In this document: one piece after another, positions 1-64,000 of the stretch
How the letters are laid out: every line of letters begins with the position of its first letter
Position numbering within the stretch: the first letter of the stretch is position 1
Assembly (NCBI RefSeq): GCF_026241135.1
Contig: NZ_JAPFGA010000007.1
Coordinates: 124,001 to 188,000 of the forward strand
Length of the DNA stretch: 64,000 bases
Reading direction: 5' to 3'
DNA from: Galbibacter kalidii
Lineage (GTDB): Bacteria > Bacteroidota > Bacteroidia > Flavobacteriales > Flavobacteriaceae
Made by a program: the position numbers and the translations under genes
The notes under the pieces: model-generated
Databases searched by the model: none
What the model was told of the DNA's origin: nothing
Seen by the model: only the letters and a program-made list of their open reading frames with translations

Positions 1-519
1 ACAATTCCATTATATAAGCAAAGTACCATTTAACAATCTTCATTATCAAATATCATCGCTTTTTTGGCATAAACATTCCCCCAAAATAATCAAATTAACT
101 TTAACAACCCTTGCGGAATCCCGTAAAACTTGTATTTATTCCCTTCTAAACTATATTTTTTTCTCTTAAAAGCACAATTATTGTTGTGAAGGGTTGGGGA
201 TTTGTTGTGAAGGGTCAGAAGCCTGAAGTTTTAGGATTGGTGTTTTTTAGTTCTGGTTTGGGATTTCTTGCCTGCCCACCGGCTGGCCCGTTCGCTAAAA
301 CAGTCCACCGGACTGTTTCTATACGCTCCGTTCTGTTGTGAAAGCAGTTTTTATTGAAAATGTGTAGGCTGACAATCAAGTCTTATTTGTCCATGCGCCA
401 CCTGGCTCTATATGCCCACACGACAAGCCGACCCCTTCGTTAAAAATGTCCACCGGACATTTTCTTTACACTCGGTCCTGTTGTGAAATGAGGGAAGTCG
501 GGAGTCGGAAATACAAAAA
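1..519. repeat. Non-coding left edge with dispersed hairpin repeats
   Basis: I see no convincing gene. The stretch holds repeated short blocks: GTTGTGAA occurs four times, and two related units of about 55 bp lie at 289-343 and 434-487, each with TTCGYTAAAA, a GTCCACCGGAC hairpin and a closing TCCTGTTGTGAAA-like tail. The hairpins (299-317 and 444-462) differ at two base pairs in a compensatory way. A GC-rich CCTGCCCACCGGCTGG block lies just before the first unit, and a GAAGTCGGGAGTCGGAA block at about 490 resembles blocks near 1510 and 49665. These look like dispersed Bacteroidota repeats rather than genes. Confidence 0.6.
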
Positions 520-1032
520 TCACTTTTTAAACTCCACAAAAGTATGGTCTTCGCCATCTAGTTCTTCTGCGATTATTTTTGAAATAACATTCCAGTCCCC
601 GCCGGCAAGTCCTGCTCCAATAGCAGGGTATCCAATTCGGAGTCCGGAAAACGATTCCTTTATTTTTTTAAAAGCTTCCCGTATGGCATCATAATCAGCC
701 TTTCGACCACTTCCACGCCAATGGTATTGTGTATAGGCGTTAACAACCGTCAACTTACCGTTTGGTAATTCTATTTCCGCAAAACTCAGCTTTCCCAACT
801 TTGGCCTATCCCCTTTTCCAGTTTTTAAGTCCGCCTCATAAGCTTTTGGGAATTTGAGTTTTATCGTTTTGGCAATTCCTGCCCCCATAGTACAAAAACA
901 GTTGCATCCGTGTACAATTAAGTCAAACTCTCCGTCTAATGCCAGTTCTATTAAATCTCCTTGTATCGTTTTCAATTCGGTATATTTTATTTTGTTTGTT
1001 TCAGTTCTATAGTTTGTTCCTTGGTTCCACAA
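520..1032 (-). CDS. Macro-domain (ADP-ribose binding/hydrolysing) protein
   Basis: A 170-residue protein that is almost entirely one macro domain. The core starts at about residue 23 (IQGDLIELA), followed by the ADP-ribose-binding stretch VHGCNCFCTMGAGIAKTI and a later IGYPAIGAGLAGGDW loop typical of the family. Such proteins bind ADP-ribose or remove it from proteins, nucleic acids or ADP-ribose-1''-phosphate; the exact substrate cannot be read here. The ATG at 1032 makes the gene overlap the 3' end of the upstream gene by 46 nt. An in-frame TTG (the Leu codon of TELKT) could be the real start. Co-directional overlap suggests translational coupling with the upstream unknown gene. No DarT-like toxin is adjacent. 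Confidence 0.85.
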   Translation of the reverse strand: MWNQGTNYRTETNKIKYTELKTIQGDLIELALDGEFDLIVHGCNCFCTMGAGIAKTIKLKFPKAYEADLKTGKGDRPKLGKLSFAEIELPNGKLTVVNAYTQYHWRGSGRKADYDAIREAFKKIKESFSGLRIGYPAIGAGLAGGDWNVISKIIAEELDGEDHTFVEFKK

Positions 1033-1439
1033 ACGAGTTTTATCCGATTAACCCCCCAATGTCCAGAGGTGATGATATATTCATTTGTAAATTTAAATTT
1101 CTCAACAGCTCCATTCATTTTTTTGCCCTTTTTGACTGCAACTATCGGAGTCAATTCAATTATCCGATCACAATTTGGAGTCGTGTTTTTATTTAACCGT
1201 TCTGAAATATGAATTTCTTTTACATAAGACACCCAATCCCCATCAGGTTTTATTTTTCCATTTATGGTATAGGAAATCAAGGATTTGTTGTTGAATAGAT
1301 TCAATTCACTTTGAATTATTTCTACTGAAAATCCCTCAATAATCAACTTCTCTTGATTTGACCACCAACCAACACGGAATGTCTCCGGAATTTCAATTTT
1401 AGGTTTTCTGGTTTTCTTCGATAATTTCTTTTTAAACAC
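987..1439 (-). CDS. Hypothetical protein upstream of macro-domain gene
   Basis: A 150-residue protein that I do not recognise. It has a basic N-terminus (MFKKKLSKKTRKPK) without a signal peptide or membrane segment, then a beta-rich body with a WW pair at residues 25-26 and a lysine-rich turn VKKGKKMNG. Its 3' end overlaps the macro-domain gene by 46 nt on the same strand, so the two are probably co-transcribed and may act together. The bit of phase-shifted overlap means one of the two starts could be annotated differently. Function unknown. Confidence 0.65.
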   Translation of the reverse strand: MFKKKLSKKTRKPKIEIPETFRVGWWSNQEKLIIEGFSVEIIQSELNLFNNKSLISYTINGKIKPDGDWVSYVKEIHISERLNKNTTPNCDRIIELTPIVAVKKGKKMNGAVEKFKFTNEYIITSGHWGVNRIKLVCGTKEQTIELKQTK

Positions 1440-1543
1440 GCGTTAGATTTTAGATATGGTTTACAACTGGTAGAACTTAGGATCCTAGCTGTTTTATTTC
1501 ACATCAAACCCCCGTCTTCCGACTTCAGACTCCCGACCAACCT

Positions 1544-2731
1544 CTAACTGATCAACTCATACGTTTGTTTCGCAATCTCCAATTCTTCATTGGTAGGGAT
1601 GACCAAGACCATCACTTTGGAGGTTTCTTTGCTGATGATTCTGTTTTCGGTGGAGCGGACGTTGTTTTTGTAGTCTTCGAGTTCAATCCCCAGATAGTCC
1701 ATATCCTCACAGACCAATCGCCTTAAAACACTACTGTTCTCCCCTATTCCAGCGGTGAACACAAGGGCGTCCACTCCGTTTAATGCGGCGGCATAGGCGC
1801 CGATGTATTTTTTGATCCGGTAGGCGTTCATCACCAAGGCGAGTTGGCATTCCTTGTTGCCTTTTTCAGCTTGTTCTTCAATTTCCCTGAGGTCACTGTA
1901 ACCGGTAAGTCCGAGCATTCCACTTTTTTTGTGGAGGAGTTCGCTGACTTCTTCCAAAGAATAGCCCAGGGTTTTGACCATATAAAATATAATAGACTGG
2001 TCGATATCCCCGCTACGTGTCCCCATGATAAGTCCGTTAACCGGTGCAAAGCCCAGGGAATGGTCGATACTCTTTCCGTTTTTAACAGCGGTGATACTGC
2101 ATCCGTTCCCCAAGTGGATGGTGATCAGTTTTGATTCTTTCCTACTGATGAAATCCAGGGCTTTTTCAGCTACATATCTATGGCTGGTGCCGTGAAATCC
2201 GTACACACGGATGTTGTCTTCGTCCAAAAATTTATTCGGTACAGCATATTTGTATGCTTTTTCGGGTAGGGTTTGATGAAAAGCCGTATCGAAGACTGCT
2301 ACTTGTATGGCATCGGGAAAAACCGATTCGGCTACTTCTATCCCAGTATAGTTATGCGGATTGTGTAAGGGAGCCAATGGAAACAGTTCTTTGATGGCGT
2401 TTTTTACCTTGCCGTCGATCACGATAGTATCGGCAAATTCTTTTCCTCCGTGCACGACCCTATGACCTACGGCATCGATCTCTTTCATGTCATTCACTGC
2501 ACCTCTTTCGGAATCCATCAGGAGTTTGGCGATTCGTTTTAACCCATCTTCGTGATTGGGAATGGGTACCTCGTCAGCGATGTTCATTTTTTTGGATTTG
2601 TAATGAATGGCCGAATTGTCCAAACCGATACGTTCTACCAATCCCGACGCCTGAACGATCTGCCCCGGTATTCTTATCAGTTGAAACTTAATGGACGAAC
2701 TCCCTGAATTGATGACTAGTATTTTTTTCAT
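1544..2731 (-). CDS. ackA: Acetate kinase
   Basis: A 395-residue acetokinase that interconverts acetyl phosphate plus ADP and acetate plus ATP in the cytoplasm. The N-terminal signature ILVINSGSSSIKFQLI, the internal HRVVHGG, the phosphate-binding HLGNGCS, the GTRSGDID segment and the FTAGIGENS motif are all present and full length for the family. It lies 227 bp downstream of pta on the same strand, the usual order of the Pta-AckA pathway. A hairpin repeat element occupies most of the gap, so the gene may be partly uncoupled from pta. ATG at 2731 directly begins the conserved N-terminus. Confidence 0.97.
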   Translation of the reverse strand: MKKILVINSGSSSIKFQLIRIPGQIVQASGLVERIGLDNSAIHYKSKKMNIADEVPIPNHEDGLKRIAKLLMDSERGAVNDMKEIDAVGHRVVHGGKEFADTIVIDGKVKNAIKELFPLAPLHNPHNYTGIEVAESVFPDAIQVAVFDTAFHQTLPEKAYKYAVPNKFLDEDNIRVYGFHGTSHRYVAEKALDFISRKESKLITIHLGNGCSITAVKNGKSIDHSLGFAPVNGLIMGTRSGDIDQSIIFYMVKTLGYSLEEVSELLHKKSGMLGLTGYSDLREIEEQAEKGNKECQLALVMNAYRIKKYIGAYAAALNGVDALVFTAGIGENSSVLRRLVCEDMDYLGIELEDYKNNVRSTENRIISKETSKVMVLVIPTNEELEIAKQTYELIS

Positions 2732-2748
2732 GTGTATTATATGTTTTA

Positions 2749-2890
2749 CATCCCCCTAGTCCCCTTCAAAGGAGGAATTTATTATTGCTCCTTTCAGCAT
2801 AAAAGAACGGGTTGTCCCCTTGAGGACAAACAGAGTAGCAAAACATATTTTGCCACAAGGTTTGCGAGCGCAGCTCATTAGGGGTGTTTC
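2749..2890. repeat. Dispersed palindromic repeat element between pta and ackA
   Basis: About 140 bp between pta and ackA start with ACATCCCCCTAGTCCCC and end with TAGGGGTGTTT, so the ends are imperfectly inverted. The left end (2749-2781) closely matches a second copy at 6433-6464 that overlaps the end of the FAD/Fe-S dehydrogenase gene. An internal TTGTCCCCTTGAGGACAA hairpin lies at about 2812-2829. This is REP/MITE-like structure; no ORF is carried. Confidence 0.6.
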
Positions 2891-2958
2891 ACGGATGTTT
2901 GTTTAAAATATATTTTGTCGTTTTGTTTGTTAACATAGTTTATTAGGGATATCTATCT

Positions 2959-5058
2959 TCAAATCCCCTGCGCCTGAATGGCAGTGATGATAACGGTGTT
3001 AAAAATATCATCGACCGTACAACCACGGCTTAAATCGTTTACGGGTTTGTTAAGGCCTTGCAACATCGGACCGATGGCAAGGGCTCCGGTTTCCCGCTGT
3101 ACGGCTTTATAGGTGTTGTTTCCGGTGTTCAGGTCGGGAAAAATAAGTACACTGGCTTGTCCGGCTACATCCGAATCTGGCAATTTGCTCTTTCCCACCG
3201 TGATATCTACTGCTGCATCATACTGAATGGGCCCTTCGATTTTTAGATCGGGACGTTTTTCCTTGACGATCTCTGTCGCTTTTCTTACCCGATCCACATC
3301 AGCTCCTTTTCCGGAGGTTCCGGAAGAGTATGACAACATCGCGATTTTGGGTTCTATCCCAAAGGCTGCACTACTCTCTGCCGAGGAAATGGCAATTTCA
3401 GCCAGTTCTTCGGAAGTTGGATTCGGATTGATGGCACAATCGCCAAAAATAGACACCCGATCCTCCAAACACATAAAAAATACAGAAGACACCACAGAAA
3501 CACCAGGTTTGGTCTTGATGAACTGCAAAGCCGGTAAAATAGTGTGCTGGGTGGTGTGTACCGCTCCGGAAACCATCCCGTCTGCATGACCTTTATAGAT
3601 CATCATTGTACCGAAATAGGAAACATCGCTCATCCAGTCCCTCGCAATATCCATATTCACGTTTTTGTGTTTCCTCAATTCGTAAAAGGTCTTTACGTAA
3701 TCGTCAAAGTGCTCTGATTCCACCGGATTCACAATATTAACTTTATCCAGATCCAATTCGACCGGAACGCCCAAATTGGTGATTTTCTCTTTAATTTTTG
3801 CCTGATCCCCCAAAAGGGTAATATCAACAATATCAATAGCTGAAAGGCGTGCTGCTGCGATCAGGATACGATCGTCTGTTCCTTCGGGAAGGACAATGTG
3901 TTTTTTCTGTTGCCGCGCCCGTGTGATAAGTCCGTACTGGAACATCCTCGGGGTGATTCCTTTGGGTTGGAAATTGATCAACCGCTGAGCTAGTTGTTCA
4001 AAAGAAACGTATTTTTCAAACGTACTGATCGAGGTTTGTATCTTCGGAATGCTATCCGCATAAATATTCGGTTTGATACTCCCTACCCTGTTGGTCACGC
4101 TGAACGTACCATCCTTCACGGAAATGATCGGTACGATCTGTGACAGACCATCGATAAGTTTTAAAATGGAAGCTTCGGGTTTTAATCCGCCCGTTAGGAT
4201 AATCCCCGAAATACGTGGGTAATTACTGGAGACATTGGCTTGTAGTGCTCCTAAAATGATATCGGCACGATCGCCGGGGGTAATCACCAGGCTGTTGTCT
4301 TTTAAATGGGTAATATAATTACGAAGTTGCATCGCGCCCACTCCAAAACTTCCGGTTTGGTTGCTCAAAAACTCTTTTCCGAAGAGCACTTCGCCTTCCA
4401 GTTCTTCCACGATCTCTTTCAGGGTCGGATTGGCAAGTGTTTCCACTCTTGGAATAGCAAAAACCTCTACTTCATCCGGAAGGAATATGCGCAATTCTTT
4501 TTTGATCAGGTCGAGGTTCTTCGGATTGATCTTATTGGCAATCATCGCCATAACGTTCACATCTTTTTCCACGAAAGTGGTATAGGCGAGTTGCAAACTT
4601 CCGGCGAGTTCGTCCTTTGTTTTATTCTTGCCACTTGCCACGAGAATTGCAGGAAGCCCCAGGTTTTTAGCAATGTGTACATTCACATCAAACTCAAAAA
4701 CACTTCCCTCTCCCGAAAAGTCAGAACCTTCAACCAGAATAAAATCAAACTGCTCTTCCAGTTCTTTATATTTTCTGATAATGGTATCGATGATCTCTCC
4801 TGATTTCCCTTTATTCCGCTTTTGAATGATCTCATTCCGCTTGAAAGCATAGGCATTTTCATAAGGAAGATCTACCGAAAAATAAGAAAGTACTGTGTCG
4901 AGGTGATTGTCTTTTCCGCCTTTTTTGTCCTCATCTATGATCGGACGAAAATATCCAACCTTGGCTGTTTTTCCCAACAGCGTTCGCATCAAGCCGAGTG
5001 TGACCAATGATTTTCCGCTATCAGACTCCAGTGTGGCTATATATATACCTTTGTTCAT
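2959..5058 (-). CDS. pta: Phosphate acetyltransferase (long form)
   Basis: A 699-residue long-type Pta that converts acetyl-CoA and phosphate to acetyl phosphate and CoA. The N-terminal P-loop-like domain (IATLESDSGKSLVTLGLMR) is followed by a DRTGG-type regulatory domain at about residues 215-330 and the catalytic PTA_PTB domain from about residue 375 (HIVLPEGTDDRILIAAARL, later SYSSGTSGKGADVDRVR). Its length is close to the E. coli enzyme. It is transcribed away from hutI across a 92-bp gap and is followed by ackA, so acetyl phosphate made here would pass to acetate kinase. Confidence 0.96.
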   Translation of the reverse strand: MNKGIYIATLESDSGKSLVTLGLMRTLLGKTAKVGYFRPIIDEDKKGGKDNHLDTVLSYFSVDLPYENAYAFKRNEIIQKRNKGKSGEIIDTIIRKYKELEEQFDFILVEGSDFSGEGSVFEFDVNVHIAKNLGLPAILVASGKNKTKDELAGSLQLAYTTFVEKDVNVMAMIANKINPKNLDLIKKELRIFLPDEVEVFAIPRVETLANPTLKEIVEELEGEVLFGKEFLSNQTGSFGVGAMQLRNYITHLKDNSLVITPGDRADIILGALQANVSSNYPRISGIILTGGLKPEASILKLIDGLSQIVPIISVKDGTFSVTNRVGSIKPNIYADSIPKIQTSISTFEKYVSFEQLAQRLINFQPKGITPRMFQYGLITRARQQKKHIVLPEGTDDRILIAAARLSAIDIVDITLLGDQAKIKEKITNLGVPVELDLDKVNIVNPVESEHFDDYVKTFYELRKHKNVNMDIARDWMSDVSYFGTMMIYKGHADGMVSGAVHTTQHTILPALQFIKTKPGVSVVSSVFFMCLEDRVSIFGDCAINPNPTSEELAEIAISSAESSAAFGIEPKIAMLSYSSGTSGKGADVDRVRKATEIVKEKRPDLKIEGPIQYDAAVDITVGKSKLPDSDVAGQASVLIFPDLNTGNNTYKAVQRETGALAIGPMLQGLNKPVNDLSRGCTVDDIFNTVIITAIQAQGI

Positions 5059-5150
5059 TATAATCTGTATGATATATCAAAAATAGGTTATCTACAACAG
5101 CTTTCCTAAATGTTTTAATACCTTTATCCTTCAATTTATTCAGATAAAAA

Positions 5151-6395
5151 ATGAGGACATTATTTATAAATATAAAAGAATTATTACAAGTACGTGAGCC
5201 TGAGACTATCAAGATTAGCGGAAGGGAGATGCAAACCATGCCGTCGATCAAAAATGCTTTTTTATTGGTCGACGATGATAAAATAGTAAGTTTCGGGCCT
5301 ATGGTAGCAGCAAACAAGAACAAAGGCGGTCGTGTTGTTGATGTGGAAGGGAAAATGATCTTACCCGCATGGTGCGACAGCCATACGCATTTAGTCTATG
5401 CCGGAAATCGCGAACAAGAGTTTGTGGACAGGATCAACGGACTCACCTATGAGGAAATTGCCAATAAAGGCGGGGGTATTTTGAATTCTGCCAAAACCTT
5501 ACAAGACACTTCTGAAGAGGATTTGTATCAGCAATCTGAAAAGCGATTGAAGGCTGTGATGCAGCTTGGCACAGGAGCTATCGAGATAAAAAGCGGTTAC
5601 GGACTCACAGCCGAAGCGGAAATAAAAATGCTGAAAGTCATTCAACGTTTAAAGAAAAAATACCCCGTAACCATAAAAAGTACGTTTTTGGGAGCTCACG
5701 CTGTTCCTGCGGAATATAAAAATGATCCGAAGGCGTATGTGGATCATGTTATTGAAACGATCTTACCTCAAGTGGCCGAAGCTGATTTAGCAGAATACAT
5801 CGATGTTTTTTGTGAGAAAGGATATTTTTCCGTAGCCGATATGGAAGCGATTCTGACTGCTTCCAAAGCATACGGACTCACCCCAAAAGTGCATGTGAAT
5901 CAGTTCAACGCCATCGGCGGGGTGCCTTCCGCAGTAAAACACAAGGCCTTGTCAGTCGACCATCTCGAAGTGATGAATCCCAAGGATATTCAAGCCCTCA
6001 AGGGCTCGGAAACCATGCCGGTCGGACTTCCGCTATGTTCGTTTTTCCTGGGGATTCCTTATACTCCGGCACGGGAGATTATCAACAGTGGACTCCCCTT
6101 CGCTTTGGCTACCGATTATAATCCCGGTTCGTCGCCCAGCGGAAATATGAACCAAGTGGTAGCAACGGCTTGTATTAAAATGAAAATAACCCCAGAGGAA
6201 GCCATCAATGCAGCTACCTTAAATGGTGCTTATGCCATGGGCATTGCTGAAACCCACGGAAGCATCACCATAGGGAAAAAAGCGAATCTTATCATTACAA
6301 AACCCATCCCTTCATACGGTTACCTGCCTTATGACTTTGGAAATAACAATGTTGATAAGGTGATGATTGGTGGGGAGTTTGTAGGGGAAGAATAA
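5151..6395 (+). CDS. hutI: Imidazolonepropionase
   Basis: A 414-residue amidohydrolase-superfamily enzyme that hydrolyses 4-imidazolone-5-propionate to N-formimino-glutamate, the third step of histidine degradation. Metal ligands are visible in WCDSHTHLVYAGNRE, in GAHAVPAEY and in the ATDYNPGSSPSGNMN segment near the C-terminus, and the substrate-binding IKSGYGLTAEAE is present. No other hut gene is nearby, so the pathway must be scattered. The gene is divergent from pta. Confidence 0.95.
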   Translation: MRTLFINIKELLQVREPETIKISGREMQTMPSIKNAFLLVDDDKIVSFGPMVAANKNKGGRVVDVEGKMILPAWCDSHTHLVYAGNREQEFVDRINGLTYEEIANKGGGILNSAKTLQDTSEEDLYQQSEKRLKAVMQLGTGAIEIKSGYGLTAEAEIKMLKVIQRLKKKYPVTIKSTFLGAHAVPAEYKNDPKAYVDHVIETILPQVAEADLAEYIDVFCEKGYFSVADMEAILTASKAYGLTPKVHVNQFNAIGGVPSAVKHKALSVDHLEVMNPKDIQALKGSETMPVGLPLCSFFLGIPYTPAREIINSGLPFALATDYNPGSSPSGNMNQVVATACIKMKITPEEAINAATLNGAYAMGIAETHGSITIGKKANLIITKPIPSYGYLPYDFGNNNVDKVMIGGEFVGEE

Positions 6396-6421
6396 GTTTT
6401 TATATTATCATCTTAGGCTCA

Positions 6422-6464
6422 GTACTTTAAAGTACATCCCCCTTATCCCCCAAAGGGGGAATTT
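6422..6464. repeat. Palindrome plus dispersed repeat at the 3' end of the dehydrogenase gene
   Basis: GTACTTTAAAGTAC is a perfect 14-bp palindrome at 6422-6435. It is joined to ACATCCCCCTTATCCCCCAA followed by AGGGGGAATTTT, a second copy of the repeat seen at 2749-2781. The repeat supplies the last codons and the stop of the neighbouring minus-strand gene. It sits between two convergent genes and may also act as a transcription end. Confidence 0.65.
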
Positions 6465-9342
6465 TCAACGCCCTCCTTAATACCGTCACCGGATGCAGGG
6501 CTTCCCGTTGTGTTCCGTCTTTTATCTGATGTCGGCAACTGGTTCCGTTTGCGGCAATGATGGCGTCTCTATCAGCTTTACGAACTGCAGGGAATAATCG
6601 TAATTCACCAATATCCATACTGGTTTTATAGTGTTCTTTTTCATAACCAAAAGATCCTGCCATCCCGCAACAACCGGAGTTGATCATGGTCACCTTATAA
6701 TTTTCCGGAAGGTTCAACACATCAAAAGTCGCTTTAATATTCGATTGCGACTTCTGATGGCAATGTACATGGAATTTAACGCGGCGCTCTTCAGCTGTAA
6801 AATCACCCGCATTGATATTTCCTTTTTTTATTTCTTCGGAAAGGAATTCTTCTATGATAAAACTGTTGTCCGCTACTTTTTGTGCTGCTTCCCTATCATT
6901 TGCCATTCGCAGGTATTCATCCCGAAAAGACAGAATGGCTGATGGTTCGATACCGATAATGGGAGAATTCGTATCAATAATTTCATTCAATCGTTCAATA
7001 TTCTGATTGGCCAATTTTTTTGCCTGTCCCAAAAAACCTTTTGACAAAAATGTGCGTCCGCTTTCCCCGTAAAACAGCTCCACCTCATACCCTAGCTCTT
7101 TCAAAAGATCAATGGCGTCCTTTCCTGTATTGATATCCAATAATTCAGTAAACTCATCAATATACAGAATAACTTTATTTTTTGTAACTGATTTATTTTT
7201 AGATAATTGATTGTATTTATCGAAATTAAAGCTTCCAATTTTAGGCAATTCCCTTTTCGGGGCGATATTCAATGTTTTTTTCAATAAAGAAGCTGTTAAA
7301 CTACTGTTTGTGACAAAAGGGAATTTACTTCCGAGTCGGTTTAATTTGGTGGTGTATGCAAAGGCTTTATCTCGTAGCGAAGGCCTGTTATCCTTATAAT
7401 ATTGATATAAAAATTCCGCTTTTAGCGTAGCTACATCCACGTTACTCGGACATTCACTACTACAGGCTTTACAACTCACACAAAGATCAAACACTTCTTT
7501 AAGTTCTTTGTTATTGAATTTATTAGGCTTATTTGAATGGGTTAAATACTCCCGTAAAGCATTTGCCCGTGCCCTGGTGGTGTCTTTTTCATTCCTTGTC
7601 GCGTGATAACTCGGACACATGGCACCATTGGAAAGCTCTGTTTTCCTGCAATCCCCACTACCGTTACACTTTTCCGTCGCCCTTAGAATTCCCAATGAAT
7701 CTGAAAAATCAAGTAGTGTTTCCACCTCAGGCTCTACCCTATCTGATTCATAACGAAGAGATTCATCCATAGGCGCACTATCCACAATTTTCCCCGGATT
7801 GAAAATACTATGCGGATCAAAAACTTGTTTTAACCGTCTTAAAAGTTGGTAATTCTCACTTCCAATCATCAATTCGATAAATTCTGCCCTCACTCTGCCA
7901 TCACCGTGTTCTCCACTCATCGAGCCATTGTATTCCTTGACCAAATGAGCGACATCGGTAGTGATCTGTCTGAACAATCCCACATCTTCACTCTTTTTCA
8001 GATCCAAAATCGGTCTTAAATGCAATTCCCCTGCTCCTGCATGGGCGTAATAGACCGCTTTTTGATCGTATTTCTTCATAATGGCCGAAAAACGGGTGAT
8101 ATATTCACTCAAGTCTTCAATACTAACCGCGGTGTCTTCGATACAAGCCACGGCTTTTTTATCGCCCACCATATTCCCGAGCAGACCCAATCCGGCTTTT
8201 CTCAGTTCTAATGCTTTGTTTATATCGTCTCTGTATAGTGACGGATTTGCATAGCTCAACTTATTTTCCTCCAGAGTTTTGATGAGTGCAGTTCGTTTTT
8301 CTTCCAGTTTTTTCTTGTCCGAATCACGTAATTCAAGCATAAGAATGGCTTCGGGATCGCCTTCAATAAAAAAACGGTTCTGCATTTGGGTTTTGTTGTT
8401 CTTTGTGCAATCGAGAATCACTTTATCCATCATCTCGCAAGTGTACAGATCGTGCTGCATCACAGCATAGACAGAGGCACAGCAATCAGCTACACTTTTA
8501 AAATGTGCCGCTACCATCACCGAATTTTCCGGCATAAGCGTGTCCAATTGAAGTTTGATTTTAGTAATAAAGGCCAAGGTTCCTTCACTTCCTGCGATAA
8601 GTTTACACATATTGAAATGACCTCCACTCTCAGTAAACGGTTCAAGACGGATCAATTCGTCAACAGCATAACCGGTATTTCTTCTGTGGATCTCCGGCTT
8701 TGGAAAGTTTTTCTCAATACGTTCTTTTATGTCTTTTGCTGATAATTCCGCGTGAATAGTGCGATAAATATCCCCTTCCAGGGTTTGCAAACCTCGTTTT
8801 TGATCAAATTCTGCAGCGGTAAGTGATTTAAAAACCACTTCGCTTCCATCACTTAGAATAGCTTCAATTTCTAAAACCTTATCCCGGGTCGTCCCGTATT
8901 TAATAGAAGTAGTTCCACTGGAATTATTTCCCGTCATCCCTCCTATCATACAACGGTTGGAAGTCGAGGTATTAGGTCCGAAAAACAATCCGTGTGGTTG
9001 TAGGTACATGTTCAATTCATCACGGATTACCCCCGGTTCTACCATTATGGTTTTGTTCCTCCTGTCCATGGCCATAATACGGGTAAAATGCTTGGAAACA
9101 TCCACTACAATACCATTTCCTACACATTGTCCGGCCAAAGAAGTTCCAGCGGTACGTGGAATAAGAGAGGTTTCGTGTTCATTACAAAAAGTGATGATTT
9201 CTTTAATATCATCTTTGTCTTTGGGGTAGGCAACAGCCATAGGGATTTCCCTATAAACAGAAGCGTCTGTGGCATAGATTGTTTTATGGAGATCGTCAAA
9301 AAAAAGCTCTCCTTTCAGTTTTTTATTCAGCTTCCTTAACAT
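6427..9342 (-). CDS. FAD-linked dehydrogenase fused to Fe-S oxidoreductase (GlcD/YdiJ type)
   Basis: A 971-residue fusion. The N-terminal FAD_binding_4 domain is marked by PRTAGTSLAGQCVGNG and a GGMTGNNSSGTTSIKYG segment; an FAD-oxidase C domain follows to about residue 500. After it come a cysteine cluster (CNGSGDC), a ferredoxin-like CVSCKACSSECP motif, and a C-terminal CCG-type region with HCHQKS and INSGCCGMAGSFG. The architecture matches D-2-hydroxyacid dehydrogenases of the D-lactate or D-2-hydroxyglutarate (YdiJ) type that pass electrons through Fe-S clusters to the respiratory chain; the substrate is not determined. The last residues (IPPLGDKGDVL) are encoded by a dispersed repeat. 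Confidence 0.88.
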   Translation of the reverse strand: MLRKLNKKLKGELFFDDLHKTIYATDASVYREIPMAVAYPKDKDDIKEIITFCNEHETSLIPRTAGTSLAGQCVGNGIVVDVSKHFTRIMAMDRRNKTIMVEPGVIRDELNMYLQPHGLFFGPNTSTSNRCMIGGMTGNNSSGTTSIKYGTTRDKVLEIEAILSDGSEVVFKSLTAAEFDQKRGLQTLEGDIYRTIHAELSAKDIKERIEKNFPKPEIHRRNTGYAVDELIRLEPFTESGGHFNMCKLIAGSEGTLAFITKIKLQLDTLMPENSVMVAAHFKSVADCCASVYAVMQHDLYTCEMMDKVILDCTKNNKTQMQNRFFIEGDPEAILMLELRDSDKKKLEEKRTALIKTLEENKLSYANPSLYRDDINKALELRKAGLGLLGNMVGDKKAVACIEDTAVSIEDLSEYITRFSAIMKKYDQKAVYYAHAGAGELHLRPILDLKKSEDVGLFRQITTDVAHLVKEYNGSMSGEHGDGRVRAEFIELMIGSENYQLLRRLKQVFDPHSIFNPGKIVDSAPMDESLRYESDRVEPEVETLLDFSDSLGILRATEKCNGSGDCRKTELSNGAMCPSYHATRNEKDTTRARANALREYLTHSNKPNKFNNKELKEVFDLCVSCKACSSECPSNVDVATLKAEFLYQYYKDNRPSLRDKAFAYTTKLNRLGSKFPFVTNSSLTASLLKKTLNIAPKRELPKIGSFNFDKYNQLSKNKSVTKNKVILYIDEFTELLDINTGKDAIDLLKELGYEVELFYGESGRTFLSKGFLGQAKKLANQNIERLNEIIDTNSPIIGIEPSAILSFRDEYLRMANDREAAQKVADNSFIIEEFLSEEIKKGNINAGDFTAEERRVKFHVHCHQKSQSNIKATFDVLNLPENYKVTMINSGCCGMAGSFGYEKEHYKTSMDIGELRLFPAVRKADRDAIIAANGTSCRHQIKDGTQREALHPVTVLRRALKIPPLGDKGDVL

Positions 9343-9424
9343 ATTTTTAAGACTCTTTTAACAAGTGATAATGAACTTTGACTTACTTTAGTATCGTATC
9401 TATTACAAATAAAAACTTTAATTT

Positions 9425-9919
9425 ATGAATAAAATAATTTTGTTCTTTGTTTTTGCATTTGCATTTACAGTATCTGGATTTTCACAAGACATATCACCAA
9501 ATGCTATTGGACTCCGCTTAGGGGACAGTGATGGTTTTGGTGCAGAAATCTCATACCAAAGAGGTCTTTCAGCAAACAACAGATTGGAATTTGATTTGGG
9601 ATGGAGAGATGGTAATAATTATAACGCTTTTAGGTTAACCGGACTTTATCAATGGGTATTTCCTATTGATGCCGGGTTTAACTGGTATGTAGGTCCCGGA
9701 CTCGGTATCGGCGGTTATGACTATGACGATGAATTCATTGCAGGCAGTGACGTTGACGACAGCGGAACCTTTGCATACGTTGCAGGAGATATAGGTATTG
9801 AATACAACTTTCCTATTCCCCTACTCCTTTCTTTAGACTTCAGACCGGAATTGGGTTTTGGGGATTTTAATGACGATCTCGATTTTGATATCGCCTTAGG
9901 AGTTAGATATCAATTCTAA
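9425..9919 (+). CDS. Small outer-membrane beta-barrel protein
   Basis: A 164-residue secreted protein with a clear signal peptide (FFVFAFAFTVSGFSQ, cleavage near residue 20). The mature part shows alternating hydrophobic/aromatic beta strands, many Gly/Asp turns (DYDDEFIAGSDVDDSG) and a C-terminal aromatic residue (LGVRYQF), as in eight-stranded outer-membrane barrels. Strand content and the final Phe fit BAM-assembled proteins. It is a single gene ending in its own terminator. Function unknown beyond location. Confidence 0.75.
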   Translation: MNKIILFFVFAFAFTVSGFSQDISPNAIGLRLGDSDGFGAEISYQRGLSANNRLEFDLGWRDGNNYNAFRLTGLYQWVFPIDAGFNWYVGPGLGIGGYDYDDEFIAGSDVDDSGTFAYVAGDIGIEYNFPIPLLLSLDFRPELGFGDFNDDLDFDIALGVRYQF

Positions 9920-9942
9920 AGAAATAAGAATAAAAGTATTAG

Positions 9943-9978
9943 AAAAAGCCTTGGGAATTCACTTCCGAGGCTTTTTTT
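9943..9978 (+). terminator. Intrinsic terminator after the barrel gene
   Basis: AAAAAGCCTTGGGAATTCAC then TTCCGAGGCTTTTTTT forms an AAAGCCT(T)GG / CC(G)AGGCTTT stem followed by a T run, 24 nt downstream of the stop codon. Confidence 0.85.
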
Positions 9979-10049
9979 GTGAATTCCCTTTACGGATTCA
10001 AATGAAATTTTAACTTTGTAGCTAACAGAAACTGTATAAATATAACTTA

Positions 10050-11162
10050 ATGAGAAAAATTGGAAGTATTCTTTTGTTGGCCATAGCAATAGTTGCGTGT
10101 AATAAAGCAGAAGAAAACAAATACAACGTGACCGTCAGCGTAGATGGTGTTGAAGACGGCAAAAAAGTGTATTTACAAAAACCGGTAGACGGACAACGCC
10201 CGGAAGTGGTAGATACTTTAGAAGTAATAGCAGGGAAATTTGAGTTTTCAGGAACTGCCGAAAGCCCGGAAATACACTACCTTTTCTTTGATGGGTTTCA
10301 AGGTGTATTGCCGATTATCCTGGAAGAAGGAAATATTGATGTTACAGCTTATAAAGACAGTTTGAATTACTCCTTGATCGAAGGAAGTCCGTCTAATGAA
10401 GATTTCACGGCTTTTATTCAGAATTCAAGAAGCATCAGACAAAAAATATCTGATATCCAGAAACAAGGGATGGCAGCCCAGCAAAAGGGAGATACCGTTA
10501 CCATGAATACGCTGAAAGAAACCTTTGAAGAGGTACAACAAGAAGCGAGGGATTATGAAGAATCTTTTGTGAAGAATAATACAGACTCTTATGTTTCCGT
10601 ATTGGTACTTGAACAAATGATGCTCTCTAAAAAGAAAACAACAGAAGAAATTAACGAATTGTTCAATAATCTTTCTGACGAAGTAAAGGCAACGGCAAAA
10701 GGTAAAAAAATTGCTGAAGAACTGGAGAAAGTAGACAAGCTTTCCGTTGGCGCGGTAGCCCCTGATTTTTCGGCGCCAAATCCTGAAGGAGAGACCATTT
10801 CTTTAAAAAGCTCTTTAGGAGAAAAAATAACCATTTTGGATTTTTGGGCAGCTTGGTGCAAGCCTTGTAGAGCTGAAAATCCGAATCTGGTAAAACTTTA
10901 CGAAGAATATCACGACCAAGGCCTGAATATAGTGGGCGTTTCTTTAGACCGTAAAGCCGAGGACTGGAAAAAAGCCATTGCGGATGATCAACTATCATGG
11001 ACACATATGTCCAATGTAAAATTCTGGCAAGACCCTATTGCACAATTATATAATATCAAATCCATTCCTGCATCATTTGTTTTGGATGCTGATGGAAAGA
11101 TTATCGCTAGAGATTTAAGAGGAAAAGCCTTAGATGATAAAATTGCTAGTCTATTGCAATAA
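10050..11162 (+). CDS. TlpA-type thiol-disulfide lipoprotein with N-terminal DUF4369-like domain
   Basis: A 370-residue lipoprotein: the signal peptide ends in a lipobox (AIAIVAC, Cys about residue 17). Residues 25-120 resemble the beta-sandwich DUF4369 domain found before thioredoxin domains in Bacteroidota; a helical, charged linker follows. The C-terminal thioredoxin fold from about residue 232 (VGAVAPDFSAPNPEGE) carries the redox motif WCKPC. It is expected to reduce or oxidise disulfides on the periplasmic side of a membrane. Single-gene unit between two terminators. Confidence 0.88.
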   Translation: MRKIGSILLLAIAIVACNKAEENKYNVTVSVDGVEDGKKVYLQKPVDGQRPEVVDTLEVIAGKFEFSGTAESPEIHYLFFDGFQGVLPIILEEGNIDVTAYKDSLNYSLIEGSPSNEDFTAFIQNSRSIRQKISDIQKQGMAAQQKGDTVTMNTLKETFEEVQQEARDYEESFVKNNTDSYVSVLVLEQMMLSKKKTTEEINELFNNLSDEVKATAKGKKIAEELEKVDKLSVGAVAPDFSAPNPEGETISLKSSLGEKITILDFWAAWCKPCRAENPNLVKLYEEYHDQGLNIVGVSLDRKAEDWKKAIADDQLSWTHMSNVKFWQDPIAQLYNIKSIPASFVLDADGKIIARDLRGKALDDKIASLLQ

Positions 11163-11192
11163 GCAATAATAAGATTTGACAACAGACAATAT

Positions 11193-11223
11193 AAAAAAGA
11201 GGCGTTCTAAGCGCCTCTTTTTT
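11193..11223 (+). terminator. Intrinsic terminator after the TlpA-like gene
   Basis: AAAAAAGAGGCG TTCTAA GCGCCTCTTTTTT is a near-perfect stem with T run 30 nt downstream of the stop codon; the A run on the other side makes it usable in both directions. Confidence 0.9.
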
Positions 11224-11230
11224 GTTTAGT

Positions 11231-11264
11231 AGACCTGTCTAGGTTTTGGAAACCTGACAGGTCT
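11231..11264. repeat. Nested palindrome (AGACCTGTC type)
   Basis: AGACCTGTC and GACAGGTCT pair over 9 bp, enclosing AGGTTT-TGG-AAACCT, with a T run on the plus strand. It sits immediately next to the previous terminator and before the convergent SIMPL gene. It looks like a dispersed Bacteroidota palindrome that may also end transcription. Confidence 0.7.
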
Positions 11265-11277
11265 TTTTATTCTATTT

Positions 11278-11967
11278 CTATTTCAATTCAAAAGTAATAT
11301 TGATCTTGGCTTCGATGGCCATTTCCCCTACGGCAATGGTTTCAGCACTATCGTCAGATGCCACAGCGGTTTTAGCCATAGACATTTCATACATAGGCCT
11401 TGGATTGCTCGCCACAGAGCCTTCTGAAATAACAATCGCTTTCCCGATGCTTTGTCCAAGTACGGACGCATATTCTTCTGCTTTCTCTTTAGCATTTTCA
11501 ACCGCTTCTTTTCTCGCTTGTGTCTTATATTTTTCAAGGTCATCCGATTTGAAGGTCACGCCGTCTATCCTGTTGATTCCAGCATTCAATAAACCTTCTG
11601 TAAATTCAGCATATTTATCCAAATCCCTTAACAAGATCGACATGGACTGGTTTGCCACATATTTGTACTCCTTGGTTTGATAATTGTAATTCTTATTCAG
11701 ATTCACATACTCGGTCCTGATATCTTTTTCATCAATTTTCATCGATCGGGCATATTTTATCACCTTATCAATGGCTATATCATTCTTGCTTTTCACCTCC
11801 TTGGCGGAAGTGCCTTCACTTTCAACCCGAACCTTGATCAAAACCTGATCGGGAACTACTTTGACTACCCCCTCTCCTATTACGGAAATGGCTGGTGTCG
11901 GTTTTTCTTGTGCTTGTAAACTACTCATACCTATAATTGCAGTTAGTACTAAAATTATTTTTTTCAT
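11278..11967 (-). CDS. Secreted SIMPL (DUF541) domain protein
   Basis: A 229-residue secreted protein. The signal peptide MKKIILVLTAIIGMSSLQAQ is followed by the SIMPL domain: ISVIGEGVVKVVPDQVLIKV at the start, and VTFKSDDLEKYKTQARKEAV with later AEEYASVLGQSIGKAI. The family is widespread, periplasmic and of poorly defined biochemical role (linked in some bacteria to oxidative stress). ATG at 11967 directly starts the signal peptide. It is a stand-alone gene convergent with the TlpA-like gene. Confidence 0.88.
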   Translation of the reverse strand: MKKIILVLTAIIGMSSLQAQEKPTPAISVIGEGVVKVVPDQVLIKVRVESEGTSAKEVKSKNDIAIDKVIKYARSMKIDEKDIRTEYVNLNKNYNYQTKEYKYVANQSMSILLRDLDKYAEFTEGLLNAGINRIDGVTFKSDDLEKYKTQARKEAVENAKEKAEEYASVLGQSIGKAIVISEGSVASNPRPMYEMSMAKTAVASDDSAETIAVGEMAIEAKINITFELK

Positions 11968-12023
11968 CTGTTTTACTTTTTAGTTTTATAAAGTTATATG
12001 CCATATACAAACAAGATGCCAAA

Positions 12024-12671
12024 CTATATTTTTCCTGTTTTTTCAAGGATAAATAAAATTATTATTGGTATCGCCAACAGAGCAACCATAAGTGGTTCAT
12101 TGGTAAAGAGTGACGGACTAAACAGAAGCGTCATCACATACCCCCCTATAGCTCCACCAAAATGTGCCGTATGTCCTATATTTCCAGCTCTTGTTTTCAT
12201 TCCGTAAATGGAATACAACAAATACCCAATACCGAAAATATAAGCCGGAATGGGGATTGGGATAAAGAAAAATGCGAGTTTCATCCCCGGTTGTAACAAA
12301 ATAGCGGCATATAAAACCCCTGTTACTGCCCCACTGGCCCCTACTGCACTGTAGTGATATTCATCCTTATGAAAACTCAGCGACAATATGCTGCCTGCAA
12401 GTAAGCTGACAAAATAAATGACCACAAACTTGGGATCTCCAAAATGATTGACCACAATAGGTGCAAAAAAATATAATGTGATCATATTGAACAGAAGATG
12501 CGTAACATCTACATGCAGAAATCCGGAGGTAATATTTCTTAATTGCTCCCCCCGTCGTATGGCTCCGATATTGAACTTATAACGTTCAAAAAATGAAAAA
12601 TCATTGAATCCTTTAATGGAAACTAAAACATTGGCGGCAATGATAACAATAGTAGCGATGCTTAAATTCAT
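12024..12671 (-). CDS. Rhomboid-family intramembrane serine protease
   Basis: A 215-residue, six-helix membrane protein. Rhomboid hallmarks are all present: the HxxxN oxyanion motif (HLLFN, H58/N62), the nucleophile in GASGA (Ser113) and the catalytic His in HTAHFGG (His170) on the last conserved helix. It should cleave single-pass membrane proteins within the inner membrane. Substrate unknown. The start ATG at 12671 lies 18 bp from a MITE-like element, so the element probably carries or displaced its promoter region. Confidence 0.9.
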   Translation of the reverse strand: MNLSIATIVIIAANVLVSIKGFNDFSFFERYKFNIGAIRRGEQLRNITSGFLHVDVTHLLFNMITLYFFAPIVVNHFGDPKFVVIYFVSLLAGSILSLSFHKDEYHYSAVGASGAVTGVLYAAILLQPGMKLAFFFIPIPIPAYIFGIGYLLYSIYGMKTRAGNIGHTAHFGGAIGGYVMTLLFSPSLFTNEPLMVALLAIPIIILFILEKTGKI

Positions 12672-12691
12672 ATATAATAGAAAGATTTAGC

Positions 12692-12853
12692 AGGGTCTGT
12701 TAACACTACACACTCAAAGCGGCTTTTTGGTTTATTTTCCGCCTATCTTCGTTATTTTTTCCTCATTTGACGTAGCCAAATTCGTCGAAAATGCCTCGAT
12801 AAACATAAAATACCCTCAAAAATCCATCATTTCTGGTAGTGTTAACAGACCCT
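12692..12853. mobile_element. 162-bp MITE-like element with perfect 18-bp terminal inverted repeats
   Basis: AGGGTCTGTTAACACTAC at 12692-12709 is repeated exactly inverted at 12836-12853. The enclosed 126 bp are AT-rich and carry a minus-strand 24-codon ORF (12806-12732, starting MFIEAFSTNLATS) of unknown reality. No transposase is present and I found no clear target-site duplication. The size, perfect terminal repeats and position beside a gene start fit a non-autonomous miniature element. Confidence 0.75.
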
Positions 12854-13354
12854 AGTCAAAACGACATCTTTTTTCTCATTGTAAATATACGTAAACAGAA
12901 TGAACTTCACGTCTATTAATATTCCACTCCTAACGGAGCTTTTGTAGAATACAGATATGACTTATTATTGATATTTCGCCCCTAGCGGGGCTTTTGTCAT
13001 CTTGACACTTAACTGTTTCTGAATTTATAAGGGCTTTAAAACAATTTCAACACTTGTAGTTTGGTTCCGGCCTACAATAAAAATATTGAAAATCAAGGAA
13101 GCAGTAGTGACAAGAAGATAAAAATCTGTTTGAGTTCCGCCCCAAGGCGGAATGAGTTCTTTTTATCCCTGCCTACCGGCAGGCAGGTGTGGTTGGGGAT
13201 TCCGTAGTGTTTTCTTATGTTTTTATTGTCAGCCTAGACTTTTTTGGTTCTTTTTTGGGCGATGCAAAAAAGAATGTGTGGTTTGTTTTATCTGATTTAT
13301 CAAATTACTTATTCCAGAGGAAATATAGTTATATTTGCTCAAAATACTCTCTGA
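12854..13354. repeat. Hairpin-rich intergenic region
   Basis: No gene is supported. It contains two related hairpin units (around 12926-12939, ACTCC TAAC GGAGC, and 12978-12991, GCCCC TAGC GGGGC, each followed by TTTTGT), a TTCCGCC CCAA GGCGGAA stem at 13135-13152, and a CCTGCCTACCGGCAGGCAGG block at 13168-13187. These are typical dispersed palindromes. The promoter of the downstream acyltransferase must lie in the right-hand part. Confidence 0.6.
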
Positions 13355-14251
13355 ATGCAATTACTTGTTTATTGGCTTGTTTACCCTTTTATATGGATAC
13401 TGTCCATGCTTCCGTTTCCGTTTCTTTACACAGTTTCAGATGGTGTTTTTTTTCTGATCTATCATGTTGTTGGTTACCGAAAAAAAATGGTGCTTGATAA
13501 CTTAAAATTGTGTTTTCCCGAAAAAACCGAGCAGGAATTATTGAAGATCCGAAAGAATTTCTATCATCATATGTGTGACCTCTTTCTGGAAATGATAAAA
13601 ACATTGAATATGTCTCAGGAAGAAATGCGCAAAAGGACCGTATTTCATAATCTTGAACTTCTTGAAAAATATGCCAAAGAAAATCGAAGTGTCATTTTAC
13701 TTTGTGGGCATTATGGGAATTATGAGTGGGTATTGTCATTGGGACTGCACATCGCACATAATGGTTATGGCATCTATTCGCCATTGTCCAATAAGTATTT
13801 TGATCGTTTGGTGAAGAAAATCCGTAATAAACACGGTGGTGAGCTTATCTCCAGATATAATACTGCTAAAAGAATTGTTAAACACCAACGCTCGAACCAT
13901 CTTTCGCTCTACGGTTTTGTCAATGATCAATCCCCAATGGCAAACCACGCTCGGTATTGGCGCGATTTTTTTGGGGTGACAGTACCGGTATTCACTGCCG
14001 CAGAAACCTTAGCCAAAAAATTTGATATGCCCGTGGTCTTTTTCTGTGCAAGGAAAGTAAAAAGAGGCTATTATGAAACTACAATTGTCGATGTAGCTGA
14101 AAATCCGAAGGATTATCCTGATTTTCAGATTACCGATGTATACACCGAAATGTTGGAGAAAGAGATTCGCGAGCAACCGGAATACTATTTGTGGACCCAT
14201 AATCGCTTTAAGCACAGGGACAAGGTTCCTGATGAATTCAAAAAACAATAA
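13355..14251 (+). CDS. Lipid A biosynthesis (lauroyl/myristoyl-type) acyltransferase
   Basis: A 298-residue LpxL/HtrB-family protein. It has an N-terminal membrane anchor (residues 1-38) and the catalytic HX4E-type motif in LLCGHYGNYEW at about residue 115-125, followed by the YSPLSNKYFDRLVKKIR substrate region. It adds secondary acyl chains to lipid A at the inner membrane, from acyl-ACP. The stop is 5 nt before the next gene, so the two form an operon. The ATG at 13355 gives a correct-length N-terminus. Confidence 0.88.
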   Translation: MQLLVYWLVYPFIWILSMLPFPFLYTVSDGVFFLIYHVVGYRKKMVLDNLKLCFPEKTEQELLKIRKNFYHHMCDLFLEMIKTLNMSQEEMRKRTVFHNLELLEKYAKENRSVILLCGHYGNYEWVLSLGLHIAHNGYGIYSPLSNKYFDRLVKKIRNKHGGELISRYNTAKRIVKHQRSNHLSLYGFVNDQSPMANHARYWRDFFGVTVPVFTAAETLAKKFDMPVVFFCARKVKRGYYETTIVDVAENPKDYPDFQITDVYTEMLEKEIREQPEYYLWTHNRFKHRDKVPDEFKKQ

Positions 14252-14256
14252 CCAAG

Positions 14257-14853
14257 ATGGACATAACTGACTTTATTTCGAATTTTCCTTTTGATATTTC
14301 AACTAGTGAGCCGTGGAAAATCACAAGTGAAATAAAAGAAAGAATTGAAACTTTGATTCAGCAGTTGGATAGCGAATTTGATATAGAAAACGGAATTGCA
14401 ATCCATAAAACGGCTACCATCGAAAAAGGGGTGACCATGAAAGCGCCTTTAATCATTAATGCCCATTGCAGAATTGGGGCTCACTCCTACTTCCGGGAAG
14501 GTGTGTTTTTAGGAACGTATGTTAATATAGGTCCGAGTAGTGAAATAAAGAGCAGTATCATTTGTTCAGAAAGCGCTATTGCACACATGAACTATGTCGG
14601 AAACAGCATCATAGGAAGCCGTGTTAATTTTGAGGCAGGCTCCATTGCAGCTAACCACTACAACGAAAGGGACAACAAAGAAATTTCTATAAAATACAAG
14701 GGGGAGATACAATCAACAGGCTTAAACAAATTTGGTTCAATCGTAGGTGATGATTCAAAAATCGGAGCCAATGCCGTCTTGTCTCCGGGTACAATTTTAG
14801 AAAAGAGATCAGTTGTAAAAAGACTTGAGCTTGTTGATCAGATAAGCATATAA
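14257..14853 (+). CDS. Hexapeptide-repeat (left-handed beta-helix) acyltransferase
   Basis: A 198-residue protein with hexapeptide repeats from about residue 48 (AIHKTATIEKGVTMKAPLII, then NAHCRIGAHSYFREGVFLG, later IGSRVNFEAGSI and IGDD/IGANAVLSPG). This fold is used by trimeric acyl- and acetyltransferases acting on sugar nucleotides (LpxA/GlmU C-domain type). Specific substrate unknown. It starts 5 nt after the lipid A acyltransferase, so a role in envelope sugar or lipid acylation is a reasonable inference. Confidence 0.8.
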   Translation: MDITDFISNFPFDISTSEPWKITSEIKERIETLIQQLDSEFDIENGIAIHKTATIEKGVTMKAPLIINAHCRIGAHSYFREGVFLGTYVNIGPSSEIKSSIICSESAIAHMNYVGNSIIGSRVNFEAGSIAANHYNERDNKEISIKYKGEIQSTGLNKFGSIVGDDSKIGANAVLSPGTILEKRSVVKRLELVDQISI

Positions 14854-14860
14854 AGTTTAA

Positions 14861-15643
14861 TCAATTCGGCGTATAAACCAATGTAGCCACGACCACACAA
14901 TGATCGGTTATATACTCATCACAAATAATATCATAGGATAAAACCTTCCATTTTTCAGGCTGTGTAAATAAAATATGATCAATACAAACTGTCGGTCCTG
15001 TCGATGGGAAAGTAGGTGCTATTGAATTTTTATGATCAGGTTTTGAAAAAACTTCATAAAGTTTCTTTATGGTCTTACTGTTGGGTGTAGCATTGAGGTC
15101 ACCGACCAAAATAGTCGGTAATTCTTCTCCCCGAAATCTATCAACCAAAGCGTTAGCCTGCATTAACCGATCAGTTTCATCACGTTGATGATCCAAATGT
15201 GTTCCTACAAATTGAATTTTATTCCCTGATGCAGTCTCAAAAACAGCAGTTTGGGCAGCTCTGGGTTCAGATTTAGTCTGATGTGGCAACTTTACCGTTT
15301 CTGTAGTCATTAAACTGAATTTAGACAAAATCGCTTCGCCGTATTCCCCTCCATCATAATACATAGCCCTGGCATACAGCGGCATCATTTGGGTGCGATA
15401 CCCTAATTCCAAGGGTAAATTGTATTTCTTAGCCCTTTCTGTTCTATAATCCACTTCCTGCATCGCTACAAGATCCGGATGATACTTATTGATAAAACCG
15501 GCAATAGCTTCTAAATTGAAATCGCCTTTTGTTGTAGCTCCGTGAAGAATATTAAATGACATCACGCGAAGCGTGTCTGCAGATTGTTGTGCATTTAGAA
15601 TAGTTGAAGCAATAAGGAACAGGGTGAAAATAATTTTCTTCAT
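14861..15643 (-). CDS. Secreted endonuclease/exonuclease/phosphatase family hydrolase
   Basis: A 260-residue EEP-fold enzyme. I chose the ATG at 15643 because it begins a good signal peptide (MKKIIFTLFLIASTILNAQ); the ORF extends 11 codons further upstream. Family residues: LRVMSFNILHG, the metal-binding Glu in VAMQEVD, GTHLDHQ, LVGDLNATP and the C-terminal ITDHCVV. Members cleave phosphodiesters or phosphomonoesters (nucleic acids, sphingomyelin, inositol phosphates); the substrate is open. Exported to periplasm or medium. Confidence 0.85.
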   Translation of the reverse strand: MKKIIFTLFLIASTILNAQQSADTLRVMSFNILHGATTKGDFNLEAIAGFINKYHPDLVAMQEVDYRTERAKKYNLPLELGYRTQMMPLYARAMYYDGGEYGEAILSKFSLMTTETVKLPHQTKSEPRAAQTAVFETASGNKIQFVGTHLDHQRDETDRLMQANALVDRFRGEELPTILVGDLNATPNSKTIKKLYEVFSKPDHKNSIAPTFPSTGPTVCIDHILFTQPEKWKVLSYDIICDEYITDHCVVVATLVYTPN

Positions 15644-15700
15644 AGGTGATTGATTTATTGTCGGACTTCGATTCAATCCACAACGCTATTTATAGTATTA

Positions 15701-17089
15701 TTACAATCTGGCTATTTCTTTGATTTCAGCAATAAATTTATCAGCAAGACTATCCGCTTCTTTTTGTGATTTAGCCTCTGTGTAAATTCGAATAATCGGT
15801 TCGGTATTCGATTTTCGCAAATGCACCCAGTTTTCTGGAAAATCAATCTTCACCCCATCGACAGTCGTTAGGTTTTCGTTGGCATACTTCTCCTCTATCG
15901 CTTTCAGAATGGCATCTACATCCAATGAAGGTGTGAGTGCAATTTTCTTCTTACTCATAAAATATGACGGATAACCGGCTCTGAGTTCGCTTACCGAAAT
16001 TCCTTTTTCCGCAAGATGTGTCAAAAACAGTCCGACGCCTACCAAGGCATCACGTCCGTAATGACTTTCAGGATAAATGATTCCGCCGTTACCTTCCCCG
16101 CCAATAATAGCTTTGTTGGTTTTCATAAGCGTCACCACGTTCACTTCGCCTACGGCAGAAGCCTCATAAGTTCCTCCGTGTTTTTCCGTCACATCCCGTA
16201 AAGCTCTTGAAGATGACATATTGGAAACCGTATTTCCTTTGGTTTTTCCTAAAACATAATCCGCACAAGCGACAAGAGTGTATTCTTCACCAAACATTTC
16301 CCCTTCGTTGGTAATAAAAGCAAGTCGGTCTACATCAGGATCCACGACAATACCTAAATCAGCTTTTTCTTTGACTACCAATTCGCATATATCAGATAAA
16401 TGCTCTTTTAAAGGCTCCGGGTTGTGCGGGAATTGTCCGTTAGGCTCACAATAAAGTTCTACCACTTCCACACCGAGTTCTTTCAATAACTTCGGAATGG
16501 CGATCCCTCCTGTGGAATTCACCCCATCGACCACAATCTTAAATTTTGCTGCCTTGATTTTTTCAGCGTCGACCAGAGGAAGGTCTAATACTTCGTCTAT
16601 ATGAATATCGATATAAGAATCGTTAATTGTTATTTTACCGAGTTCATCCACTTCAGCAAAAGAAAAATCTTCTTTTTCAGCAATTTTGAGTATTTTTTTT
16701 CCTTCTTCACCATTTAAAAACTCTCCTTTGCTATTCAGTAGTTTTAAAGCGTTCCACTGTTTTGGGTTGTGACTAGCCGTCAAGATAATACCTCCGTCTG
16801 CTTTTTCCAGGGGAACTGCGATTTCCACAGTTGGGGTTGTGGATAATCCAAGGTCGATGACATCAATTCCCAAACCGATAAGCGTGGATGAAACCAGATT
16901 TTGTATCATCTCTCCCGACAAACGGGCATCACGGCCAATTACAACGGTTAGTTTTTCTTTTTTGGTTTGTTCTTTCAGCCATAAACCATACGCAGCGGCA
17001 AATTTAACAGCATCCAAAGGCGTTAAATTCTCTTCGGTCTTCCCTCCTATGGTTCCTCGTATTCCGGAAATTGATTTGATTAGTGTCAT
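15701..17089 (-). CDS. glmM: Phosphoglucosamine mutase
   Basis: A 462-residue phosphohexomutase of the GlmM type (converts glucosamine-6-P to glucosamine-1-P for UDP-GlcNAc, peptidoglycan and LPS). The start is placed at the ATG at 17089 (MTLIKSISGIRGTIGGK), because the family begins there; 8 extra upstream codons are unlikely to be used. Active-site phosphoserine in TASHNP (about residue 106), the metal loop DPDVDRLAF, the sugar loop GEGNGG and the phosphate-binding RKSNTEP are all present. Confidence 0.92.
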   Translation of the reverse strand: MTLIKSISGIRGTIGGKTEENLTPLDAVKFAAAYGLWLKEQTKKEKLTVVIGRDARLSGEMIQNLVSSTLIGLGIDVIDLGLSTTPTVEIAVPLEKADGGIILTASHNPKQWNALKLLNSKGEFLNGEEGKKILKIAEKEDFSFAEVDELGKITINDSYIDIHIDEVLDLPLVDAEKIKAAKFKIVVDGVNSTGGIAIPKLLKELGVEVVELYCEPNGQFPHNPEPLKEHLSDICELVVKEKADLGIVVDPDVDRLAFITNEGEMFGEEYTLVACADYVLGKTKGNTVSNMSSSRALRDVTEKHGGTYEASAVGEVNVVTLMKTNKAIIGGEGNGGIIYPESHYGRDALVGVGLFLTHLAEKGISVSELRAGYPSYFMSKKKIALTPSLDVDAILKAIEEKYANENLTTVDGVKIDFPENWVHLRKSNTEPIIRIYTEAKSQKEADSLADKFIAEIKEIARL

Positions 17090-17565
17090 GTAATATTTTG
17101 ATTTGAATCCCACTAAATGGGTCTAGTTTATTCGTTTGAACCTGCCCGACTAACTCGTTCAGGCGGGTACCCCGTGGACCTGCCTCGAGGTAGTTGATTA
17201 TTGATTTTTCTATATACGACGCCGTTTTTGGCATCAACGGCAACAAAGTGCCCATTTTCGACAAATATACAATGGAAGGCACTTAAAATTGTAATATTTC
17301 GATTAGATAATTATTAAGCATCTGATATTCAATAGCTTTATTTGTTCTTTGCATCTTTTGCTGATTCTTAAGCGAGCTTTGCGTGAAATTATTCCACGCA
17401 GAGACCACAAAGTTTATCGTAAAGAATGCAGAAATCAAGTTTTTCAATTAGCCTTTACGATTTAACATTATGATAATAAGGTGATTGTAAGCCATAATTA
17501 TAGTATAGCTTAATTAAATCATCTACAAAACACCATTGTTTGGGTTGAATTTGTAAATTTAGGGA
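17090..17565. other. Intergenic region between divergent glmM and acpH
   Basis: About 475 bp without a supported gene. It holds CCCACTAAATGGG at 17109-17121 (a member of a small palindrome family), a GC-rich CCTGCCCGAC...CAGGCGGG hairpin around 17142-17168, a TGCGTG/CACGCA hairpin near 17385-17405, and AT-rich DNA that should carry the promoters of the two divergent genes. Confidence 0.5.
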
Positions 17566-18150
17566 ATGAATTTTCTAGCGCATATTTATTTATCAGGAGA
17601 TAATCCCAAGGTGAAAGTGGCGAATTTTATGGCCGACAGTATTCGAGGGAAAAAATATCTCGATTACCCGCCGGATTTCAAAAAAGGCATCCTTTTACAT
17701 CGCGAGATCGACACCTTTACCGACGCCCATCCCACAGTGAGAAAGAGCACTAAAAAGCTCCATAAGAACTACGGGCATTACAGTGGGGTTATTGTCGATA
17801 TTTTTTACGACCATTTTCTAGCCAAAAATTGGAGTAATTATTCAGATAAACCCCTGGAAGAATATGTAGATGAGTTTTATGATCTCTTGGGGGAATATTA
17901 TGACATCCTCCCAATGAATGTCAAAAAACTGATGCCATATATGATTGCGGATAATTGGTTGTTGAATTACGCCAAGCTGGAAGGTATTTCCCGTGTTTTA
18001 GACGGAATGAACCGACGAACCAAAAACAAGTCGAAGATGAATTTTGCCATCCTCGATCTTGAAGAACACTACACTGTTTTTGAAAAGGAATTCACCTCTT
18101 TTTTTGAAGAACTCAGAGCCTTTTCAGCACATAAATTAAAATCCTTGTAA
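17566..18150 (+). CDS. acpH: Acyl carrier protein phosphodiesterase-like protein
   Basis: A 194-residue protein of the AcpH/DUF479 family. The N-terminus MNFLAHIYLSGDNPKVKVAN, the MADSIRGK segment and the metal-binding HREIDTFTDAHP are typical, and the length equals the family norm. The E. coli member removes the 4'-phosphopantetheine arm from acyl carrier protein. The gene is 12 bp upstream of ggt on the same strand. Role in this organism inferred from family only. Confidence 0.85.
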   Translation: MNFLAHIYLSGDNPKVKVANFMADSIRGKKYLDYPPDFKKGILLHREIDTFTDAHPTVRKSTKKLHKNYGHYSGVIVDIFYDHFLAKNWSNYSDKPLEEYVDEFYDLLGEYYDILPMNVKKLMPYMIADNWLLNYAKLEGISRVLDGMNRRTKNKSKMNFAILDLEEHYTVFEKEFTSFFEELRAFSAHKLKSL

Positions 18151-18162
18151 AAAGTTGACAAT

Positions 18163-19848
18163 GTGAAAAAAATATATCTACTCTTCCTACTCTCTTTAAT
18201 TATCCTCAGCTGTAAAACGACTAAAGAAGCTGAGATCGGACTTGTAAAAGACAATGCCCTGGTGGTTTCCGCCAGGGTTGAAGCCTCAAAGATAGGGGCT
18301 GATATTTTACAGCAAGGCGGAAATGCCTTTGACGCTATGATCGCTACCAAATTTGCTCTAGCCGTTTCTTTTCCTTTTGCCGGAAATCTGGGCGGTGGTG
18401 GTTTTTTGGTATATCGAATGAATGACGGTACTACCGGAACGCTGGATTTCAGGGAAAAAGCTCCGCTTGCAGCAACCAAAAACATGTATTTGGATTCCAT
18501 GGGGGAAGTTCTTCCTGAAAAAAGCAGGGTTGGTGCCCTTGCCGTAGGTGTTCCCGGAAGTGTCGCAGGATTGTTTGCTATTCATGAAAAGTTTGGCTCT
18601 ATGCCGATGGAAAAATTGATTCAACCCGCTATCGACCTTGCTAAACATGGAGTGGTTGTTACCGAAAAGCAAGCCAGAAGAATAAAAAGCTATCAGGATT
18701 TAATTATTGAGGTGAATGGCGATAGTATTTTGTTTTCCAATACTTTTGAAAAAAATGATACCATAAAATACAAAGCCTTGGCTAAGACATTGGAAGCTAT
18801 TAAGGAAAGAGGAAAAGATGGTTTTTACAAAGGTGAAGTTGCCCAAAAAATAGTGGATATCATACAAAAGAACGGCGGACTTATCACATTGGAAGATCTG
18901 GAAAAATATGAAGCCGTTTGGCGAGACCCCATTGTTTTTGATTACAAAGACCTGAAAGTAATCTCCATGGCACCACCAAGTAGCGGAGGCGTCACTTTGG
19001 CTCAGATTATGAAGATGATTGAGCCTTATAATTTAGCTGAATTCAAACATAATTCGGTTAAAGCCATCCAACTGATTACAGAAGCTGAACGCAGGGCCTA
19101 TGCTGACAGGAATTACTTTTTGGGTGACCCTGATTTTTCCCAAATACCTGAAAATGTTTTAATAAGCAGTGATTATCTCAATGAACGAATGAGTTCGTTT
19201 AGTTTTGATCAAGCCACGCCTTCCTCAGAAGTTTCCCATGGCGAGGTAGAAATTGTAGAGAGTGATCAGACTACGCATTTTTCTATTGTAGATCAGTTTG
19301 GAAATGCGGTATCAGTTACAACAACTTTAAACGGCGCCTATGGTTCTAAGTTGTTTTCAGAAGAGCTTGGGTTCTTTTTTAATAACGAAATGGATGATTT
19401 CAGTGCCAAACCAGGGATTCCTAATATGTTTGGGCTTACCGGAGCCGAAGCAAACAGTATCGCACCGGAAAAACGCATGTTGAGCAGCATGACACCAACC
19501 ATTGTGGAAAAAAATGGTAAATTGCTTATGGTTGTTGGAACCCCGGGTGGAGCGACCATCATCACATCAGTATTGCAAACTATTTTAAATGTATACGAGT
19601 TTGATATGGGAATGCAGGAAGCTGTAAATCAGCCTCGTTTTCACCATCAATGGCTACCGGATGAAATCCGCATAGAGCCTAACGGATTTGATATGGAAAC
19701 CATTTCAACCCTAAAAAATTTAGGGTATGAGATTAACGAATCTAACTCACGAATTATAGGTATTGTAGACGCAATCCTAATGTTGCCAGACGGAAAAATG
19801 GAAGCAGGTGCCGACAAACGCGGGGATGACACTGCTGTTGGCTTCTAA
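18163..19848 (+). CDS. ggt: Gamma-glutamyltransferase (lipoprotein)
   Basis: A 561-residue Ntn-hydrolase that cleaves gamma-glutamyl bonds of glutathione and related compounds on the periplasmic side. The start is a GTG at 18163; an ATG two bases earlier is out of frame. The N-terminus has a lipobox (IILSC). The autocatalytic cleavage and nucleophile motif is QTTHFS, with Thr370 expected to become the N-terminus of the small subunit; GGGGFLVYR and the late SSMTPTIV and GTPGG segments bind substrate. It forms an operon with acpH and the next small gene. Confidence 0.93.
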   Translation: MKKIYLLFLLSLIILSCKTTKEAEIGLVKDNALVVSARVEASKIGADILQQGGNAFDAMIATKFALAVSFPFAGNLGGGGFLVYRMNDGTTGTLDFREKAPLAATKNMYLDSMGEVLPEKSRVGALAVGVPGSVAGLFAIHEKFGSMPMEKLIQPAIDLAKHGVVVTEKQARRIKSYQDLIIEVNGDSILFSNTFEKNDTIKYKALAKTLEAIKERGKDGFYKGEVAQKIVDIIQKNGGLITLEDLEKYEAVWRDPIVFDYKDLKVISMAPPSSGGVTLAQIMKMIEPYNLAEFKHNSVKAIQLITEAERRAYADRNYFLGDPDFSQIPENVLISSDYLNERMSSFSFDQATPSSEVSHGEVEIVESDQTTHFSIVDQFGNAVSVTTTLNGAYGSKLFSEELGFFFNNEMDDFSAKPGIPNMFGLTGAEANSIAPEKRMLSSMTPTIVEKNGKLLMVVGTPGGATIITSVLQTILNVYEFDMGMQEAVNQPRFHHQWLPDEIRIEPNGFDMETISTLKNLGYEINESNSRIIGIVDAILMLPDGKMEAGADKRGDDTAVGF

Positions 19849-19868
19849 TTCACTTTAAACAATAAAAA

Positions 19869-20579
19869 ATGATAAAGAAATTACTTAAATACCTAGTCAT
19901 AATTCTGGTAGTTTTCGGACTTATTTGCGCCGTGGTTTATTTTACAATCCACGAACCGCTTCCAGTAGGAAAACAAGGTCCGGAAGCTGAAATGCTTGCT
20001 CAAAAGATGCTTAAAGCTGTCAATTATACCAACTACACCAAAACCCGTTTTATAGAATGGTCGTTTAATGGCAAGCATTTTTATAAATGGGACAAGCAAG
20101 AAGAATTTGCAGATGTAAAATGGGATAATAATTTGGTGAAACTCAATCTGAACAACTATTCCATTAGCAAAGTGTATAGGGACGGTGTGGAACTATTCAT
20201 GGATCCAAAGGACGAATTGATAGACACTGCCGTGAAATATTTCAACAACGATTCTTTTTGGCTGGTCGCTCCCTTTAAGATCATGGATAAAGGTGTTGAA
20301 AGAAGTTTGGTTACCTTAAAAAATGGAGATGAAGCACTTTTAGTGACCTTTACCGAAGGTGGCACTACCCCGGGGGACTCATACCTCTGGATATTAGATG
20401 ATAATGGTTTTCCTCAAAGTTTTAAAATGTGGGTGAAGATCATTCCCGTTGGTGGACTCGAAGCGAGCTGGGATAATTGGAAAGTGATGGAAACCACCAC
20501 CTATTTGCCTACGAGCCACAAATTCTTGTTCCTCAATTTTGATATGGGGGAAGTCAAGGCCTATAATCAACTCCCTTAG
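19869..20579 (+). CDS. Membrane-anchored hypothetical protein
   Basis: A 236-residue protein with an N-terminal transmembrane anchor (residues 4-27, LLKYLVIILVVFGLICAVVY) and a periplasmic domain rich in Trp and Tyr (YTNYTKTRFIEWSFNGKHFYKWD). No catalytic motif is evident. It follows ggt by 20 bp and is probably co-transcribed. I do not recognise a named family; similar single-anchor beta-rich proteins are common in flavobacteria. Confidence 0.7.
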   Translation: MIKKLLKYLVIILVVFGLICAVVYFTIHEPLPVGKQGPEAEMLAQKMLKAVNYTNYTKTRFIEWSFNGKHFYKWDKQEEFADVKWDNNLVKLNLNNYSISKVYRDGVELFMDPKDELIDTAVKYFNNDSFWLVAPFKIMDKGVERSLVTLKNGDEALLVTFTEGGTTPGDSYLWILDDNGFPQSFKMWVKIIPVGGLEASWDNWKVMETTTYLPTSHKFLFLNFDMGEVKAYNQLP

Positions 20580-20730
20580 GGCGAGCCATGAAAAATTTAA
20601 ACTAATAAGTTTAGTTTATTACAATACAAATTGATAGAGAATTAAGCCCACTTAGTGGGTTAGACGAATCTTACTTAAAGCGGCTTCAATTTTAATCGAT
20701 AAAACAGTAACTTTGCGGTTTTGGGTTTAT

Positions 20731-23583
20731 ATGACGAATTTTAATGAAAATATAGAAGTAAAAGGTGCCAGAGTGCACAATTTGAAAGATATAGATGTGA
20801 CCATTCCCAGGGAAAAACTGGTGGTCATCACCGGACTTTCCGGTAGTGGGAAGTCATCATTGGCCTTCGATACTATTTATGCTGAAGGACAACGTAGGTA
20901 TATTGAGACTTTCTCTGCCTACGCAAGACAATTTATTGGCGGGATAGAACGTCCGGATGTAGATAAGATCGACGGACTCTCCCCCGTTATCGCTATCGAA
21001 CAAAAAACGACTTCAAAATCCCCTAGATCTACGGTGGGGACGATTACCGAAATCTATGACTTTTTACGTTTGTTCTTTGCCCGTGCGGCAGATGCGTATA
21101 GCTACAATACAGGTAAAAAAATGGTCAGCTATAGCGATGAGCAGATAAAAGATTTGATTCTAAAGGATTTTATGGGCAAACGGATCAACATTCTCGCGCC
21201 CGTAATCAGAAGTAGAAAAGGTCATTACAGGGAGCTATTTGAACAAATATCCAAGCAAGGTTTTGTCAAAGTAAGAGTCGATGGTGAGATTCGTGATCTT
21301 GAAAAAGGAATGAAGGTAGATCGTTACAAAACCCATGACGTCGAAATTGTGATCGATCGACTTCAGGTAGATGATTCCGATAACACTTCAAAACGCCTGA
21401 GTGAATCCATCAACACAGCCATGTACCATGGTAATGATGTGTTAACGGTTATTGAACACGGTACATCCGAAGCTCGTTATTTCAGCCGGAATCTGATGTG
21501 TCCAACTTCCGGGATCTCATACCCCAATCCGGAACCGAACACTTTTTCATTTAATTCCCCGAAAGGGATGTGTCCTACTTGTAGCGGTTTAGGGAAAATA
21601 TATGAAGTAAACCTTCAAAAGGTAATTCCCAATGAAAATGCCAATATTAAATCGGGCGGAATAGCTCCTTTAGGTGAATATAAAAAATCATGGATATTCA
21701 AACAGTTGGAAGTTATAGCCCAACGTTATGAATTCAAACTTACCGATCCTATCAAGGACATTCCGAAAGAAGCCATGGAAGTGATTCTCAATGGTGGGAA
21801 TGAAAAGTTTTCTGTGGAATCCAAAACCTTGGGAATTACCAGGGATTATAAAATTGATTTCGAAGGAATCGTAAGCTTCATCAAAAACCAATTTGAAGAA
21901 AGTAACTCCACCTCTATCCGCCGATGGGCAAAAGGATATATGGATCGTGTGGATTGTCCTGACTGTGATGGCAGCCGACTAAAAAAAGAATCGCTCTATT
22001 TCAAGGTCAACAAAAAGAATATTGCTGAACTCTCCGCCATGGATATGGTAGAATTAGCTGAGTTTTTCAGAGAACTTCCAAAAAATCTGTCAAAAAAACA
22101 GTTAAAGATTGCTGAAGAGATTTTAAAGGAGATTAACTCCAGAATAAGTTTCTTGCTGGATGTCGGTTTAAATTACCTTTCGCTTTCCAGAAGCTCAAAA
22201 TCCCTTTCCGGAGGGGAAGCACAGCGGATACGCCTGGCTACACAAATAGGTTCGCAATTGGTCGGGGTGCTTTATATTTTAGACGAACCGAGCATCGGTC
22301 TACATCAACGGGATAACGATCGTTTGATCAAATCCTTGGAATCCCTGCGGAATATCGGGAATTCAGTCATCGTTGTAGAGCATGACAAAGATATGATCAT
22401 AAGAGCAGACCACGTGATCGACATAGGCCCGGAAGCCGGAAGATTGGGAGGTGAAATTATTTCTGAAGGGCCTCCTTCATCCTTAAAAAACTATCACACC
22501 CTCACGGCTGATTACATCACGGGAACCAAGAATATCGCTGTTCCTGAAAAAAGACGAAAAGGCAATGGGAAATCCATCGCTTTAAAAGGCTGTACAGGAA
22601 ATAACCTGAAAAACATTGACGTTGAATTCCCCCTTGGGAAAATGATAGGAGTTACCGGTGTTTCGGGAAGCGGAAAATCTACTTTGATCAACGAAACCCT
22701 CTACCCTATCCTGAATGCCCATTTCTTTAATGCGGTTAAAAAACCCATGCCCTACAAAAGCATCAAAGGCTTGAAAAACATCGATAAGGTGATCGATATC
22801 AACCAGTCGCCTATCGGAAGGACACCTAGGTCAAATCCGGCAACCTATACCGGGGTTTTTAGTGAAATACGACGTCTTTTTACACAAACCCCTGAAGCTA
22901 TGATTCGAGGCTATAAACCGGGGAGGTTCAGTTTTAATGTAAAAGGCGGAAGATGTGAAACCTGTCAGGGCGCTGGGGTTCGCGTTATCGAAATGAACTT
23001 CCTGCCCGATGTTACGGTTGATTGTGAAACCTGTCAAGGAAAACGCTTTAACAGGGAAACCCTCGAAATACGCTACAAAGGAAAATCAATTGCCGATGTT
23101 TTGCATATGACCATCAATCAAGCTGTTGATTTCTTTGAAAACATTCCGAAGATACACCGAAAACTGATCACATTACAGGATGTTGGTTTGGGCTATATCA
23201 CTTTAGGTCAGCAGTCCACCACACTTTCAGGAGGAGAGGCACAGCGGGTTAAATTGGCTACGGAATTATCCAAAAAAGACACCGGAAACACTTTTTACAT
23301 TCTAGATGAACCTACAACCGGACTTCATTTTGAAGATATCAGGGTACTCATGGGGGTGTTGAATACACTGACCGACAAAGGAAATACTGTTTTGATCATA
23401 GAACACAATATGGACGTCATCAAAATGATGGATCATATTATCGATATCGGGATGGAAGGTGGAAAAAGTGGTGGGGATGTGATTGTTACCGGAGCCCCAG
23501 AACACATCATCAAGAATACAAAAAGTTATACCGCTAAATATTTAAAAAAAGAATTAAAAGATGAGAAAAGAAAGGCATCATAA
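20731..23583 (+). CDS. uvrA: Excinuclease ABC subunit A
   Basis: A 950-residue UvrA, the damage-sensing ATPase of nucleotide excision repair. I place the start at the ATG at 20731 ([20 protein letters not shown]); an upstream TTG at 20713 would add 6 residues. Walker A motifs are GLSGSGKSS (about 35-43) and [14 protein letters not shown] signatures [11 protein letters not shown] and [11 protein letters not shown]; zinc-binding CPTCSGLG and [17 protein letters not shown]. The gene overlaps the next one by 23 nt. Confidence 0.97.
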
Positions 23584-24250
23584 GGGATGGAATGAAATAA
23601 AAACGAACGACTCCTGGGCTATTTTTAAGATCATGGGAGAATTTGTAAACGGATTTGAAAAAATGAGCAGCATAGGTCCTTGCGTGTCTATTTTTGGGTC
23701 TGCGCGAACAAAACCCGATAGCAAATACTATAAACTGGCTCAAAATATAGCCAACAAGATTGTGGAAGCCGGTTACGGAGTGATTACAGGAGGAGGCCCT
23801 GGGATTATGGAGGCCGGGAATAAAGGTGCCCATATGGCCGGTGGTACTTCGGTCGGATTGAATATCGAACTCCCTTTTGAGCAGCATGACAATCCGTATA
23901 TCGATAGCGATAAAAGTTTGGATTTCGATTACTTCTTTGTCAGAAAGGTAATGTTTGTAAAATACTCACAAGGATTTGTGGTTATGCCCGGCGGTTTCGG
24001 CACAATGGACGAGCTTTTTGAGGCAATTACACTTATTCAGACCAATAAAATTGGGAAGTTCCCGATTATTTTAATAGGTAGTGAATTTTGGGGCGGACTC
24101 ATGAAATGGGTTAAAACCACATTGTTGGAAGAATACGGAAATATTAGTCCAAAAGACCTCGACCTAATCTCCATCGTTGATACCGAAGATGAGGTGATTG
24201 ATGTGTTGGACAGCTTCTACAAGAAATATAATTTGAGTCCGAATTTCTAG
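23561..24250 (+). CDS. LOG-family (TIGR00730) Rossmann-fold protein
   Basis: A 229-residue LOG/Lonely-guy-type protein. The nucleotide-binding GGGPGIMEAGNKGA and the catalytic PGGFGTMDELFEAIT motifs are present. Members hydrolyse nucleoside 5'-monophosphates to free base and ribose-5-phosphate, or bind nucleotides. The start overlaps the end of uvrA by 23 nt, so the gene is translationally coupled to it. A long-loop hairpin follows the stop codon. Confidence 0.9.
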   Translation: MRKERHHKGWNEIKTNDSWAIFKIMGEFVNGFEKMSSIGPCVSIFGSARTKPDSKYYKLAQNIANKIVEAGYGVITGGGPGIMEAGNKGAHMAGGTSVGLNIELPFEQHDNPYIDSDKSLDFDYFFVRKVMFVKYSQGFVVMPGGFGTMDELFEAITLIQTNKIGKFPIILIGSEFWGGLMKWVKTTLLEEYGNISPKDLDLISIVDTEDEVIDVLDSFYKKYNLSPNF

Positions 24251-24273
24251 GAGGGCATTATTGCATACAATTT

Positions 24274-24318
24274 AAAAGTACAGTTTTCTATCATTAAAAT
24301 GGCATGACTGTACTTTTT
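24274..24318 (+). terminator. Probable terminator after uvrA-LOG
   Basis: AAAAGTACAG (24274-24283) and CTGTACTTTT (24308-24317) pair over 10 bp around a 24-nt loop and end in a T run. The loop is longer than usual, so this is a moderate call. Confidence 0.6.
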
Positions 24319-24390
24319 GTAGTTTATAGGGTATATTTTTTTCGATGAAATGAATTGTGTATTTTTCTATAAAATTTAAATCTAACCCTT

Positions 24391-27300
24391 GTGAAGAAAC
24401 TACTACCCTACCTATTAATCCTGATTGCTTGTCAGTTTACTTATTCTCAAGATTATAAAAAATTTTGGCAAGAAGTTGAAGGCCATGAATTAGAAGGAAA
24501 GCCCAAAAGCGCTCTTGAAGTTGTTGACAAAATCTACAGAAAATCCAAAAGGCAAAAAAACACGTCCCAAATCATTAAGTGTTTCCTATATCATTCAAAA
24601 TTTATTAATACCACCAAAGAGGATTCCCAAGATCTCATAATAACTGATATTTCTTCATTGATTGAAGAATCAAAATTCCCGACAACAGCAATTTTGGAGT
24701 CCGTTTATGCTCAAATATTAGAACAATACCTGAATAAAAATCAGTATACTATCCGAAACAGGTCAAAAACGGATTCCTCCACATCGTCTACGGATTATAA
24801 AACCTGGGGCATTGATAAGCTTACCCAGGAAATTGAGAAACACTATCGAAATTCCCTTCAAGATGAAGAACGATTAAAAAATATTCCTATCGGGGATTTT
24901 GAAGTTATTCTCACAAGCGGTGATAAATCCGAACAATACCGCCCTACCCTGTTTGATTTCCTCGCACACAGGGCAATTAGCTTTTACAGCGATGAGAAAT
25001 ATTATGTCACCCGGCCAAAAGATGAGTTTATTATCAACGACCCGGTTGCCTTGGGCGCCACAGCTGATTTTGTAAAAGAAGATTTCTATACCACGGACAG
25101 TGTTTTTTCCAAAAGAAATGCCCTTAAACTCTATCAAAAACTAGAAAATTTCCACCTATCCAAAACAAATCATCTCGCTTATGTAGATGTGCTTTTAAAA
25201 CGCTTGAATTTTGTAAAAGAAAACGGGGTTTTTGAAAACAAAGAACTTATTTATGACAACAGACTGAAATCATTATCCAATCAGTTTAAAGGAAAGGAAG
25301 CTTCAAGTATCATCAACTATCAAATAGCAAAAGACTTATATGATACAACAACGGGAGATAACAGCCCTAAATTCAATAGCAAAAGAAAAAAAGCCCTCGA
25401 AATATGCGATAAAGTTATCCAGGACTTCCCAAAATCGGAAGGGGCGCATTATTGTAAGACTTTGAAGGAGAAAATAGAAAACCCATTCTTCAACTTTAAA
25501 ACTGAAAAATACACTATTCCTAACAAACCTATTTTAGCACAGGTTAAGTTTAAAAATATAGATAGCGTTCATGTATTTGCATATAAAATACCAGCTAAAA
25601 TACTTCCGAAAGGTAATTATTACTGGAACCGGAGCACATTCGATTCAATTGTAAAAAGAAAAATTCGATCTGCCGCTCCTATCAAACATAAAAAATTCAA
25701 ATTACCCAATAAAAACGATTATTACCAATACAGCACGGAAATTGTGTTACCAAAATTTGAAAGCGGCCATTACATTCTGATTGCCGGTAAAAATGAAGCC
25801 CCTAAAGCTTTTGAAGATGTTTTGGGCTATGGAGCTATAGCCGTTAGCAATATGTCTGTACTTTCAACGAATTATGACGACTACCTCTCGCTAAAGGTAT
25901 TAGACAGATTTACCGGAAATCCAATCAAAAAGGCTAATGTTGTTGTAAGTGAAGATTTTAAAACATATAAGACAGGAAAAACCAATTCAGATGGAACCTT
26001 TATATTAAAAAGACCCAAAAAAGAATACTACGACCTGGAATATACCATATCATCTGCAAACGATACCGTTTTCAAGGATTTTTCACTCTATCAAAAAAAC
26101 GAATATGAAGATGATGGTGAAGATGATTGGTGGGAAGCAAAACCTTATATATACCTGGACAGGAGTATCTACAGACCCGGACAAACTATCTATTTTAAGG
26201 GGATATTGATTGAACAGAAAAACGGAGTCTCTTCAGTGGTTCCTAATGTCTATGTTTCTGTTATAGCCTATGATACCAATGATAATGAGATAAAGGAATT
26301 CAGACTTAAAACCAATAAATACGGGTCGGTCAGTGGGGAATTCAAATTACCTTCCAATGTACTTACAGGTGAATTTTATATTGAAATGGATGAAGATATG
26401 AATATGGATGGTGATGATGACCCTTACTGGGAAAAAATAGACGATATTGAATATAGAGACGTTTATTTTTCTGTGGAAGAATACAAACGTCCGCGATTTG
26501 AAGTCGTAATGGATCCTGTTACTGAAAGCTATAAATTTGGTGATAGCATTTTGATGAGCGGAGATGCAAAAGCATTCTTGGGAAGTAACATCAGCGGAGC
26601 TGAAGTTAAATATACCGTTAAACGGGAAACCGAGCATAATTGGTATTTTTCAAGTTATCACAATTCCCCGGATCAGGTTATTAAAAACGGAGTGACCACC
26701 ACCGATGACAAAGGGAATTTTGAAGTCGATTTTATTGCGACTCCCGACAGCACCCTAACCAAAGCTCAAAAACCTATTTTTAATTATGTGGTTTCAGTTG
26801 ATGTAACCGACATCAACGGAGAAACACGTAGTGCACAAACCAGTTTAAGGCTAGGCTATCACAATATTGAAATGGATTTGCAGTTGAATCCAAACATGAG
26901 TACTTCTTCCGAAGAAATCATCAAAATCGAAAGCAAGAACCTGAATGGGGAAATTATTACATCAACAGGAAGCCTCAAAATATATCAACTACAACATCCC
27001 GACAGGTTTTTGAAAGAACGATTTTGGGAACTACCGGAGATTCAATCCATCCCCAAGGAAGAGTTTATTGCCCTTTTTCCTAATATTTCATACGACAGTA
27101 CCGAAGTAAAAGTCAACTGGCCCAGAGGAAGCATGGTTTTAGAGCAAGAATTGGATACTTCAGGTACATCAGAAATAACCTTGAAAAACCTAAGCAAATG
27201 GCAACCGGGCTATTATGTAGCTTTGGGTACGGCAATTAATAAACAAGGAGATTCCATAACAATCGAAAAAGAATTCACCCTTAAAGATGCCAATAACAAT

Positions 27301-30300
27301 ACTCCATATCAGGAAGCTGCTGTCGATTATAAGATATTGAATTCAACTTTTATAGAAGACGGCTATGTGGAACTCTTGTTTACCACTCCCCTGGACACTG
27401 TCAATTTAAACCTATCGGCTTATTACAAGGAGAAAAGTTTGCTGGATAAAAATGTACTTCTTGAAAAAGGAAATACCAAGGTAAAAATCCCGGTAAGAAA
27501 ATCATTCACCGATAAAATCACCGTAAAATACAACTATGTGAAGTACAACCGGTTTAAACAACAGTCTTTTGATGTTCGGTTTGCCAAAGCCGAGAACTTC
27601 CTTAATATTGAAACGCTAAGCTTCCGAAATCATTTAAAGCCCGACCAGCCGGAAACATGGAGTTTCAAAATCACCGGTGTGGACAAAAACACAGATGCCG
27701 AAGTATTGGCTTCCATGTATGATATGTCCTTAGACGAATTTAAAGAACACGACTGGAATGCTAATATCGGATTTAACAATTATAATTACTACAGCACTCC
27801 CGGAACCAGTGCTGATAACTATTTTAATACTGAAAACTTTAGGACGTTCAATAACAATATTTATGGTTATGGAACCACACCATATAAGAGTTACAAGGCT
27901 TTGTATTGGTTTGGCTTTGACTTTAATGGCAATATATATACCAACAAGAGATATTTAAGAAAGCTCGCCAGACAAAAAGCTTTGGAAGCCTCAGAAGACA
28001 AATCTAAATCTGTTAGGGTTGGTGGCGGCACAATCTCAGGAACAGTAACTGGTCAGGATGGACTGCCGCTTCCGGGTGTGAATGTGGTTATCAAAGGAAC
28101 TTCCAGAGGTGCTCAAACCGATTTTGACGGTAATTTCACCCTTGAAACCAAAAAAGGTGACGTGCTGGTATTTTCATATATAGGTATGGTTTCTACAGAA
28201 GCAACTGTGGTGAACAATACCGTTAGTGTTTCTATGATGGAAAGCATGGAAGCATTAGAAGAAGTTGTTACAGTAGGTTATGGAGTCCAAAAAGAAGCGG
28301 CAATGAGCGATTCTGAAGTAATAGGGGCATTGCAAGGAAGCGTAGCAGGAGTTGAAATACAAAAAAATACCGCTGGAGCAACGCAACAAATTACCATAAG
28401 AGGTAGTTCGTCTGTACAAGATGGCAAAAAACCACTTTTGATAATTGATGGGGTTATCCAGACAGAAATTAACTATACTGCAAATCCGGAAGATATAGCA
28501 GACACGACCGTTTTAAAAGGGGAAGCAGCAACTTCTATATACGGGGCGAAAGGAGCCAATGGAGTTATCGTCATCACAACCAAAAAAGGGATGGAGGAAG
28601 TGATGCAAGTCGATGCCCGTGATAATTTGAAAGAAACGGCTTTCTTCTTTCCTCATCTTACAACCGATAAAGACGGGGTGATTTCTTTCAATTTTGATTC
28701 ACCACAAGCACTTACCAAATGGAAATTGATGCTTTTGGCACACAACAAGGAGCTTGCTATTGGTACTGTGGAAAAAACTGCTGTTACTCAAAAAGATTTA
28801 ATGGTCATTCCCAATCCACCCCGGTTTTTAAGGGAACATGACACCATTGTTTTTTCAGCCAAAATCACCAATTTAACCACCGAGGCCATGTCCGGTACAT
28901 CAGTGCTTCAACTGTATGATGCTGTTAGCATGAAAGCTGTTGATGCTAATTTTAGTAATGTTGACTTCAATAAAAACTTTAATGTTACTGCAAAAGGTAG
29001 CACCAATGTTTCATGGAAACTTGTGGTTCCACAAGGAATCCAAGCCCTGCAGTACAAAATTGTAGCCAAATCGGGTAATTTTTCAGATGGAGAAGAGAAT
29101 ATTTTGCCGGTGTTGACCAACAGGACTTTGGTAACGGAATCCAAACCCATTTGGGTGAAGCCTAAAACAGAAAAAGAAGTGGTTTTAAACGGATTGAAAA
29201 ACAATAACTCCCCTACTCTAAAAAATCATTTGTTTACCTTGGAATACACTTCCAACCCGGTATGGTATGCCATTAAATCGTTGCCATATTTAATGGAGTT
29301 TCCCTATGATTGTGCTGAACAGACCTTTTCTAAATACTACTCCAATGCCATAGCAGCACATATTTTAAACAGTAACCCGAAGATCAAAGAAGTGTTTGAC
29401 AGCTGGAAAAAGAACAATACGGACAAATCTCTTTTGGAAACCAACGAAGAATTAAAATCTATTCTACTTCAAGAAACCCCATGGCTTAAAGATGTGCAAT
29501 CGGAAGCTGAGCAAAAACAGAGCTTAGCCGAGTTGTTCGATATGGAAAAACTTGCCGAACAGGAGATGTATACCTTAAACAAACTTGATGAACTCCAAAG
29601 TGCCTCAGGTGGTTTCCCTTGGTTTGCAGGCGGTAGGGAAAACGAATTCATCACCCGTCATATTGTAGCTGGCTTTGGACATATAAAACAATTGAATATT
29701 TCATCTGAATATCAGTACAGAACCAACGAGATTGTGAAGAAAGCTATAAAATACCTCGATAGTGAATTTATCAACAATTATAACAGACGTAAAAAGTATA
29801 TCAAAAAGGAAAAAGATATTCATTTAAACCATGGAGTTATTCATTATTTGTATTTGAGAAGTTTTTATTTGAAGGAACATCCCTTTAATGAAGAAACCCA
29901 AAAAATTGTTGATTATTACCTCGGAAAAAGCAAGGAAGACTGGTTAACGATGAGCCTTTATGGCAAAGCTATGATGGCTTTATACCTCCATAGGATGGAT
30001 AAAAAGAAGCTATCAGAAGATATTATAGAATCCCTGTTTGAAAATGCGGTGCATTCAGAAGAAAATGGCATGTACTGGAAAGACAATAAAGCGAGTTGGT
30101 ACTGGTACCAATCTCCGATAGAAACCCATGCCCTATTGATTGAAGTCTTTTCTGAAATAAAAAATGACAAGAAAATCACCGATGAGTTAAAACTTTGGTT
30201 GCTTCAGAACAAAAGAACCAACAATTGGGAAACCACTAAAGCAACAACCGAAGCAGTTTATGCCTTGTTAATGCATGATTCTGATTGGCTTTCGGTAACC

Positions 30301-30948
30301 GATAATACCGTTATTACCATAGGTTCAGAAAAAATAAAAACGAAAAAAATGGAAGCTGCTAAAAAAGAAGCCGGCACCGGTTATTTTAAACTCAATTGGA
30401 AAGCTGATGAAATCACCCAAAAAATGAGCGAGGTTAAAGTAGTCAACAAAAGCGATGTTACAGGTTACGGCGGTGTGTACTGGCAATATTTTGAAGATCT
30501 GGACAAGATAAAAACTGCCGAAGAATCCCCTTTATCAGTTAAAAAAGAACTATACCTTAAAAAGAGTACCGACTCAGGAAAGCAGCTGGTTCACATTAAC
30601 AATACCGAAGCTTTGAAAGTAGGTGATTTAATCACCGTTAGGATTGAAATCACCTCCGAGAATGATATGGAATTTATTCATCTCAAAGATATGCGTGCAG
30701 CCGGTTTAGAACCCATTGACGTACTTTCAGAATACAAATGGCAAGACGGATTAGGTTATTACCAAAGTACCAAGGATGTGGCAACGCATTTCTTCTTTGA
30801 TATCCTGCCAAAAGGCACTTATATCTTTGAATACGATTTAAGAGTAAACAATTCCGGAAATTTCTCTAATGGCATCTCTACCCTTCAAAGTATGTATGCC
30901 CCGGAATTCAGTGGGCATTCTAAAGGGATTAGGTTGAGAGTTGAATAA
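24391..30948 (+). CDS. Alpha-2-macroglobulin-family protein with inserted SusC-type TonB-plug module
   Basis: A 2185-residue secreted giant starting at a GTG. The leader ends in a possible lipobox (LLILIAC, Cys about 14). MG2 lies at about 584-690 (YIYLDRSIYRPGQTIYFKG), MG3 after VEEYKRPRFEV, and a bait-region domain at about 1070-1125 (ASMYDMSLDEF). Residues about 1211-1400 form an unexpected module: a CarboxypepD_reg-like domain (GTVTGQDGLPLPGVNVVIKG) and a complete SusC-type plug (QITIRGSSSVQDG, PLLIIDGV, SIYGAKGANGVIVITTKKG), without a barrel. The A2M core resumes at about 1410 (ETAFFFPHLTTDKDG). A thioester-type motif CAEQ is at 1641-1644, followed by the alpha-helical thioester domain. 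A2M proteins trap proteases in the periplasm or at the surface. No pbpC partner gene is adjacent. Confidence 0.93.
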   Translation: MKKLLPYLLILIACQFTYSQDYKKFWQEVEGHELEGKPKSALEVVDKIYRKSKRQKNTSQIIKCFLYHSKFINTTKEDSQDLIITDISSLIEESKFPTTAILESVYAQILEQYLNKNQYTIRNRSKTDSSTSSTDYKTWGIDKLTQEIEKHYRNSLQDEERLKNIPIGDFEVILTSGDKSEQYRPTLFDFLAHRAISFYSDEKYYVTRPKDEFIINDPVALGATADFVKEDFYTTDSVFSKRNALKLYQKLENFHLSKTNHLAYVDVLLKRLNFVKENGVFENKELIYDNRLKSLSNQFKGKEASSIINYQIAKDLYDTTTGDNSPKFNSKRKKALEICDKVIQDFPKSEGAHYCKTLKEKIENPFFNFKTEKYTIPNKPILAQVKFKNIDSVHVFAYKIPAKILPKGNYYWNRSTFDSIVKRKIRSAAPIKHKKFKLPNKNDYYQYSTEIVLPKFESGHYILIAGKNEAPKAFEDVLGYGAIAVSNMSVLSTNYDDYLSLKVLDRFTGNPIKKANVVVSEDFKTYKTGKTNSDGTFILKRPKKEYYDLEYTISSANDTVFKDFSLYQKNEYEDDGEDDWWEAKPYIYLDRSIYRPGQTIYFKGILIEQKNGVSSVVPNVYVSVIAYDTNDNEIKEFRLKTNKYGSVSGEFKLPSNVLTGEFYIEMDEDMNMDGDDDPYWEKIDDIEYRDVYFSVEEYKRPRFEVVMDPVTESYKFGDSILMSGDAKAFLGSNISGAEVKYTVKRETEHNWYFSSYHNSPDQVIKNGVTTTDDKGNFEVDFIATPDSTLTKAQKPIFNYVVSVDVTDINGETRSAQTSLRLGYHNIEMDLQLNPNMSTSSEEIIKIESKNLNGEIITSTGSLKIYQLQHPDRFLKERFWELPEIQSIPKEEFIALFPNISYDSTEVKVNWPRGSMVLEQELDTSGTSEITLKNLSKWQPGYYVALGTAINKQGDSITIEKEFTLKDANNNTPYQEAAVDYKILNSTFIEDGYVELLFTTPLDTVNLNLSAYYKEKSLLDKNVLLEKGNTKVKIPVRKSFTDKITVKYNYVKYNRFKQQSFDVRFAKAENFLNIETLSFRNHLKPDQPETWSFKITGVDKNTDAEVLASMYDMSLDEFKEHDWNANIGFNNYNYYSTPGTSADNYFNTENFRTFNNNIYGYGTTPYKSYKALYWFGFDFNGNIYTNKRYLRKLARQKALEASEDKSKSVRVGGGTISGTVTGQDGLPLPGVNVVIKGTSRGAQTDFDGNFTLETKKGDVLVFSYIGMVSTEATVVNNTVSVSMMESMEALEEVVTVGYGVQKEAAMSDSEVIGALQGSVAGVEIQKNTAGATQQITIRGSSSVQDGKKPLLIIDGVIQTEINYTANPEDIADTTVLKGEAATSIYGAKGANGVIVITTKKGMEEVMQVDARDNLKETAFFFPHLTTDKDGVISFNFDSPQALTKWKLMLLAHNKELAIGTVEKTAVTQKDLMVIPNPPRFLREHDTIVFSAKITNLTTEAMSGTSVLQLYDAVSMKAVDANFSNVDFNKNFNVTAKGSTNVSWKLVVPQGIQALQYKIVAKSGNFSDGEENILPVLTNRTLVTESKPIWVKPKTEKEVVLNGLKNNNSPTLKNHLFTLEYTSNPVWYAIKSLPYLMEFPYDCAEQTFSKYYSNAIAAHILNSNPKIKEVFDSWKKNNTDKSLLETNEELKSILLQETPWLKDVQSEAEQKQSLAELFDMEKLAEQEMYTLNKLDELQSASGGFPWFAGGRENEFITRHIVAGFGHIKQLNISSEYQYRTNEIVKKAIKYLDSEFINNYNRRKKYIKKEKDIHLNHGVIHYLYLRSFYLKEHPFNEETQKIVDYYLGKSKEDWLTMSLYGKAMMALYLHRMDKKKLSEDIIESLFENAVHSEENGMYWKDNKASWYWYQSPIETHALLIEVFSEIKNDKKITDELKLWLLQNKRTNNWETTKATTEAVYALLMHDSDWLSVTDNTVITIGSEKIKTKKMEAAKKEAGTGYFKLNWKADEITQKMSEVKVVNKSDVTGYGGVYWQYFEDLDKIKTAEESPLSVKKELYLKKSTDSGKQLVHINNTEALKVGDLITVRIEITSENDMEFIHLKDMRAAGLEPIDVLSEYKWQDGLGYYQSTKDVATHFFFDILPKGTYIFEYDLRVNNSGNFSNGISTLQSMYAPEFSGHSKGIRLRVE

Positions 30949-30962
30949 AAAATATACACATA

Positions 30963-30998
30963 ACAAAAAAGGAAACGCTAATCATTCAGCGTTTCCTT
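30963..30998 (-). terminator. Terminator of the slipin operon
   Basis: AAGGAAACGCT (30969-30979) and AGCGTTTCCTT (30988-30998) form a perfect 11-bp stem; read on the minus strand it is followed by TTTTTTGTT. It lies directly after the slipin stop codon. Confidence 0.9.
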
Positions 30999-31000
30999 GA

Positions 31001-32098
31001 CTATTTACCGGAAAAAATTTCCTTTAGTTGAGAAACCACATTTCCGTTTCCGGCTACGGTGATTTCACCAATCTTATCAGCAATTTTTTCCACATATTCC
31101 ATCTCTTTCAATTTGAAGAGCATTTCATTTTCATCCATCAACTTAGCAGTGTTGAGCAAGCTTCTAGTTGAAGCTGTTTCTTCACGCCTAGTGATGACGT
31201 TGGCTTGTGCCCTTTTTTGAGCTACAAGCACTTGGTTCATGATATCGCGCATGTCACCTGTCAAAATCACATCCCTGATACCGGTGTTAAGCACTTTTAC
31301 ACCCAATTTTTCAGCTTCTGTTTTAACAGTTTCAAACACAGCTTGCGCAATGTTTTCTTTGTTTTCCAAAAGCTCATCCAAGGTGTAAGTACCCACAAAG
31401 CCACGGATGGCCAATTGCAACAGTACATACAACTGCTTTTCGTAATCCTTGTTTTCCAACAACGCTTTTTCCACATCGGTTACTTTGTACTGTGTGTAAA
31501 AGTTGATACGGATGGTAGCCTTGTCTTTAGTCAACAATTCCTGTCCGGCAATTTCCAGTTGCAACTGCCTCATATCAGCCTTGGCGATTTTGATGGTAGT
31601 GTCGTTCCTCCAGAAACGATATGTACCGCTTCCCAAGGTTTTTACATACACATCATCCACGATAAGCACTGCTTTTTCATAAGCAGCGACCTCAAAGGCC
31701 CTGATGTACCTGGATACTTCGTAGTTATTGAACAAAGCCTTATCTACATTTTCAGTGATATAGATCTTGCTCAAATCAACATAAGTAAAACCATAGTCCA
31801 CCAAACCTTTCCAGAACAAATGCCTACCGGAAGTAAGCACGCCTTTGAAATTCTGGTTTTCAAACATCAAAACCAATTCGTTGTCCTTTACTTCTACCAC
31901 GTACAACAGACTTTTCAATGCCTCATCCTGAAGCAACACATCTGTTGAAACACTTGGATAGAATGCTTTGGACAAGTCATACTTCAAAATGGTCTCACCC
32001 AAACTCAACCAGTGTGTTCCGGTAGAGATAGTGCGTTTGTAGTCTCCTTTTCTGAAGACCAAACCTACTTTTCCTTTATTAATCCTTACTCTTTTCAT
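31001..32098 (-). CDS. Slipin-type SPFH (band 7) protein without membrane anchor
   Basis: A 365-residue SPFH/prohibitin-fold protein. Unusually it has no N-terminal transmembrane segment. Residues 1-150 instead contain three related beta motifs: GLVFRKGDYKRTISTGTHWL, ELVLMFENQNFKGVLTSGRH and AVLIVDDVYVKTLGSGTYRF. The SPFH core follows (LLTKDKATIRINFYTQYKV to NTGIRDVILTGDMRDIMNQV), then the helical, coiled-coil-like QVLVAQKRAQANVITRREET. Such slipins are reported near RtcB-type RNA ligases in RNA-repair gene sets. Here the gene is the last member of the minus-strand locus that carries the tRNA-like array, 460 nt downstream of it. No ligase is visible in the window. Confidence 0.9.
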   Translation of the reverse strand: MKRVRINKGKVGLVFRKGDYKRTISTGTHWLSLGETILKYDLSKAFYPSVSTDVLLQDEALKSLLYVVEVKDNELVLMFENQNFKGVLTSGRHLFWKGLVDYGFTYVDLSKIYITENVDKALFNNYEVSRYIRAFEVAAYEKAVLIVDDVYVKTLGSGTYRFWRNDTTIKIAKADMRQLQLEIAGQELLTKDKATIRINFYTQYKVTDVEKALLENKDYEKQLYVLLQLAIRGFVGTYTLDELLENKENIAQAVFETVKTEAEKLGVKVLNTGIRDVILTGDMRDIMNQVLVAQKRAQANVITRREETASTRSLLNTAKLMDENEMLFKLKEMEYVEKIADKIGEITVAGNGNVVSQLKEIFSGK

Positions 32099-32559
32099 CT
32101 GTTAAATATTTACTTCATTTAAAAATTGAACATAATGATGGCATTTTCCTTTTACAGAATTTGCCGGCTTTGACGTTACTGCCGCGGTTAATAACTTTCA
32201 AAGTTTATTTTTAGTCTCGTTCATTTTCTTTTAAAAACAACCGAAAGCAAACCATCTATCAGGTATGGAAACAAGACTCCCAATCCGGTTTGGAAATTCG
32301 TTTTGAGGAATGGGAAACAAAGGGGACATATAAATAATACGTTACCTCAGTTTCTGAAACCGCAAAAGGAATAACCTTCCTTGATTTTATAGCACATGTT
32401 TCAAAGTACTTTCCAGACTACTCTCCTGCACACAAGATGCCGGATTGCCGATCTGCTTTACAGTTGTTTTGTTTTAACAGTTTTGCTGACTGTTACTGTC
32501 ACGTTTTACAAGATGACACGCTTTGGAGCAGACCGGGTTACCCCATTCTGCAAATCAAC
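32099..32559 (-). other. Non-coding stretch between tRNA-like array and slipin gene
   Basis: About 460 nt without a supported ORF on the transcribed (minus) strand. Visible structure: GGGTT (32561-32557) paired with AACCC (32539-32535) just after the last tRNA-like element, and AACAGT...ACTGTT with a loop of seven bases around 32475-32494. It may be a long 5' UTR of the slipin gene or hold further diverged tRNA-like pieces that I could not identify. Confidence 0.45.
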
Positions 32560-32641
32560 CCATGTTAAAAGCATGGTGCTCTAGCCACCTGAGCTAAACG
32601 GTTTTCAAGACCGCTACAGGATTCGAACCTGTGCATCCAAG
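32560..32641 (-). ncRNA. Fifth tRNA-like element (P2), T-arm before D-arm
   Basis: Read 5' to 3' on the minus strand: CTTGG-ATGC, then a perfect T-arm ACAGG TTCGAAT CCTGT (32632-32616), AGCGGTC (32615-32609), a 5-nt gap, AACCGTT (32603-32597), TA, a D-arm GCTC AGGTGGCTA GAGC (32594-32578), A, and a complete anticodon arm CCATG CTTTTAA CATGG with UUU (Lys) at 32569-32567. AGCGGTC pairs with the downstream AACCGTT at 6 of 7 positions (one G-U), and CCATG pairs with the upstream CTTGG at 4 of 5. No T-arm follows the anticodon arm. This can be read as a circularly permuted tRNA or as two tRNA fragments. Confidence 0.55.
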
Positions 32642-32706
32642 TCTATCGTTCTACCTACTGAACTATCCGCCTATGACGGAGCGGGACTCGAACCCGCGAC
32701 CTATAG
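32642..32706 (-). ncRNA. Fourth tRNA-like element (P1), T-arm before D-arm
   Basis: Minus strand, 5' to 3': CTAT (32706-32703), AGGTC, a perfect T-arm GCGGG TTCGAGT CCCGC (32697-32681), TCCGTCA (32680-32674), one base, AGGCGGA (32672-32666), TA, a perfect D-arm GTTC AGTAGGTA GAAC (32663-32648), G, ATAGA (32646-32642). TCCGTCA pairs with the downstream AGGCGGA at 6 of 7 positions (one G-U) and ATAG pairs with CTAT, so acceptor and anticodon stems close only if the 3' half precedes the 5' half. No matching 5' half lies upstream. The upstream CTTACAC could be a Val(UAC) anticodon loop. Confidence 0.55.
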
Positions 32707-32748
32707 TGTAAGCCATTTTTTGGTAAACAGCCGAAACCTTCAAGTCAA

Positions 32749-32782
32749 GCTGCACATAAAACTACCATACACCTTGTGCAGC
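32749..32782. other. RNA hairpin within the array
   Basis: GCTGCACA (32749-32756) and TGTGCAGC (32775-32782) form a perfect 8-bp inverted repeat around an 18-nt loop, between the third and fourth tRNA-like elements. It is either part of the insertion-type RNA or a processing signal. Confidence 0.6.
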
Positions 32783-32821
32783 GTTTTATACAATGGTGCT
32801 ATACAGAAACACCCAACAAGA

Positions 32822-32852
32822 CCTGCTTGATATCATTCCCTGCAAAAGCAGG
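32822..32852 (-). other. Two mutually exclusive hairpins
   Basis: On the minus strand CCTGC TTTT GCAGG (32852-32839) can form, or the outer CCTGCTT (32852-32846) can pair with AAGCAGG (32828-32822). Both cannot exist together, which allows a structural switch just downstream of the third tRNA-like element. Confidence 0.5.
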
Positions 32853-32873
32853 AGTCTCTTATTAAAACACATG

Positions 32874-33064
32874 TCCCTCTTACCAGATTCGAACTGATAC
32901 TTTTGCTGGTGCAAACAGATTGACTCTAAATGCGCTTCCTTACTAATTTCGGTGCTTCTGCAAATTCTATTCATTAGCAAGCTCGTCGCTAACAACATCT
33001 TCCAATCACTCCATGGTTTCGATAAAATCTTTTACCACAGCTCTTCCCTTTAAGCTAAAGAGGT
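32874..33064 (-). ncRNA. Third tRNA-like element (P0): tmRNA-like domain with about 120-nt insertion
   Basis: Minus strand: ACCTCTT (33064-33058), TA, a D-arm GCTT AAAGGGAA GAGC (33055-33040), T, GTGGT (33038-33034), about 123 nt, ACCAG (32910-32906), then ATCAG TTCGAAT CTGGT (32898-32882), AAGAGGG (32881-32875) and A. The acceptor ACCTCTT/AAGAGGG pairs at 6 contiguous of 7 positions, the T-stem at 5 of 5, and GTGGT/ACCAG at 4 of 5, so a tRNA top half is complete while the anticodon loop is replaced by a long insertion with its own hairpins (33021-33036, 32974-32992). Alternative reading: two degenerate tRNAs, the second Leu-like with a TTTGC/GCAAA variable arm; a nearer AAGATGT (33001-32995) also pairs 6 of 7 with ACCTCTT. 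Confidence 0.5.
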
Positions 33065-33070
33065 ATTTTG

Positions 33071-33142
33071 TTGCCCCAAAAGGATTTGAACCCTTACCAC
33101 AAGAACCAAAATCTTATATGCTAGCCATTACACCATGGGGCT
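33071..33142 (-). tRNA. tRNA-Gln(UUG)-like gene
   Basis: A 72-nt cloverleaf: acceptor AGCCCCA/TGGGGCA with six G-C/A-U pairs and an A-A mismatch at 1-72, D-arm GTGT AATGGCTA GCAT, anticodon stem TAAGA/TCTTG with loop TTTTGGT (UUG at 33109-33107), four-base variable loop, T-arm AAGGG TTCAAAT CCTTT. The discriminator is A rather than the G expected for Gln, and CCA is not encoded. It begins 5 nt after the Asp-like element. The mismatch, A73 and weak D-stem suggest a specialised tRNA-like RNA rather than a normal translation tRNA. Confidence 0.7.
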
Positions 33143-33147
33143 GTTTG

Positions 33148-33220
33148 CAGTACCGACGGGGCTCGAACCCGTAACCTCCCGGTAGACAACCGGACACTCT
33201 AGCCTTTGAGCTACGGTACT
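33148..33220 (-). tRNA. tRNA-Asp(GUC)-like gene
   Basis: A 73-nt cloverleaf with a perfect 7-bp acceptor AGTACCG/CGGTACT, T8-A9, D-arm GCTC AAAGGCTA GAGT, anticodon stem TCCGG/CCGGG with loop TTGTCTA (GUC at 33187-33185), variable AGGTT, T-arm ACGGG TTCGAGC CCCGT and G73, the Asp discriminator. CCA is not encoded; CAAAC follows. It starts one base after the TAA of the TPR gene, an arrangement that makes separate promotion unlikely and implies cutting from the TPR transcript. A1-U72 and G10-U25 are unusual for Asp. Confidence 0.8.
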
Positions 33221-33221
33221 T

Positions 33222-33788
33222 TTATTTCTCCTTTCTTTTTTTGTTAGACTTCTTTTTTCCTGGTAACTTTTTTACCTTTTTCTTTTTCTTCTTTTGAATT
33301 CGCTTCACTTTTTTCTCTACCCTATTCAGCTCTCCTTCCACGTGGGTAACAAAACTGTTGTCTATGCTCAATTGCAAAGCTTCTTTATAGCTCTTTTTGG
33401 CTTTTTTATAGTTTGCTTGACTTTCGTAGAGCAAACCTTTTAAGAGCTTGAGCACAGTTTTGTCAGTGCCTTTTACTTTAAGGGCAAAATCGGCCAGTTT
33501 GTGTGCTTCTTCATATTCTTCATTCAGCAAAAGCACATGAACATACCCGGGATAAACCAATGGGCTTTCCATTCCGGCCGCCAAAGCTTCGGCATAAATG
33601 TTTTTTGCCGCTTCATAGTCCTTAAGCTGATAGGTATACAACTTGGCCAAAAGACAAAGTGCTTCAACGTTTTTACTGTCATATGACAAGGCGTAATTCA
33701 ACGATTCCACTGTTTCTCCTAAATCATACGGATAAGCATCCAGTGCCTTGAACAAATAAATATTATGTAATGTTGTTTCCATTTTCAC
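33222..33788 (-). CDS. TPR-repeat protein with lysine-rich C-terminal tail
   Basis: A 188-residue soluble protein. Two or three TPR-like helical hairpins are visible (about 38-72, ALCLLAKLYTYQLKDYEAAK; about 76-105; about 108-142, LLKGLLYESQANYKKAKKSY). From about residue 155 the protein is dominated by Lys/Arg (IQKKKKKKVKKLPGKKKSNK and on to the end), which would suit RNA or ribosome binding. There is no signal peptide. The stop codon is one base before the Asp-like tRNA, and a terminator plus leader ORF lie upstream. A partner of the tRNA-like RNAs is my inference; no family member of known function is recognised. Confidence 0.75.
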   Translation of the reverse strand: MKMETTLHNIYLFKALDAYPYDLGETVESLNYALSYDSKNVEALCLLAKLYTYQLKDYEAAKNIYAEALAAGMESPLVYPGYVHVLLLNEEYEEAHKLADFALKVKGTDKTVLKLLKGLLYESQANYKKAKKSYKEALQLSIDNSFVTHVEGELNRVEKKVKRIQKKKKKKVKKLPGKKKSNKKRKEK

Positions 33789-33870
33789 AAATCAATTCAG
33801 TTAAACAATATGCGCTAAGGCATAAGATTGATACTGTACGGATTTGTGTATTCTGGAATTTATCGGGAAT

Positions 33871-33910
33871 AAAAAAATCCGAAACAGTTTTTAATTGCTT
33901 CGGATTTTTT
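33871..33910 (-). terminator. Intrinsic terminator between leader ORF and TPR gene (possible attenuator)
   Basis: AAAAATCCGAA (33873-33883) and TTCGGATTTTT (33899-33909) pair perfectly over 11 bp around a 15-nt loop; on the minus strand the stem runs into a T-rich tract. It lies 19 nt after the leader ORF stop and about 85 nt before the TPR start, so read-through would be needed to express the locus. Confidence 0.8.
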
Positions 33911-33928
33911 CTGAGGATTTTTTTATGT

Positions 33929-34030
33929 TTAATGCCCATTATGGGCTTTCAGAAGAAAATACCGAAGCAGTAAACAAAACGACGCGGGGTCGTTATACTT
34001 TTGTCCTGATGTTGTAATATGCTTTTGCAT
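33929..34030 (-). CDS. 33-residue leader ORF upstream of the TPR/tRNA-like locus
   Basis: Minus-strand ORF of 33 codons, starting MQKHITTSGQKYNDPASF and ending LLKAHNGH, followed by TAA. It sits between the predicted promoter and the intrinsic terminator. Its codons include an AACGAC...GTCGTT hairpin (around 33977-33994) and a GCCCA TAA TGGGC hairpin near its end (33936-33948). Position and length are those of an attenuation leader peptide or upstream ORF. Whether it is translated cannot be told from one sequence. Confidence 0.45.
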   Translation of the reverse strand: MQKHITTSGQKYNDPASFCLLLRYFLLKAHNGH

Positions 34031-34068
34031 GGCTTCTTGTTTTTGTTATTAATTCTTAGCAGTTCTGT

Positions 34069-34114
34069 TTTGCAAACCGCGATGCAAATATGAAAACCAT
34101 TTTTTAAAATACAA
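34069..34114 (-). promoter_or_regulatory. Promoter with adjacent inverted repeat for the leader/TPR/tRNA-like locus
   Basis: On the minus strand TTG (34114-34112), a 19-bp spacer and CATATTTG (34092-34085) match the Bacteroidota TTG/TAnnTTTG consensus with one mismatch. The transcript would begin near 34078. Overlapping it, TTTGCA (34069-34074) and TGCAAA (34083-34088) form an inverted repeat that could be an operator. A perfect -24/-12 sigma-54 site was looked for and not found (spacing off by one). Confidence 0.5.
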
Positions 34115-34130
34115 ATAAAAATATCAATTT

Positions 34131-34593
34131 ATTTTATTGACTATCAGTTAGTTATGTTTATTTTGAAACATAAGGATTCTTGTCCGCTCAAGGGCAGATA
34201 CTGTGAATTTCAGTCAAAATACTGTTGCTCAATTGCTTACTTTTCAATGCTGGTATTATATGTTGTTAAACCTGATACTCAAATGTTTCAAAAAAAATTA
34301 GTTTATTTTCACTTTATATGATTTCAGTTATAAAACCCCATAAAAAAAGCGTCCAAAATAAAGTTTTGGACGCTTTGGTATTGTGTTTTTTATTTGGTTT
34401 TTCCCATCAAAAACCTAAAACTAACTGTAAAGCATCCGTTTTCCGAAGGAAAATATCATTCATCCCTCGAAAACACCACTGTGTGGGCAGTGATTTTAAT
34501 TCGATATGTACAGTTAATGGTTTCATTTGTGATACAAAGATGATTATTTTTTTTGAAAATGAAATAATCTACTTAAAAATTTGTTTCAACCTT
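34131..34593. other. Intergenic region upstream of the TPR locus and downstream of ppc
   Basis: No gene is supported; the plus-strand ORF here has no family features. It contains the ppc-side terminator at 34342-34376 and a CACTG/CAGTG hairpin near 34474-34489; the rest is AT-rich. Confidence 0.5.
34342..34376 (-). terminator. Terminator downstream of ppc
   Basis: AAAGCGTCCAAAA (34346-34358) and TTTTGGACGCTTT (34364-34376) form a perfect 13-bp stem; on the minus strand it is followed by a T run. It lies about 215 nt after the ppc stop codon. Confidence 0.85.
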
Positions 34594-37182
34594 TTAAGCC
34601 GAATTCCTACTCGCATTGATGTTTCCGAATAGAGAACGGGTTACCATACGCTCATAGACTTCGCGCAATTTAGTATCCGATTCCTTTTTGGACTTGCTCA
34701 ATTCCTGAATACGTAATAAAGCGTATTGTTGGATAGTGAGCAGTGGCAACACTATATTCTCCCTAATCTGGATAGATGCTCTCATAGAACGTGTATCTTC
34801 CATCAGTTCAGAATATCCTGTTACCTTCAACAACATGGCTTTACTGCGCTGGTATTCGTCGTGTATAATTTTCCAGAATTCTCCAAATTCTTTGTCATTT
34901 TGCATATATGCTGTTAGTTTGAAGAATGATTTGGTTAAACTCATCATACTGTTTTCAAGCAATGTTCTGAAAAAAGCGGAGTTTTTATAAAGCGATTGCA
35001 CTTTGTCAAATTCCTTGTTCTCTACAAACTGTTCTATAGCAATCCCAACACCGTAAAATCCGGGTACATTTTGTTTTAACTGGCTCCAACTTCCTACAAA
35101 TGGAATAGCCCTTAGATCAGAAAAAACTAATTTATCAGACTTCCCTCGTTTGGATGGCCTACTTCCTATATTTGTTTTTGCATAGTATTTCAATGTACTC
35201 ATACGCTCGAGATACGGAAGGAATTTAGGATGCTTTTTAAAATCTACATAAGCGTTGTAACTGATTTCCGCCAAACGGTTCATCGTATCGCGGTCTTCAT
35301 CATTAAGCCTGTCGGCTTCATCACTAAAAACGTTGTTAGCAATTCCGGAGCTCAACAATTGTTCTAAATTGTACTGACAAGATTCCAAAGTACCAAAATT
35401 TGAACTAATGGTCTGCCCTTGAATGGTCAGCTGTACTTCCTCATTCTCAATTGTAGGTCCTAATGAGGCATAGAACTGATGCGTTTTACCACCTCCACGT
35501 GCCGGTGGACCTCCTCTACCGTCAAAAAAGACCACTTTAACATTGTATTTTCTCGAAATAGTCGTTAATGCTTCTTTGGCTTTGTAAATACTCCAGTTGG
35601 CCATTAAATAACCTCCATCCTTGGTTCCGTCTGAGAATCCAAGCATTATGGTTTGTTTGTTCCCTCTGCGTTTAAGATGCTCTGCATACGACTTGTTGGT
35701 ATATAGGGTTTCCATCACATTGTGGGCATCTTCAAGATCGTCCACCGTTTCAAATAGCGGAATGACATCAACGGTCGGCTTTTCCCAATCACACATACGG
35801 ATCATAGCAAAAGCTTCCATCACATTCATGACACTACCATTATTACTGATGATATAACGATTACACCCCAATTCTCCATTGTTGTTCTGAATGGTTTTCA
35901 TCGCGTATATGGATTCCAGGGTAATACGGCTCATTTCGTGTTTGAACAAACTCGGATTCACCTTCCCTACAACCTTTCCTAAGGATTTTATCTGCTCTTC
36001 TTCTGAAAGTTTGCTGTAATTCTTCGGGAAAATATCCAATCCCATACCCAAGGATTCTTCAACGATATTCGACAACACATTGTGGTGTACCCTTGAGTCT
36101 TGGCGGATATCCAAATTAGCGAAAAAGAATCCGAACAACTTCATCTTATTGATAAGATCACTGATCTCATCTGCAAACAAGGATTGATGTTTTGCTACCA
36201 ATATTTCCTTTATTTCCAATAAAGTGTCCATGGTTTCTTCCGGGGTAATGGTTGTTCTTCCACTTTCCAGAAAAATATTTTCATAAAGCTTATCTTCAAG
36301 ATCGGTGATCAATTTATCGACAAACTTGAAGGTAATGCGTCTGCGAAGTTTTCTCACATCGCGATAGTAGTTTTTTAAGATAGTACTTCTCAAGCGATCG
36401 GCCACTTTTAAGGTGATTTCGGTGGTCACAAACGGATTTCCGTCCCTGTCTCCTCCAGGCCAAAATCCAAGATTGAGCACTTGATTGCTCAATTCGGTAT
36501 CTCCAAAAATATTGTTTTGAATATAGTTGAATATCTGACTTGACGATTGGTAAAACACGTGTTCCAAATACCATATCAAACTCACAGCTTCATCATAAGG
36601 GGTTGGCTTTTCTTTTTTGAAGAATGGAGTTTTCCCCAATTGTGCCAGTAGTTTTTTGATCAGGTTCAAATCATTCTCCTTGATGGCTTCCGAAAGATCG
36701 GTTATAATCCCCAACACAGAACCCGGATAAAATTGAGTGGGGTGAGCTGTTAACACCGGACGCACCTTGAAATGTTCAAGATAAGCTTTGAGTTCCGGCA
36801 TTTTATTTCTGGCTTCGGCTTCTTCCTTTACATTCCGCAACGATCCCCTGCCGTCCATATTATTAACCACCGAAAACGTAGCGTCTTCAATCGCATCAAA
36901 TAGAACCACTTGTCTTTCTATATATTGAATAAACCTAAAAAGGAGGTCGTTCTTATTCTCTTCGGAAGGGCTTTCATGATATTTTTTAAAAAAACGGTCT
37001 ACAATCTCCGAAGGGTTTTTGTCTTTTTCATATCCTTTTTCACAGGTTTCAGAAAAAAGAGGTAATAAAACCCCTGTATTTGTTATCTCATCAAAAGGAA
37101 GTGTGATGAAAATACTGTTGTAGATTTGATATCTTGATAAAACACTTTCGTTGAATCGGTCGATCTTAGGTTTTCTTTGCAT
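34594..37182 (-). CDS. ppc: Phosphoenolpyruvate carboxylase
   Basis: An 862-residue PEPC that makes oxaloacetate from phosphoenolpyruvate and bicarbonate to refill the TCA cycle. Catalytic signatures are intact: VLTAHPTQFYPGS (active His), GFWPGGDRDGNPFV, LGFSDGTKDGGY and VVFFDGRGGPPARGGG. The C-terminus ends RNSA rather than the usual (R/Q)NTG, so the terminal Gly involved in catalysis in other PEPCs is absent or shifted; this is worth noting but may be normal for the lineage. Single-gene unit. Confidence 0.95.
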   Translation of the reverse strand: MQRKPKIDRFNESVLSRYQIYNSIFITLPFDEITNTGVLLPLFSETCEKGYEKDKNPSEIVDRFFKKYHESPSEENKNDLLFRFIQYIERQVVLFDAIEDATFSVVNNMDGRGSLRNVKEEAEARNKMPELKAYLEHFKVRPVLTAHPTQFYPGSVLGIITDLSEAIKENDLNLIKKLLAQLGKTPFFKKEKPTPYDEAVSLIWYLEHVFYQSSSQIFNYIQNNIFGDTELSNQVLNLGFWPGGDRDGNPFVTTEITLKVADRLRSTILKNYYRDVRKLRRRITFKFVDKLITDLEDKLYENIFLESGRTTITPEETMDTLLEIKEILVAKHQSLFADEISDLINKMKLFGFFFANLDIRQDSRVHHNVLSNIVEESLGMGLDIFPKNYSKLSEEEQIKSLGKVVGKVNPSLFKHEMSRITLESIYAMKTIQNNNGELGCNRYIISNNGSVMNVMEAFAMIRMCDWEKPTVDVIPLFETVDDLEDAHNVMETLYTNKSYAEHLKRRGNKQTIMLGFSDGTKDGGYLMANWSIYKAKEALTTISRKYNVKVVFFDGRGGPPARGGGKTHQFYASLGPTIENEEVQLTIQGQTISSNFGTLESCQYNLEQLLSSGIANNVFSDEADRLNDEDRDTMNRLAEISYNAYVDFKKHPKFLPYLERMSTLKYYAKTNIGSRPSKRGKSDKLVFSDLRAIPFVGSWSQLKQNVPGFYGVGIAIEQFVENKEFDKVQSLYKNSAFFRTLLENSMMSLTKSFFKLTAYMQNDKEFGEFWKIIHDEYQRSKAMLLKVTGYSELMEDTRSMRASIQIRENIVLPLLTIQQYALLRIQELSKSKKESDTKLREVYERMVTRSLFGNINASRNSA

Positions 37183-37269
37183 ATTGAACTACAGTTTTAG
37201 GTAAAAATACAAAAAACCCTCTCAATACCATGACTGAGAGAGCTTGATTACTGTTTTTAAACAGATATT

Positions 37270-37749
37270 TTACAAATCGTTAAAAATGGTGTGCATTAAA
37301 CGTCTCTTATCGTTAATGCTTTCTTCCAATGAGATCATTGTCTCTGTTCTGGAAACACCATCAATATCATCTATTTTAAATATGACTTCTTTAGCGTGTT
37401 TGGTATCTTTTGCTCTTATTTTACAAAAGATATTGAATTTTCCTGTAGTAATATGAGCTACTGTTATATAAGGAATCTGATTCAAACGCTCCAACACAAA
37501 TTTTGTTTGATGCGTTTTCTCAAGATACACCCCTACATACGCAATGAATGAGTATCCTAATTTTATATAATCCAGTGTAAGTGAAGAGCCCCTAATGATT
37601 CCTGCTTCTTCCATTTTTTTTACCCTAACGTGAACCGTCCCAGCAGAAATGAGCAGTTTTTTAGCGATATCTGTAAAGGGAGTTCGGGTATTCTCAATCA
37701 ACATATCGAGAATTTGGTGATCTACCTCGTCTAATTTAAATTTTGCCAT
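37270..37749 (-). CDS. Lrp/AsnC-family transcriptional regulator
   Basis: A 159-residue regulator: an N-terminal winged helix (LDEVDHQILDMLIENTRTPF, recognition region SAGTVHVRVKKMEEAG) and a C-terminal RAM/ligand-binding domain from about residue 65 (YVGVYLEK... VAHITTGKFNIFCKI). It would bind an amino acid or similar effector and form dimers or octamers. A CTCTCA/TGAGAG hairpin lies after the stop at about 37219-37240. The regulon cannot be read from here. Confidence 0.9.
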   Translation of the reverse strand: MAKFKLDEVDHQILDMLIENTRTPFTDIAKKLLISAGTVHVRVKKMEEAGIIRGSSLTLDYIKLGYSFIAYVGVYLEKTHQTKFVLERLNQIPYITVAHITTGKFNIFCKIRAKDTKHAKEVIFKIDDIDGVSRTETMISLEESINDKRRLMHTIFNDL

Positions 37750-37849
37750 AGTTATTTAATTATCTTCAAACAATAAGCAAAAAAAACAAAAAAAATTGAA
37801 TTATTCACAATCGAACACTAATTATTTTTTCAACAAATCCCCGATTTCT

Positions 37850-38983
37850 TTAAATTTTCTTTAAAAATTTTGTTAAATAGCTGGCGTTTAATTCATGTAA
37901 TTCAACAGGATTGGTATCTATTTTGCTCAGATCTAATTCCTTATGTCCATAATAATGCAAATAAGACTCTATGTGTTCTACAGAGGGAATAAACTCGATT
38001 TTACCATTTAATAACGTTTCCTTAAAGAGTACCGCTACGTCTTTTGCTTCAATTCCGCTCTTAGTTGTTACCGGACATTTTCTTAAAATCACATCATAAA
38101 ATAGTTTTTCGTTCTCTGGAATATCAAAATAGGCTTGATATTCTTTTCCTGAAATATCGTGTGTCCCTAAATATTCTATGGCAGTAACCAACGAAAAAGC
38201 AATATATTTTCGGGTTTTTTCCCTTTCATAATCATCCGGGTAGTGACCGGATTCAAACAAAACCGTTGGAATACCCATAGATTGGAATGTATCGCCCACA
38301 CAATTCAGGTTAAAACCATCGTCATACCTCCCCACCTGCCCCGGAATGTGATTTTGAAGCATTTCGTTCATCTTTACTATGAGTTCCATGCTTCTTTTTC
38401 GCCCGGAAGTTACTTTTCGTTCTTTGTCTTCTGCCGGTGTAAGAAAAGACACCGTGGCAGAGCGATTGGTTTTTCCGGCACTGAAAATTGTACGCTGGTC
38501 GTGCAGATTGAAGCAAAAATCAGGTCTAAAACTATCAAAAACACCCCTCAACGCCTTGCTTTCAGGTTGAGATAAGTTCTGTGCATCCCTGTTAAGGTCC
38601 ACTTTGTTGCTATTTACACGTGTGTAAGCTTCTGCCCCATCAGGATTAAGCATTGGAATGATACATATACTGAAATTTCCCAGTATAAAATTCTTAAAGG
38701 CTTTATTTGTGTTTATATAATTCAACAGATCGAATACAGCCTTTGTCGTGGTCGATTCATTCCCGTGCATTTGCGACCACATCATCAATTTGATCCTTCC
38801 TGAGCCTATTTTTATAGTGTGGATAGGTTTTTCAAGAACAGATTCGCCTACAACTTCAACATTAAAAGGATCGCTATACGAACTCATTAAAGGTTCGATA
38901 TTCCTATCAGTAATATAACGGCCTCTGATTTTGGAAGCCCTATAGGTTGAATACGTATCAATAAACTCTTTTGTGTACTGCAT
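37850..38983 (-). CDS. M14-family zinc carboxypeptidase
   Basis: A 377-residue M14 metallopeptidase. Zinc ligands HGNE in MWSQMHGNESTTTK and the later His in CFNLHDQRT are present, as are the substrate Arg/Asn segment VDLNRDAQ and the general-base Glu in VLFESGHYPDD. No signal peptide is seen, so it probably acts in the cytoplasm on peptides or on murein-like peptides. The upstream DNA carries a cluster of short palindromes. Confidence 0.88.
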   Translation of the reverse strand: MQYTKEFIDTYSTYRASKIRGRYITDRNIEPLMSSYSDPFNVEVVGESVLEKPIHTIKIGSGRIKLMMWSQMHGNESTTTKAVFDLLNYINTNKAFKNFILGNFSICIIPMLNPDGAEAYTRVNSNKVDLNRDAQNLSQPESKALRGVFDSFRPDFCFNLHDQRTIFSAGKTNRSATVSFLTPAEDKERKVTSGRKRSMELIVKMNEMLQNHIPGQVGRYDDGFNLNCVGDTFQSMGIPTVLFESGHYPDDYEREKTRKYIAFSLVTAIEYLGTHDISGKEYQAYFDIPENEKLFYDVILRKCPVTTKSGIEAKDVAVLFKETLLNGKIEFIPSVEHIESYLHYYGHKELDLSKIDTNPVELHELNASYLTKFLKKI

Positions 38984-39000
38984 GTCCTGAATTAAGTTTA

Positions 39001-39077
39001 CTCACTAAGTGAGATTTAATCCCGATAACTATCGGGGGTTGCAATGCCTGCCTTCGTCGGCAGACATGCTTGCATCA
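39001..39077. repeat. Cluster of short palindromes
   Basis: CTCACTAAGTGAG (39001-39013), CCCGATA AC TATCGGG (39021-39036), CTGCC TTCGTC GGCAG (about 39048-39063) and ATGC TT GCAT follow each other within 77 bp upstream of the M14 gene. The first belongs to a family also seen at 17109 and 20647; the others resemble the CCTGCCGGCAGG-type dispersed repeats. The remaining DNA up to 39350 is AT-rich with no gene. Confidence 0.6.
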
Positions 39078-39353
39078 AAATGTTTTAGGTTTCTTGCCTT
39101 TTGTCTCGTAGACTTTTCCTAAGACTGTTGACAAATGTAAAATTATAATTGTTTACAATAATAAACACCAGTAATTTACTTTTGTAATCTATTTAATCGT
39201 ATAATAGAGTATGGATTTTCACTGTTGTATACAAGTTTGATATTAATTTTAACATTCTTTAATTTATACACTATAATTAAATATAAATCATATAGTTATA
39301 TTAATTTATTTAAAGCTAGAGATTGAATTATTCTCTTTAAAATTACTATTCTT

Positions 39354-39417
39354 TTGGATTACGTAGCATTATTAGTTACATTTGTAAACTTAATCAATTG
39401 ATAAGCTGTGTTTACAA
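39354..39417 (+). promoter_or_regulatory. Promoter and TTGTAAAC/GTTTACAA operator candidate of the XRE regulator
   Basis: TTG (39354-39356), 20 bp, TACATTTG (39377-39384) fits the Bacteroidota promoter consensus. TTGTAAAC (39382-39389) and GTTTACAA (39410-39417) are perfect 8-bp inverted repeats bracketing the expected transcription start and ending at the start codon; a further GTTTACAA lies at 39151-39158. This is a plausible autoregulatory operator. Confidence 0.5.
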
Positions 39418-39833
39418 TGGTGAACAAAGAGGAATTTATAAAAAGGCTTGAAAAAATACTGGATTACTACGATCTTTCGGCTTCTGCTTTTGCTGACAGG
39501 ATTGGTGTACAACGGTCTTCTATCTCTCACCTCTTATCCGGACGTAATAATCCGAGTTTGGATTTTGTAATGCGCATTCTTCAAAATTTCCCTGAAATAG
39601 AATTGTATTGGTTGCTGAATGGAAAAGGAAGTTTTCCCCCTGTCGACGAAGAAACTCCAACTCCGGCAGCAAATTTGTTTACTGAAGAAAAACTTGCTCA
39701 TAAATCTGCAGAAGATTCTCCCGCTGTAACTTCCGTAAAAGAAAAAATGGAAGATAAATCCCAAAATAATGAAATCTCACGTATTGTCATATTTTACAAG
39801 AATGGTACCTTTGAGGAGTTTAAAAATACCTGA
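39417..39833 (+). CDS. XRE-family helix-turn-helix regulator
   Basis: A 138-residue regulator. I use the ATG at 39417; a GTG three codons upstream is in frame. The HTH covers about residues 8-60 (RLEKILDYYDLSASAFADRI, VQRSSISHLLSGRNNPS). The C-terminal part (about 75-138) is acidic and low in complexity, ending RIVIFYKNGTFEEFKNT, a segment typical of flavobacterial members. Its stop overlaps the start of the next gene (TGATG), so the following lipoprotein is translationally coupled. Likely autoregulated through the inverted repeats before the start. Confidence 0.88.
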   Translation: MVNKEEFIKRLEKILDYYDLSASAFADRIGVQRSSISHLLSGRNNPSLDFVMRILQNFPEIELYWLLNGKGSFPPVDEETPTPAANLFTEEKLAHKSAEDSPAVTSVKEKMEDKSQNNEISRIVIFYKNGTFEEFKNT

Positions 39834-40213
39834 TGATGAGATTTATTATTTCTAGTTGCCTTTTTCTGCTCTTATTTACTTCTTGCTACCAACAAGAACG
39901 CAATTGTGCCGATTTTAAAACCGGAGAATTCGAATTCACTTATACATTGGATGGTGAAGAGAAAACAAGTCGGTTTGTGAGGAACGACACGCTTGAAGTA
40001 GATTATTTTGAAGATAAAGTTGATTCCAACTCCGTTCGTTGGATTAATGATTGCGAATTTATCGTCAAAAAATTGAACCCCACTTCTGCACAGGAAGCAA
40101 AAGCAATTCACATGAAAATATTGACTACCAGTAAAAAAACATATACTTTTGAGTATTCCGTTGTTGGTGATAAAACAAACAAACAAAAGGGAATAGCCAC
40201 TAAAATCGACTGA
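39833..40213 (+). CDS. Small lipoprotein of unknown function
   Basis: A 126-residue lipoprotein; signal peptide with lipobox LLFTSC. The mature domain is beta-rich with CADFKTGEFEFTYTLDGEE near the start. Similar small flavobacterial lipoproteins are often mis-named topoisomerase IV because they sit near parC/parE, as here. It overlaps the XRE regulator gene by one base and is 2 bp before the TerC gene, so the three form an operon. Confidence 0.75.
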   Translation: MMRFIISSCLFLLLFTSCYQQERNCADFKTGEFEFTYTLDGEEKTSRFVRNDTLEVDYFEDKVDSNSVRWINDCEFIVKKLNPTSAQEAKAIHMKILTTSKKTYTFEYSVVGDKTNKQKGIATKID

Positions 40214-40215
40214 AT

Positions 40216-41049
40216 ATGTTTGAAATCCTAACAAGTGCAAATGCATGGGTGGCATTGCTCACACTGACTTTTCTTGAAATCGTTCTAGGCATCGACAATA
40301 TTATTTTTATTTCTATCGCTGCAAACAGACTGCCTGCAGATCAGCAAAAAAAAGCTACAAATTGGGGGTTGCTCCTCGCTATGGCTCAGCGAATTATACT
40401 TTTGTTCCTTGTTTCTTTTTTGGTCGGTTTGTCAGAACCTTTTTATCATATAAATACTTCGTGGCTCACCATGGGAATAAGTTGGCAGGCTATTATCCTT
40501 TTTGTCGGCGGAATGTTCCTTTTGTACAAAAGTACTTCAGAAATTCATGAAAAAATGGAACTCCCCGATCATGATGTAAACGAATTGAAAGCCAAAAAAA
40601 TCTCTACCTTTTCAAAAGCGATCGTCCAGATCGTGATTATCGATTTTATCTTTTCGATAGATTCTATCCTTACCGCTGTAGGAATGACAAGTGGCATTGG
40701 AAGTGGACCAAAAGACGCTTTGGTTTTAATGATCATCGCGGTTGTGATATCTATCATCATCATGATGACGTTTGCAAATCCGATTCGTGTTTTTATCAAC
40801 AAACACCCATCAATGCAGTTATTGGCATTGTCTTTTCTAATCCTGATCGGGTTTATGCTCGTTACTGAGGCAGCACATTTATCACATACTCAAATCTTCG
40901 GACAAGAAATTGGGGCTATTCCTAAAGGGTATTTGTATTTTGCCATTGCTTTTTCACTCCTTGTGGAGTTTCTAAATATGCGTTTTCGTAAAAAAGCGGA
41001 ATTGATCGGGAAAAACAAGGACAACACAGACGGTATAACTAATCGTTGA
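40216..41049 (+). CDS. TerC-family integral membrane protein
   Basis: A 277-residue polytopic membrane protein. The TerC signatures EIVLGIDNIIFIS and IDFIFSIDSILTAVGM, each with acidic residues inside membrane helices, are present. Family members are metal (manganese) exporters or are linked to tellurite resistance and membrane-protein metalation. It closes the XRE-lipoprotein-TerC operon; a role in metal homeostasis is inferred from family only. Confidence 0.9.
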   Translation: MFEILTSANAWVALLTLTFLEIVLGIDNIIFISIAANRLPADQQKKATNWGLLLAMAQRIILLFLVSFLVGLSEPFYHINTSWLTMGISWQAIILFVGGMFLLYKSTSEIHEKMELPDHDVNELKAKKISTFSKAIVQIVIIDFIFSIDSILTAVGMTSGIGSGPKDALVLMIIAVVISIIIMMTFANPIRVFINKHPSMQLLALSFLILIGFMLVTEAAHLSHTQIFGQEIGAIPKGYLYFAIAFSLLVEFLNMRFRKKAELIGKNKDNTDGITNR

Positions 41050-41220
41050 ATATCAACTGATGTTTTACATCGATTAAAATACCGTCACTTCAAGGTTTTT
41101 ATGGAGTGATAATGGAATAAAAATGTATCGGGAAGCATTTTTACTGAAAGAGCCTAGGCCCTTCGACTTCACTTAGGACAGACCATTCGACCTGACCTGT
41201 GATTATAACTTTTTTAAAAC

Positions 41221-43836
41221 TTAATCAAACAAAGTAGGGTCACTATCACTTTTTTTAGCGGACTCATCTTTTTTTTCAGCACTTACATCTTCTTCTTCAA
41301 CAACCTCCATATCTTCGGGTTGAACTTCTTCGGGCTCTTCGTAAGGCAGCGGATCGAGCAAGCTAATCTGATTAACTTTGTCTTTTGTCAACTGATTTCC
41401 AATAGCATTTATCCCTTTTATGGCTATAAACTCTTCTAAATCAATTTCCAGATTGGGTTTACGGTCTTTACCTCTTTCTTTGGTGAATTCTATTTCAGCT
41501 ACCGGGCGCCAATCCGTAGAAACGATTTCGAGACGGGATTTTGAGTGGTCGGGTATAAAAGATTCTTCTCTGTCTTCAGTTTCAATCAAAAAGCGTTTTA
41601 CGTAATACAATTCCTTTTCGCCATTGTAATAAATCGTTGAAACAGGCTTTTTTCGGCTCCATTTTTCTAGAACGATCATATCGTTGTCAAAATGGGTGGT
41701 CAATTCCGGTACAATGGTCTTTGCAATTCCTTCCTGGGTAATCACCAAAAGTCGGTCTTCTCCTTTAAAAGCACCCAATAATTCTCCTCTTCCGTCCACA
41801 TTCAGGCGCTGGATGGTGTCGTCGAACCATATTTTTCTGGGTTTCAGCGTGGAAACACCCTTTTCTTTCAGTTCGATGCGTTTTACGGCATATTTACTAA
41901 CGATGTTTCCTTTGGAATTCCGCCCTTTGATAAGGATATCGGCAAAATCTAAATCCCATTTCAGTTTTTTGATGCTTCCCACTTGTCTCAAGAAAACGGT
42001 AACCACTTCGGCTTCCCCATTGGGATTGGCAGAAAAATAATAAACCTTCGACCCTGCTTTTCCTTTGGCAAGATCATATTCTTTGTTACGCGTGATACTG
42101 GTTACGTTAAAGCGCTTTACATAAGTAGCTCCACCTTTTCCATCTTTGTAGATCATATTGTAGGTGGTGCGCTTGTCTTTTTTCTTGAACACTGCCACGT
42201 GGATAATATCCTTGCCAATAAAAGTCTTGGAATCTACTTTGGTGACCATCATTTTTCCGGTAGCCGTAAACACAATAATATCATCAATATCACTGCAGTC
42301 ACACACGTATTCGTTTTTCTTTAAGGAAGTTCCGATGAACCCTTCTGAACGATTGACATACAATTTTGTATTTCTGACAATCACTTTCGAAGCTTCAATA
42401 TCATCGAATATTCTAATCTCAGTCTTACGCTCCCGTCCCTTTCCGTAAGTCTTTTTTAAATGGGAGAAATAATCAATCGCATACTCGATCAAATGCTCCA
42501 AATGATGCTTCACTTGTTCAATATCGTCTTCTAAAGCATCTATTTTTTGTTGTGCTTTATCGATATCAAACTTGGATATACGCTTGATCCTTATTTCCGT
42601 CAGGCGGACAATATCAGCTTCGGTAACGGCTCGTTTCAGATGTTTTGTGTATGGTTTCAAGCCTTTGTCGATCGCAGAAATCACACCTTCCCAGGTTTCT
42701 TCTTCTTCGATGTCGCGATATATCCTGTTCTCTATGAAAATACGTTCCAGCGAAGCAAAATGCCATTGCTCTTCCAATTCCTGAAGCTGAATCTCCAGCT
42801 CTTGCTTCAACAGCTCCACCGTATTATCGGTAGAGCGCCTCAACATTTCATTTACTCCAATGAATAAAGGTTTGTTGTCTTCGATAACACAGGCAAGCGG
42901 GGAAATAGAGGTTTCGCAAGCCGTAAACGCATAAAGTGCATCGATAGTCTTATCCGGGGAAATTCCGTTGGGTAAATGGACTAAGATTTCCACTTCGGCT
43001 GCCGTATTGTCCTCTATTTTCTTTATTTTGATCTTTCCCTTGTCATTTGCCTTCAGGATAGAATCTATCAGACTTGAAGTGTTTGTTCCATGAGGAATTT
43101 CGTTGATAACTAAGGTGTTCTTGTCGTATTGCGAAATTTTTGCACGCACACGTATTTTCCCTCCTCTGTTCCCTTCGTTGTAGTTGGTCACATCCATAAT
43201 TCCCGCTGTAGGGAAATCAGGATAGATGGTGAATCGTTTTCCTTTGAGGTGTTTTATAGAAGCGTCGATCAGCTCTACAAAGTTATGCGGCATGATCTTA
43301 GTGGAAAGTCCGACGGCAATTCCTTCTGCCCCTTGTGCCAATAGCAATGGGAATTTTACAGGAAGATTTATGGGTTCTTTCTTTCTTCCGTCGTAACTGA
43401 GCTGCCATTCCGTGATTTTCGGACTAAAAATGACTTCCAAACCAAACTTTGACAAGCGGGCTTCGATGTAACGCGGCGCCGCAGCGCTGTCTCCTGTTAA
43501 AATATTCCCCCAGTTCCCTTGGGTATCGATCAACAAATCTTTTTGTCCGATTTGTACCATGGCATCACCAATACTGGCATCTCCATGTGGGTGGTACTGC
43601 ATGGTGTGCCCCACAATGTTTGCCACTTTGTTGTAGCGGCCATCGTCCAGCTCTTTTAAAGAATGCATAATTCTGCGCTGTACCGGTTTAAAGCCGTCTT
43701 CTATGGCCGGTACTGCCCTTTCCAAAATTACATAAGAAGCATAATCCAGAAACCAGTCTTCATACATCCCTCCCACGCGGGTAATCGTTTCCTGACCGCT
43801 ATTTTCCTCTGGATTCAATTCTGTGTTTTCTTCCAT
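41221..43836 (-). CDS. parC: DNA topoisomerase IV subunit A
   Basis: An 871-residue type IIA topoisomerase cleavage subunit. The catalytic tyrosine is Tyr123 in AAAPRYIEARLSKF, preceded by the QRRIMHSLKELDDGR helix region and HPHGDASIGDAMV. The C-terminal half is a degenerate beta-pinwheel, and the last 60 residues are acidic and repetitive (Glu/Asp-rich). It lies 44 bp after parE on the same strand. Together they decatenate chromosomes. Confidence 0.93.
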   Translation of the reverse strand: MEENTELNPEENSGQETITRVGGMYEDWFLDYASYVILERAVPAIEDGFKPVQRRIMHSLKELDDGRYNKVANIVGHTMQYHPHGDASIGDAMVQIGQKDLLIDTQGNWGNILTGDSAAAPRYIEARLSKFGLEVIFSPKITEWQLSYDGRKKEPINLPVKFPLLLAQGAEGIAVGLSTKIMPHNFVELIDASIKHLKGKRFTIYPDFPTAGIMDVTNYNEGNRGGKIRVRAKISQYDKNTLVINEIPHGTNTSSLIDSILKANDKGKIKIKKIEDNTAAEVEILVHLPNGISPDKTIDALYAFTACETSISPLACVIEDNKPLFIGVNEMLRRSTDNTVELLKQELEIQLQELEEQWHFASLERIFIENRIYRDIEEEETWEGVISAIDKGLKPYTKHLKRAVTEADIVRLTEIRIKRISKFDIDKAQQKIDALEDDIEQVKHHLEHLIEYAIDYFSHLKKTYGKGRERKTEIRIFDDIEASKVIVRNTKLYVNRSEGFIGTSLKKNEYVCDCSDIDDIIVFTATGKMMVTKVDSKTFIGKDIIHVAVFKKKDKRTTYNMIYKDGKGGATYVKRFNVTSITRNKEYDLAKGKAGSKVYYFSANPNGEAEVVTVFLRQVGSIKKLKWDLDFADILIKGRNSKGNIVSKYAVKRIELKEKGVSTLKPRKIWFDDTIQRLNVDGRGELLGAFKGEDRLLVITQEGIAKTIVPELTTHFDNDMIVLEKWSRKKPVSTIYYNGEKELYYVKRFLIETEDREESFIPDHSKSRLEIVSTDWRPVAEIEFTKERGKDRKPNLEIDLEEFIAIKGINAIGNQLTKDKVNQISLLDPLPYEEPEEVQPEDMEVVEEEDVSAEKKDESAKKSDSDPTLFD

Positions 43837-43880
43837 AAAAGATTAATATAGAATATTTTTAAGTTGTTGGTTTTTAATGT

Positions 43881-45734
43881 TTAATCTTCAACTACATCAA
43901 GTTCTACTCGAAGATTGTTTATGATGAATTTTTGTCTGTCGGGCGTGTTTTTACCCATATAGAACTCCAGTAGGCTTTCAATAGACATGGCTTTGTCAAG
44001 CATCACAGGATCCAAACGGATGTCGTCTCCTATAAAATGCTTGAATTCATCAGGTGAAATTTCCCCTAGCCCCTTAAATCGAGTGATTTCAGGTTTCCCG
44101 CTTAGTTTTTCCATGGCCGCTTTGCGTTCCTCTTCACTGTAGCAATAAATGGTTTCCTTTTTGTTACGAACCCTGAACAATGGAGTTTGCAAAATATATA
44201 GATGCCCTTCCTTGATCAATTCAGGGAAAAATTGAAGAAAAAACGTGATCAAAAGCAAGCGGATATGCATTCCGTCCACATCGGCATCGGTAGCGATCAC
44301 AATATTGTTATAACGAAGGTCTTCCATCGACTCTTCAATATTCAGTGCCGCCTGCAGTAAATTGAATTCTTCGTTTTCATATACGATCTTTTTGGACATT
44401 CCGTAGGAGTTCAACGGTTTTCCCCTTAGGCTGAACACGGCTTGGGTGTTTACATTCCGTGATTTTGTTATAGAACCCGAAGCGGAATCCCCTTCAGTTA
44501 TAAACAGCGTAGTGTTCAGGCGCTTTTCATTTTTCATATCACCTAGATGCACCCTACAATCCCGTAATTTTTTATTGTGAAGGCTTGCTTTTTTAGCTCT
44601 TTCCTTCGCCAGTTTTCTGATACCGGACAATTCTTTGCGTTCCCGTTCTGCCGCAAGGATCTTTCGTTGGATCTTTTCAGCCGTTTCCTGATTTTTGTGC
44701 AAGAAGTTGTCTAAATGCGTTCCGATAAAATCATTTACATAAGTTCGTACCGTAGGTAGATTGCCTCCCATATCGGTAGAACCCAGCTTTGTTTTCGTCT
44801 GACTTTCAAAAACAGGCTCCATTACTTTGATGGAAATCGCTCCAATAATGGATTTCCGAATATCCGAAGCGTCATAATTCTTTCCGTAGAAATCGCGCAA
44901 AGTTTTAACTATTGCTTCCCTAAAGGCAGAAAGGTGAGTTCCTCCTTGGGTAGTGTTTTGTCCGTTTACAAAAGAATGGTATTCCTCGCTGTATTGTGTC
45001 CTACTGTGTGTGATGGCCACTTCAATATCTTCTCCACGCAAATGAATGATTGGATACAGCATATCATCTTGGTTCGTGGTATCTTCCAGTAAATCTTTGA
45101 GTCCGTTTTCTGAATAGAATTTTTCACCGTTAAAAACAATGGTCAAGCCTGGATTAAGGTAGACGTAATTCCGCACCATCTTCTCTATATATTCACTTCT
45201 GAATTTATAGTGCTTAAAAATGGTTTCATCCGGAACAAATGAAACTTTAGTCCCTCTGCGCCTACTGGTTTCGTCGAGTTTCTCTTCGTCAACAAGGTTT
45301 CCTTGCTCAAATTCAGCGGCTTTGGATTTGCTGTCCCTATTCGATTCGACACGGAAATATGCTGAAAGTGCATTCACCGCTTTTGTCCCCACCCCGTTCA
45401 ATCCGACGGATTTCTTAAACGCACGCGTATCGTACTTACCACCGGTATTCATTTTTGAAACCACATCTACTACTTTTCCCAGCGGAATACCGCGTCCGTA
45501 ATCGCGAACGGTTACCTTATTGCCCTGAACGGAGACTTCGATGGTTTTCCCTGCACCCATGACGAATTCATCGATACAGTTGTCCAGCACCTCTTTGATC
45601 AGAATATAAATTCCATCATCTGCTGAAGAACCATCTCCCAGTTTACCTATATACATCCCTGGGCGCATACGAATATGCTCCTTCCAGTCCAAAGACCGTA
45701 TATTATCTTCTGTGTACTTAGTAGTTTCTGACAT
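43881..45734 (-). CDS. parE: DNA topoisomerase IV subunit B
   Basis: A 617-residue GHKL ATPase/TOPRIM subunit. I take the ATG at 45734 ([20 protein letters not shown]), because the conserved [12 protein letters not shown] follows at the usual distance; a longer ORF start at 45779 adds 15 unlikely residues. ATP-binding [19 protein letters not shown] and [14 protein letters not shown], and the TOPRIM motifs EGDSASGS and DADVDG are intact. First gene of the parE-parC operon. Confidence 0.94.
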
Positions 45735-45987
45735 AAAAATATTAGAAATGGGTTTCGATGCTAATATAACGTTTAGCAATATAAAATAAAATACCCCTTA
45801 AGTAAAGTAATTAACAAGCTTCCCGCTTTAATTGTTAAGAACCTGATTTTTTGCGGGTTTGAATCTCTTTTTACTGAAAATAAGCCCTGATATTCCGGAT
45901 ATCAATCAGAAAAATATAACAATTTTTTATTTAACCTTCAATGAAGGGTGTGCAGGTTAAAGATGGAATCAAAAATGAACGCCTGAC

Positions 45988-47079
45988 TTACACATTAAAT
46001 CTAAAATGCATGACATCTCCGTCTTTTACAATGTATTCCTTCCCTTCTACGCGCATTTTTCCGGCTTCTTTCACTTTGGTTTCGCTTCCGTAGTTTACAT
46101 AATCATCATAAGCAATTACTTCAGCACGGATAAATCCTTTTTCAAAATCGGTATGAATCACCCCCGCGGCTTGTGGCGCTGTAGCTCCTACCGGAACTGT
46201 CCATGCCCTCACCTCTTTCTCTCCGGCAGTGAAATAAGTTTGAAGATTCAATAATTTATAAGCTGCCCTGACCAATATTGCGACTCCGGGCTCTTCCAGT
46301 CCAAGGTCTTCCAAGAAAAGCTGACGTTCCTCATAGCTTTCCAATTCGGCAATATCGGCTTCAATGGCTACCGCAAGCACAATGACTTCTGCATTTTCAT
46401 CCTTTACCGCTTCTTTTACCTTTTCCACATAGGCATTTCCGTCTTTAGCAGCCGCTTCATCTACATTACAAACATATAGAATAGGCTTTGACGTAAGTAA
46501 TTGGAAGTTCTGCATAAATTCCGCTTCATTTTCATTAACTTCAACAGCTCTTGCAGAAATCCCACTTTCGAGTGCTGATTTAAACCGCTCTAATAGTGCT
46601 TCTTCTTTTTGTGCATCCTTATCCCCTGTTTTAGCTGCTCTTTTTACTTTATCCAAGCGTTTATCTACCGTTTCAAGATCTTTTAGCTGAAGCTCGATGT
46701 CGATGGTTTCTTTGTCGCGGATAGGGTCAATACTACCATCTACATGAACGATATTGTCATTGTCAAAACAACGCAAAACATGGATAATGGCATTACATTC
46801 CCTTATATTCCCCAAAAACTGATTCCCAAGTCCTTCTCCTTTACTGGCTCCTTTTACCAAACCGGCAATATCGACGATCTCTACCGTTGCAGGCATTACC
46901 CTTTCAGGATTTACAAAGGATTCAAGCTTTTCCAAACGGTGATCGGGTACATTAACAACCCCTAAATTAGGCTCTATAGTACAAAACGGGAAGTTTGCAC
47001 TTTGCGCCTTAGCATTTGATAAACAATTGAATAAGGTTGATTTCCCTACGTTTGGTAGACCTACAATTCCGGCTTTCAT
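45988..47079 (-). CDS. ychF: Redox-regulated ATPase YchF (Obg-like)
   Basis: A 363-residue Obg-related P-loop protein of the YchF group, which prefers ATP to GTP and associates with ribosomes. The P-loop is GLPNVGKSTLFN, switch regions IVDIAGLVKGASKGEG, the base-recognition motif is the YchF-type NVDE, and the C-terminal TGS domain (about 280-363) ends YIVKDGDVMHFRFNV. Full length for the family. Monocistronic, minus strand. Confidence 0.95.
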   Translation of the reverse strand: MKAGIVGLPNVGKSTLFNCLSNAKAQSANFPFCTIEPNLGVVNVPDHRLEKLESFVNPERVMPATVEIVDIAGLVKGASKGEGLGNQFLGNIRECNAIIHVLRCFDNDNIVHVDGSIDPIRDKETIDIELQLKDLETVDKRLDKVKRAAKTGDKDAQKEEALLERFKSALESGISARAVEVNENEAEFMQNFQLLTSKPILYVCNVDEAAAKDGNAYVEKVKEAVKDENAEVIVLAVAIEADIAELESYEERQLFLEDLGLEEPGVAILVRAAYKLLNLQTYFTAGEKEVRAWTVPVGATAPQAAGVIHTDFEKGFIRAEVIAYDDYVNYGSETKVKEAGKMRVEGKEYIVKDGDVMHFRFNV

Positions 47080-47313
47080 GGATACAAGTTTGAATTTTGC
47101 GAGTGCAAATATATTGAAGAAATAAGAATTAGTAATGAAAAATAAGGTTTAAGTTATTCCATTGACGGATTACAAAGTATTCAGTGGTTAGTAACAGTTT
47201 GAGATAGCTTCGCTTTTTAGTTTTCTATCTCTTGGCAGCCCATTAAGGTCCTGTTAACATCTGCGTGATTTTGGGGGCCGTATATATAATGTTAATCAAA
47301 AAACATGGATATC

Positions 47314-47781
47314 ATGAAAAAATTGATTTTATCGGGTATGATGATCTTGTGTATAACCATAGGTTTTGCGCAAAATAAAGATGTTTTGGAAGAAACAGTG
47401 ACCAAAACGACGAAACTCAGATCAGAAAATGGTGAAAAAAAGTTAAAAGAACAGGTACTTATCAGAAAAGAAAGGAATAAAGTGGCTCAAAAAGAAACTT
47501 TTAAAGATGATAGCATTATGGTAGCGGATAAATCAAACATTTCTTCGACTACTAATGAGAATCTGATCGATCTATCAACGGAGGACTTTCATTTTACAAT
47601 AGGCTCTGACACTGATGAAATGAAAGCTGTTTGCTATAAAACTTCCACTGGCTATTTTATAGTTGAAGGAGATAGAGGGAATGGGATTGGATATTATGAC
47701 GACAACAAAAAGTTTGTGGTAGAATATTATGACAAAGAGATAAAAGCAATAGTAAAACGGATATACAACACGAAACAATAG
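47314..47781 (+). CDS. Secreted hypothetical protein
   Basis: A secreted protein of about 155 residues. I prefer the second ATG at 47314 (MKKLILSGMMILCITIGFAQ) as start of the signal peptide; the first ATG at 47305 adds three residues. The mature N-terminal half is highly charged and low in complexity (VTKTTKLRSENGEKKLKEQV), and the C-terminal part (FVVEYYDKEIKAIVKRIYNT) is more ordered. No known domain recognised. Monocistronic. Confidence 0.7.
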   Translation: MKKLILSGMMILCITIGFAQNKDVLEETVTKTTKLRSENGEKKLKEQVLIRKERNKVAQKETFKDDSIMVADKSNISSTTNENLIDLSTEDFHFTIGSDTDEMKAVCYKTSTGYFIVEGDRGNGIGYYDDNKKFVVEYYDKEIKAIVKRIYNTKQ

Positions 47782-47904
47782 TAAGGTTAATACATTTTGT
47801 TAATATAATTTAAATAGTGTAATGTAATTAACACAATAATTGTGAGTATTTAATAAATTAATTAAAAAAATTAATTTTATTCAATATTTTAACTTTAAAA
47901 AGTG

Positions 47905-47999
47905 TTAATAATCAAATTAATTGATATATTTGTATCCAACTAAACTTTTTTTCAAAATAATGGGCCATCCGGAATTAGTGATTGGGTGGCCCGTTTTTT
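47905..47999 (+). ncRNA. Candidate small RNA (promoter to terminator, about 60 nt)
   Basis: TTA (47905-47907), 17 bp, TATATTTG (47925-47932) resembles the Bacteroidota promoter, and an intrinsic terminator (GGGCCATCC...GGGTGGCCC followed by a T run, 47962-47999) lies only about 30 nt after the expected start near 47938. No ORF fits in between. The implied transcript would be about 60 nt. It could instead be a terminator of the upstream secreted-protein gene. Confidence 0.4.
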
Positions 48000-48014
48000 A
48001 TGGGATGAATCCAT

Positions 48015-48052
48015 AAAAAAAGCGATTAGATTTCTCTAACCGCTTTTTTATT
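48015..48052 (-). terminator. Terminator of the ferredoxin gene
   Basis: AAAAAAGCG(A)TTAGA TTTC TCTAA(C)CGCTTTTTT forms a long stem with A and T runs on both sides, so it can serve both directions; it lies 23 nt after the ferredoxin stop codon. Confidence 0.85.
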
Positions 48053-48074
48053 TATTACCAAATCAGAAAAACTT

Positions 48075-48437
<363 letters not shown>

Positions 48438-48585
48438 TCATTTATAACATACGCAAATTTATGCATAAACTATAAAAAGAAAGACAGGATTATCATAAAT
48501 TTCAGAAATGAATAAATCCCGTCACTTCATTTATGTAAATTTGCAAGACCAAAAGTAAAGACAAACACCCTCTTAACCAAATATA

Positions 48586-49650
48586 ATGAGTGACATTCAC
48601 AACAGAATTCATGCTTTTGTTAAACTAGGCGATTTTATCGCACAATTCGCTAACGACGAGCCACAAGCTAATGAAGATATTGAAGGCAATTCCATTTTTT
48701 TTGACGGATTCAAACATCAACTCAAGTTGGCTGAAGAACACAATTCATGGTTTATAAAAGACAATATTCAATTTGCTATAAAAAACTGGAGTGATGCATT
48801 GACCCCTTCCAACCTTAAAAAATGGCTCTCGTTATATTTGATAGAAGACATCAGTCCGAAGAAAATAGCGGTCATTATGGCGGGGAACATTCCATTGGTT
48901 GGTTTTCACGATTTTTTATCCGTTTTGATCACCGGACACGAAGTCATCGTTAAGCAATCGTCCAACGACAAGCAACTACTACCCTATCTAGCCAAGTATC
49001 TGGAGTATGTAGAACCTTCATTCAAAGGAAAAATAAACTTTACCGATGACAGAATCACAGGTTTTGATGGGGTCATAGCCACCGGAAGCGACAATACCGC
49101 CCGTTATTTTGAATATTATTTTGGAGCCAAACCGAATATTATAAGAAAAAACAGAAACTCGGTAGCTGTTTTAACCGGATCGGAAACCCAAGATGAGCTA
49201 GAAGCTTTAGGTGAAGATATTTTCAGGTACTATGGATTGGGTTGCCGAAGTGTTTCCAAACTCTTCATCCCGAAGGGGTATGATTTTGACATCTTTTTCA
49301 AAGCGATCTACAGTTATGGCGATATTATCCACGAAAATAAATATGCCAATAATTATGACTACAACAAGGCGGTTTACCTTATGAGTCTTTTCAAGATTCT
49401 TGAAAACGGTTTTTTGATGCTCAAAAAGGACCAAAGCTACGCCTCTCCTATCGCTACGGTGTTTTATGAAGAATATGAAAATATAGAAGATGTAAAAAAA
49501 CGGCTGGACGAAGACGAGGAAAAAATACAATGTGTTGTGGCCAATGGTTTGATGGAGAATGAGATTGAATTCGGGCAAACCCAACACCCAAAACTTTGGG
49601 ATTATGCTGATGGTGTGGACACGGTAAAGTTTTTATTGAATATAGGATGA
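48586..49650 (+). CDS. Acyl-CoA reductase (LuxC-like)
   Basis: A 354-residue aldehyde-dehydrogenase-superfamily protein of the LuxC/acyl-CoA reductase type. The cofactor region VIMAGNIPLVGFHDFLSVL and the catalytic cysteine in YYGLGCRSVSKLF (Cys220) are visible. It would reduce an acyl-CoA or acyl thioester to the aldehyde. No luciferase or other lux gene is nearby, so a metabolic role in fatty aldehyde formation is more likely. It is divergent from the ferredoxin, which might supply reducing power, an inference from position only. Confidence 0.85.
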   Translation: MSDIHNRIHAFVKLGDFIAQFANDEPQANEDIEGNSIFFDGFKHQLKLAEEHNSWFIKDNIQFAIKNWSDALTPSNLKKWLSLYLIEDISPKKIAVIMAGNIPLVGFHDFLSVLITGHEVIVKQSSNDKQLLPYLAKYLEYVEPSFKGKINFTDDRITGFDGVIATGSDNTARYFEYYFGAKPNIIRKNRNSVAVLTGSETQDELEALGEDIFRYYGLGCRSVSKLFIPKGYDFDIFFKAIYSYGDIIHENKYANNYDYNKAVYLMSLFKILENGFLMLKKDQSYASPIATVFYEEYENIEDVKKRLDEDEEKIQCVVANGLMENEIEFGQTQHPKLWDYADGVDTVKFLLNIG

Positions 49651-49664
49651 TTAAGCCCGAAGAC

Positions 49665-49722
49665 CGGAGACGGAAGTCGGAAGTATATGAGCCCTTCAAG
49701 GGTTTTGAACCCTTGAAGGGCT
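49665..49722. repeat. Perfect 15-bp palindrome with GACGGAAGTCGG repeat
   Basis: AGCCCTTCAAGGGTT (49690-49704) and AACCCTTGAAGGGCT (49708-49722) are perfectly inverted around TTG. Directly before it GAAGACCGGAGACGGAAGTC resembles repeats at about 490 and 1510. A dispersed repeat that may also terminate the reductase transcript. Confidence 0.65.
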
Positions 49723-49936
49723 ATCCGGTTCCTATTACTTTTGAAGAGCCGGAGGGGGATTTAAATTTTCAATCTTAAATCTTCAATTTCAAACCATATA
49801 CCCTGAACATTTCCAACAATCTAACAACTCCGTTTATTCTGTTAACATTCTAACAAAATTATTATACTTTTGATAACCGAATTTTATGGAGAAATTAGCA
49901 AATTTGCAAACATAAAACACAACTATCTTTCATATT

Positions 49937-50998
49937 ATGAAACATAATTTTAGTGCAGGACCTTGTATCCTGCCTCAGGAAGTATTTAAAAAAGCTTCAG
50001 AAGCTATTCTTAATTTCAACGGTTTAGACCTTTCCCTTATCGAGATATCCCACCGAAGTAAGGACTTTGTCGAGGTGATGGAGCAAGCGCAAGCATTAGC
50101 GCTTGAGCACTTAAACTTGCAAGGAAAAGGTTATAAAGCTTTGTTCCTTCAAGGAGGGGCCAGTACTCAGTTTTTGAATGTCGCTTACAACTTGTTGAAC
50201 AAAAAAGCGGCCTACCTCAATACAGGTACTTGGGCTTCCAAAGCGATAAAAGAAGCGAAACTGTTTGGAGAGCTTGTTGAAGTTGCATCTTCCAAAGACG
50301 CTAATTTTAACTATATCCCAAAAGGATATGACATTCCTTCGGATATTGATTATTTCCACTGTACATCAAACAACACAATCTTCGGAACGCAGATCAAAGA
50401 GTTTCCTGAAGTAGAGGCTCCTTTGGTATGTGATATGAGTTCTGATATTTTCTCTCGTGTCCTTGATTTCTCAAAATTCGACATCATTTATGCCGGAGCA
50501 CAAAAAAATATGGGACCTGCAGGTACCGTTTTGGTAGTTGTCAAAGAAGAGGTCCTGGGGAAAGTGGACAGAGCCATCCCTTCTATGCTTGATTATCGCG
50601 TACAGATAGGAAAAGACAGTATGTTCAATACTCCTCCTGTATTTGCTGTTTATGTATCGATGTTGACGCTACAATGGCTGAAAGACCTTGGTGGAATTGC
50701 AGAAATTGAAAAACGTAACAACGCTAAAGCCGAATTGATCTATAACGAGATTGATAGAAACCCACTTTTCAAAGGTTTTGCAGCAAAAGAAGACCGTTCT
50801 CCAATGAACGCTACCTTCAATCTTGTTGATGAAGTTCATAAAGATACATTTGATGCACTGGCCAAAGAAGCAGGATTAAACGGAATAAACGGTCACAGAA
50901 GTGTAGGTGGTTATCGTGCATCCATGTATAATGCCCTACCTATAGAAAGTGTTCAAGTATTGGTTGACGCAATGCAGGAACTGGAGAAAAAAGCATAA
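49937..50998 (+). CDS. serC: Phosphoserine aminotransferase
   Basis: A 353-residue PLP enzyme of class V that converts 3-phosphohydroxypyruvate and glutamate to phosphoserine in serine synthesis. The start KHNFSAGPCILP, the HRSKDF region, the substrate loop QGGAST, and the PLP-lysine region DIIYAGAQKNMGPAG are present, with the GINGHRSVGGYRASMYNA C-terminal signature. First gene of the serC-serA operon, 26 bp before serA. Confidence 0.96.
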   Translation: MKHNFSAGPCILPQEVFKKASEAILNFNGLDLSLIEISHRSKDFVEVMEQAQALALEHLNLQGKGYKALFLQGGASTQFLNVAYNLLNKKAAYLNTGTWASKAIKEAKLFGELVEVASSKDANFNYIPKGYDIPSDIDYFHCTSNNTIFGTQIKEFPEVEAPLVCDMSSDIFSRVLDFSKFDIIYAGAQKNMGPAGTVLVVVKEEVLGKVDRAIPSMLDYRVQIGKDSMFNTPPVFAVYVSMLTLQWLKDLGGIAEIEKRNNAKAELIYNEIDRNPLFKGFAAKEDRSPMNATFNLVDEVHKDTFDALAKEAGLNGINGHRSVGGYRASMYNALPIESVQVLVDAMQELEKKA

Positions 50999-51024
50999 AA
51001 ATTAGAAAAAGAAAAAATATACAC

Positions 51025-51975
51025 ATGAAAGTATTAGCAAACGATGGTGTATCACAAAGTGGTATCGATGCTTTAAAAAACAACGGTTTTGAAGTGATCA
51101 CCACAAAAGTAGCACAAGAACAATTAATAGATTATATAAACGAAAATCAAATAGACGCTTTGTTGGTGCGTAGTGCCACTAAAGTAAGAAAAGATCTTAT
51201 TGATGCTTGTCCGTCATTAAAACTGATCGGACGTGGAGGTGTTGGAATGGACAATATCGATGTTGACTATGCAAAAGAAAAGGGTCTGCATGTGATCAAT
51301 ACTCCGGCCGCTTCTTCAGCATCTGTAGCCGAATTGGTTTTTGGTCACCTTTATGGTGGTGTTCGTTCTTTATACGATGCCAACAGAAATATGCCATTGG
51401 AGGGAGAAAGCAAATTTCCCCAACTGAAAAAGGCCTATGCCGGCGGTATTGAACTAAGAGGGAAAACCCTGGGAATCATCGGAATCGGAAGAATCGGACA
51501 AGAAACTGCTAAAATCGCTTTGGGTGTTGGAATGAAAGTCGTTGCTTTTGATCCTTTTATAGAAGATGTCAATATCGAATTGAGTTTTTATGACGGACAG
51601 AAAGCAAATTTCAATATCAAAACCATTTCCAAAGAGGAAGTTTTAAAACAAGCTGATTTTATTACCGTACACGTTCCTGCACAAAAGGAATATGTATTGG
51701 GAAAAACTGAATTTGAGATGATGAAAAAAGGAGTCGGTGTTGTTAATGCGGCTCGTGGTGGTGTAATCGACGAAGTAGCCTTGATTGAAGCCTTGGATAC
51801 CGAAAAGGTAGCTTTTGCCGGACTTGATGTCTTCGAAAATGAGCCAAAACCTGCTGTTAAATTATTGATGCACCCAAAAATATCCTTGACTCCGCATATT
51901 GGTGCCGCCACCGGTGAAGCACAAGACAGAATCGGGGTTGAATTGGCCGATCAGATCACCAAATTACTAAAATAA
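51025..51975 (+). CDS. serA: D-3-phosphoglycerate dehydrogenase (short form)
   Basis: A 316-residue NAD-dependent 2-hydroxyacid dehydrogenase. The nucleotide loop GIIGIGRIGQETAKIALG, the catalytic Arg region VVNAARGGVIDE, Glu in GLDVFENEP and His in LTPHIGAATGEAQ are in place. It lacks the C-terminal ACT/ASB domains of the long enzymes, so it should not be inhibited by serine through ACT. Its position after serC confirms the serine pathway role. Confidence 0.93.
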   Translation: MKVLANDGVSQSGIDALKNNGFEVITTKVAQEQLIDYINENQIDALLVRSATKVRKDLIDACPSLKLIGRGGVGMDNIDVDYAKEKGLHVINTPAASSASVAELVFGHLYGGVRSLYDANRNMPLEGESKFPQLKKAYAGGIELRGKTLGIIGIGRIGQETAKIALGVGMKVVAFDPFIEDVNIELSFYDGQKANFNIKTISKEEVLKQADFITVHVPAQKEYVLGKTEFEMMKKGVGVVNAARGGVIDEVALIEALDTEKVAFAGLDVFENEPKPAVKLLMHPKISLTPHIGAATGEAQDRIGVELADQITKLLK

Positions 51976-52008
51976 GAAGCTCAAAATACTCTAAACGAGT
52001 TCATTGAT

Positions 52009-52039
52009 AAAAAAATCCTCCCATTTGGGAGGATTTTTT
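52009..52039 (+). terminator. Terminator after serA
   Basis: AAAAAATCCTCCC ATT TGGGAGGATTTTTT is a near-perfect stem with T run 34 nt downstream of the serA stop codon. Confidence 0.92.
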
Positions 52040-52080
52040 GTATATTGTATATTGCAATATTAATTTATAAACAAGTAAAA

Positions 52081-52716
52081 ATGTCAGGATTATCATCATT
52101 ATTAAACAGTGATATAGGCCGTCAAATGATTGGCGGTATTAGCAGTCAAGCCGGAACATCTGAAAGTCAAACTTCAAACTTATTGAGTATGGCGCTTCCA
52201 GTTTTGACCGGAGCTATGAAGAAAAACGCCTCAACTCCAGAAGGGGCACAAGGCTTAATGAATGCCCTTAACAGCAAACACGACGGGAGTATTTTGGATA
52301 ACCTTGGAGGATTGTTCGGCGGTGGCGGTGTGGATTCATCAGTGTTAGATGATGGTACAGGCATACTCGGTCATGTTCTAGGAGGAAAACAAGCCTCTGT
52401 GGAAAGTGCTTTAAGTAGCAAATCCGGAGTAGATGCAGGAACTGTTAGTCAGGTATTAAAGATGGCAGCACCACTTATTCTTGGGTTCCTAGGGAAACAA
52501 ACGAGACAAAACAATATCAACGACTCAAGTGGCTTAAATGGACTGTTAGGCGGATTGCTGGGCGGAGAATCAAAAGACAATCAAAATTTGATCACCACGC
52601 TTCTCGATGCCGATGGCGATGGCAGCGTTCTCGACGATGTTGCAGGAATGGTATTGGGAGGCAATAAAAAGAAAAGTGGCCTTGGTGGATTGTTGGGCGG
52701 ACTTTTTGGAAAGTAA
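52081..52716 (+). CDS. DUF937-family protein
   Basis: A 211-residue protein; I choose the ATG at 52081 (MSGLSSLLNSDIGRQMIGGI) because the preceding in-frame 12 codons overlap the promoter region. It consists of two DUF937-like repeats of Gly/Leu/Ser-rich helices (MALPVLTGAMKKNA and MAAPLILGFLGKQ), with acidic DxDGDGS-type loops (LLDADGDGSVLDD) and Gly-Leu tails (LGGLLGGLFGK). No signal peptide. Function of the family is unknown. Confidence 0.82.
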   Translation: MSGLSSLLNSDIGRQMIGGISSQAGTSESQTSNLLSMALPVLTGAMKKNASTPEGAQGLMNALNSKHDGSILDNLGGLFGGGGVDSSVLDDGTGILGHVLGGKQASVESALSSKSGVDAGTVSQVLKMAAPLILGFLGKQTRQNNINDSSGLNGLLGGLLGGESKDNQNLITTLLDADGDGSVLDDVAGMVLGGNKKKSGLGGLLGGLFGK

Positions 52717-52871
52717 TAGTTATTTCAACTAATATAAACGCTCATTTCTTTTGGGCGTTTATATTATTCTAATAATTTGCATTATTGATAAAGCTGTCTT
52801 AAAAATGACGATAAATATCGTTTTTAATATAGCTTTTTTGTATCTTTATTAGGCTAGTATTTGAATTCAAA

Positions 52872-53333
52872 ATGAAATATCTAATCTACATACTCGGTTT
52901 TTTCTTTTTCCTTTGGTCTTGTTCTTCCACCCAAAAGGCAGAAGAAGTAATGGACTTAAATATATCCGAAGAGGAAAAGCAGGCTTTTAATGCCAAAGGT
53001 GAAGATACTGTACGTATTGCTGATGACAGCACCGAATATGAGATCATCATCATAGATCCCGGTTTTTATTCTTGGTTAAACAGTATTGCCAAACCCAGAG
53101 GCTATTATTCACAGCATTTTTTGGAAAACAGGAATCAGATCTATGTGATCAATTGGAACCAGCGGGTTTTAAATCCTTTTCGCTACGATTCCAACCTTTA
53201 TGAAATGCAGATAGATTATCAATCCAATATCGATTACGGTTATGAAGTCAATTATAAACTCTACAACTACTTTTTATACTTTCAACGTAAATACAGGCAG
53301 CGTTTAGGACCGTTTTACCCTAGATTGAACTAG
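52872..53333 (+). CDS. DUF6146-family lipoprotein
   Basis: A 153-residue lipoprotein (FFFFLWSC lipobox). The C-terminal two thirds match the flavobacterial DUF6146 pattern with a Trp/Tyr-rich region: YEIIIIDPGFYSWLNSIA and YYSQHFLENRNQIYVINWNQ. No catalytic residues can be named. It is a small envelope protein of unknown role, separate from its neighbours. Confidence 0.82.
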   Translation: MKYLIYILGFFFFLWSCSSTQKAEEVMDLNISEEEKQAFNAKGEDTVRIADDSTEYEIIIIDPGFYSWLNSIAKPRGYYSQHFLENRNQIYVINWNQRVLNPFRYDSNLYEMQIDYQSNIDYGYEVNYKLYNYFLYFQRKYRQRLGPFYPRLN

Positions 53334-53428
53334 GGCTGATAACACCAGGATTCCCCCCTCCTATTTTAACACTTTTTTCTTTATTCCAGAAGTTTACTAT
53401 CTTCACAAGAACTTAAAAATCAATTATT

Positions 53429-53824
53429 ATGAATAATTCAAACAAATCGCATATCGGTTTAGCCGTATTGCGTATTGCCGCTTCTGCACTTTTGTTAACC
53501 CATGGTTATGGCAAATTACAAATGTTGCTGGCCGGTGGAGACATTGAATTTATGAGTGTCCTTGGTTTAGGGCCCACAATCTCCTTGATCCTTGCCGTAT
53601 TGGGCGAGTTCGTCGCAGCTCTTCTTGTTCTTATCGGGTTTAAAACCCGCTTTTTTGCTATTTTCCCAGCTATTATAATGGCAGTAGCATTTTTTGTGAT
53701 TCATTCAAGTGACCCACTTGGTAAAAAAGAATTACCACTACTCTATTTAATAGTGTTTGTATCACTCATACTTCTCGGAGGCGGTAAATACAGCCTCGAC
53801 GGATTTATGGGGAAGAAATCATAA
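53429..53824 (+). CDS. DoxX-family membrane protein
   Basis: A 131-residue four-helix membrane protein. The N-terminal LAVLRIAASALLLTHGYGKL and the GEFVAALLVLIGFKTRFFAI segment are typical of DoxX. Family members are linked to quinone- or sulfur-related oxidation and to membrane redox complexes; the role here is unknown. It ends at a bidirectional terminator shared with the TonB receptor gene. Confidence 0.85.
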   Translation: MNNSNKSHIGLAVLRIAASALLLTHGYGKLQMLLAGGDIEFMSVLGLGPTISLILAVLGEFVAALLVLIGFKTRFFAIFPAIIMAVAFFVIHSSDPLGKKELPLLYLIVFVSLILLGGGKYSLDGFMGKKS

Positions 53825-53835
53825 TTAAAAAACTG

Positions 53836-53862
53836 AAAAGCGGTCTAAAAGCCGCTTTTTTT
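53836..53862. terminator. Bidirectional terminator between DoxX and TonB receptor genes
   Basis: AAAAGCGG TCTAAAA(G) CCGCTTTTTTT pairs over 8 bp with A and T runs on the two sides, between convergent genes; it overlaps the last base or two of the receptor gene. Confidence 0.85.
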
Positions 53863-56263
53863 AATTTACCCTTCCTTTTTCTTCTTCAGCACCGGATTTT
53901 ATTTCCACATCCTTGAGTTTTCTGTTTCCAAAAGGCAGTGTAAAGGTTAGCTTAATTGCTCTCGCATGCCAGTCATATAGCATCAAGTTTTCACTGTAAG
54001 TTGTTTGAGTGTTCACTTTAAATTTATAAGTAGCAAACAAATCAGAACCGGTAAGAGTTAGTGTACTCCCGTTGGAAAATGTTTTGGATACGCCCATATC
54101 TACCTGTCCGTAGGGTTCAAAATGTAATGTTCCCCAAAATTCCCCTTGGTGATAATTAGCTGATAGTGAAATGGTATAATCCTCAGGAAGCGAAAAGGTG
54201 TGATTTGAACTCAATATAACACTGTTCACATGACGGGGGGAATTGTTCTTCAAATGCTGTGAAAGGTATCGGTAGTGATAATACTCCACATTGTTTTGTA
54301 TCTCCCACCAATTATCAATATTGATAGGAAGTGAAATGGTAGCCCCTAAACTCCTCATGTATTCAAAGTTTTCAGATTGGTATACTTGGGATTCGTTGGT
54401 AGCATTATCTTGAAGTTGCAGAATAGCAATGTGATCTTCAGTATTACTGTACTTTAGTGTAAGCCATATATTTTTATGCTGAAAGCCCAAATCGATATTA
54501 TCTGAAATACCCGGACGTAAAGCTTGATTTCCTTCAGAAAAACTGGTAGGTCCAATAAAAAAGACAAAAGGAGCTAAATCATCAAAAGTAGGTCTGGTAA
54601 TCCGTCGGCTATAGGAAAATGTCAAACTATTGGCTTCTGAAAGCTGATATTTTGCAAATACAGTAGGAAACCAATTTCCATAATTTCTGCTTACCAAAGA
54701 TTCCCCCTCGGGGGTATGTATTTCGGTATCAGTATGCTCGTAACGTAAACCACTGCTCAGGCTCCAAGTGGTATTGGGGTTCCAATTAAAAGAAATATAA
54801 GCCGCCTGGTAGTTTTCGTCCAAAATAGCAGCGTTGGTAAACTCAGGATTCAAGGTCATTTCACCTCCGCTTTCAGACTCACGGACCTCCACATCATTGG
54901 TAAAACCGGCAAAAGTGGCTTTTATTCCGGTTTCCATTGTCATTTTTGGGTTTAATTCACTTGAATAATCTAAGCTCAATACGTGAAAATTCATTGGTGT
55001 GACTGCACTTACGTCAATTTTGGAATCTATCTCTTCACTATTCCCGTTTACAAATACCTGATTATTGTATTGCGATGGATTATCCCTATGGAAATAAAGA
55101 TAATCGTAAATAAGTCCCAGTATACTCTTATCGTTTAGTTGTTCTTTAATCCCTAAGCTTCCTGAAAAACTCTCCAAAACATTATCTTCATGAAGTGACA
55201 TATCGGTAACAATTGATGAATCTTGTGATTTAGTACTCTCTACATGAGTGTTGGCATCCATATCCCAATCACGAATGGCTCCACTGATCAAGGTACTGAG
55301 GGTTGTAGTGCCCGTAAGTTGGTATTCCAATCCGCCATGAAAACTATGATTGATAATGACAGGCTCACGGAGACTCTCACTATTGGTGGTCTGTAGATAC
55401 CCGTCCACGGTTTGTCTATGGTACGTATTCCAGTCGTTTATATTATCATCATAGCTTCCAGTGTAATTCGCAAAAATACTTAGTTTTTTACTTCTGTGGG
55501 TCAGTCCGGCATTAGCACCTAGAATAATCCCTTTATTGAAACCCACAGTAGCACCCGCATTACCATTGGTCCCCATATCAGGGCTTTCAGTCATTACAAT
55601 GTTAATAAGTCCTGCATTGCCTTCAGCTTCATATTTAGCAGGTGGTGTAGTAATGAGCTCTATTTTTTCCACCTGGTTGGCACTCATACCATCCAACATT
55701 TGTACTACAGCATCCAAAGGCATTCGGTTTATCTTACCATTGATCATGATTTGTATGCCCGATTTACCACCCATACGGATACCTCCATTTTGTTTGTTTA
55801 CAGATACTCCCGGACTTCTACCCAGTACATCCAGAACAGAGCTTGTTTTATTGATTACATTGCTCTGCACATTTACTATGGTACGATCTACTTCCTTTTC
55901 AAATAATGGTTTACGCCCAACTACTGTCACTTCATCGAGATCTATTCCTTTTGGCAATATGATGGGAATCATTTCCATAGGAGCTCCTTGCACGGTAAAG
56001 CTTTTGGCATGTTCAGTTTTATAACCTACCATACTAGCCGATATGTAATAAGTGCCATTAACAACATTTTCGAATGTATAGTCACCTTTTTCAGTTGTGA
56101 TGGCTCCCTGCGTAAGTGTAGAATCTGCTGTTTTCAGTAATAAAACTGTAGCATATTCCAAAGGAACATTTTCGGTATCAATTATACGGCCCGATATGGA
56201 TTGTTGCCCTATTGCTGTTCCGAGGCAAAAAAAGCAAACTAAGAGGCTGAATACATATTTCAT
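53861..56263 (-). CDS. TonB-dependent outer-membrane receptor with CarboxypepD_reg domain
   Basis: An 800-residue receptor. After the signal peptide (FSLLVCFFCLGTAIGQQ) comes a carboxypeptidase-D regulatory domain (SISGRIIDTENVPLEYATVL, residues about 20-105), a plug domain at about 115-230 (LDEVTVVGRKPLFEKEVDR, KSGIQIMINGKINRM, IELITTPPAKYEAEGNAG), and a C-terminal OMP_b-brl_3-type beta barrel. It would import a ligand through the outer membrane with TonB. No SusD partner is present. Its start overlaps the Dabb gene by 4 nt (ATGA), indicating coupling. Confidence 0.9.
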   Translation of the reverse strand: MKYVFSLLVCFFCLGTAIGQQSISGRIIDTENVPLEYATVLLLKTADSTLTQGAITTEKGDYTFENVVNGTYYISASMVGYKTEHAKSFTVQGAPMEMIPIILPKGIDLDEVTVVGRKPLFEKEVDRTIVNVQSNVINKTSSVLDVLGRSPGVSVNKQNGGIRMGGKSGIQIMINGKINRMPLDAVVQMLDGMSANQVEKIELITTPPAKYEAEGNAGLINIVMTESPDMGTNGNAGATVGFNKGIILGANAGLTHRSKKLSIFANYTGSYDDNINDWNTYHRQTVDGYLQTTNSESLREPVIINHSFHGGLEYQLTGTTTLSTLISGAIRDWDMDANTHVESTKSQDSSIVTDMSLHEDNVLESFSGSLGIKEQLNDKSILGLIYDYLYFHRDNPSQYNNQVFVNGNSEEIDSKIDVSAVTPMNFHVLSLDYSSELNPKMTMETGIKATFAGFTNDVEVRESESGGEMTLNPEFTNAAILDENYQAAYISFNWNPNTTWSLSSGLRYEHTDTEIHTPEGESLVSRNYGNWFPTVFAKYQLSEANSLTFSYSRRITRPTFDDLAPFVFFIGPTSFSEGNQALRPGISDNIDLGFQHKNIWLTLKYSNTEDHIAILQLQDNATNESQVYQSENFEYMRSLGATISLPINIDNWWEIQNNVEYYHYRYLSQHLKNNSPRHVNSVILSSNHTFSLPEDYTISLSANYHQGEFWGTLHFEPYGQVDMGVSKTFSNGSTLTLTGSDLFATYKFKVNTQTTYSENLMLYDWHARAIKLTFTLPFGNRKLKDVEIKSGAEEEKGRVN

Positions 56264-56646
56264 GATTTAGACCAATAATCATTTACGCTATAGCTGTCCA
56301 TATTGGGCCCGGTCAATTCAATAAATGCCTGATGATCGGCGTGCGATTCATAAGCTTTTAAAGCTTCTTCAGAAACAAACTCTTGTATAATAATCATGTT
56401 ATAATCACTTGAAGAGAATTTTAAGTCGTAAACTTCAATCGTTTGAAATCCTTCTATTTTCTCAGGCATAGCCTCAAAGATGGCAACGGCTTCAGCTTTT
56501 ATATCCGCAGGTGTTTCGGCCTTCCATTGAAAGAGCAGGACATGTTTAAGTGTTTGTACTTCGGGTGATGATTGTGCATATACAGAAATTGTTACAAACA
56601 TTAATGTACTTATAATCAATGCTGATTTTAATATTGAATTTTTCAT
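56260..56646 (-). CDS. Secreted Dabb (stress-responsive A/B barrel) protein
   Basis: A 128-residue secreted protein: signal peptide (ILKSALIISTLMFVTISVYA) followed by a Dabb dimeric alpha/beta-barrel domain (LKHVLLFQWKAETPADIKAE, LKFSSSDYNMIIIQEF). The final Trp-Ser-Lys-Ser is typical of short members. It sits between the FAD-oxidase pseudogene and the TonB receptor, overlapping the latter by 4 nt. Function unknown; some relatives act on polyketides or aromatic compounds. Confidence 0.8.
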   Translation of the reverse strand: MKNSILKSALIISTLMFVTISVYAQSSPEVQTLKHVLLFQWKAETPADIKAEAVAIFEAMPEKIEGFQTIEVYDLKFSSSDYNMIIIQEFVSEEALKAYESHADHQAFIELTGPNMDSYSVNDYWSKS

Positions 56647-56658
56647 GATTATGTATAG

Positions 56659-57802
56659 TTAAGGTTTAATGTTTTGATTTATATGGAAAAAGTTTTCCGG
56701 GTCGTATTTGGCTTTTATTTTTGCCAAACGCTTATAGTTTTCACCATAACTACCGCGGATTCGGTCTTCCCCCTCCCCCATCATAAAATTGATATAGGCA
56801 CCACCCATGGAATACGGGTGTAAGGCTTCCCAAAAGTCGCGCGCCCAAGTTTTGAGTTTCTTCATATTTCCCGGATCCGGATCCACTCCCGCAATCACCA
56901 TAGACCAGTTGGCGTCGCGCTTCGACCAGGCCGTATCATCATTGTCAAGCTTATGGGCTACTCCATTTACCGGGTACAAGTGCATTCCTGACTTAGTATT
57001 AGGCACTTTGCCAAAGCGTTTGTGTACAGCGATGGCTTCGTCAGGTATTTCACGTACAAAATCTCCTTTCCAATACCATTGGTCTCCAGGCGGGAGAATT
57101 CCGTCAAATAATTGTTGTAAATCGGGATACGGCATTTCGCCTACAAATTCAAACAAAGGTTCCGCTACATCACGGGCTTGTTGAATGTATTTTTCAAACT
57201 CATCTTCCGCCCCGGTATAACACCACAACAGGCCGCATACCTTTTTGCCCTGAATTTCTTTTGGGAAAGGGTCGCTGGGCGGCACTTCATTTTCGAGGTA
57301 GAAAGCATAAACATCATCCGGTAATTGTGGGAGCCAGTCGCGATACCATTTTAAAGTAGTCTCAAGCTTATCTAAAGGCCAGAACAACGGACCTGCAATA
57401 ACATTTTTCACCGGATGGAGTTGGAATTCAAATGTTGTCACTACGCCAAAGTTTCCGCCACCTCCACGTAAAGCCCAGAACAAATCAGGGTTTTCGTCCT
57501 TGCTTGCGTGAACAAAATCTCCGTTTGCAAGAACAACATCAGCTCTCAAAAGGTTATCGTTGGTAAGTCCGTATTTCCGTGTCAGATAACCATGTCCGCC
57601 CCCGCGTATGGATACTTCCATATTATTTTTTCGGGCGTAATGAACTGCATTTACGACATCTTCAGAGCTTTTGCACTTTACAATTGCGGCAGGGTGCTTA
57701 TCAATCATCACATTGTAGGATTGTCCTTGCTTCATTGTAGTTTTTATTTTCAGGCAGGATGGCCTGATCTTTAAAGATTGACTTTAAATGTTGCGTGTCC
57801 AT
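56659..57802 (-). pseudogene. Decayed FAD-binding (BBE-type) oxidase
   Basis: A paralogue of the intact oxidase at 61516-62889 with two lesions. The N-terminus can be read from the ATG at 57802 (MDTQHLKSIFKDQAILPE) but stops in frame; an extra C in TCCTACAATG at about 57713-57720, relative to ATCTACAATG in the paralogue, shifts the frame. The remaining ORF (358 residues from 57735) then lacks about 72 residues between its two GGH motifs: the paralogue has SGGHNGAGLAL ... LTLGGGHGYLTRK, this copy has RGGGHGYLTRK directly. The deleted part carries most of the FAD-binding core. The C-terminal BBE part is intact (NFFHINQNIKP). Confidence 0.85.
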
Positions 57803-57970
57803 CATATTTAGGTTTTGGTTGTTTATGGAATAAAAGTAACTATGATTACAGGAAAGTAGCTAACGGCAATCGCTCAAAGAATGCCGTAAATGATTCAAAA
57901 TAAGGAATTAAGGATTTCTTAATCAGAAAAAACCTTTAAACAAATAGCATTTTCTTCCAGAACAACAAAA

Positions 57971-58753
57971 TCAGCTTTCACTATTTTCTTCTGATATATC
58001 CCGGAACAGTAACATATCTACAACCTTTGAAGATGCCCCATGATAAAAGCCGTTCTCATATTCGAAATCTTTCGGGTTTTTAAAGGTCCCGAACAGCATA
58101 TCAAAAACAGGAATATCGGAATAATTGTACGCATGTATGCCCTTTGCGTGATGTAGGGTGTGCGCCTCCGGCCTTTGAATGATATAGCCTAACCAAACGG
58201 GAGTGTGTACATTGCTGTGTTGGAAAATACTCAAAAAGGTGGTTCCTAAAATAATCAGGGTTGCAGCTTGAGGCGTAAAACCGGCTATAACAACTAAACA
58301 AAGGCTGCCTAAGGCAGTAAAACCAATCATATCCATCGGACTAAAGTAAAAAGCACCGTAGCTGTCCATCCGTTCCGCGCTGTGATGCATTTGGTGAAAT
58401 ACTTTCCATAGTAATTTACTCCTGTGCATAGACCGATGCCAGACATACACTCCTAGTTCATAAAGAAGTATTCCTACTACAGCACCCCATATGGTGCCTA
58501 GACCTGTGAGATCTAAAATTTGGTACTCAGCTAGGTAACCATCCCAAATAAGGGGTAAATATGATGATAGGTAGAAGAATAGAACAAAAGCCAACAGCCC
58601 CTTCACCTTCCAGTATTTTACCTTCGGAAGTTTTCTGGCCGGAAACAGTGCTTCCCATACCATAAGTCCACCATATATAGCGAAAATGATATAGGATATT
58701 GGATCTAGTATTAGATCGATGGGATTGGGTAATGAATTGATTACAGTTTCCAT
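57971..58753 (-). CDS. Sterol-desaturase / fatty-acid-hydroxylase superfamily protein
   Basis: A 260-residue integral membrane di-iron enzyme. Three His clusters are visible: HRSMH, HQMHH (about 128-140) and HSNVH with HTLHH near residue 200. These bind the di-iron centre used to hydroxylate or desaturate lipids. N- and C-terminal hydrophobic segments fit four membrane helices. Divergent from a TetR regulator across 104 bp that contain a palindrome, so it is probably controlled by it. Confidence 0.85.
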   Translation of the reverse strand: METVINSLPNPIDLILDPISYIIFAIYGGLMVWEALFPARKLPKVKYWKVKGLLAFVLFFYLSSYLPLIWDGYLAEYQILDLTGLGTIWGAVVGILLYELGVYVWHRSMHRSKLLWKVFHQMHHSAERMDSYGAFYFSPMDMIGFTALGSLCLVVIAGFTPQAATLIILGTTFLSIFQHSNVHTPVWLGYIIQRPEAHTLHHAKGIHAYNYSDIPVFDMLFGTFKNPKDFEYENGFYHGASSKVVDMLLFRDISEENSES

Positions 58754-58815
58754 AATAGTATTGATTTATTGGTTATTTATACAGACTAGATGGTATAAAT
58801 ATAATGATAAACACA

Positions 58816-58853
58816 AAACAAACCAACTAGTTTGTTTAAAAATTTTATATTTG
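58816..58853 (+). promoter_or_regulatory. Palindromic operator candidate and -7 box of the TetR gene
   Basis: AAACAAAC CAACTA GTTTGTTT (58816-58837) is an 8-6-8 perfect inverted repeat between the divergent sterol-desaturase and TetR genes. TATATTTG (58846-58853) is a consensus -7 element only 4 bp before the TetR start codon, implying a leaderless or near-leaderless mRNA. No good TTG box at the right spacing was found. Confidence 0.5.
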
Positions 58854-58857
58854 CTTT

Positions 58858-59472
58858 ATGGCAAGAGATGGAAAACCCACACGAAAACTCATTTTAGAGC
58901 AATCAAGAGCATTGGTTTTGGAACATGGTTACGCTGGAACCAGCATAGATCAAATACTAGAACGTACAGGTATTACCAAAGGAGCTTTTTTTTATCATTT
59001 CAAATCAAAATCAGCTTTGGCCCTAGCCCTGATTGAAGAATTTATACAAGAGGACAAGTCCCATATGCATACAGCCTTGAATGATACGGAGTCAACTGAT
59101 GATCCATTGGAAAGTTTATTAGCATTTGTAGCGTGGCACATCAACGCGATGCAGGAAATGGATGAACTTTTCCCGGGTTGTCTCTATGCTTCCTACAGCT
59201 ATGAACCCGGTTCATTTAATCAGGAAATAAATGATAAAGTGTCCGAATCAATACTAAAATGGAGAACAACCTTTGACGGGTTGCTTGATAAAGTGTTTGA
59301 AAAATATACAACATCCATAAAAGTGGACAGACAATCATTAAGCGACTTGTTTTTGTCGATATCAGAAGGCTCATATATCATATCAAGAACCCTGAAAGAG
59401 AAAGATGCTACGGTAAATCAACTTCAGCACTTAAACAATTACTTTAAATTGCTTTTTGTTCCGAAAAAATGA
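58858..59472 (+). CDS. TetR/AcrR-family regulator
   Basis: A 204-residue repressor with an N-terminal TetR helix-turn-helix (residues 8-55: ILEQSRALVLEHGYAGTSID, ITKGAFFYHFKSKSALALAL) and a helical C-terminal ligand domain with a Cys (FPGCLYASYSYEPG). It is divergent from the sterol-desaturase-like gene and a palindrome lies between, so autoregulation plus control of that gene is a fair inference. Ligand unknown. Confidence 0.9.
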   Translation: MARDGKPTRKLILEQSRALVLEHGYAGTSIDQILERTGITKGAFFYHFKSKSALALALIEEFIQEDKSHMHTALNDTESTDDPLESLLAFVAWHINAMQEMDELFPGCLYASYSYEPGSFNQEINDKVSESILKWRTTFDGLLDKVFEKYTTSIKVDRQSLSDLFLSISEGSYIISRTLKEKDATVNQLQHLNNYFKLLFVPKK

Positions 59473-59503
59473 TAAACATAGCTAAACGGATAAGTCGTTA
59501 TTA

Positions 59504-60589
59504 TCAAATCGCAGAAGGTTTAAACCCGAATTTATCGGCAAAACATTTTGAAAAATAAGACAGGTTGTTGTACCCCACCTCCATGGCCACTTCGGTGACA
59601 TTCCCCGCCTTTTGTTGCAATAGCGTTCTTGCTTTGTTCAATCTGAGGTCCCTAAGGAAGTAATTTGGGGACCGACCCGTAATGGTTTTTACTTTGCGGT
59701 ACAATTGTGGTCTGCTTATACCGATATTCTTACACAGGTTTTTCATATTCATTTTATCTTCGGATAAATTGCTTTCCAAAGAATTGATCAAATCGGATAA
59801 AAGTTTCTCTTCAGAAGGGGTAACCACCCGAAGACGTTCAGAATCGGTATCAGATCCTACATTGGCCAATTTTCCTGTGAGGGATGAAATCAAAATTTGG
59901 TTATCGCCAACAGCATTGCTCAATCTATGGGAAAGTTTTATCGTTTCGTTAAAGAAATCCCCATTAGCAGTCACGGGTTGCCCCGTTGCAAGTCCGATTT
60001 TGAAAATGACTTTTGGTTCCTGATTTTCACTTTTAAGCAATTTTTTCTGAAGTGACTTCGAACACTGCACCGCTTGTGAGGCATCATCAAATGTTGCAAT
60101 CAAACTATCATCGATTTCCCAAGGTATGACCCTGCCACTAAATGTACTGAAATTGTCCAATGTGATTTTTCTCGCCCAATTAGGGGACAAAAGGTTTTCC
60201 AGACTGGATAAGTCCTTTGCTGTAGTAACACCTCTTATAGAAATAACCAACATACTTCTATAACCCAAATCGACCTCACCACTGCGATAGGTAACCAATC
60301 CTCCTTCAGATCTGACCGTATGACTGCCCATGGCTACTTCATAAACCCCCTGTTTCACTTCGGTAATGGCACAGGCCACATTTCCGTGGGCTAATTGATG
60401 TACCAGTTCGCAAGTTTCCTTATCAGGCACTTCTATCAGGCAAAAAACCGTTCCGGCTTCTTCATTAACCCAAAATTGATGGTATTTTACCCCATAATCA
60501 TCCTGGATAGCTTTATCTACCATATGTGCCTCTTTAACATCTTCAATGGTAACAGAATCAAACTGATGATAATCTAGAAATAGTGGCAT
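59504..60589 (-). CDS. DUF4242 / cyclase-like / AraC fusion regulator
   Basis: A 361-residue protein with three parts. Residues 1-90 resemble DUF4242 (a small Ni-binding-like ferredoxin fold; PLFLDYHQFDSVTIEDVKEA, YHQFWVNEEAGTVFCLIEV). Residues about 105-235 resemble a class III nucleotide-cyclase fold (RSMLVISIRGVTTA, DSLIATFDDASQAVQCSKSL, IGLATGQPV, LSHRLSNAVGDNQILISS) but lack the two metal-binding Asp residues in clear form, so it is probably a sensor rather than an active cyclase. Residues about 265-361 are an AraC DNA-binding domain (GISRPQLYRKVKTITGRSPN, VAMEVGYNNLSYFSKCFADK). Confidence 0.8.
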   Translation of the reverse strand: MPLFLDYHQFDSVTIEDVKEAHMVDKAIQDDYGVKYHQFWVNEEAGTVFCLIEVPDKETCELVHQLAHGNVACAITEVKQGVYEVAMGSHTVRSEGGLVTYRSGEVDLGYRSMLVISIRGVTTAKDLSSLENLLSPNWARKITLDNFSTFSGRVIPWEIDDSLIATFDDASQAVQCSKSLQKKLLKSENQEPKVIFKIGLATGQPVTANGDFFNETIKLSHRLSNAVGDNQILISSLTGKLANVGSDTDSERLRVVTPSEEKLLSDLINSLESNLSEDKMNMKNLCKNIGISRPQLYRKVKTITGRSPNYFLRDLRLNKARTLLQQKAGNVTEVAMEVGYNNLSYFSKCFADKFGFKPSAI

Positions 60590-60728
60590 CTTATTTAAGT
60601 TTATTTTGAATTAAGACCTAATAGCAAACAGAACCCCATTGCTTAACAAGTATTTGATAATCAACTTATTAAACTTAAATAATTTAATATTCACAAGGCA
60701 TTTCTACTATAAAAAACGGATTTGTCGA

Positions 60729-61511
60729 TTAATCATAAGACTGCTTTTTCTTCGCAAAAGGAATAATTTTGGGAACCCTCTTTCGATAACTCCTGTATTT
60801 TTCCCCAAAAGCATTCACGAGATCTTTTTCTTCATGATAGATACCGATAAATATGTAAATGGTCATACCGACAGTAAATATAGCATGCCCCAAGGTCATC
60901 ACAGGTGCAAACCAAAAGGCTATGAGAAAGCCCAAATACAAAGGGTGGCGTACCATTTTATACAGGTTTGGAGTTCGAAATTCAATTTTTCCCGAAGCAG
61001 TATCATTTTTGGTAAAGAGAAACACTTGTCTTAAACCAAATAAATCAAAATGATTGATTACAAATGTACTAATCAATAGTAATGTCCAACCTAAGAGGGA
61101 TATTAGGATGAAGGCCGTTCCAAGTGAAGTTCCGCTAATATCCCAAATGCTTAAATCAATGGGTTGCCAAAAATAATATAACACCATCAGCATGATGCTG
61201 GCTAAAAGTACATAAGTACTGCGTTCTATGGGCTTGGGAACGATTTTTGTCCACGATTCTTTAAATCCCGGTCGCGCCATCACACTATGTTGTAAGCCAA
61301 ACAGCGCGATAAGTCCTAAATTCACTAATACAGCAGATAGTAACCCCATTGAAGAAACACCAAAATCAACTGTTTTTGGAAAAAGGGATGTGTATTCTTT
61401 GGCAAATTCAAATTGTGTCACATTTTCAACAAATCCGATCAGGTACAGAAATGTGGCGAAAAATATGACATAGCAAACAATTGCGTAAATAAAATAAAAG
61501 AACTTTTTCAT
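60729..61511 (-). CDS. mddA: MddA-like methanethiol S-methyltransferase (NnrU/ICMT-type membrane enzyme)
   Basis: A 260-residue integral membrane protein resembling MddA. The N-terminus YVIFFATFLYLIGFVENV, the LFGLQHSVMARPGFK segment, the SAM-binding RHPLYLGFLIAFW and the C-terminal HEEKDLVNAFGEKYRSYRKR are family-like. MddA methylates methanethiol to dimethyl sulfide using S-adenosylmethionine. Other isoprenylcysteine-methyltransferase-like enzymes share parts of this pattern, so the substrate is inferred. The start is 4 bp after the stop of the FAD oxidase, so the two are an operon. Confidence 0.75.
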   Translation of the reverse strand: MKKFFYFIYAIVCYVIFFATFLYLIGFVENVTQFEFAKEYTSLFPKTVDFGVSSMGLLSAVLVNLGLIALFGLQHSVMARPGFKESWTKIVPKPIERSTYVLLASIMLMVLYYFWQPIDLSIWDISGTSLGTAFILISLLGWTLLLISTFVINHFDLFGLRQVFLFTKNDTASGKIEFRTPNLYKMVRHPLYLGFLIAFWFAPVMTLGHAIFTVGMTIYIFIGIYHEEKDLVNAFGEKYRSYRKRVPKIIPFAKKKQSYD

Positions 61512-61515
61512 TGGA

Positions 61516-62889
61516 TTAGGATTTTAAAGGTTTGATATTTTGGTTGATATGAAAAAAATTATCGGGATCGTATTTGGTTTTAATCTTGGCCAGGCGTTCG
61601 TAATTGTCGCGATATGTAGCTTTAACCCGATCCTCGCCTTCCTCCATCATAAAATTAACATAGCCTCCACCTGCAGACATGGGGTGCAATGCTTCCCAAT
61701 ACTGCTTTGCCCAATTGCTGACTTTTTCGGCATTCGTGGGGTCTTTGTCCACGCCAACAATGACTCGTGACCAGGTTACGTCTCGATAACTGAATGCCGT
61801 ATCGTTTTTATCCACATTGTGCACGGCACCATTAATGGGGTATAGATGCATAGTGCTCAACTCCGAAGGGAGATTTGAGCCATATTCTTTGTGCAGTTCA
61901 ATAGCTTGGTCGCTAATTTCATTGACAAAATCTGCTTTCCAGTACCATTGTAGTCCCGGAGGATAGTACATTTCATCGAACATACTTTGCAGTGCCGGAA
62001 ATGGCATTTCTCCTACCAAATCCAATACGGGTGTCCCCAACTCCCGGATAGGTTTAAATATTTCTTCTGCCTTTTCCATGGGGCCTGTGTAACACCAGCA
62101 AATGACACAACCATGCTTACTATGAAGTTCTTCAGGCAAAGGAGATCCGGTGGGTACGCGATGAAAGCCAAACCAGCCGTAAATGTCCTCGGGAGCATCT
62201 TTAATAAAATCTTTGTACCAACGCATGATTTTATCGGCCTGATCTATGGGCCAGATAATCGGACCGGCATAAACGGTATCAACCGGATGTGCTTTAAATA
62301 AAAAGGAAGTAATTACGCCAAAATTTCCACCTCCGCCACGAACAGCCCAAAAAAGATCTTCGTTTTCCTTTTCGCTGGCGGTTACCTTGCGTCCGTCTGC
62401 CAGTACCACATCTACCTCAAGCAGATTGTCAATAGTAAGTCCGTATTTACGCGTTAGATAACCATGCCCACCACCAAGTGTAAGTCCACCGACGCCGGTG
62501 GTGGAGATAAGGCCACTGGGTACGGCTAGTCCATGAGCATGGGTTGCTTTATCAACATCTGCCCATGTGCAGCCTCCATCCACACGTGCCGTCTTTGCTT
62601 CGGGGTTTACATGAACTTCTTTCATGTCGGATAGATCGATTACCAGTCCGTCGTCAACCAACGCCAGTCCTGCACCGTTGTGACCCCCGCTCAAAATTGA
62701 AACTTCGACACCTTCATTCCGAGCAAAGTTCACGGCCTGGACTACATCTTGTGCTTCTTTACATTTTACAATGGCTTTGGGGCGTTTGTCAATCATCGCA
62801 TTGTAGATGGTACGCGCCTCGTCGTACGCCTCGTCTTCAGGCAGGATAGCCCGGTCCTTAAATGTAAATTTTAAAATTTGTGTGTTCAT
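61516..62889 (-). CDS. FAD-binding oxidase with BBE C-terminal domain
   Basis: A 457-residue berberine-bridge-type oxidase. I place the start at 62889 (MNTQILKFTFKDRAILPEDE); 17 further upstream in-frame codons are not conserved. The FAD_binding_4 domain shows the flavin-linking His in ILSGGHNGAGLAL, VDGGCTWADVDKATHAHGL and LTLGGGHGYLTRKYG; the BBE domain ends NFFHINQNIKP. It would oxidise a sugar, alcohol or aromatic substrate using oxygen. It precedes the MddA-like gene by 4 bp. A decayed paralogue lies at 56659-57802. Confidence 0.9.
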   Translation of the reverse strand: MNTQILKFTFKDRAILPEDEAYDEARTIYNAMIDKRPKAIVKCKEAQDVVQAVNFARNEGVEVSILSGGHNGAGLALVDDGLVIDLSDMKEVHVNPEAKTARVDGGCTWADVDKATHAHGLAVPSGLISTTGVGGLTLGGGHGYLTRKYGLTIDNLLEVDVVLADGRKVTASEKENEDLFWAVRGGGGNFGVITSFLFKAHPVDTVYAGPIIWPIDQADKIMRWYKDFIKDAPEDIYGWFGFHRVPTGSPLPEELHSKHGCVICWCYTGPMEKAEEIFKPIRELGTPVLDLVGEMPFPALQSMFDEMYYPPGLQWYWKADFVNEISDQAIELHKEYGSNLPSELSTMHLYPINGAVHNVDKNDTAFSYRDVTWSRVIVGVDKDPTNAEKVSNWAKQYWEALHPMSAGGGYVNFMMEEGEDRVKATYRDNYERLAKIKTKYDPDNFFHINQNIKPLKS

Positions 62890-63095
62890 ATAGTTATGTT
62901 TAGGTTGGTTAATATATACTGTTATTCTGTTGAAGCCCAAAAGGCTCCATTTCAGTATAAAAAATGCGAAAAGTTTTTAAACAGTAATGGTTAAAAACCA
63001 ATTGTTCCACAAATGTATACAGATAGAAAGCAGGCGAGTTTTCTTAAAAGTCCAATTTTTTTACTTTAAGGAAAGGGTTTTATTTTGTTATTCAG

Positions 63096-63959
63096 TTATT
63101 TACGGAAATATGATGGGGAGTTACCATACTTGTTTTTAAAAACCCGGCTGAAGTGCGACAGGTTGTTGAAACCATTTTCAAAAGCTATGTCGCCAATGGG
63201 TTTCCGGGTGGTTTCTATAAATGATTTAGCCCGTTCAATTCGTTTTTCTATGAGCCATTTTCCCGGTGTAGTTCCGTAAAACCCTTCAAATTCCCTTTTG
63301 AACGAAGACAGGCTTCTGTTGGCCAATTGTGCATACTCTGATAATTTAAGGTTGTACATATAGTTGGCTTCCATAACTTCCCATATAGGTGTTGTATGGC
63401 CATCGGTCAAGTTGTTGATATAAGAAAGGATGTTCCGGTTTTTTGGGTTGGTAAAAACGTTATAGAGCAATTCCTTCAATTTTATTTCCAAGAGTTTTTC
63501 CGGCAAAGGCCCTTTTTGCTCAAAGTAGGGAATTAAGCTGAGGTAGCAGTTACGGATAGAATCGTTAATATCCATAGAGATTACCATTTCCTTTGGTGGG
63601 GGCGGAAGGTTGCTAAGTGGTAAATGGGATCTGAACTCATTAAATATTTCTTTCAGATAATCGTCTTTCAGGTAAAACGCCATTAATTCCCATCCTTTTA
63701 TCTTATCATCCATTTCTTGTAAAAAACCTGCTCTTCGTAAGAGAAATCCAGAGTTTTCTGACACATCATAAGTGTAATCGCCCTGATGGAATATTCTCTT
63801 ACCGGTTATGGAAAATGTAAGTTGATTGTAAGGAGAATGCAATTGAAGGATTTTTTCTTTTTGGGGGCATTTGTAATAAAGGAAAAGTATATCCTTTATA
63901 GAAAATTGCTGAAAAATATCCGGATTGGATTTATGAAACTCATATACATTCATGAACAA
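63096..63959 (-). CDS. AraC-family transcriptional regulator
   Basis: A 287-residue regulator with an N-terminal cupin-like sensory domain (HSPYNQLTFSITGKRIFHQG) and a C-terminal AraC double helix-turn-helix (about 190-287: LSEYAQLANRSLSSFKREFE, IGDIAFENGFNNLSHFSRVF). It is on the same strand as, and upstream of, the FAD-oxidase/MddA pair across about 200 bp, so it may control them. Start at 63959 or at the in-frame ATG two codons later. Confidence 0.88.
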   Translation of the reverse strand: MFMNVYEFHKSNPDIFQQFSIKDILFLYYKCPQKEKILQLHSPYNQLTFSITGKRIFHQGDYTYDVSENSGFLLRRAGFLQEMDDKIKGWELMAFYLKDDYLKEIFNEFRSHLPLSNLPPPPKEMVISMDINDSIRNCYLSLIPYFEQKGPLPEKLLEIKLKELLYNVFTNPKNRNILSYINNLTDGHTTPIWEVMEANYMYNLKLSEYAQLANRSLSSFKREFEGFYGTTPGKWLIEKRIERAKSFIETTRKPIGDIAFENGFNNLSHFSRVFKNKYGNSPSYFRK

Positions 63960-64000
63960 GGTTTTTGTTTTTTGAATTAAAATCTAACGCAAACAAAATT

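What the first reader, a model, noticed from the sequence alone, without database searches (positions are those of the whole stretch)
31001..34114. Leader ORF - TPR protein - tRNA-like array - slipin: candidate undescribed RNA-based locus
Seen: one minus-strand unit with a promoter, a 33-codon ORF, an intrinsic terminator, a TPR gene with a lysine-rich tail, five tRNA-like elements starting one base after the TPR stop, and a slipin gene, with a terminator at the end. Known: slipins occur near RtcB RNA-repair ligases, and tRNA-like modules occur in bacterial Y RNAs and tmRNA. Inferred: the TPR protein and slipin handle, protect or display these RNAs, perhaps as decoys for tRNA-cutting toxins or as a damage sensor. 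No RtcB, RtcR or Ro60 gene is present in the window.
Basis: partly seen in the sequence, partly recalled or inferred. Interest (0 to 1): 0.95.

Follow-up and report, generated by a model that had tools for sequence, protein, structure and literature searches.

The report
Attenuator-controlled emergency tRNA and slipin operon
This stretch is a reduced copy of a conserved bacterial operon that seems to sense loss of tRNAs through a short leader peptide and then switch on spare tRNAs, two unusual structured RNAs and a membrane scaffold protein, often next to RNA-repair genes.

Summary
The observed unit is real and conserved, but three of the five 'tRNA-like elements' are something else. Two are tRNAs (Asp, Gln). 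The third is R1, a ~190-nt RNA with tRNA acceptor, D and T arms and a structured insert in place of the anticodon arm. The last two are circularly permuted tRNA modules of a larger, Y-RNA-like RNA, R2, found just upstream of this slipin in 91 of 94 distinct loci across Bacteroidota; R1 is in 25. Both folds show compensatory changes.

Relatives carry up to 18 array tRNAs and often RtcB; this genome has no RtcB or Ro60. Array tRNAs keep the anticodon but change base 37 in 179 of 221 copies of eight isotypes. Ala is absent, Thr and Gly almost so.

The 33-codon ORF and terminator form an attenuator conserved in 29 loci: a segment inside the leader ORF can pair with the terminator's 5' arm. Leaders avoid A, G, T and V.

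Best explanation, inferred: loss of a surveyed tRNA stalls the leader ribosome and turns on backup tRNAs. Nothing was tested in cells. The window's copy looks partly degenerate.

The parts
34031..34036 (-). segment A of the attenuator, just before the leader start; can pair with B
   Evidence: sequence: A:B 5 bp in the window; at least 6 bp in 18 of 29 loci
33929..34030 (-). leader peptide ORF, 33 codons; its stop comes 10 codons after the Leu-Arg of B, against 0-6 in 26 of the other 27 script-found leaders (9 in L025)
33962..33969 (-). segment B (TGCTTCGG), inside the leader ORF, complementary to C: antiterminator
   Evidence: B:C 8 bp in the window, 5-8 bp in 29 of 29 loci (5 nt of B are part of the search rule)
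33871..33905 (-). intrinsic terminator of the attenuator (arms C 33896-33904 and D 33878-33886, then T run)
   Evidence: C:D 10 bp in the window, 8-13 bp in 29 of 29 loci (its core is part of the search rule)
33222..33782 (-). TPR protein, 186 aa, Lys-rich C-terminal tail
   Evidence: homologue upstream of slipin in 41 relatives' loci
33147..33220 (-). array tRNA-Asp(GUC), anticodon loop UUGUCUA against CUGUCAC in the housekeeping copy
33070..33142 (-). array tRNA-Gln(UUG), anticodon loop as in the housekeeping copy
32873..33063 (-). R1 RNA: tRNA acceptor, D and T arms with a large structured insert in place of the anticodon arm
   Evidence: no Rfam family at the gathering score
32642..32832 (-). 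R2 RNA, 5' domain with a pseudoknot plus module 1 (YrlA-like permuted tRNA module)
32559..32633 (-). R2 RNA, module 2: permuted tRNA order (T arm, acceptor hairpin, D arm, anticodon arm with UUU)
32496..32524 (-). R2 RNA, H-type pseudoknot (stem 2 UGUCA/UGACA)
   Evidence: read from the sequences; pair statistics not computed for this piece
31001..32098 (-). slipin (Band_7), 365 aa
30969..30998 (-). terminator after slipin

Best explanation
It is a reduced copy of a Bacteroidota stress operon that supplies emergency tRNAs and RNA-handling parts when normal tRNAs are lost. Transcription enters a short leader ORF. If all surveyed tRNAs are plentiful, the ribosome reaches the leader stop, covers segment B, and C pairs with D to end transcription. 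If a surveyed tRNA is depleted, for example by an anticodon nuclease, the ribosome stalls upstream of B; B then pairs with C, the terminator cannot form, and TPR protein, tRNA array, R1, R2 and slipin are transcribed. Array tRNAs with changed anticodon loops then keep translation going, while RtcB, PrfH-like and Ro60 proteins, encoded nearby in some relatives but not here, repair RNA or rescue ribosomes. R2, R1, the basic TPR protein and the membrane protein slipin probably form an RNP that handles or shelters tRNA-like RNAs. Shown by sequence: gene order, attenuator segments, the two folds, changed loops, isotype bias, leader composition. Inferred: stalling, nuclease resistance, the RNP.
For: Gene order in 41 relatives' loci. 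Arrays of up to 18 tRNAs. Terminator in 29 of 94 loci; with no rule on frame, an ORF reading B as Leu-Arg is listed in 28 and is the only ATG ORF over B in 21; with that frame as a rule the leader starts 19-21 codons before B in 26 of 28, and L046 reads Phe-Arg by eye. B:C and C:D possible in 29 of 29, with a matched change in L046. 17 non-redundant leaders: A+G+T+V 46 of 433 residues against a mean of 84 in nucleotide shuffles (0 of 2000 as low) and 107 by proteome usage. Arrays: Ala 0, Thr 1, Gly 3, Val 7 of 427 upstream tRNAs. Base 37 changed in 179 of 221 tRNAs of eight isotypes, 2 of 164 in the other isotypes with a housekeeping reference (Arg-ACG set aside as mixed). R2 in 91 of 94 loci; all 14 hits of 70 bits or more in 395 genomes are in slipin-bearing genomes. 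R1 and R2 covariation. RtcB association. In Anabaena one repressor controls a 26-tRNA operon, rtcB and a slipin, and the tRNA operon is induced by translation stress (PMC10272220, passages).
Against: No expression data. The match between leader residues and array isotypes rests mostly on A, G, T and V: without them Spearman falls from 0.62 to 0.28, not significant. Own-array versus other-array matching (0 of 5000 permutations, 16 loci) is confounded by relatedness. The window's leader stop lies 10 codons past B's Leu-Arg, so a ribosome there would probably not cover B; its array has two tRNAs and one has an unchanged loop; no RtcB or Ro60 in the genome. A:B pairing reaches 6 bp in only 18 of 29 loci. 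65 of 94 loci show no such terminator in the held sequence, for example L036, L018 and L040 with long arrays; some flanks are short and many of these lack the TPR gene. Five bases of B and the terminator core were search rules. The U37 change in Asp and Glu tRNAs has no obvious benefit for decoding.
Confidence: 0.55

Rival explanations
1. Decoy or sponge: the array, R1 and R2 mimic tRNAs to occupy or sense tRNA-cutting toxins, and are not used in translation. This is.
For: R2 carries YrlA-like permuted modules; Hughes et al. 2020 suggest that YrlA could inhibit an anticodon nuclease (PMC7790460, passages). Several end pairs differ from housekeeping tRNAs, for example A1-U72 in 27 of 40 array tRNA-Asp.
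Against: Discriminator bases agree in 328 of 404 and anticodons are kept; a decoy should keep, not change, the loop that the nuclease reads, yet base 37 is changed in 179 of 221.
Confidence: 0.2
2. R2 (and R1 when adjacent) is a cis-acting leader of slipin, a regulatory element that senses tRNA or protein, and the tRNA array is a separate matter.
For: R2 sits just upstream of slipin in 91 of 94 loci, and patches of conserved sequence continue from R2 towards the slipin start.
Against: R1 moves: inside the array (L046), downstream of slipin (L015, L067), or about 30 kb away just upstream of RtcB near Ro60 (L136). A switch that hides the slipin start was not looked for.
Confidence: 0.25
3. Mobile or phage-derived tRNA cluster passed around with a slipin gene, with no stress function of its own.
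For: Phage tRNA clusters also show changed anticodon loops (PMC10264068, abstract and passages). Presence is patchy: slipin at E 1e-30 in 20 of 395 genomes of the phylum.
Against: A 23-nt core of R1 and a 32-nt pattern of R2 have no exact match in the viral contigs; the R2 fold is kept from Flavobacteriaceae to Cytophagales, Sphingobacterium and Chitinophaga loci, which speaks for selection.
Confidence: 0.1

Closest known systems
Anabaena PCC 7120 trn operon with TrcR regulon (rtcB, slipin alr0740)
   Same: long tRNA array, RtcB and slipin under one control; the array is induced by translation stress (PMC10272220, passages)
   Different: there the array is on a megaplasmid, apart from the chromosomal rtcB and slipin, under an RHH repressor; here array and slipin are one unit with a leader-peptide attenuator, R1 and R2
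rsr-yrlBA-rtcBA RNA-repair operon of Salmonella and YrlA (Y RNA-like A)
   Same: RNA with T arm, acceptor hairpin, D arm in permuted order; link to RtcB and, in some relatives, Ro60
   Different: two tandem modules, long 5' domain with a pseudoknot, below the Rfam gathering score in the window and in all 13 relatives scanned; Ro60 absent here; presence of RtcR not tested
Phage tRNA clusters with altered anticodon loops
   Same: anticodon kept, loop changed, as predicted for nuclease resistance (PMC10264068, abstract and passages)
   Different: cellular locus tied to slipin and RNA repair; specific shifts at base 37
trp/his-type leader-peptide attenuators (recalled)
   Same: leader ORF overlapping an antiterminator, followed by a terminator
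   Different: leader residues are many kinds, not repeats of one; downstream genes are tRNAs and RNA-handling parts, not amino-acid synthesis

Membership tests
YrlA (Rfam RF02553) | permuted tRNA-like module: T arm, acceptor hairpin, D arm | tested here: met
   48.7 bits, E 2.5e-9 at 32641-32705; acceptor hairpin 98.8% paired, all 5 pairs with compensatory changes in 50 sequences
YrlA (Rfam RF02553) | score at or above the gathering score (69 bits) | tested here: not met
   window, none in 13 relatives
YrlA (Rfam RF02553) | partner Ro60 in the genome | tested here: not met
   TROVE absent in own genome; 1 of 149 in the family; in the held flanks of 4 loci
YrlA (Rfam RF02553) | Ro60 binding by the RNA | not testable with these tools
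   needs a binding assay
RtcB RNA-repair operon | rtcB gene present | tested here: not met
   0 matches in own genome; present near slipin in 40 loci (one representative checked with Pfam)
Ribosome-mediated transcription attenuator | leader ORF, antiterminator and terminator mutually exclusive and conserved | tested here: met
   29 loci; part of B and of the terminator were search rules
Ribosome-mediated transcription attenuator | leader stop placed so that the terminating ribosome covers B | tested here: inconclusive
   stop 0-6 codons after B's Leu-Arg in 26 of 28 script-found leaders, 9 in L025, 10 in the window
Ribosome-mediated transcription attenuator | read-through on tRNA shortage | not testable with these tools
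   needs a reporter
tRNA array | dense same-strand tRNA genes | tested here: met
   relatives up to 18; window only two
tRNA (R1) | normal anticodon arm | tested here: not met
   replaced by a ~130-nt structured insert

The most novel reading that the evidence does not exclude
A tRNA-census switch: a leader peptide that spells out many of the vulnerable amino acids lets one ribosome test many tRNAs at once, and failure at any of them turns on a set of altered backup tRNAs for the same amino acids, together with two new RNA families, one built from circularly permuted tRNAs, that work with slipin and RNA repair.
Probability: 0.4. Interest if true: 0.95.

Novelty: new variant of a known kind. 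Interest (0 to 1): 0.85.

Why it matters
It joins four things usually studied apart: tRNA arrays, Y-RNA-like RNAs, slipins and RNA repair. If right, it gives a direct logic for how bacteria notice that tRNAs are being destroyed and replace them with altered ones, and a testable use for chromosomal tRNA arrays. In the window R1 and R2 match no Rfam family at the gathering score. R2's permuted modules next to tandem tRNAs suggest how Y-RNA-like modules could arise.

Tried and rejected
A group I intron, tmRNA, or known riboswitch for R1 or R2: the permissive Rfam scan gave none (its tmRNA hit, E 2.4e-6 and 21.9 of 47 bits, rests on a T arm and was set aside). Plain tRNA pseudogenes for elements 3-5: rejected by covariation. 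R2 as a widespread RNA outside slipin loci: 189 of 395 genomes have a hit at E 0.001, but the listed ones away from slipin are under 49 bits and mostly cover only model positions from about 117 on. I looked at seven such loci: none has slipin in its short flank; L114 (47.2 bits, whole model) and L119 are plain tandem tRNA-His and tRNA-Val, L117 lies among tandem tRNAs, L115 has tRNAs around but not clearly under the hit, and L111, L116 and L118 hold no ARAGORN tRNA and stay unexplained. First MAFFT of R1 over all loci mixed unrelated sequence and was replaced by homologue-only alignment. Arg-ACG was dropped from the base-37 count because housekeeping copies are mixed (2 G, 2 A); with it the count is 206 of 249. 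Viral contigs: no match to two patterns. The nine paper searches listed no description of this locus in the held library; Burroughs and Aravind 2016 and Chen et al. 2014 are not held (known to me from recall and, for Chen, from the reference list shown), so prior mention of slipin-linked tRNA arrays or tandem Y modules cannot be excluded. Structure prediction of the TPR protein was not tried.
Full report
What is there. The minus-strand unit runs from a leader ORF at 34030 to a terminator after slipin at 30969. Slipin 31001-32098 matches Pfam Band_7 (E 5.7e-30); the ORF at 33222-33782 matches TPR families and ends in a Lys-rich tail. ARAGORN and Rfam find two tRNAs, Asp and Gln, right after the TPR stop. 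The genome, which is Flavobacteriaceae-like to judge by its relatives (inference), has no RtcB and no TROVE (Ro60) match.

Relatives. After removing the window's own copy (L001), one duplicate (L003) and a distant 27% paralogue (L002), 94 distinct oriented loci remain, the window included. Many have long same-strand tRNA arrays upstream of slipin, up to 18 tRNAs; others show none to ARAGORN. A TPR homologue is upstream of slipin on the same strand in 41 relatives' loci (L005 and L074 are weak, E 3e-14 and 3.5e-8). Clustering of neighbouring ORFs in the held flanks gave RtcB in 40 loci, a WYL regulator in 18, an RNase H-like protein in 8, a release-factor-like protein in 7 and TROVE in 4 (one representative each put to Pfam; the name PrfH is recalled, Pfam says RF-1 domain). 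In 149 family genomes, 11 of 15 with this slipin have RtcB against 24 of 134 without (Fisher p 2e-5). By the coordinates printed there, RtcB lies within 15 kb of slipin in 9 of those 11. TROVE: 1 of 149.

R1. Window 32873-33063. It pairs a tRNA acceptor stem, D arm and T arm around a ~130-nt insert. nhmmer finds it in 29 rows; after two duplicates and two 31-nt fragments are removed, 25 full copies remain, the window's included. On 20 aligned copies my 40-pair structure is 98.5% paired, with 21 pairs changed on both sides and 94 such cells against 25 in shuffles, none of 500 as high. In 395 phylum genomes the four strong hits (147 bits or more) all fall in slipin-bearing genomes; two of them lie away from slipin; four more hits of 23-36 bits were not counted. 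In one, R1 lies just upstream of RtcB, near Ro60 and a WYL gene, about 30 kb from slipin.

R2. Window 32832 to at least 32496. The permissive Rfam scan shows two YrlA-like hits (48.7 and 29.2 bits, both below 69); 13 relatives give no YrlA at the gathering score, though the tRNA model passes its own cut-off over module parts in some of them, for example L036 and L065. The T arm is followed by an acceptor hairpin with a short loop and then a D arm, the permuted order. A simple test over all T arms upstream of slipin gave 109 permuted-only, 297 canonical-only, 58 both and 295 undecided; the permuted ones cluster among the last T arms before slipin, and in the window module 2 is called permuted and module 1 undecided. 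On 50 aligned copies of the 5' domain plus module 1, the 53-pair structure, one pseudoknot included, is 96.2% paired, 36 pairs change on both sides, 373 such cells against 110 in shuffles, none of 500 as high; the permuted acceptor helix is 98.8% paired with compensatory changes at all five pairs. The structures were drawn from these same sequences, which favours them; slid controls gave 36-49% paired. Module 2 has a full anticodon arm (UUU in the window; CAU, GUU, CAA and others in relatives, read by eye), and some relatives keep ACCA after the acceptor 3' strand. R2 is found by sequence in 67 distinct loci and by covariance model in 24 more, E 0.01 or better and just upstream of slipin (L084 only in part), 91 of 94; L062 and L064 hold little or no upstream DNA and L044 was not put to the model. 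In 395 phylum genomes every R2 hit of 70 bits or more (14 genomes) is in a slipin-bearing genome; 18 of the 20 slipin-bearing genomes show a hit just upstream of slipin at E 0.001, and the last two in a focused search, one at 51 bits and one weakly at 24.8 bits. Weaker hits elsewhere are many; seven looked at were in part plain tandem tRNAs and in part unexplained.

Attenuator. A regular expression for the terminator finds it in 29 of 94 loci upstream of the array. With no rule on frame, an ATG ORF that reads B as Leu-Arg is listed in 28 and is the only one over B in 21. With that frame as a rule, the leader starts 19-21 codons before B in 26 of 28 (28 in L025; 32 in L039, where an internal ATG 12 codons later gives 20), and the stop follows B's Leu-Arg by 0-6 codons in 26, 9 in L025 and 10 in the window. 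L046 has Phe-Arg at that place (by eye). B can pair with C over 5-8 bp and C with D over 8-13 bp in 29 of 29; five bases of B and the terminator core were search rules, so part of this follows from the search. A pairs with B over at least 6 bp in 18 of 29, against 14% of shuffled A segments. L046 changes B and C together. This is the plan of a ribosome-controlled attenuator (trp type, recalled).

Leader composition. In 17 non-redundant leaders, Ala, Gly, Thr and Val make 46 of 433 residues; nucleotide shuffles average 84 (0 of 2000 as low), proteome usage predicts 107. Arrays of the 94 loci hold 427 tRNAs upstream of slipin: Ala 0, Thr 1, Gly 3, Val 7. Across 20 amino acids leader enrichment correlates with array counts (Spearman 0.70; 0.62 after removing B's Leu-Arg; 0.54 for residues before B), but only 0.28, not significant, when the four are left out. 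Leaders match their own arrays better than others (16 loci, 0 of 5000 permutations), which shared ancestry could also give.

Array tRNAs. Housekeeping loops were taken from the window's genome and three array-bearing genomes; not every housekeeping tRNA of each was recovered (115 distinct sequences). Array copies keep the anticodon but differ at base 37: Asp A to U in 37 of 40, Glu A to U in 23 of 25, Gln G to A in 32 of 37, Leu-UAG G to A in 22 of 28, His G to A in 17 of 24, Pro G to A in 11 of 11, Phe A to G in 25 of 36, Leu-UAA A to G in 11 of 20. With one Asp that has C this is 179 of 221; other isotypes with a housekeeping reference 2 of 164 (Arg-ACG excluded as mixed). Discriminator bases agree with the commonest housekeeping base in 328 of 404, ties such as Pro counted against; Gln is a main exception. 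End pairs often differ from housekeeping, for example A1-U72 in 27 of 40 Asp. The window's tRNA-Asp has the changed loop, its tRNA-Gln does not. Phage tRNAs with changed anticodon loops are predicted to resist host nucleases (PMC10264068, abstract and passages).

Mechanism and doubts. The parts fit an operon opened by loss of surveyed tRNAs, supplying altered tRNAs and RNA-handling parts. Anabaena offers a studied parallel: its repressor TrcR controls a 26-tRNA operon, rtcB and a slipin gene, and the tRNA operon is induced by ribosome-targeting antibiotics (PMC10272220, passages). In Salmonella the RtcB operon is regulated by damaged tRNAs (PMC7790460, title and start of abstract, passages). 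The window's own copy is reduced: two tRNAs, a leader that runs on past B, no RtcB, so its switch may be impaired. The roles of R1, R2, TPR protein and slipin are open.

Novelty. The nine paper searches named in Tried and rejected listed no description of this locus in the held library; two key papers are not held. I rate it a new variant of a known kind, with a bolder reading given in the section on the most novel reading.

Noticed in passing
L136 (G203), 11377-18508: A second RNA-repair cluster in a slipin-bearing genome: RtcB, R1 just upstream of it, a permuted module at 14975-15051, Ro60 and a WYL regulator.
   Followed up: partly
G000:C81:7976-8575: A distant slipin-like gene (27% identity) elsewhere on the window's contig.
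   Followed up: no
window 34346-34376: A strong terminator-like hairpin listed on both strands between the upstream gene and this unit.
   Followed up: no
L022:2948-3018, L028:3752-3822, L023:141-212, L033:2980-3051: ARAGORN calls of tRNA-Tyr(AUA) with odd loops inside arrays; AUA is not a usual bacterial Tyr anticodon (recalled).
   Followed up: no
L036, L040, L045, L054, L057, L083: An RNase H-like protein (PF04308 in L054) encoded at or near the end of the array in several loci.
   Followed up: partly
module 2 of R2 in relatives such as L028, L033, L036, L056: Acceptor hairpin loops keep ACCA, as if two neighbouring tRNA genes had lost their outer halves; a possible origin of permuted modules.
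   Followed up: no
L111, L116, L118: R2-module hits of 45-49 bits away from slipin with no ARAGORN tRNA in the flank; perhaps separate Y-RNA-like genes.
   Followed up: no
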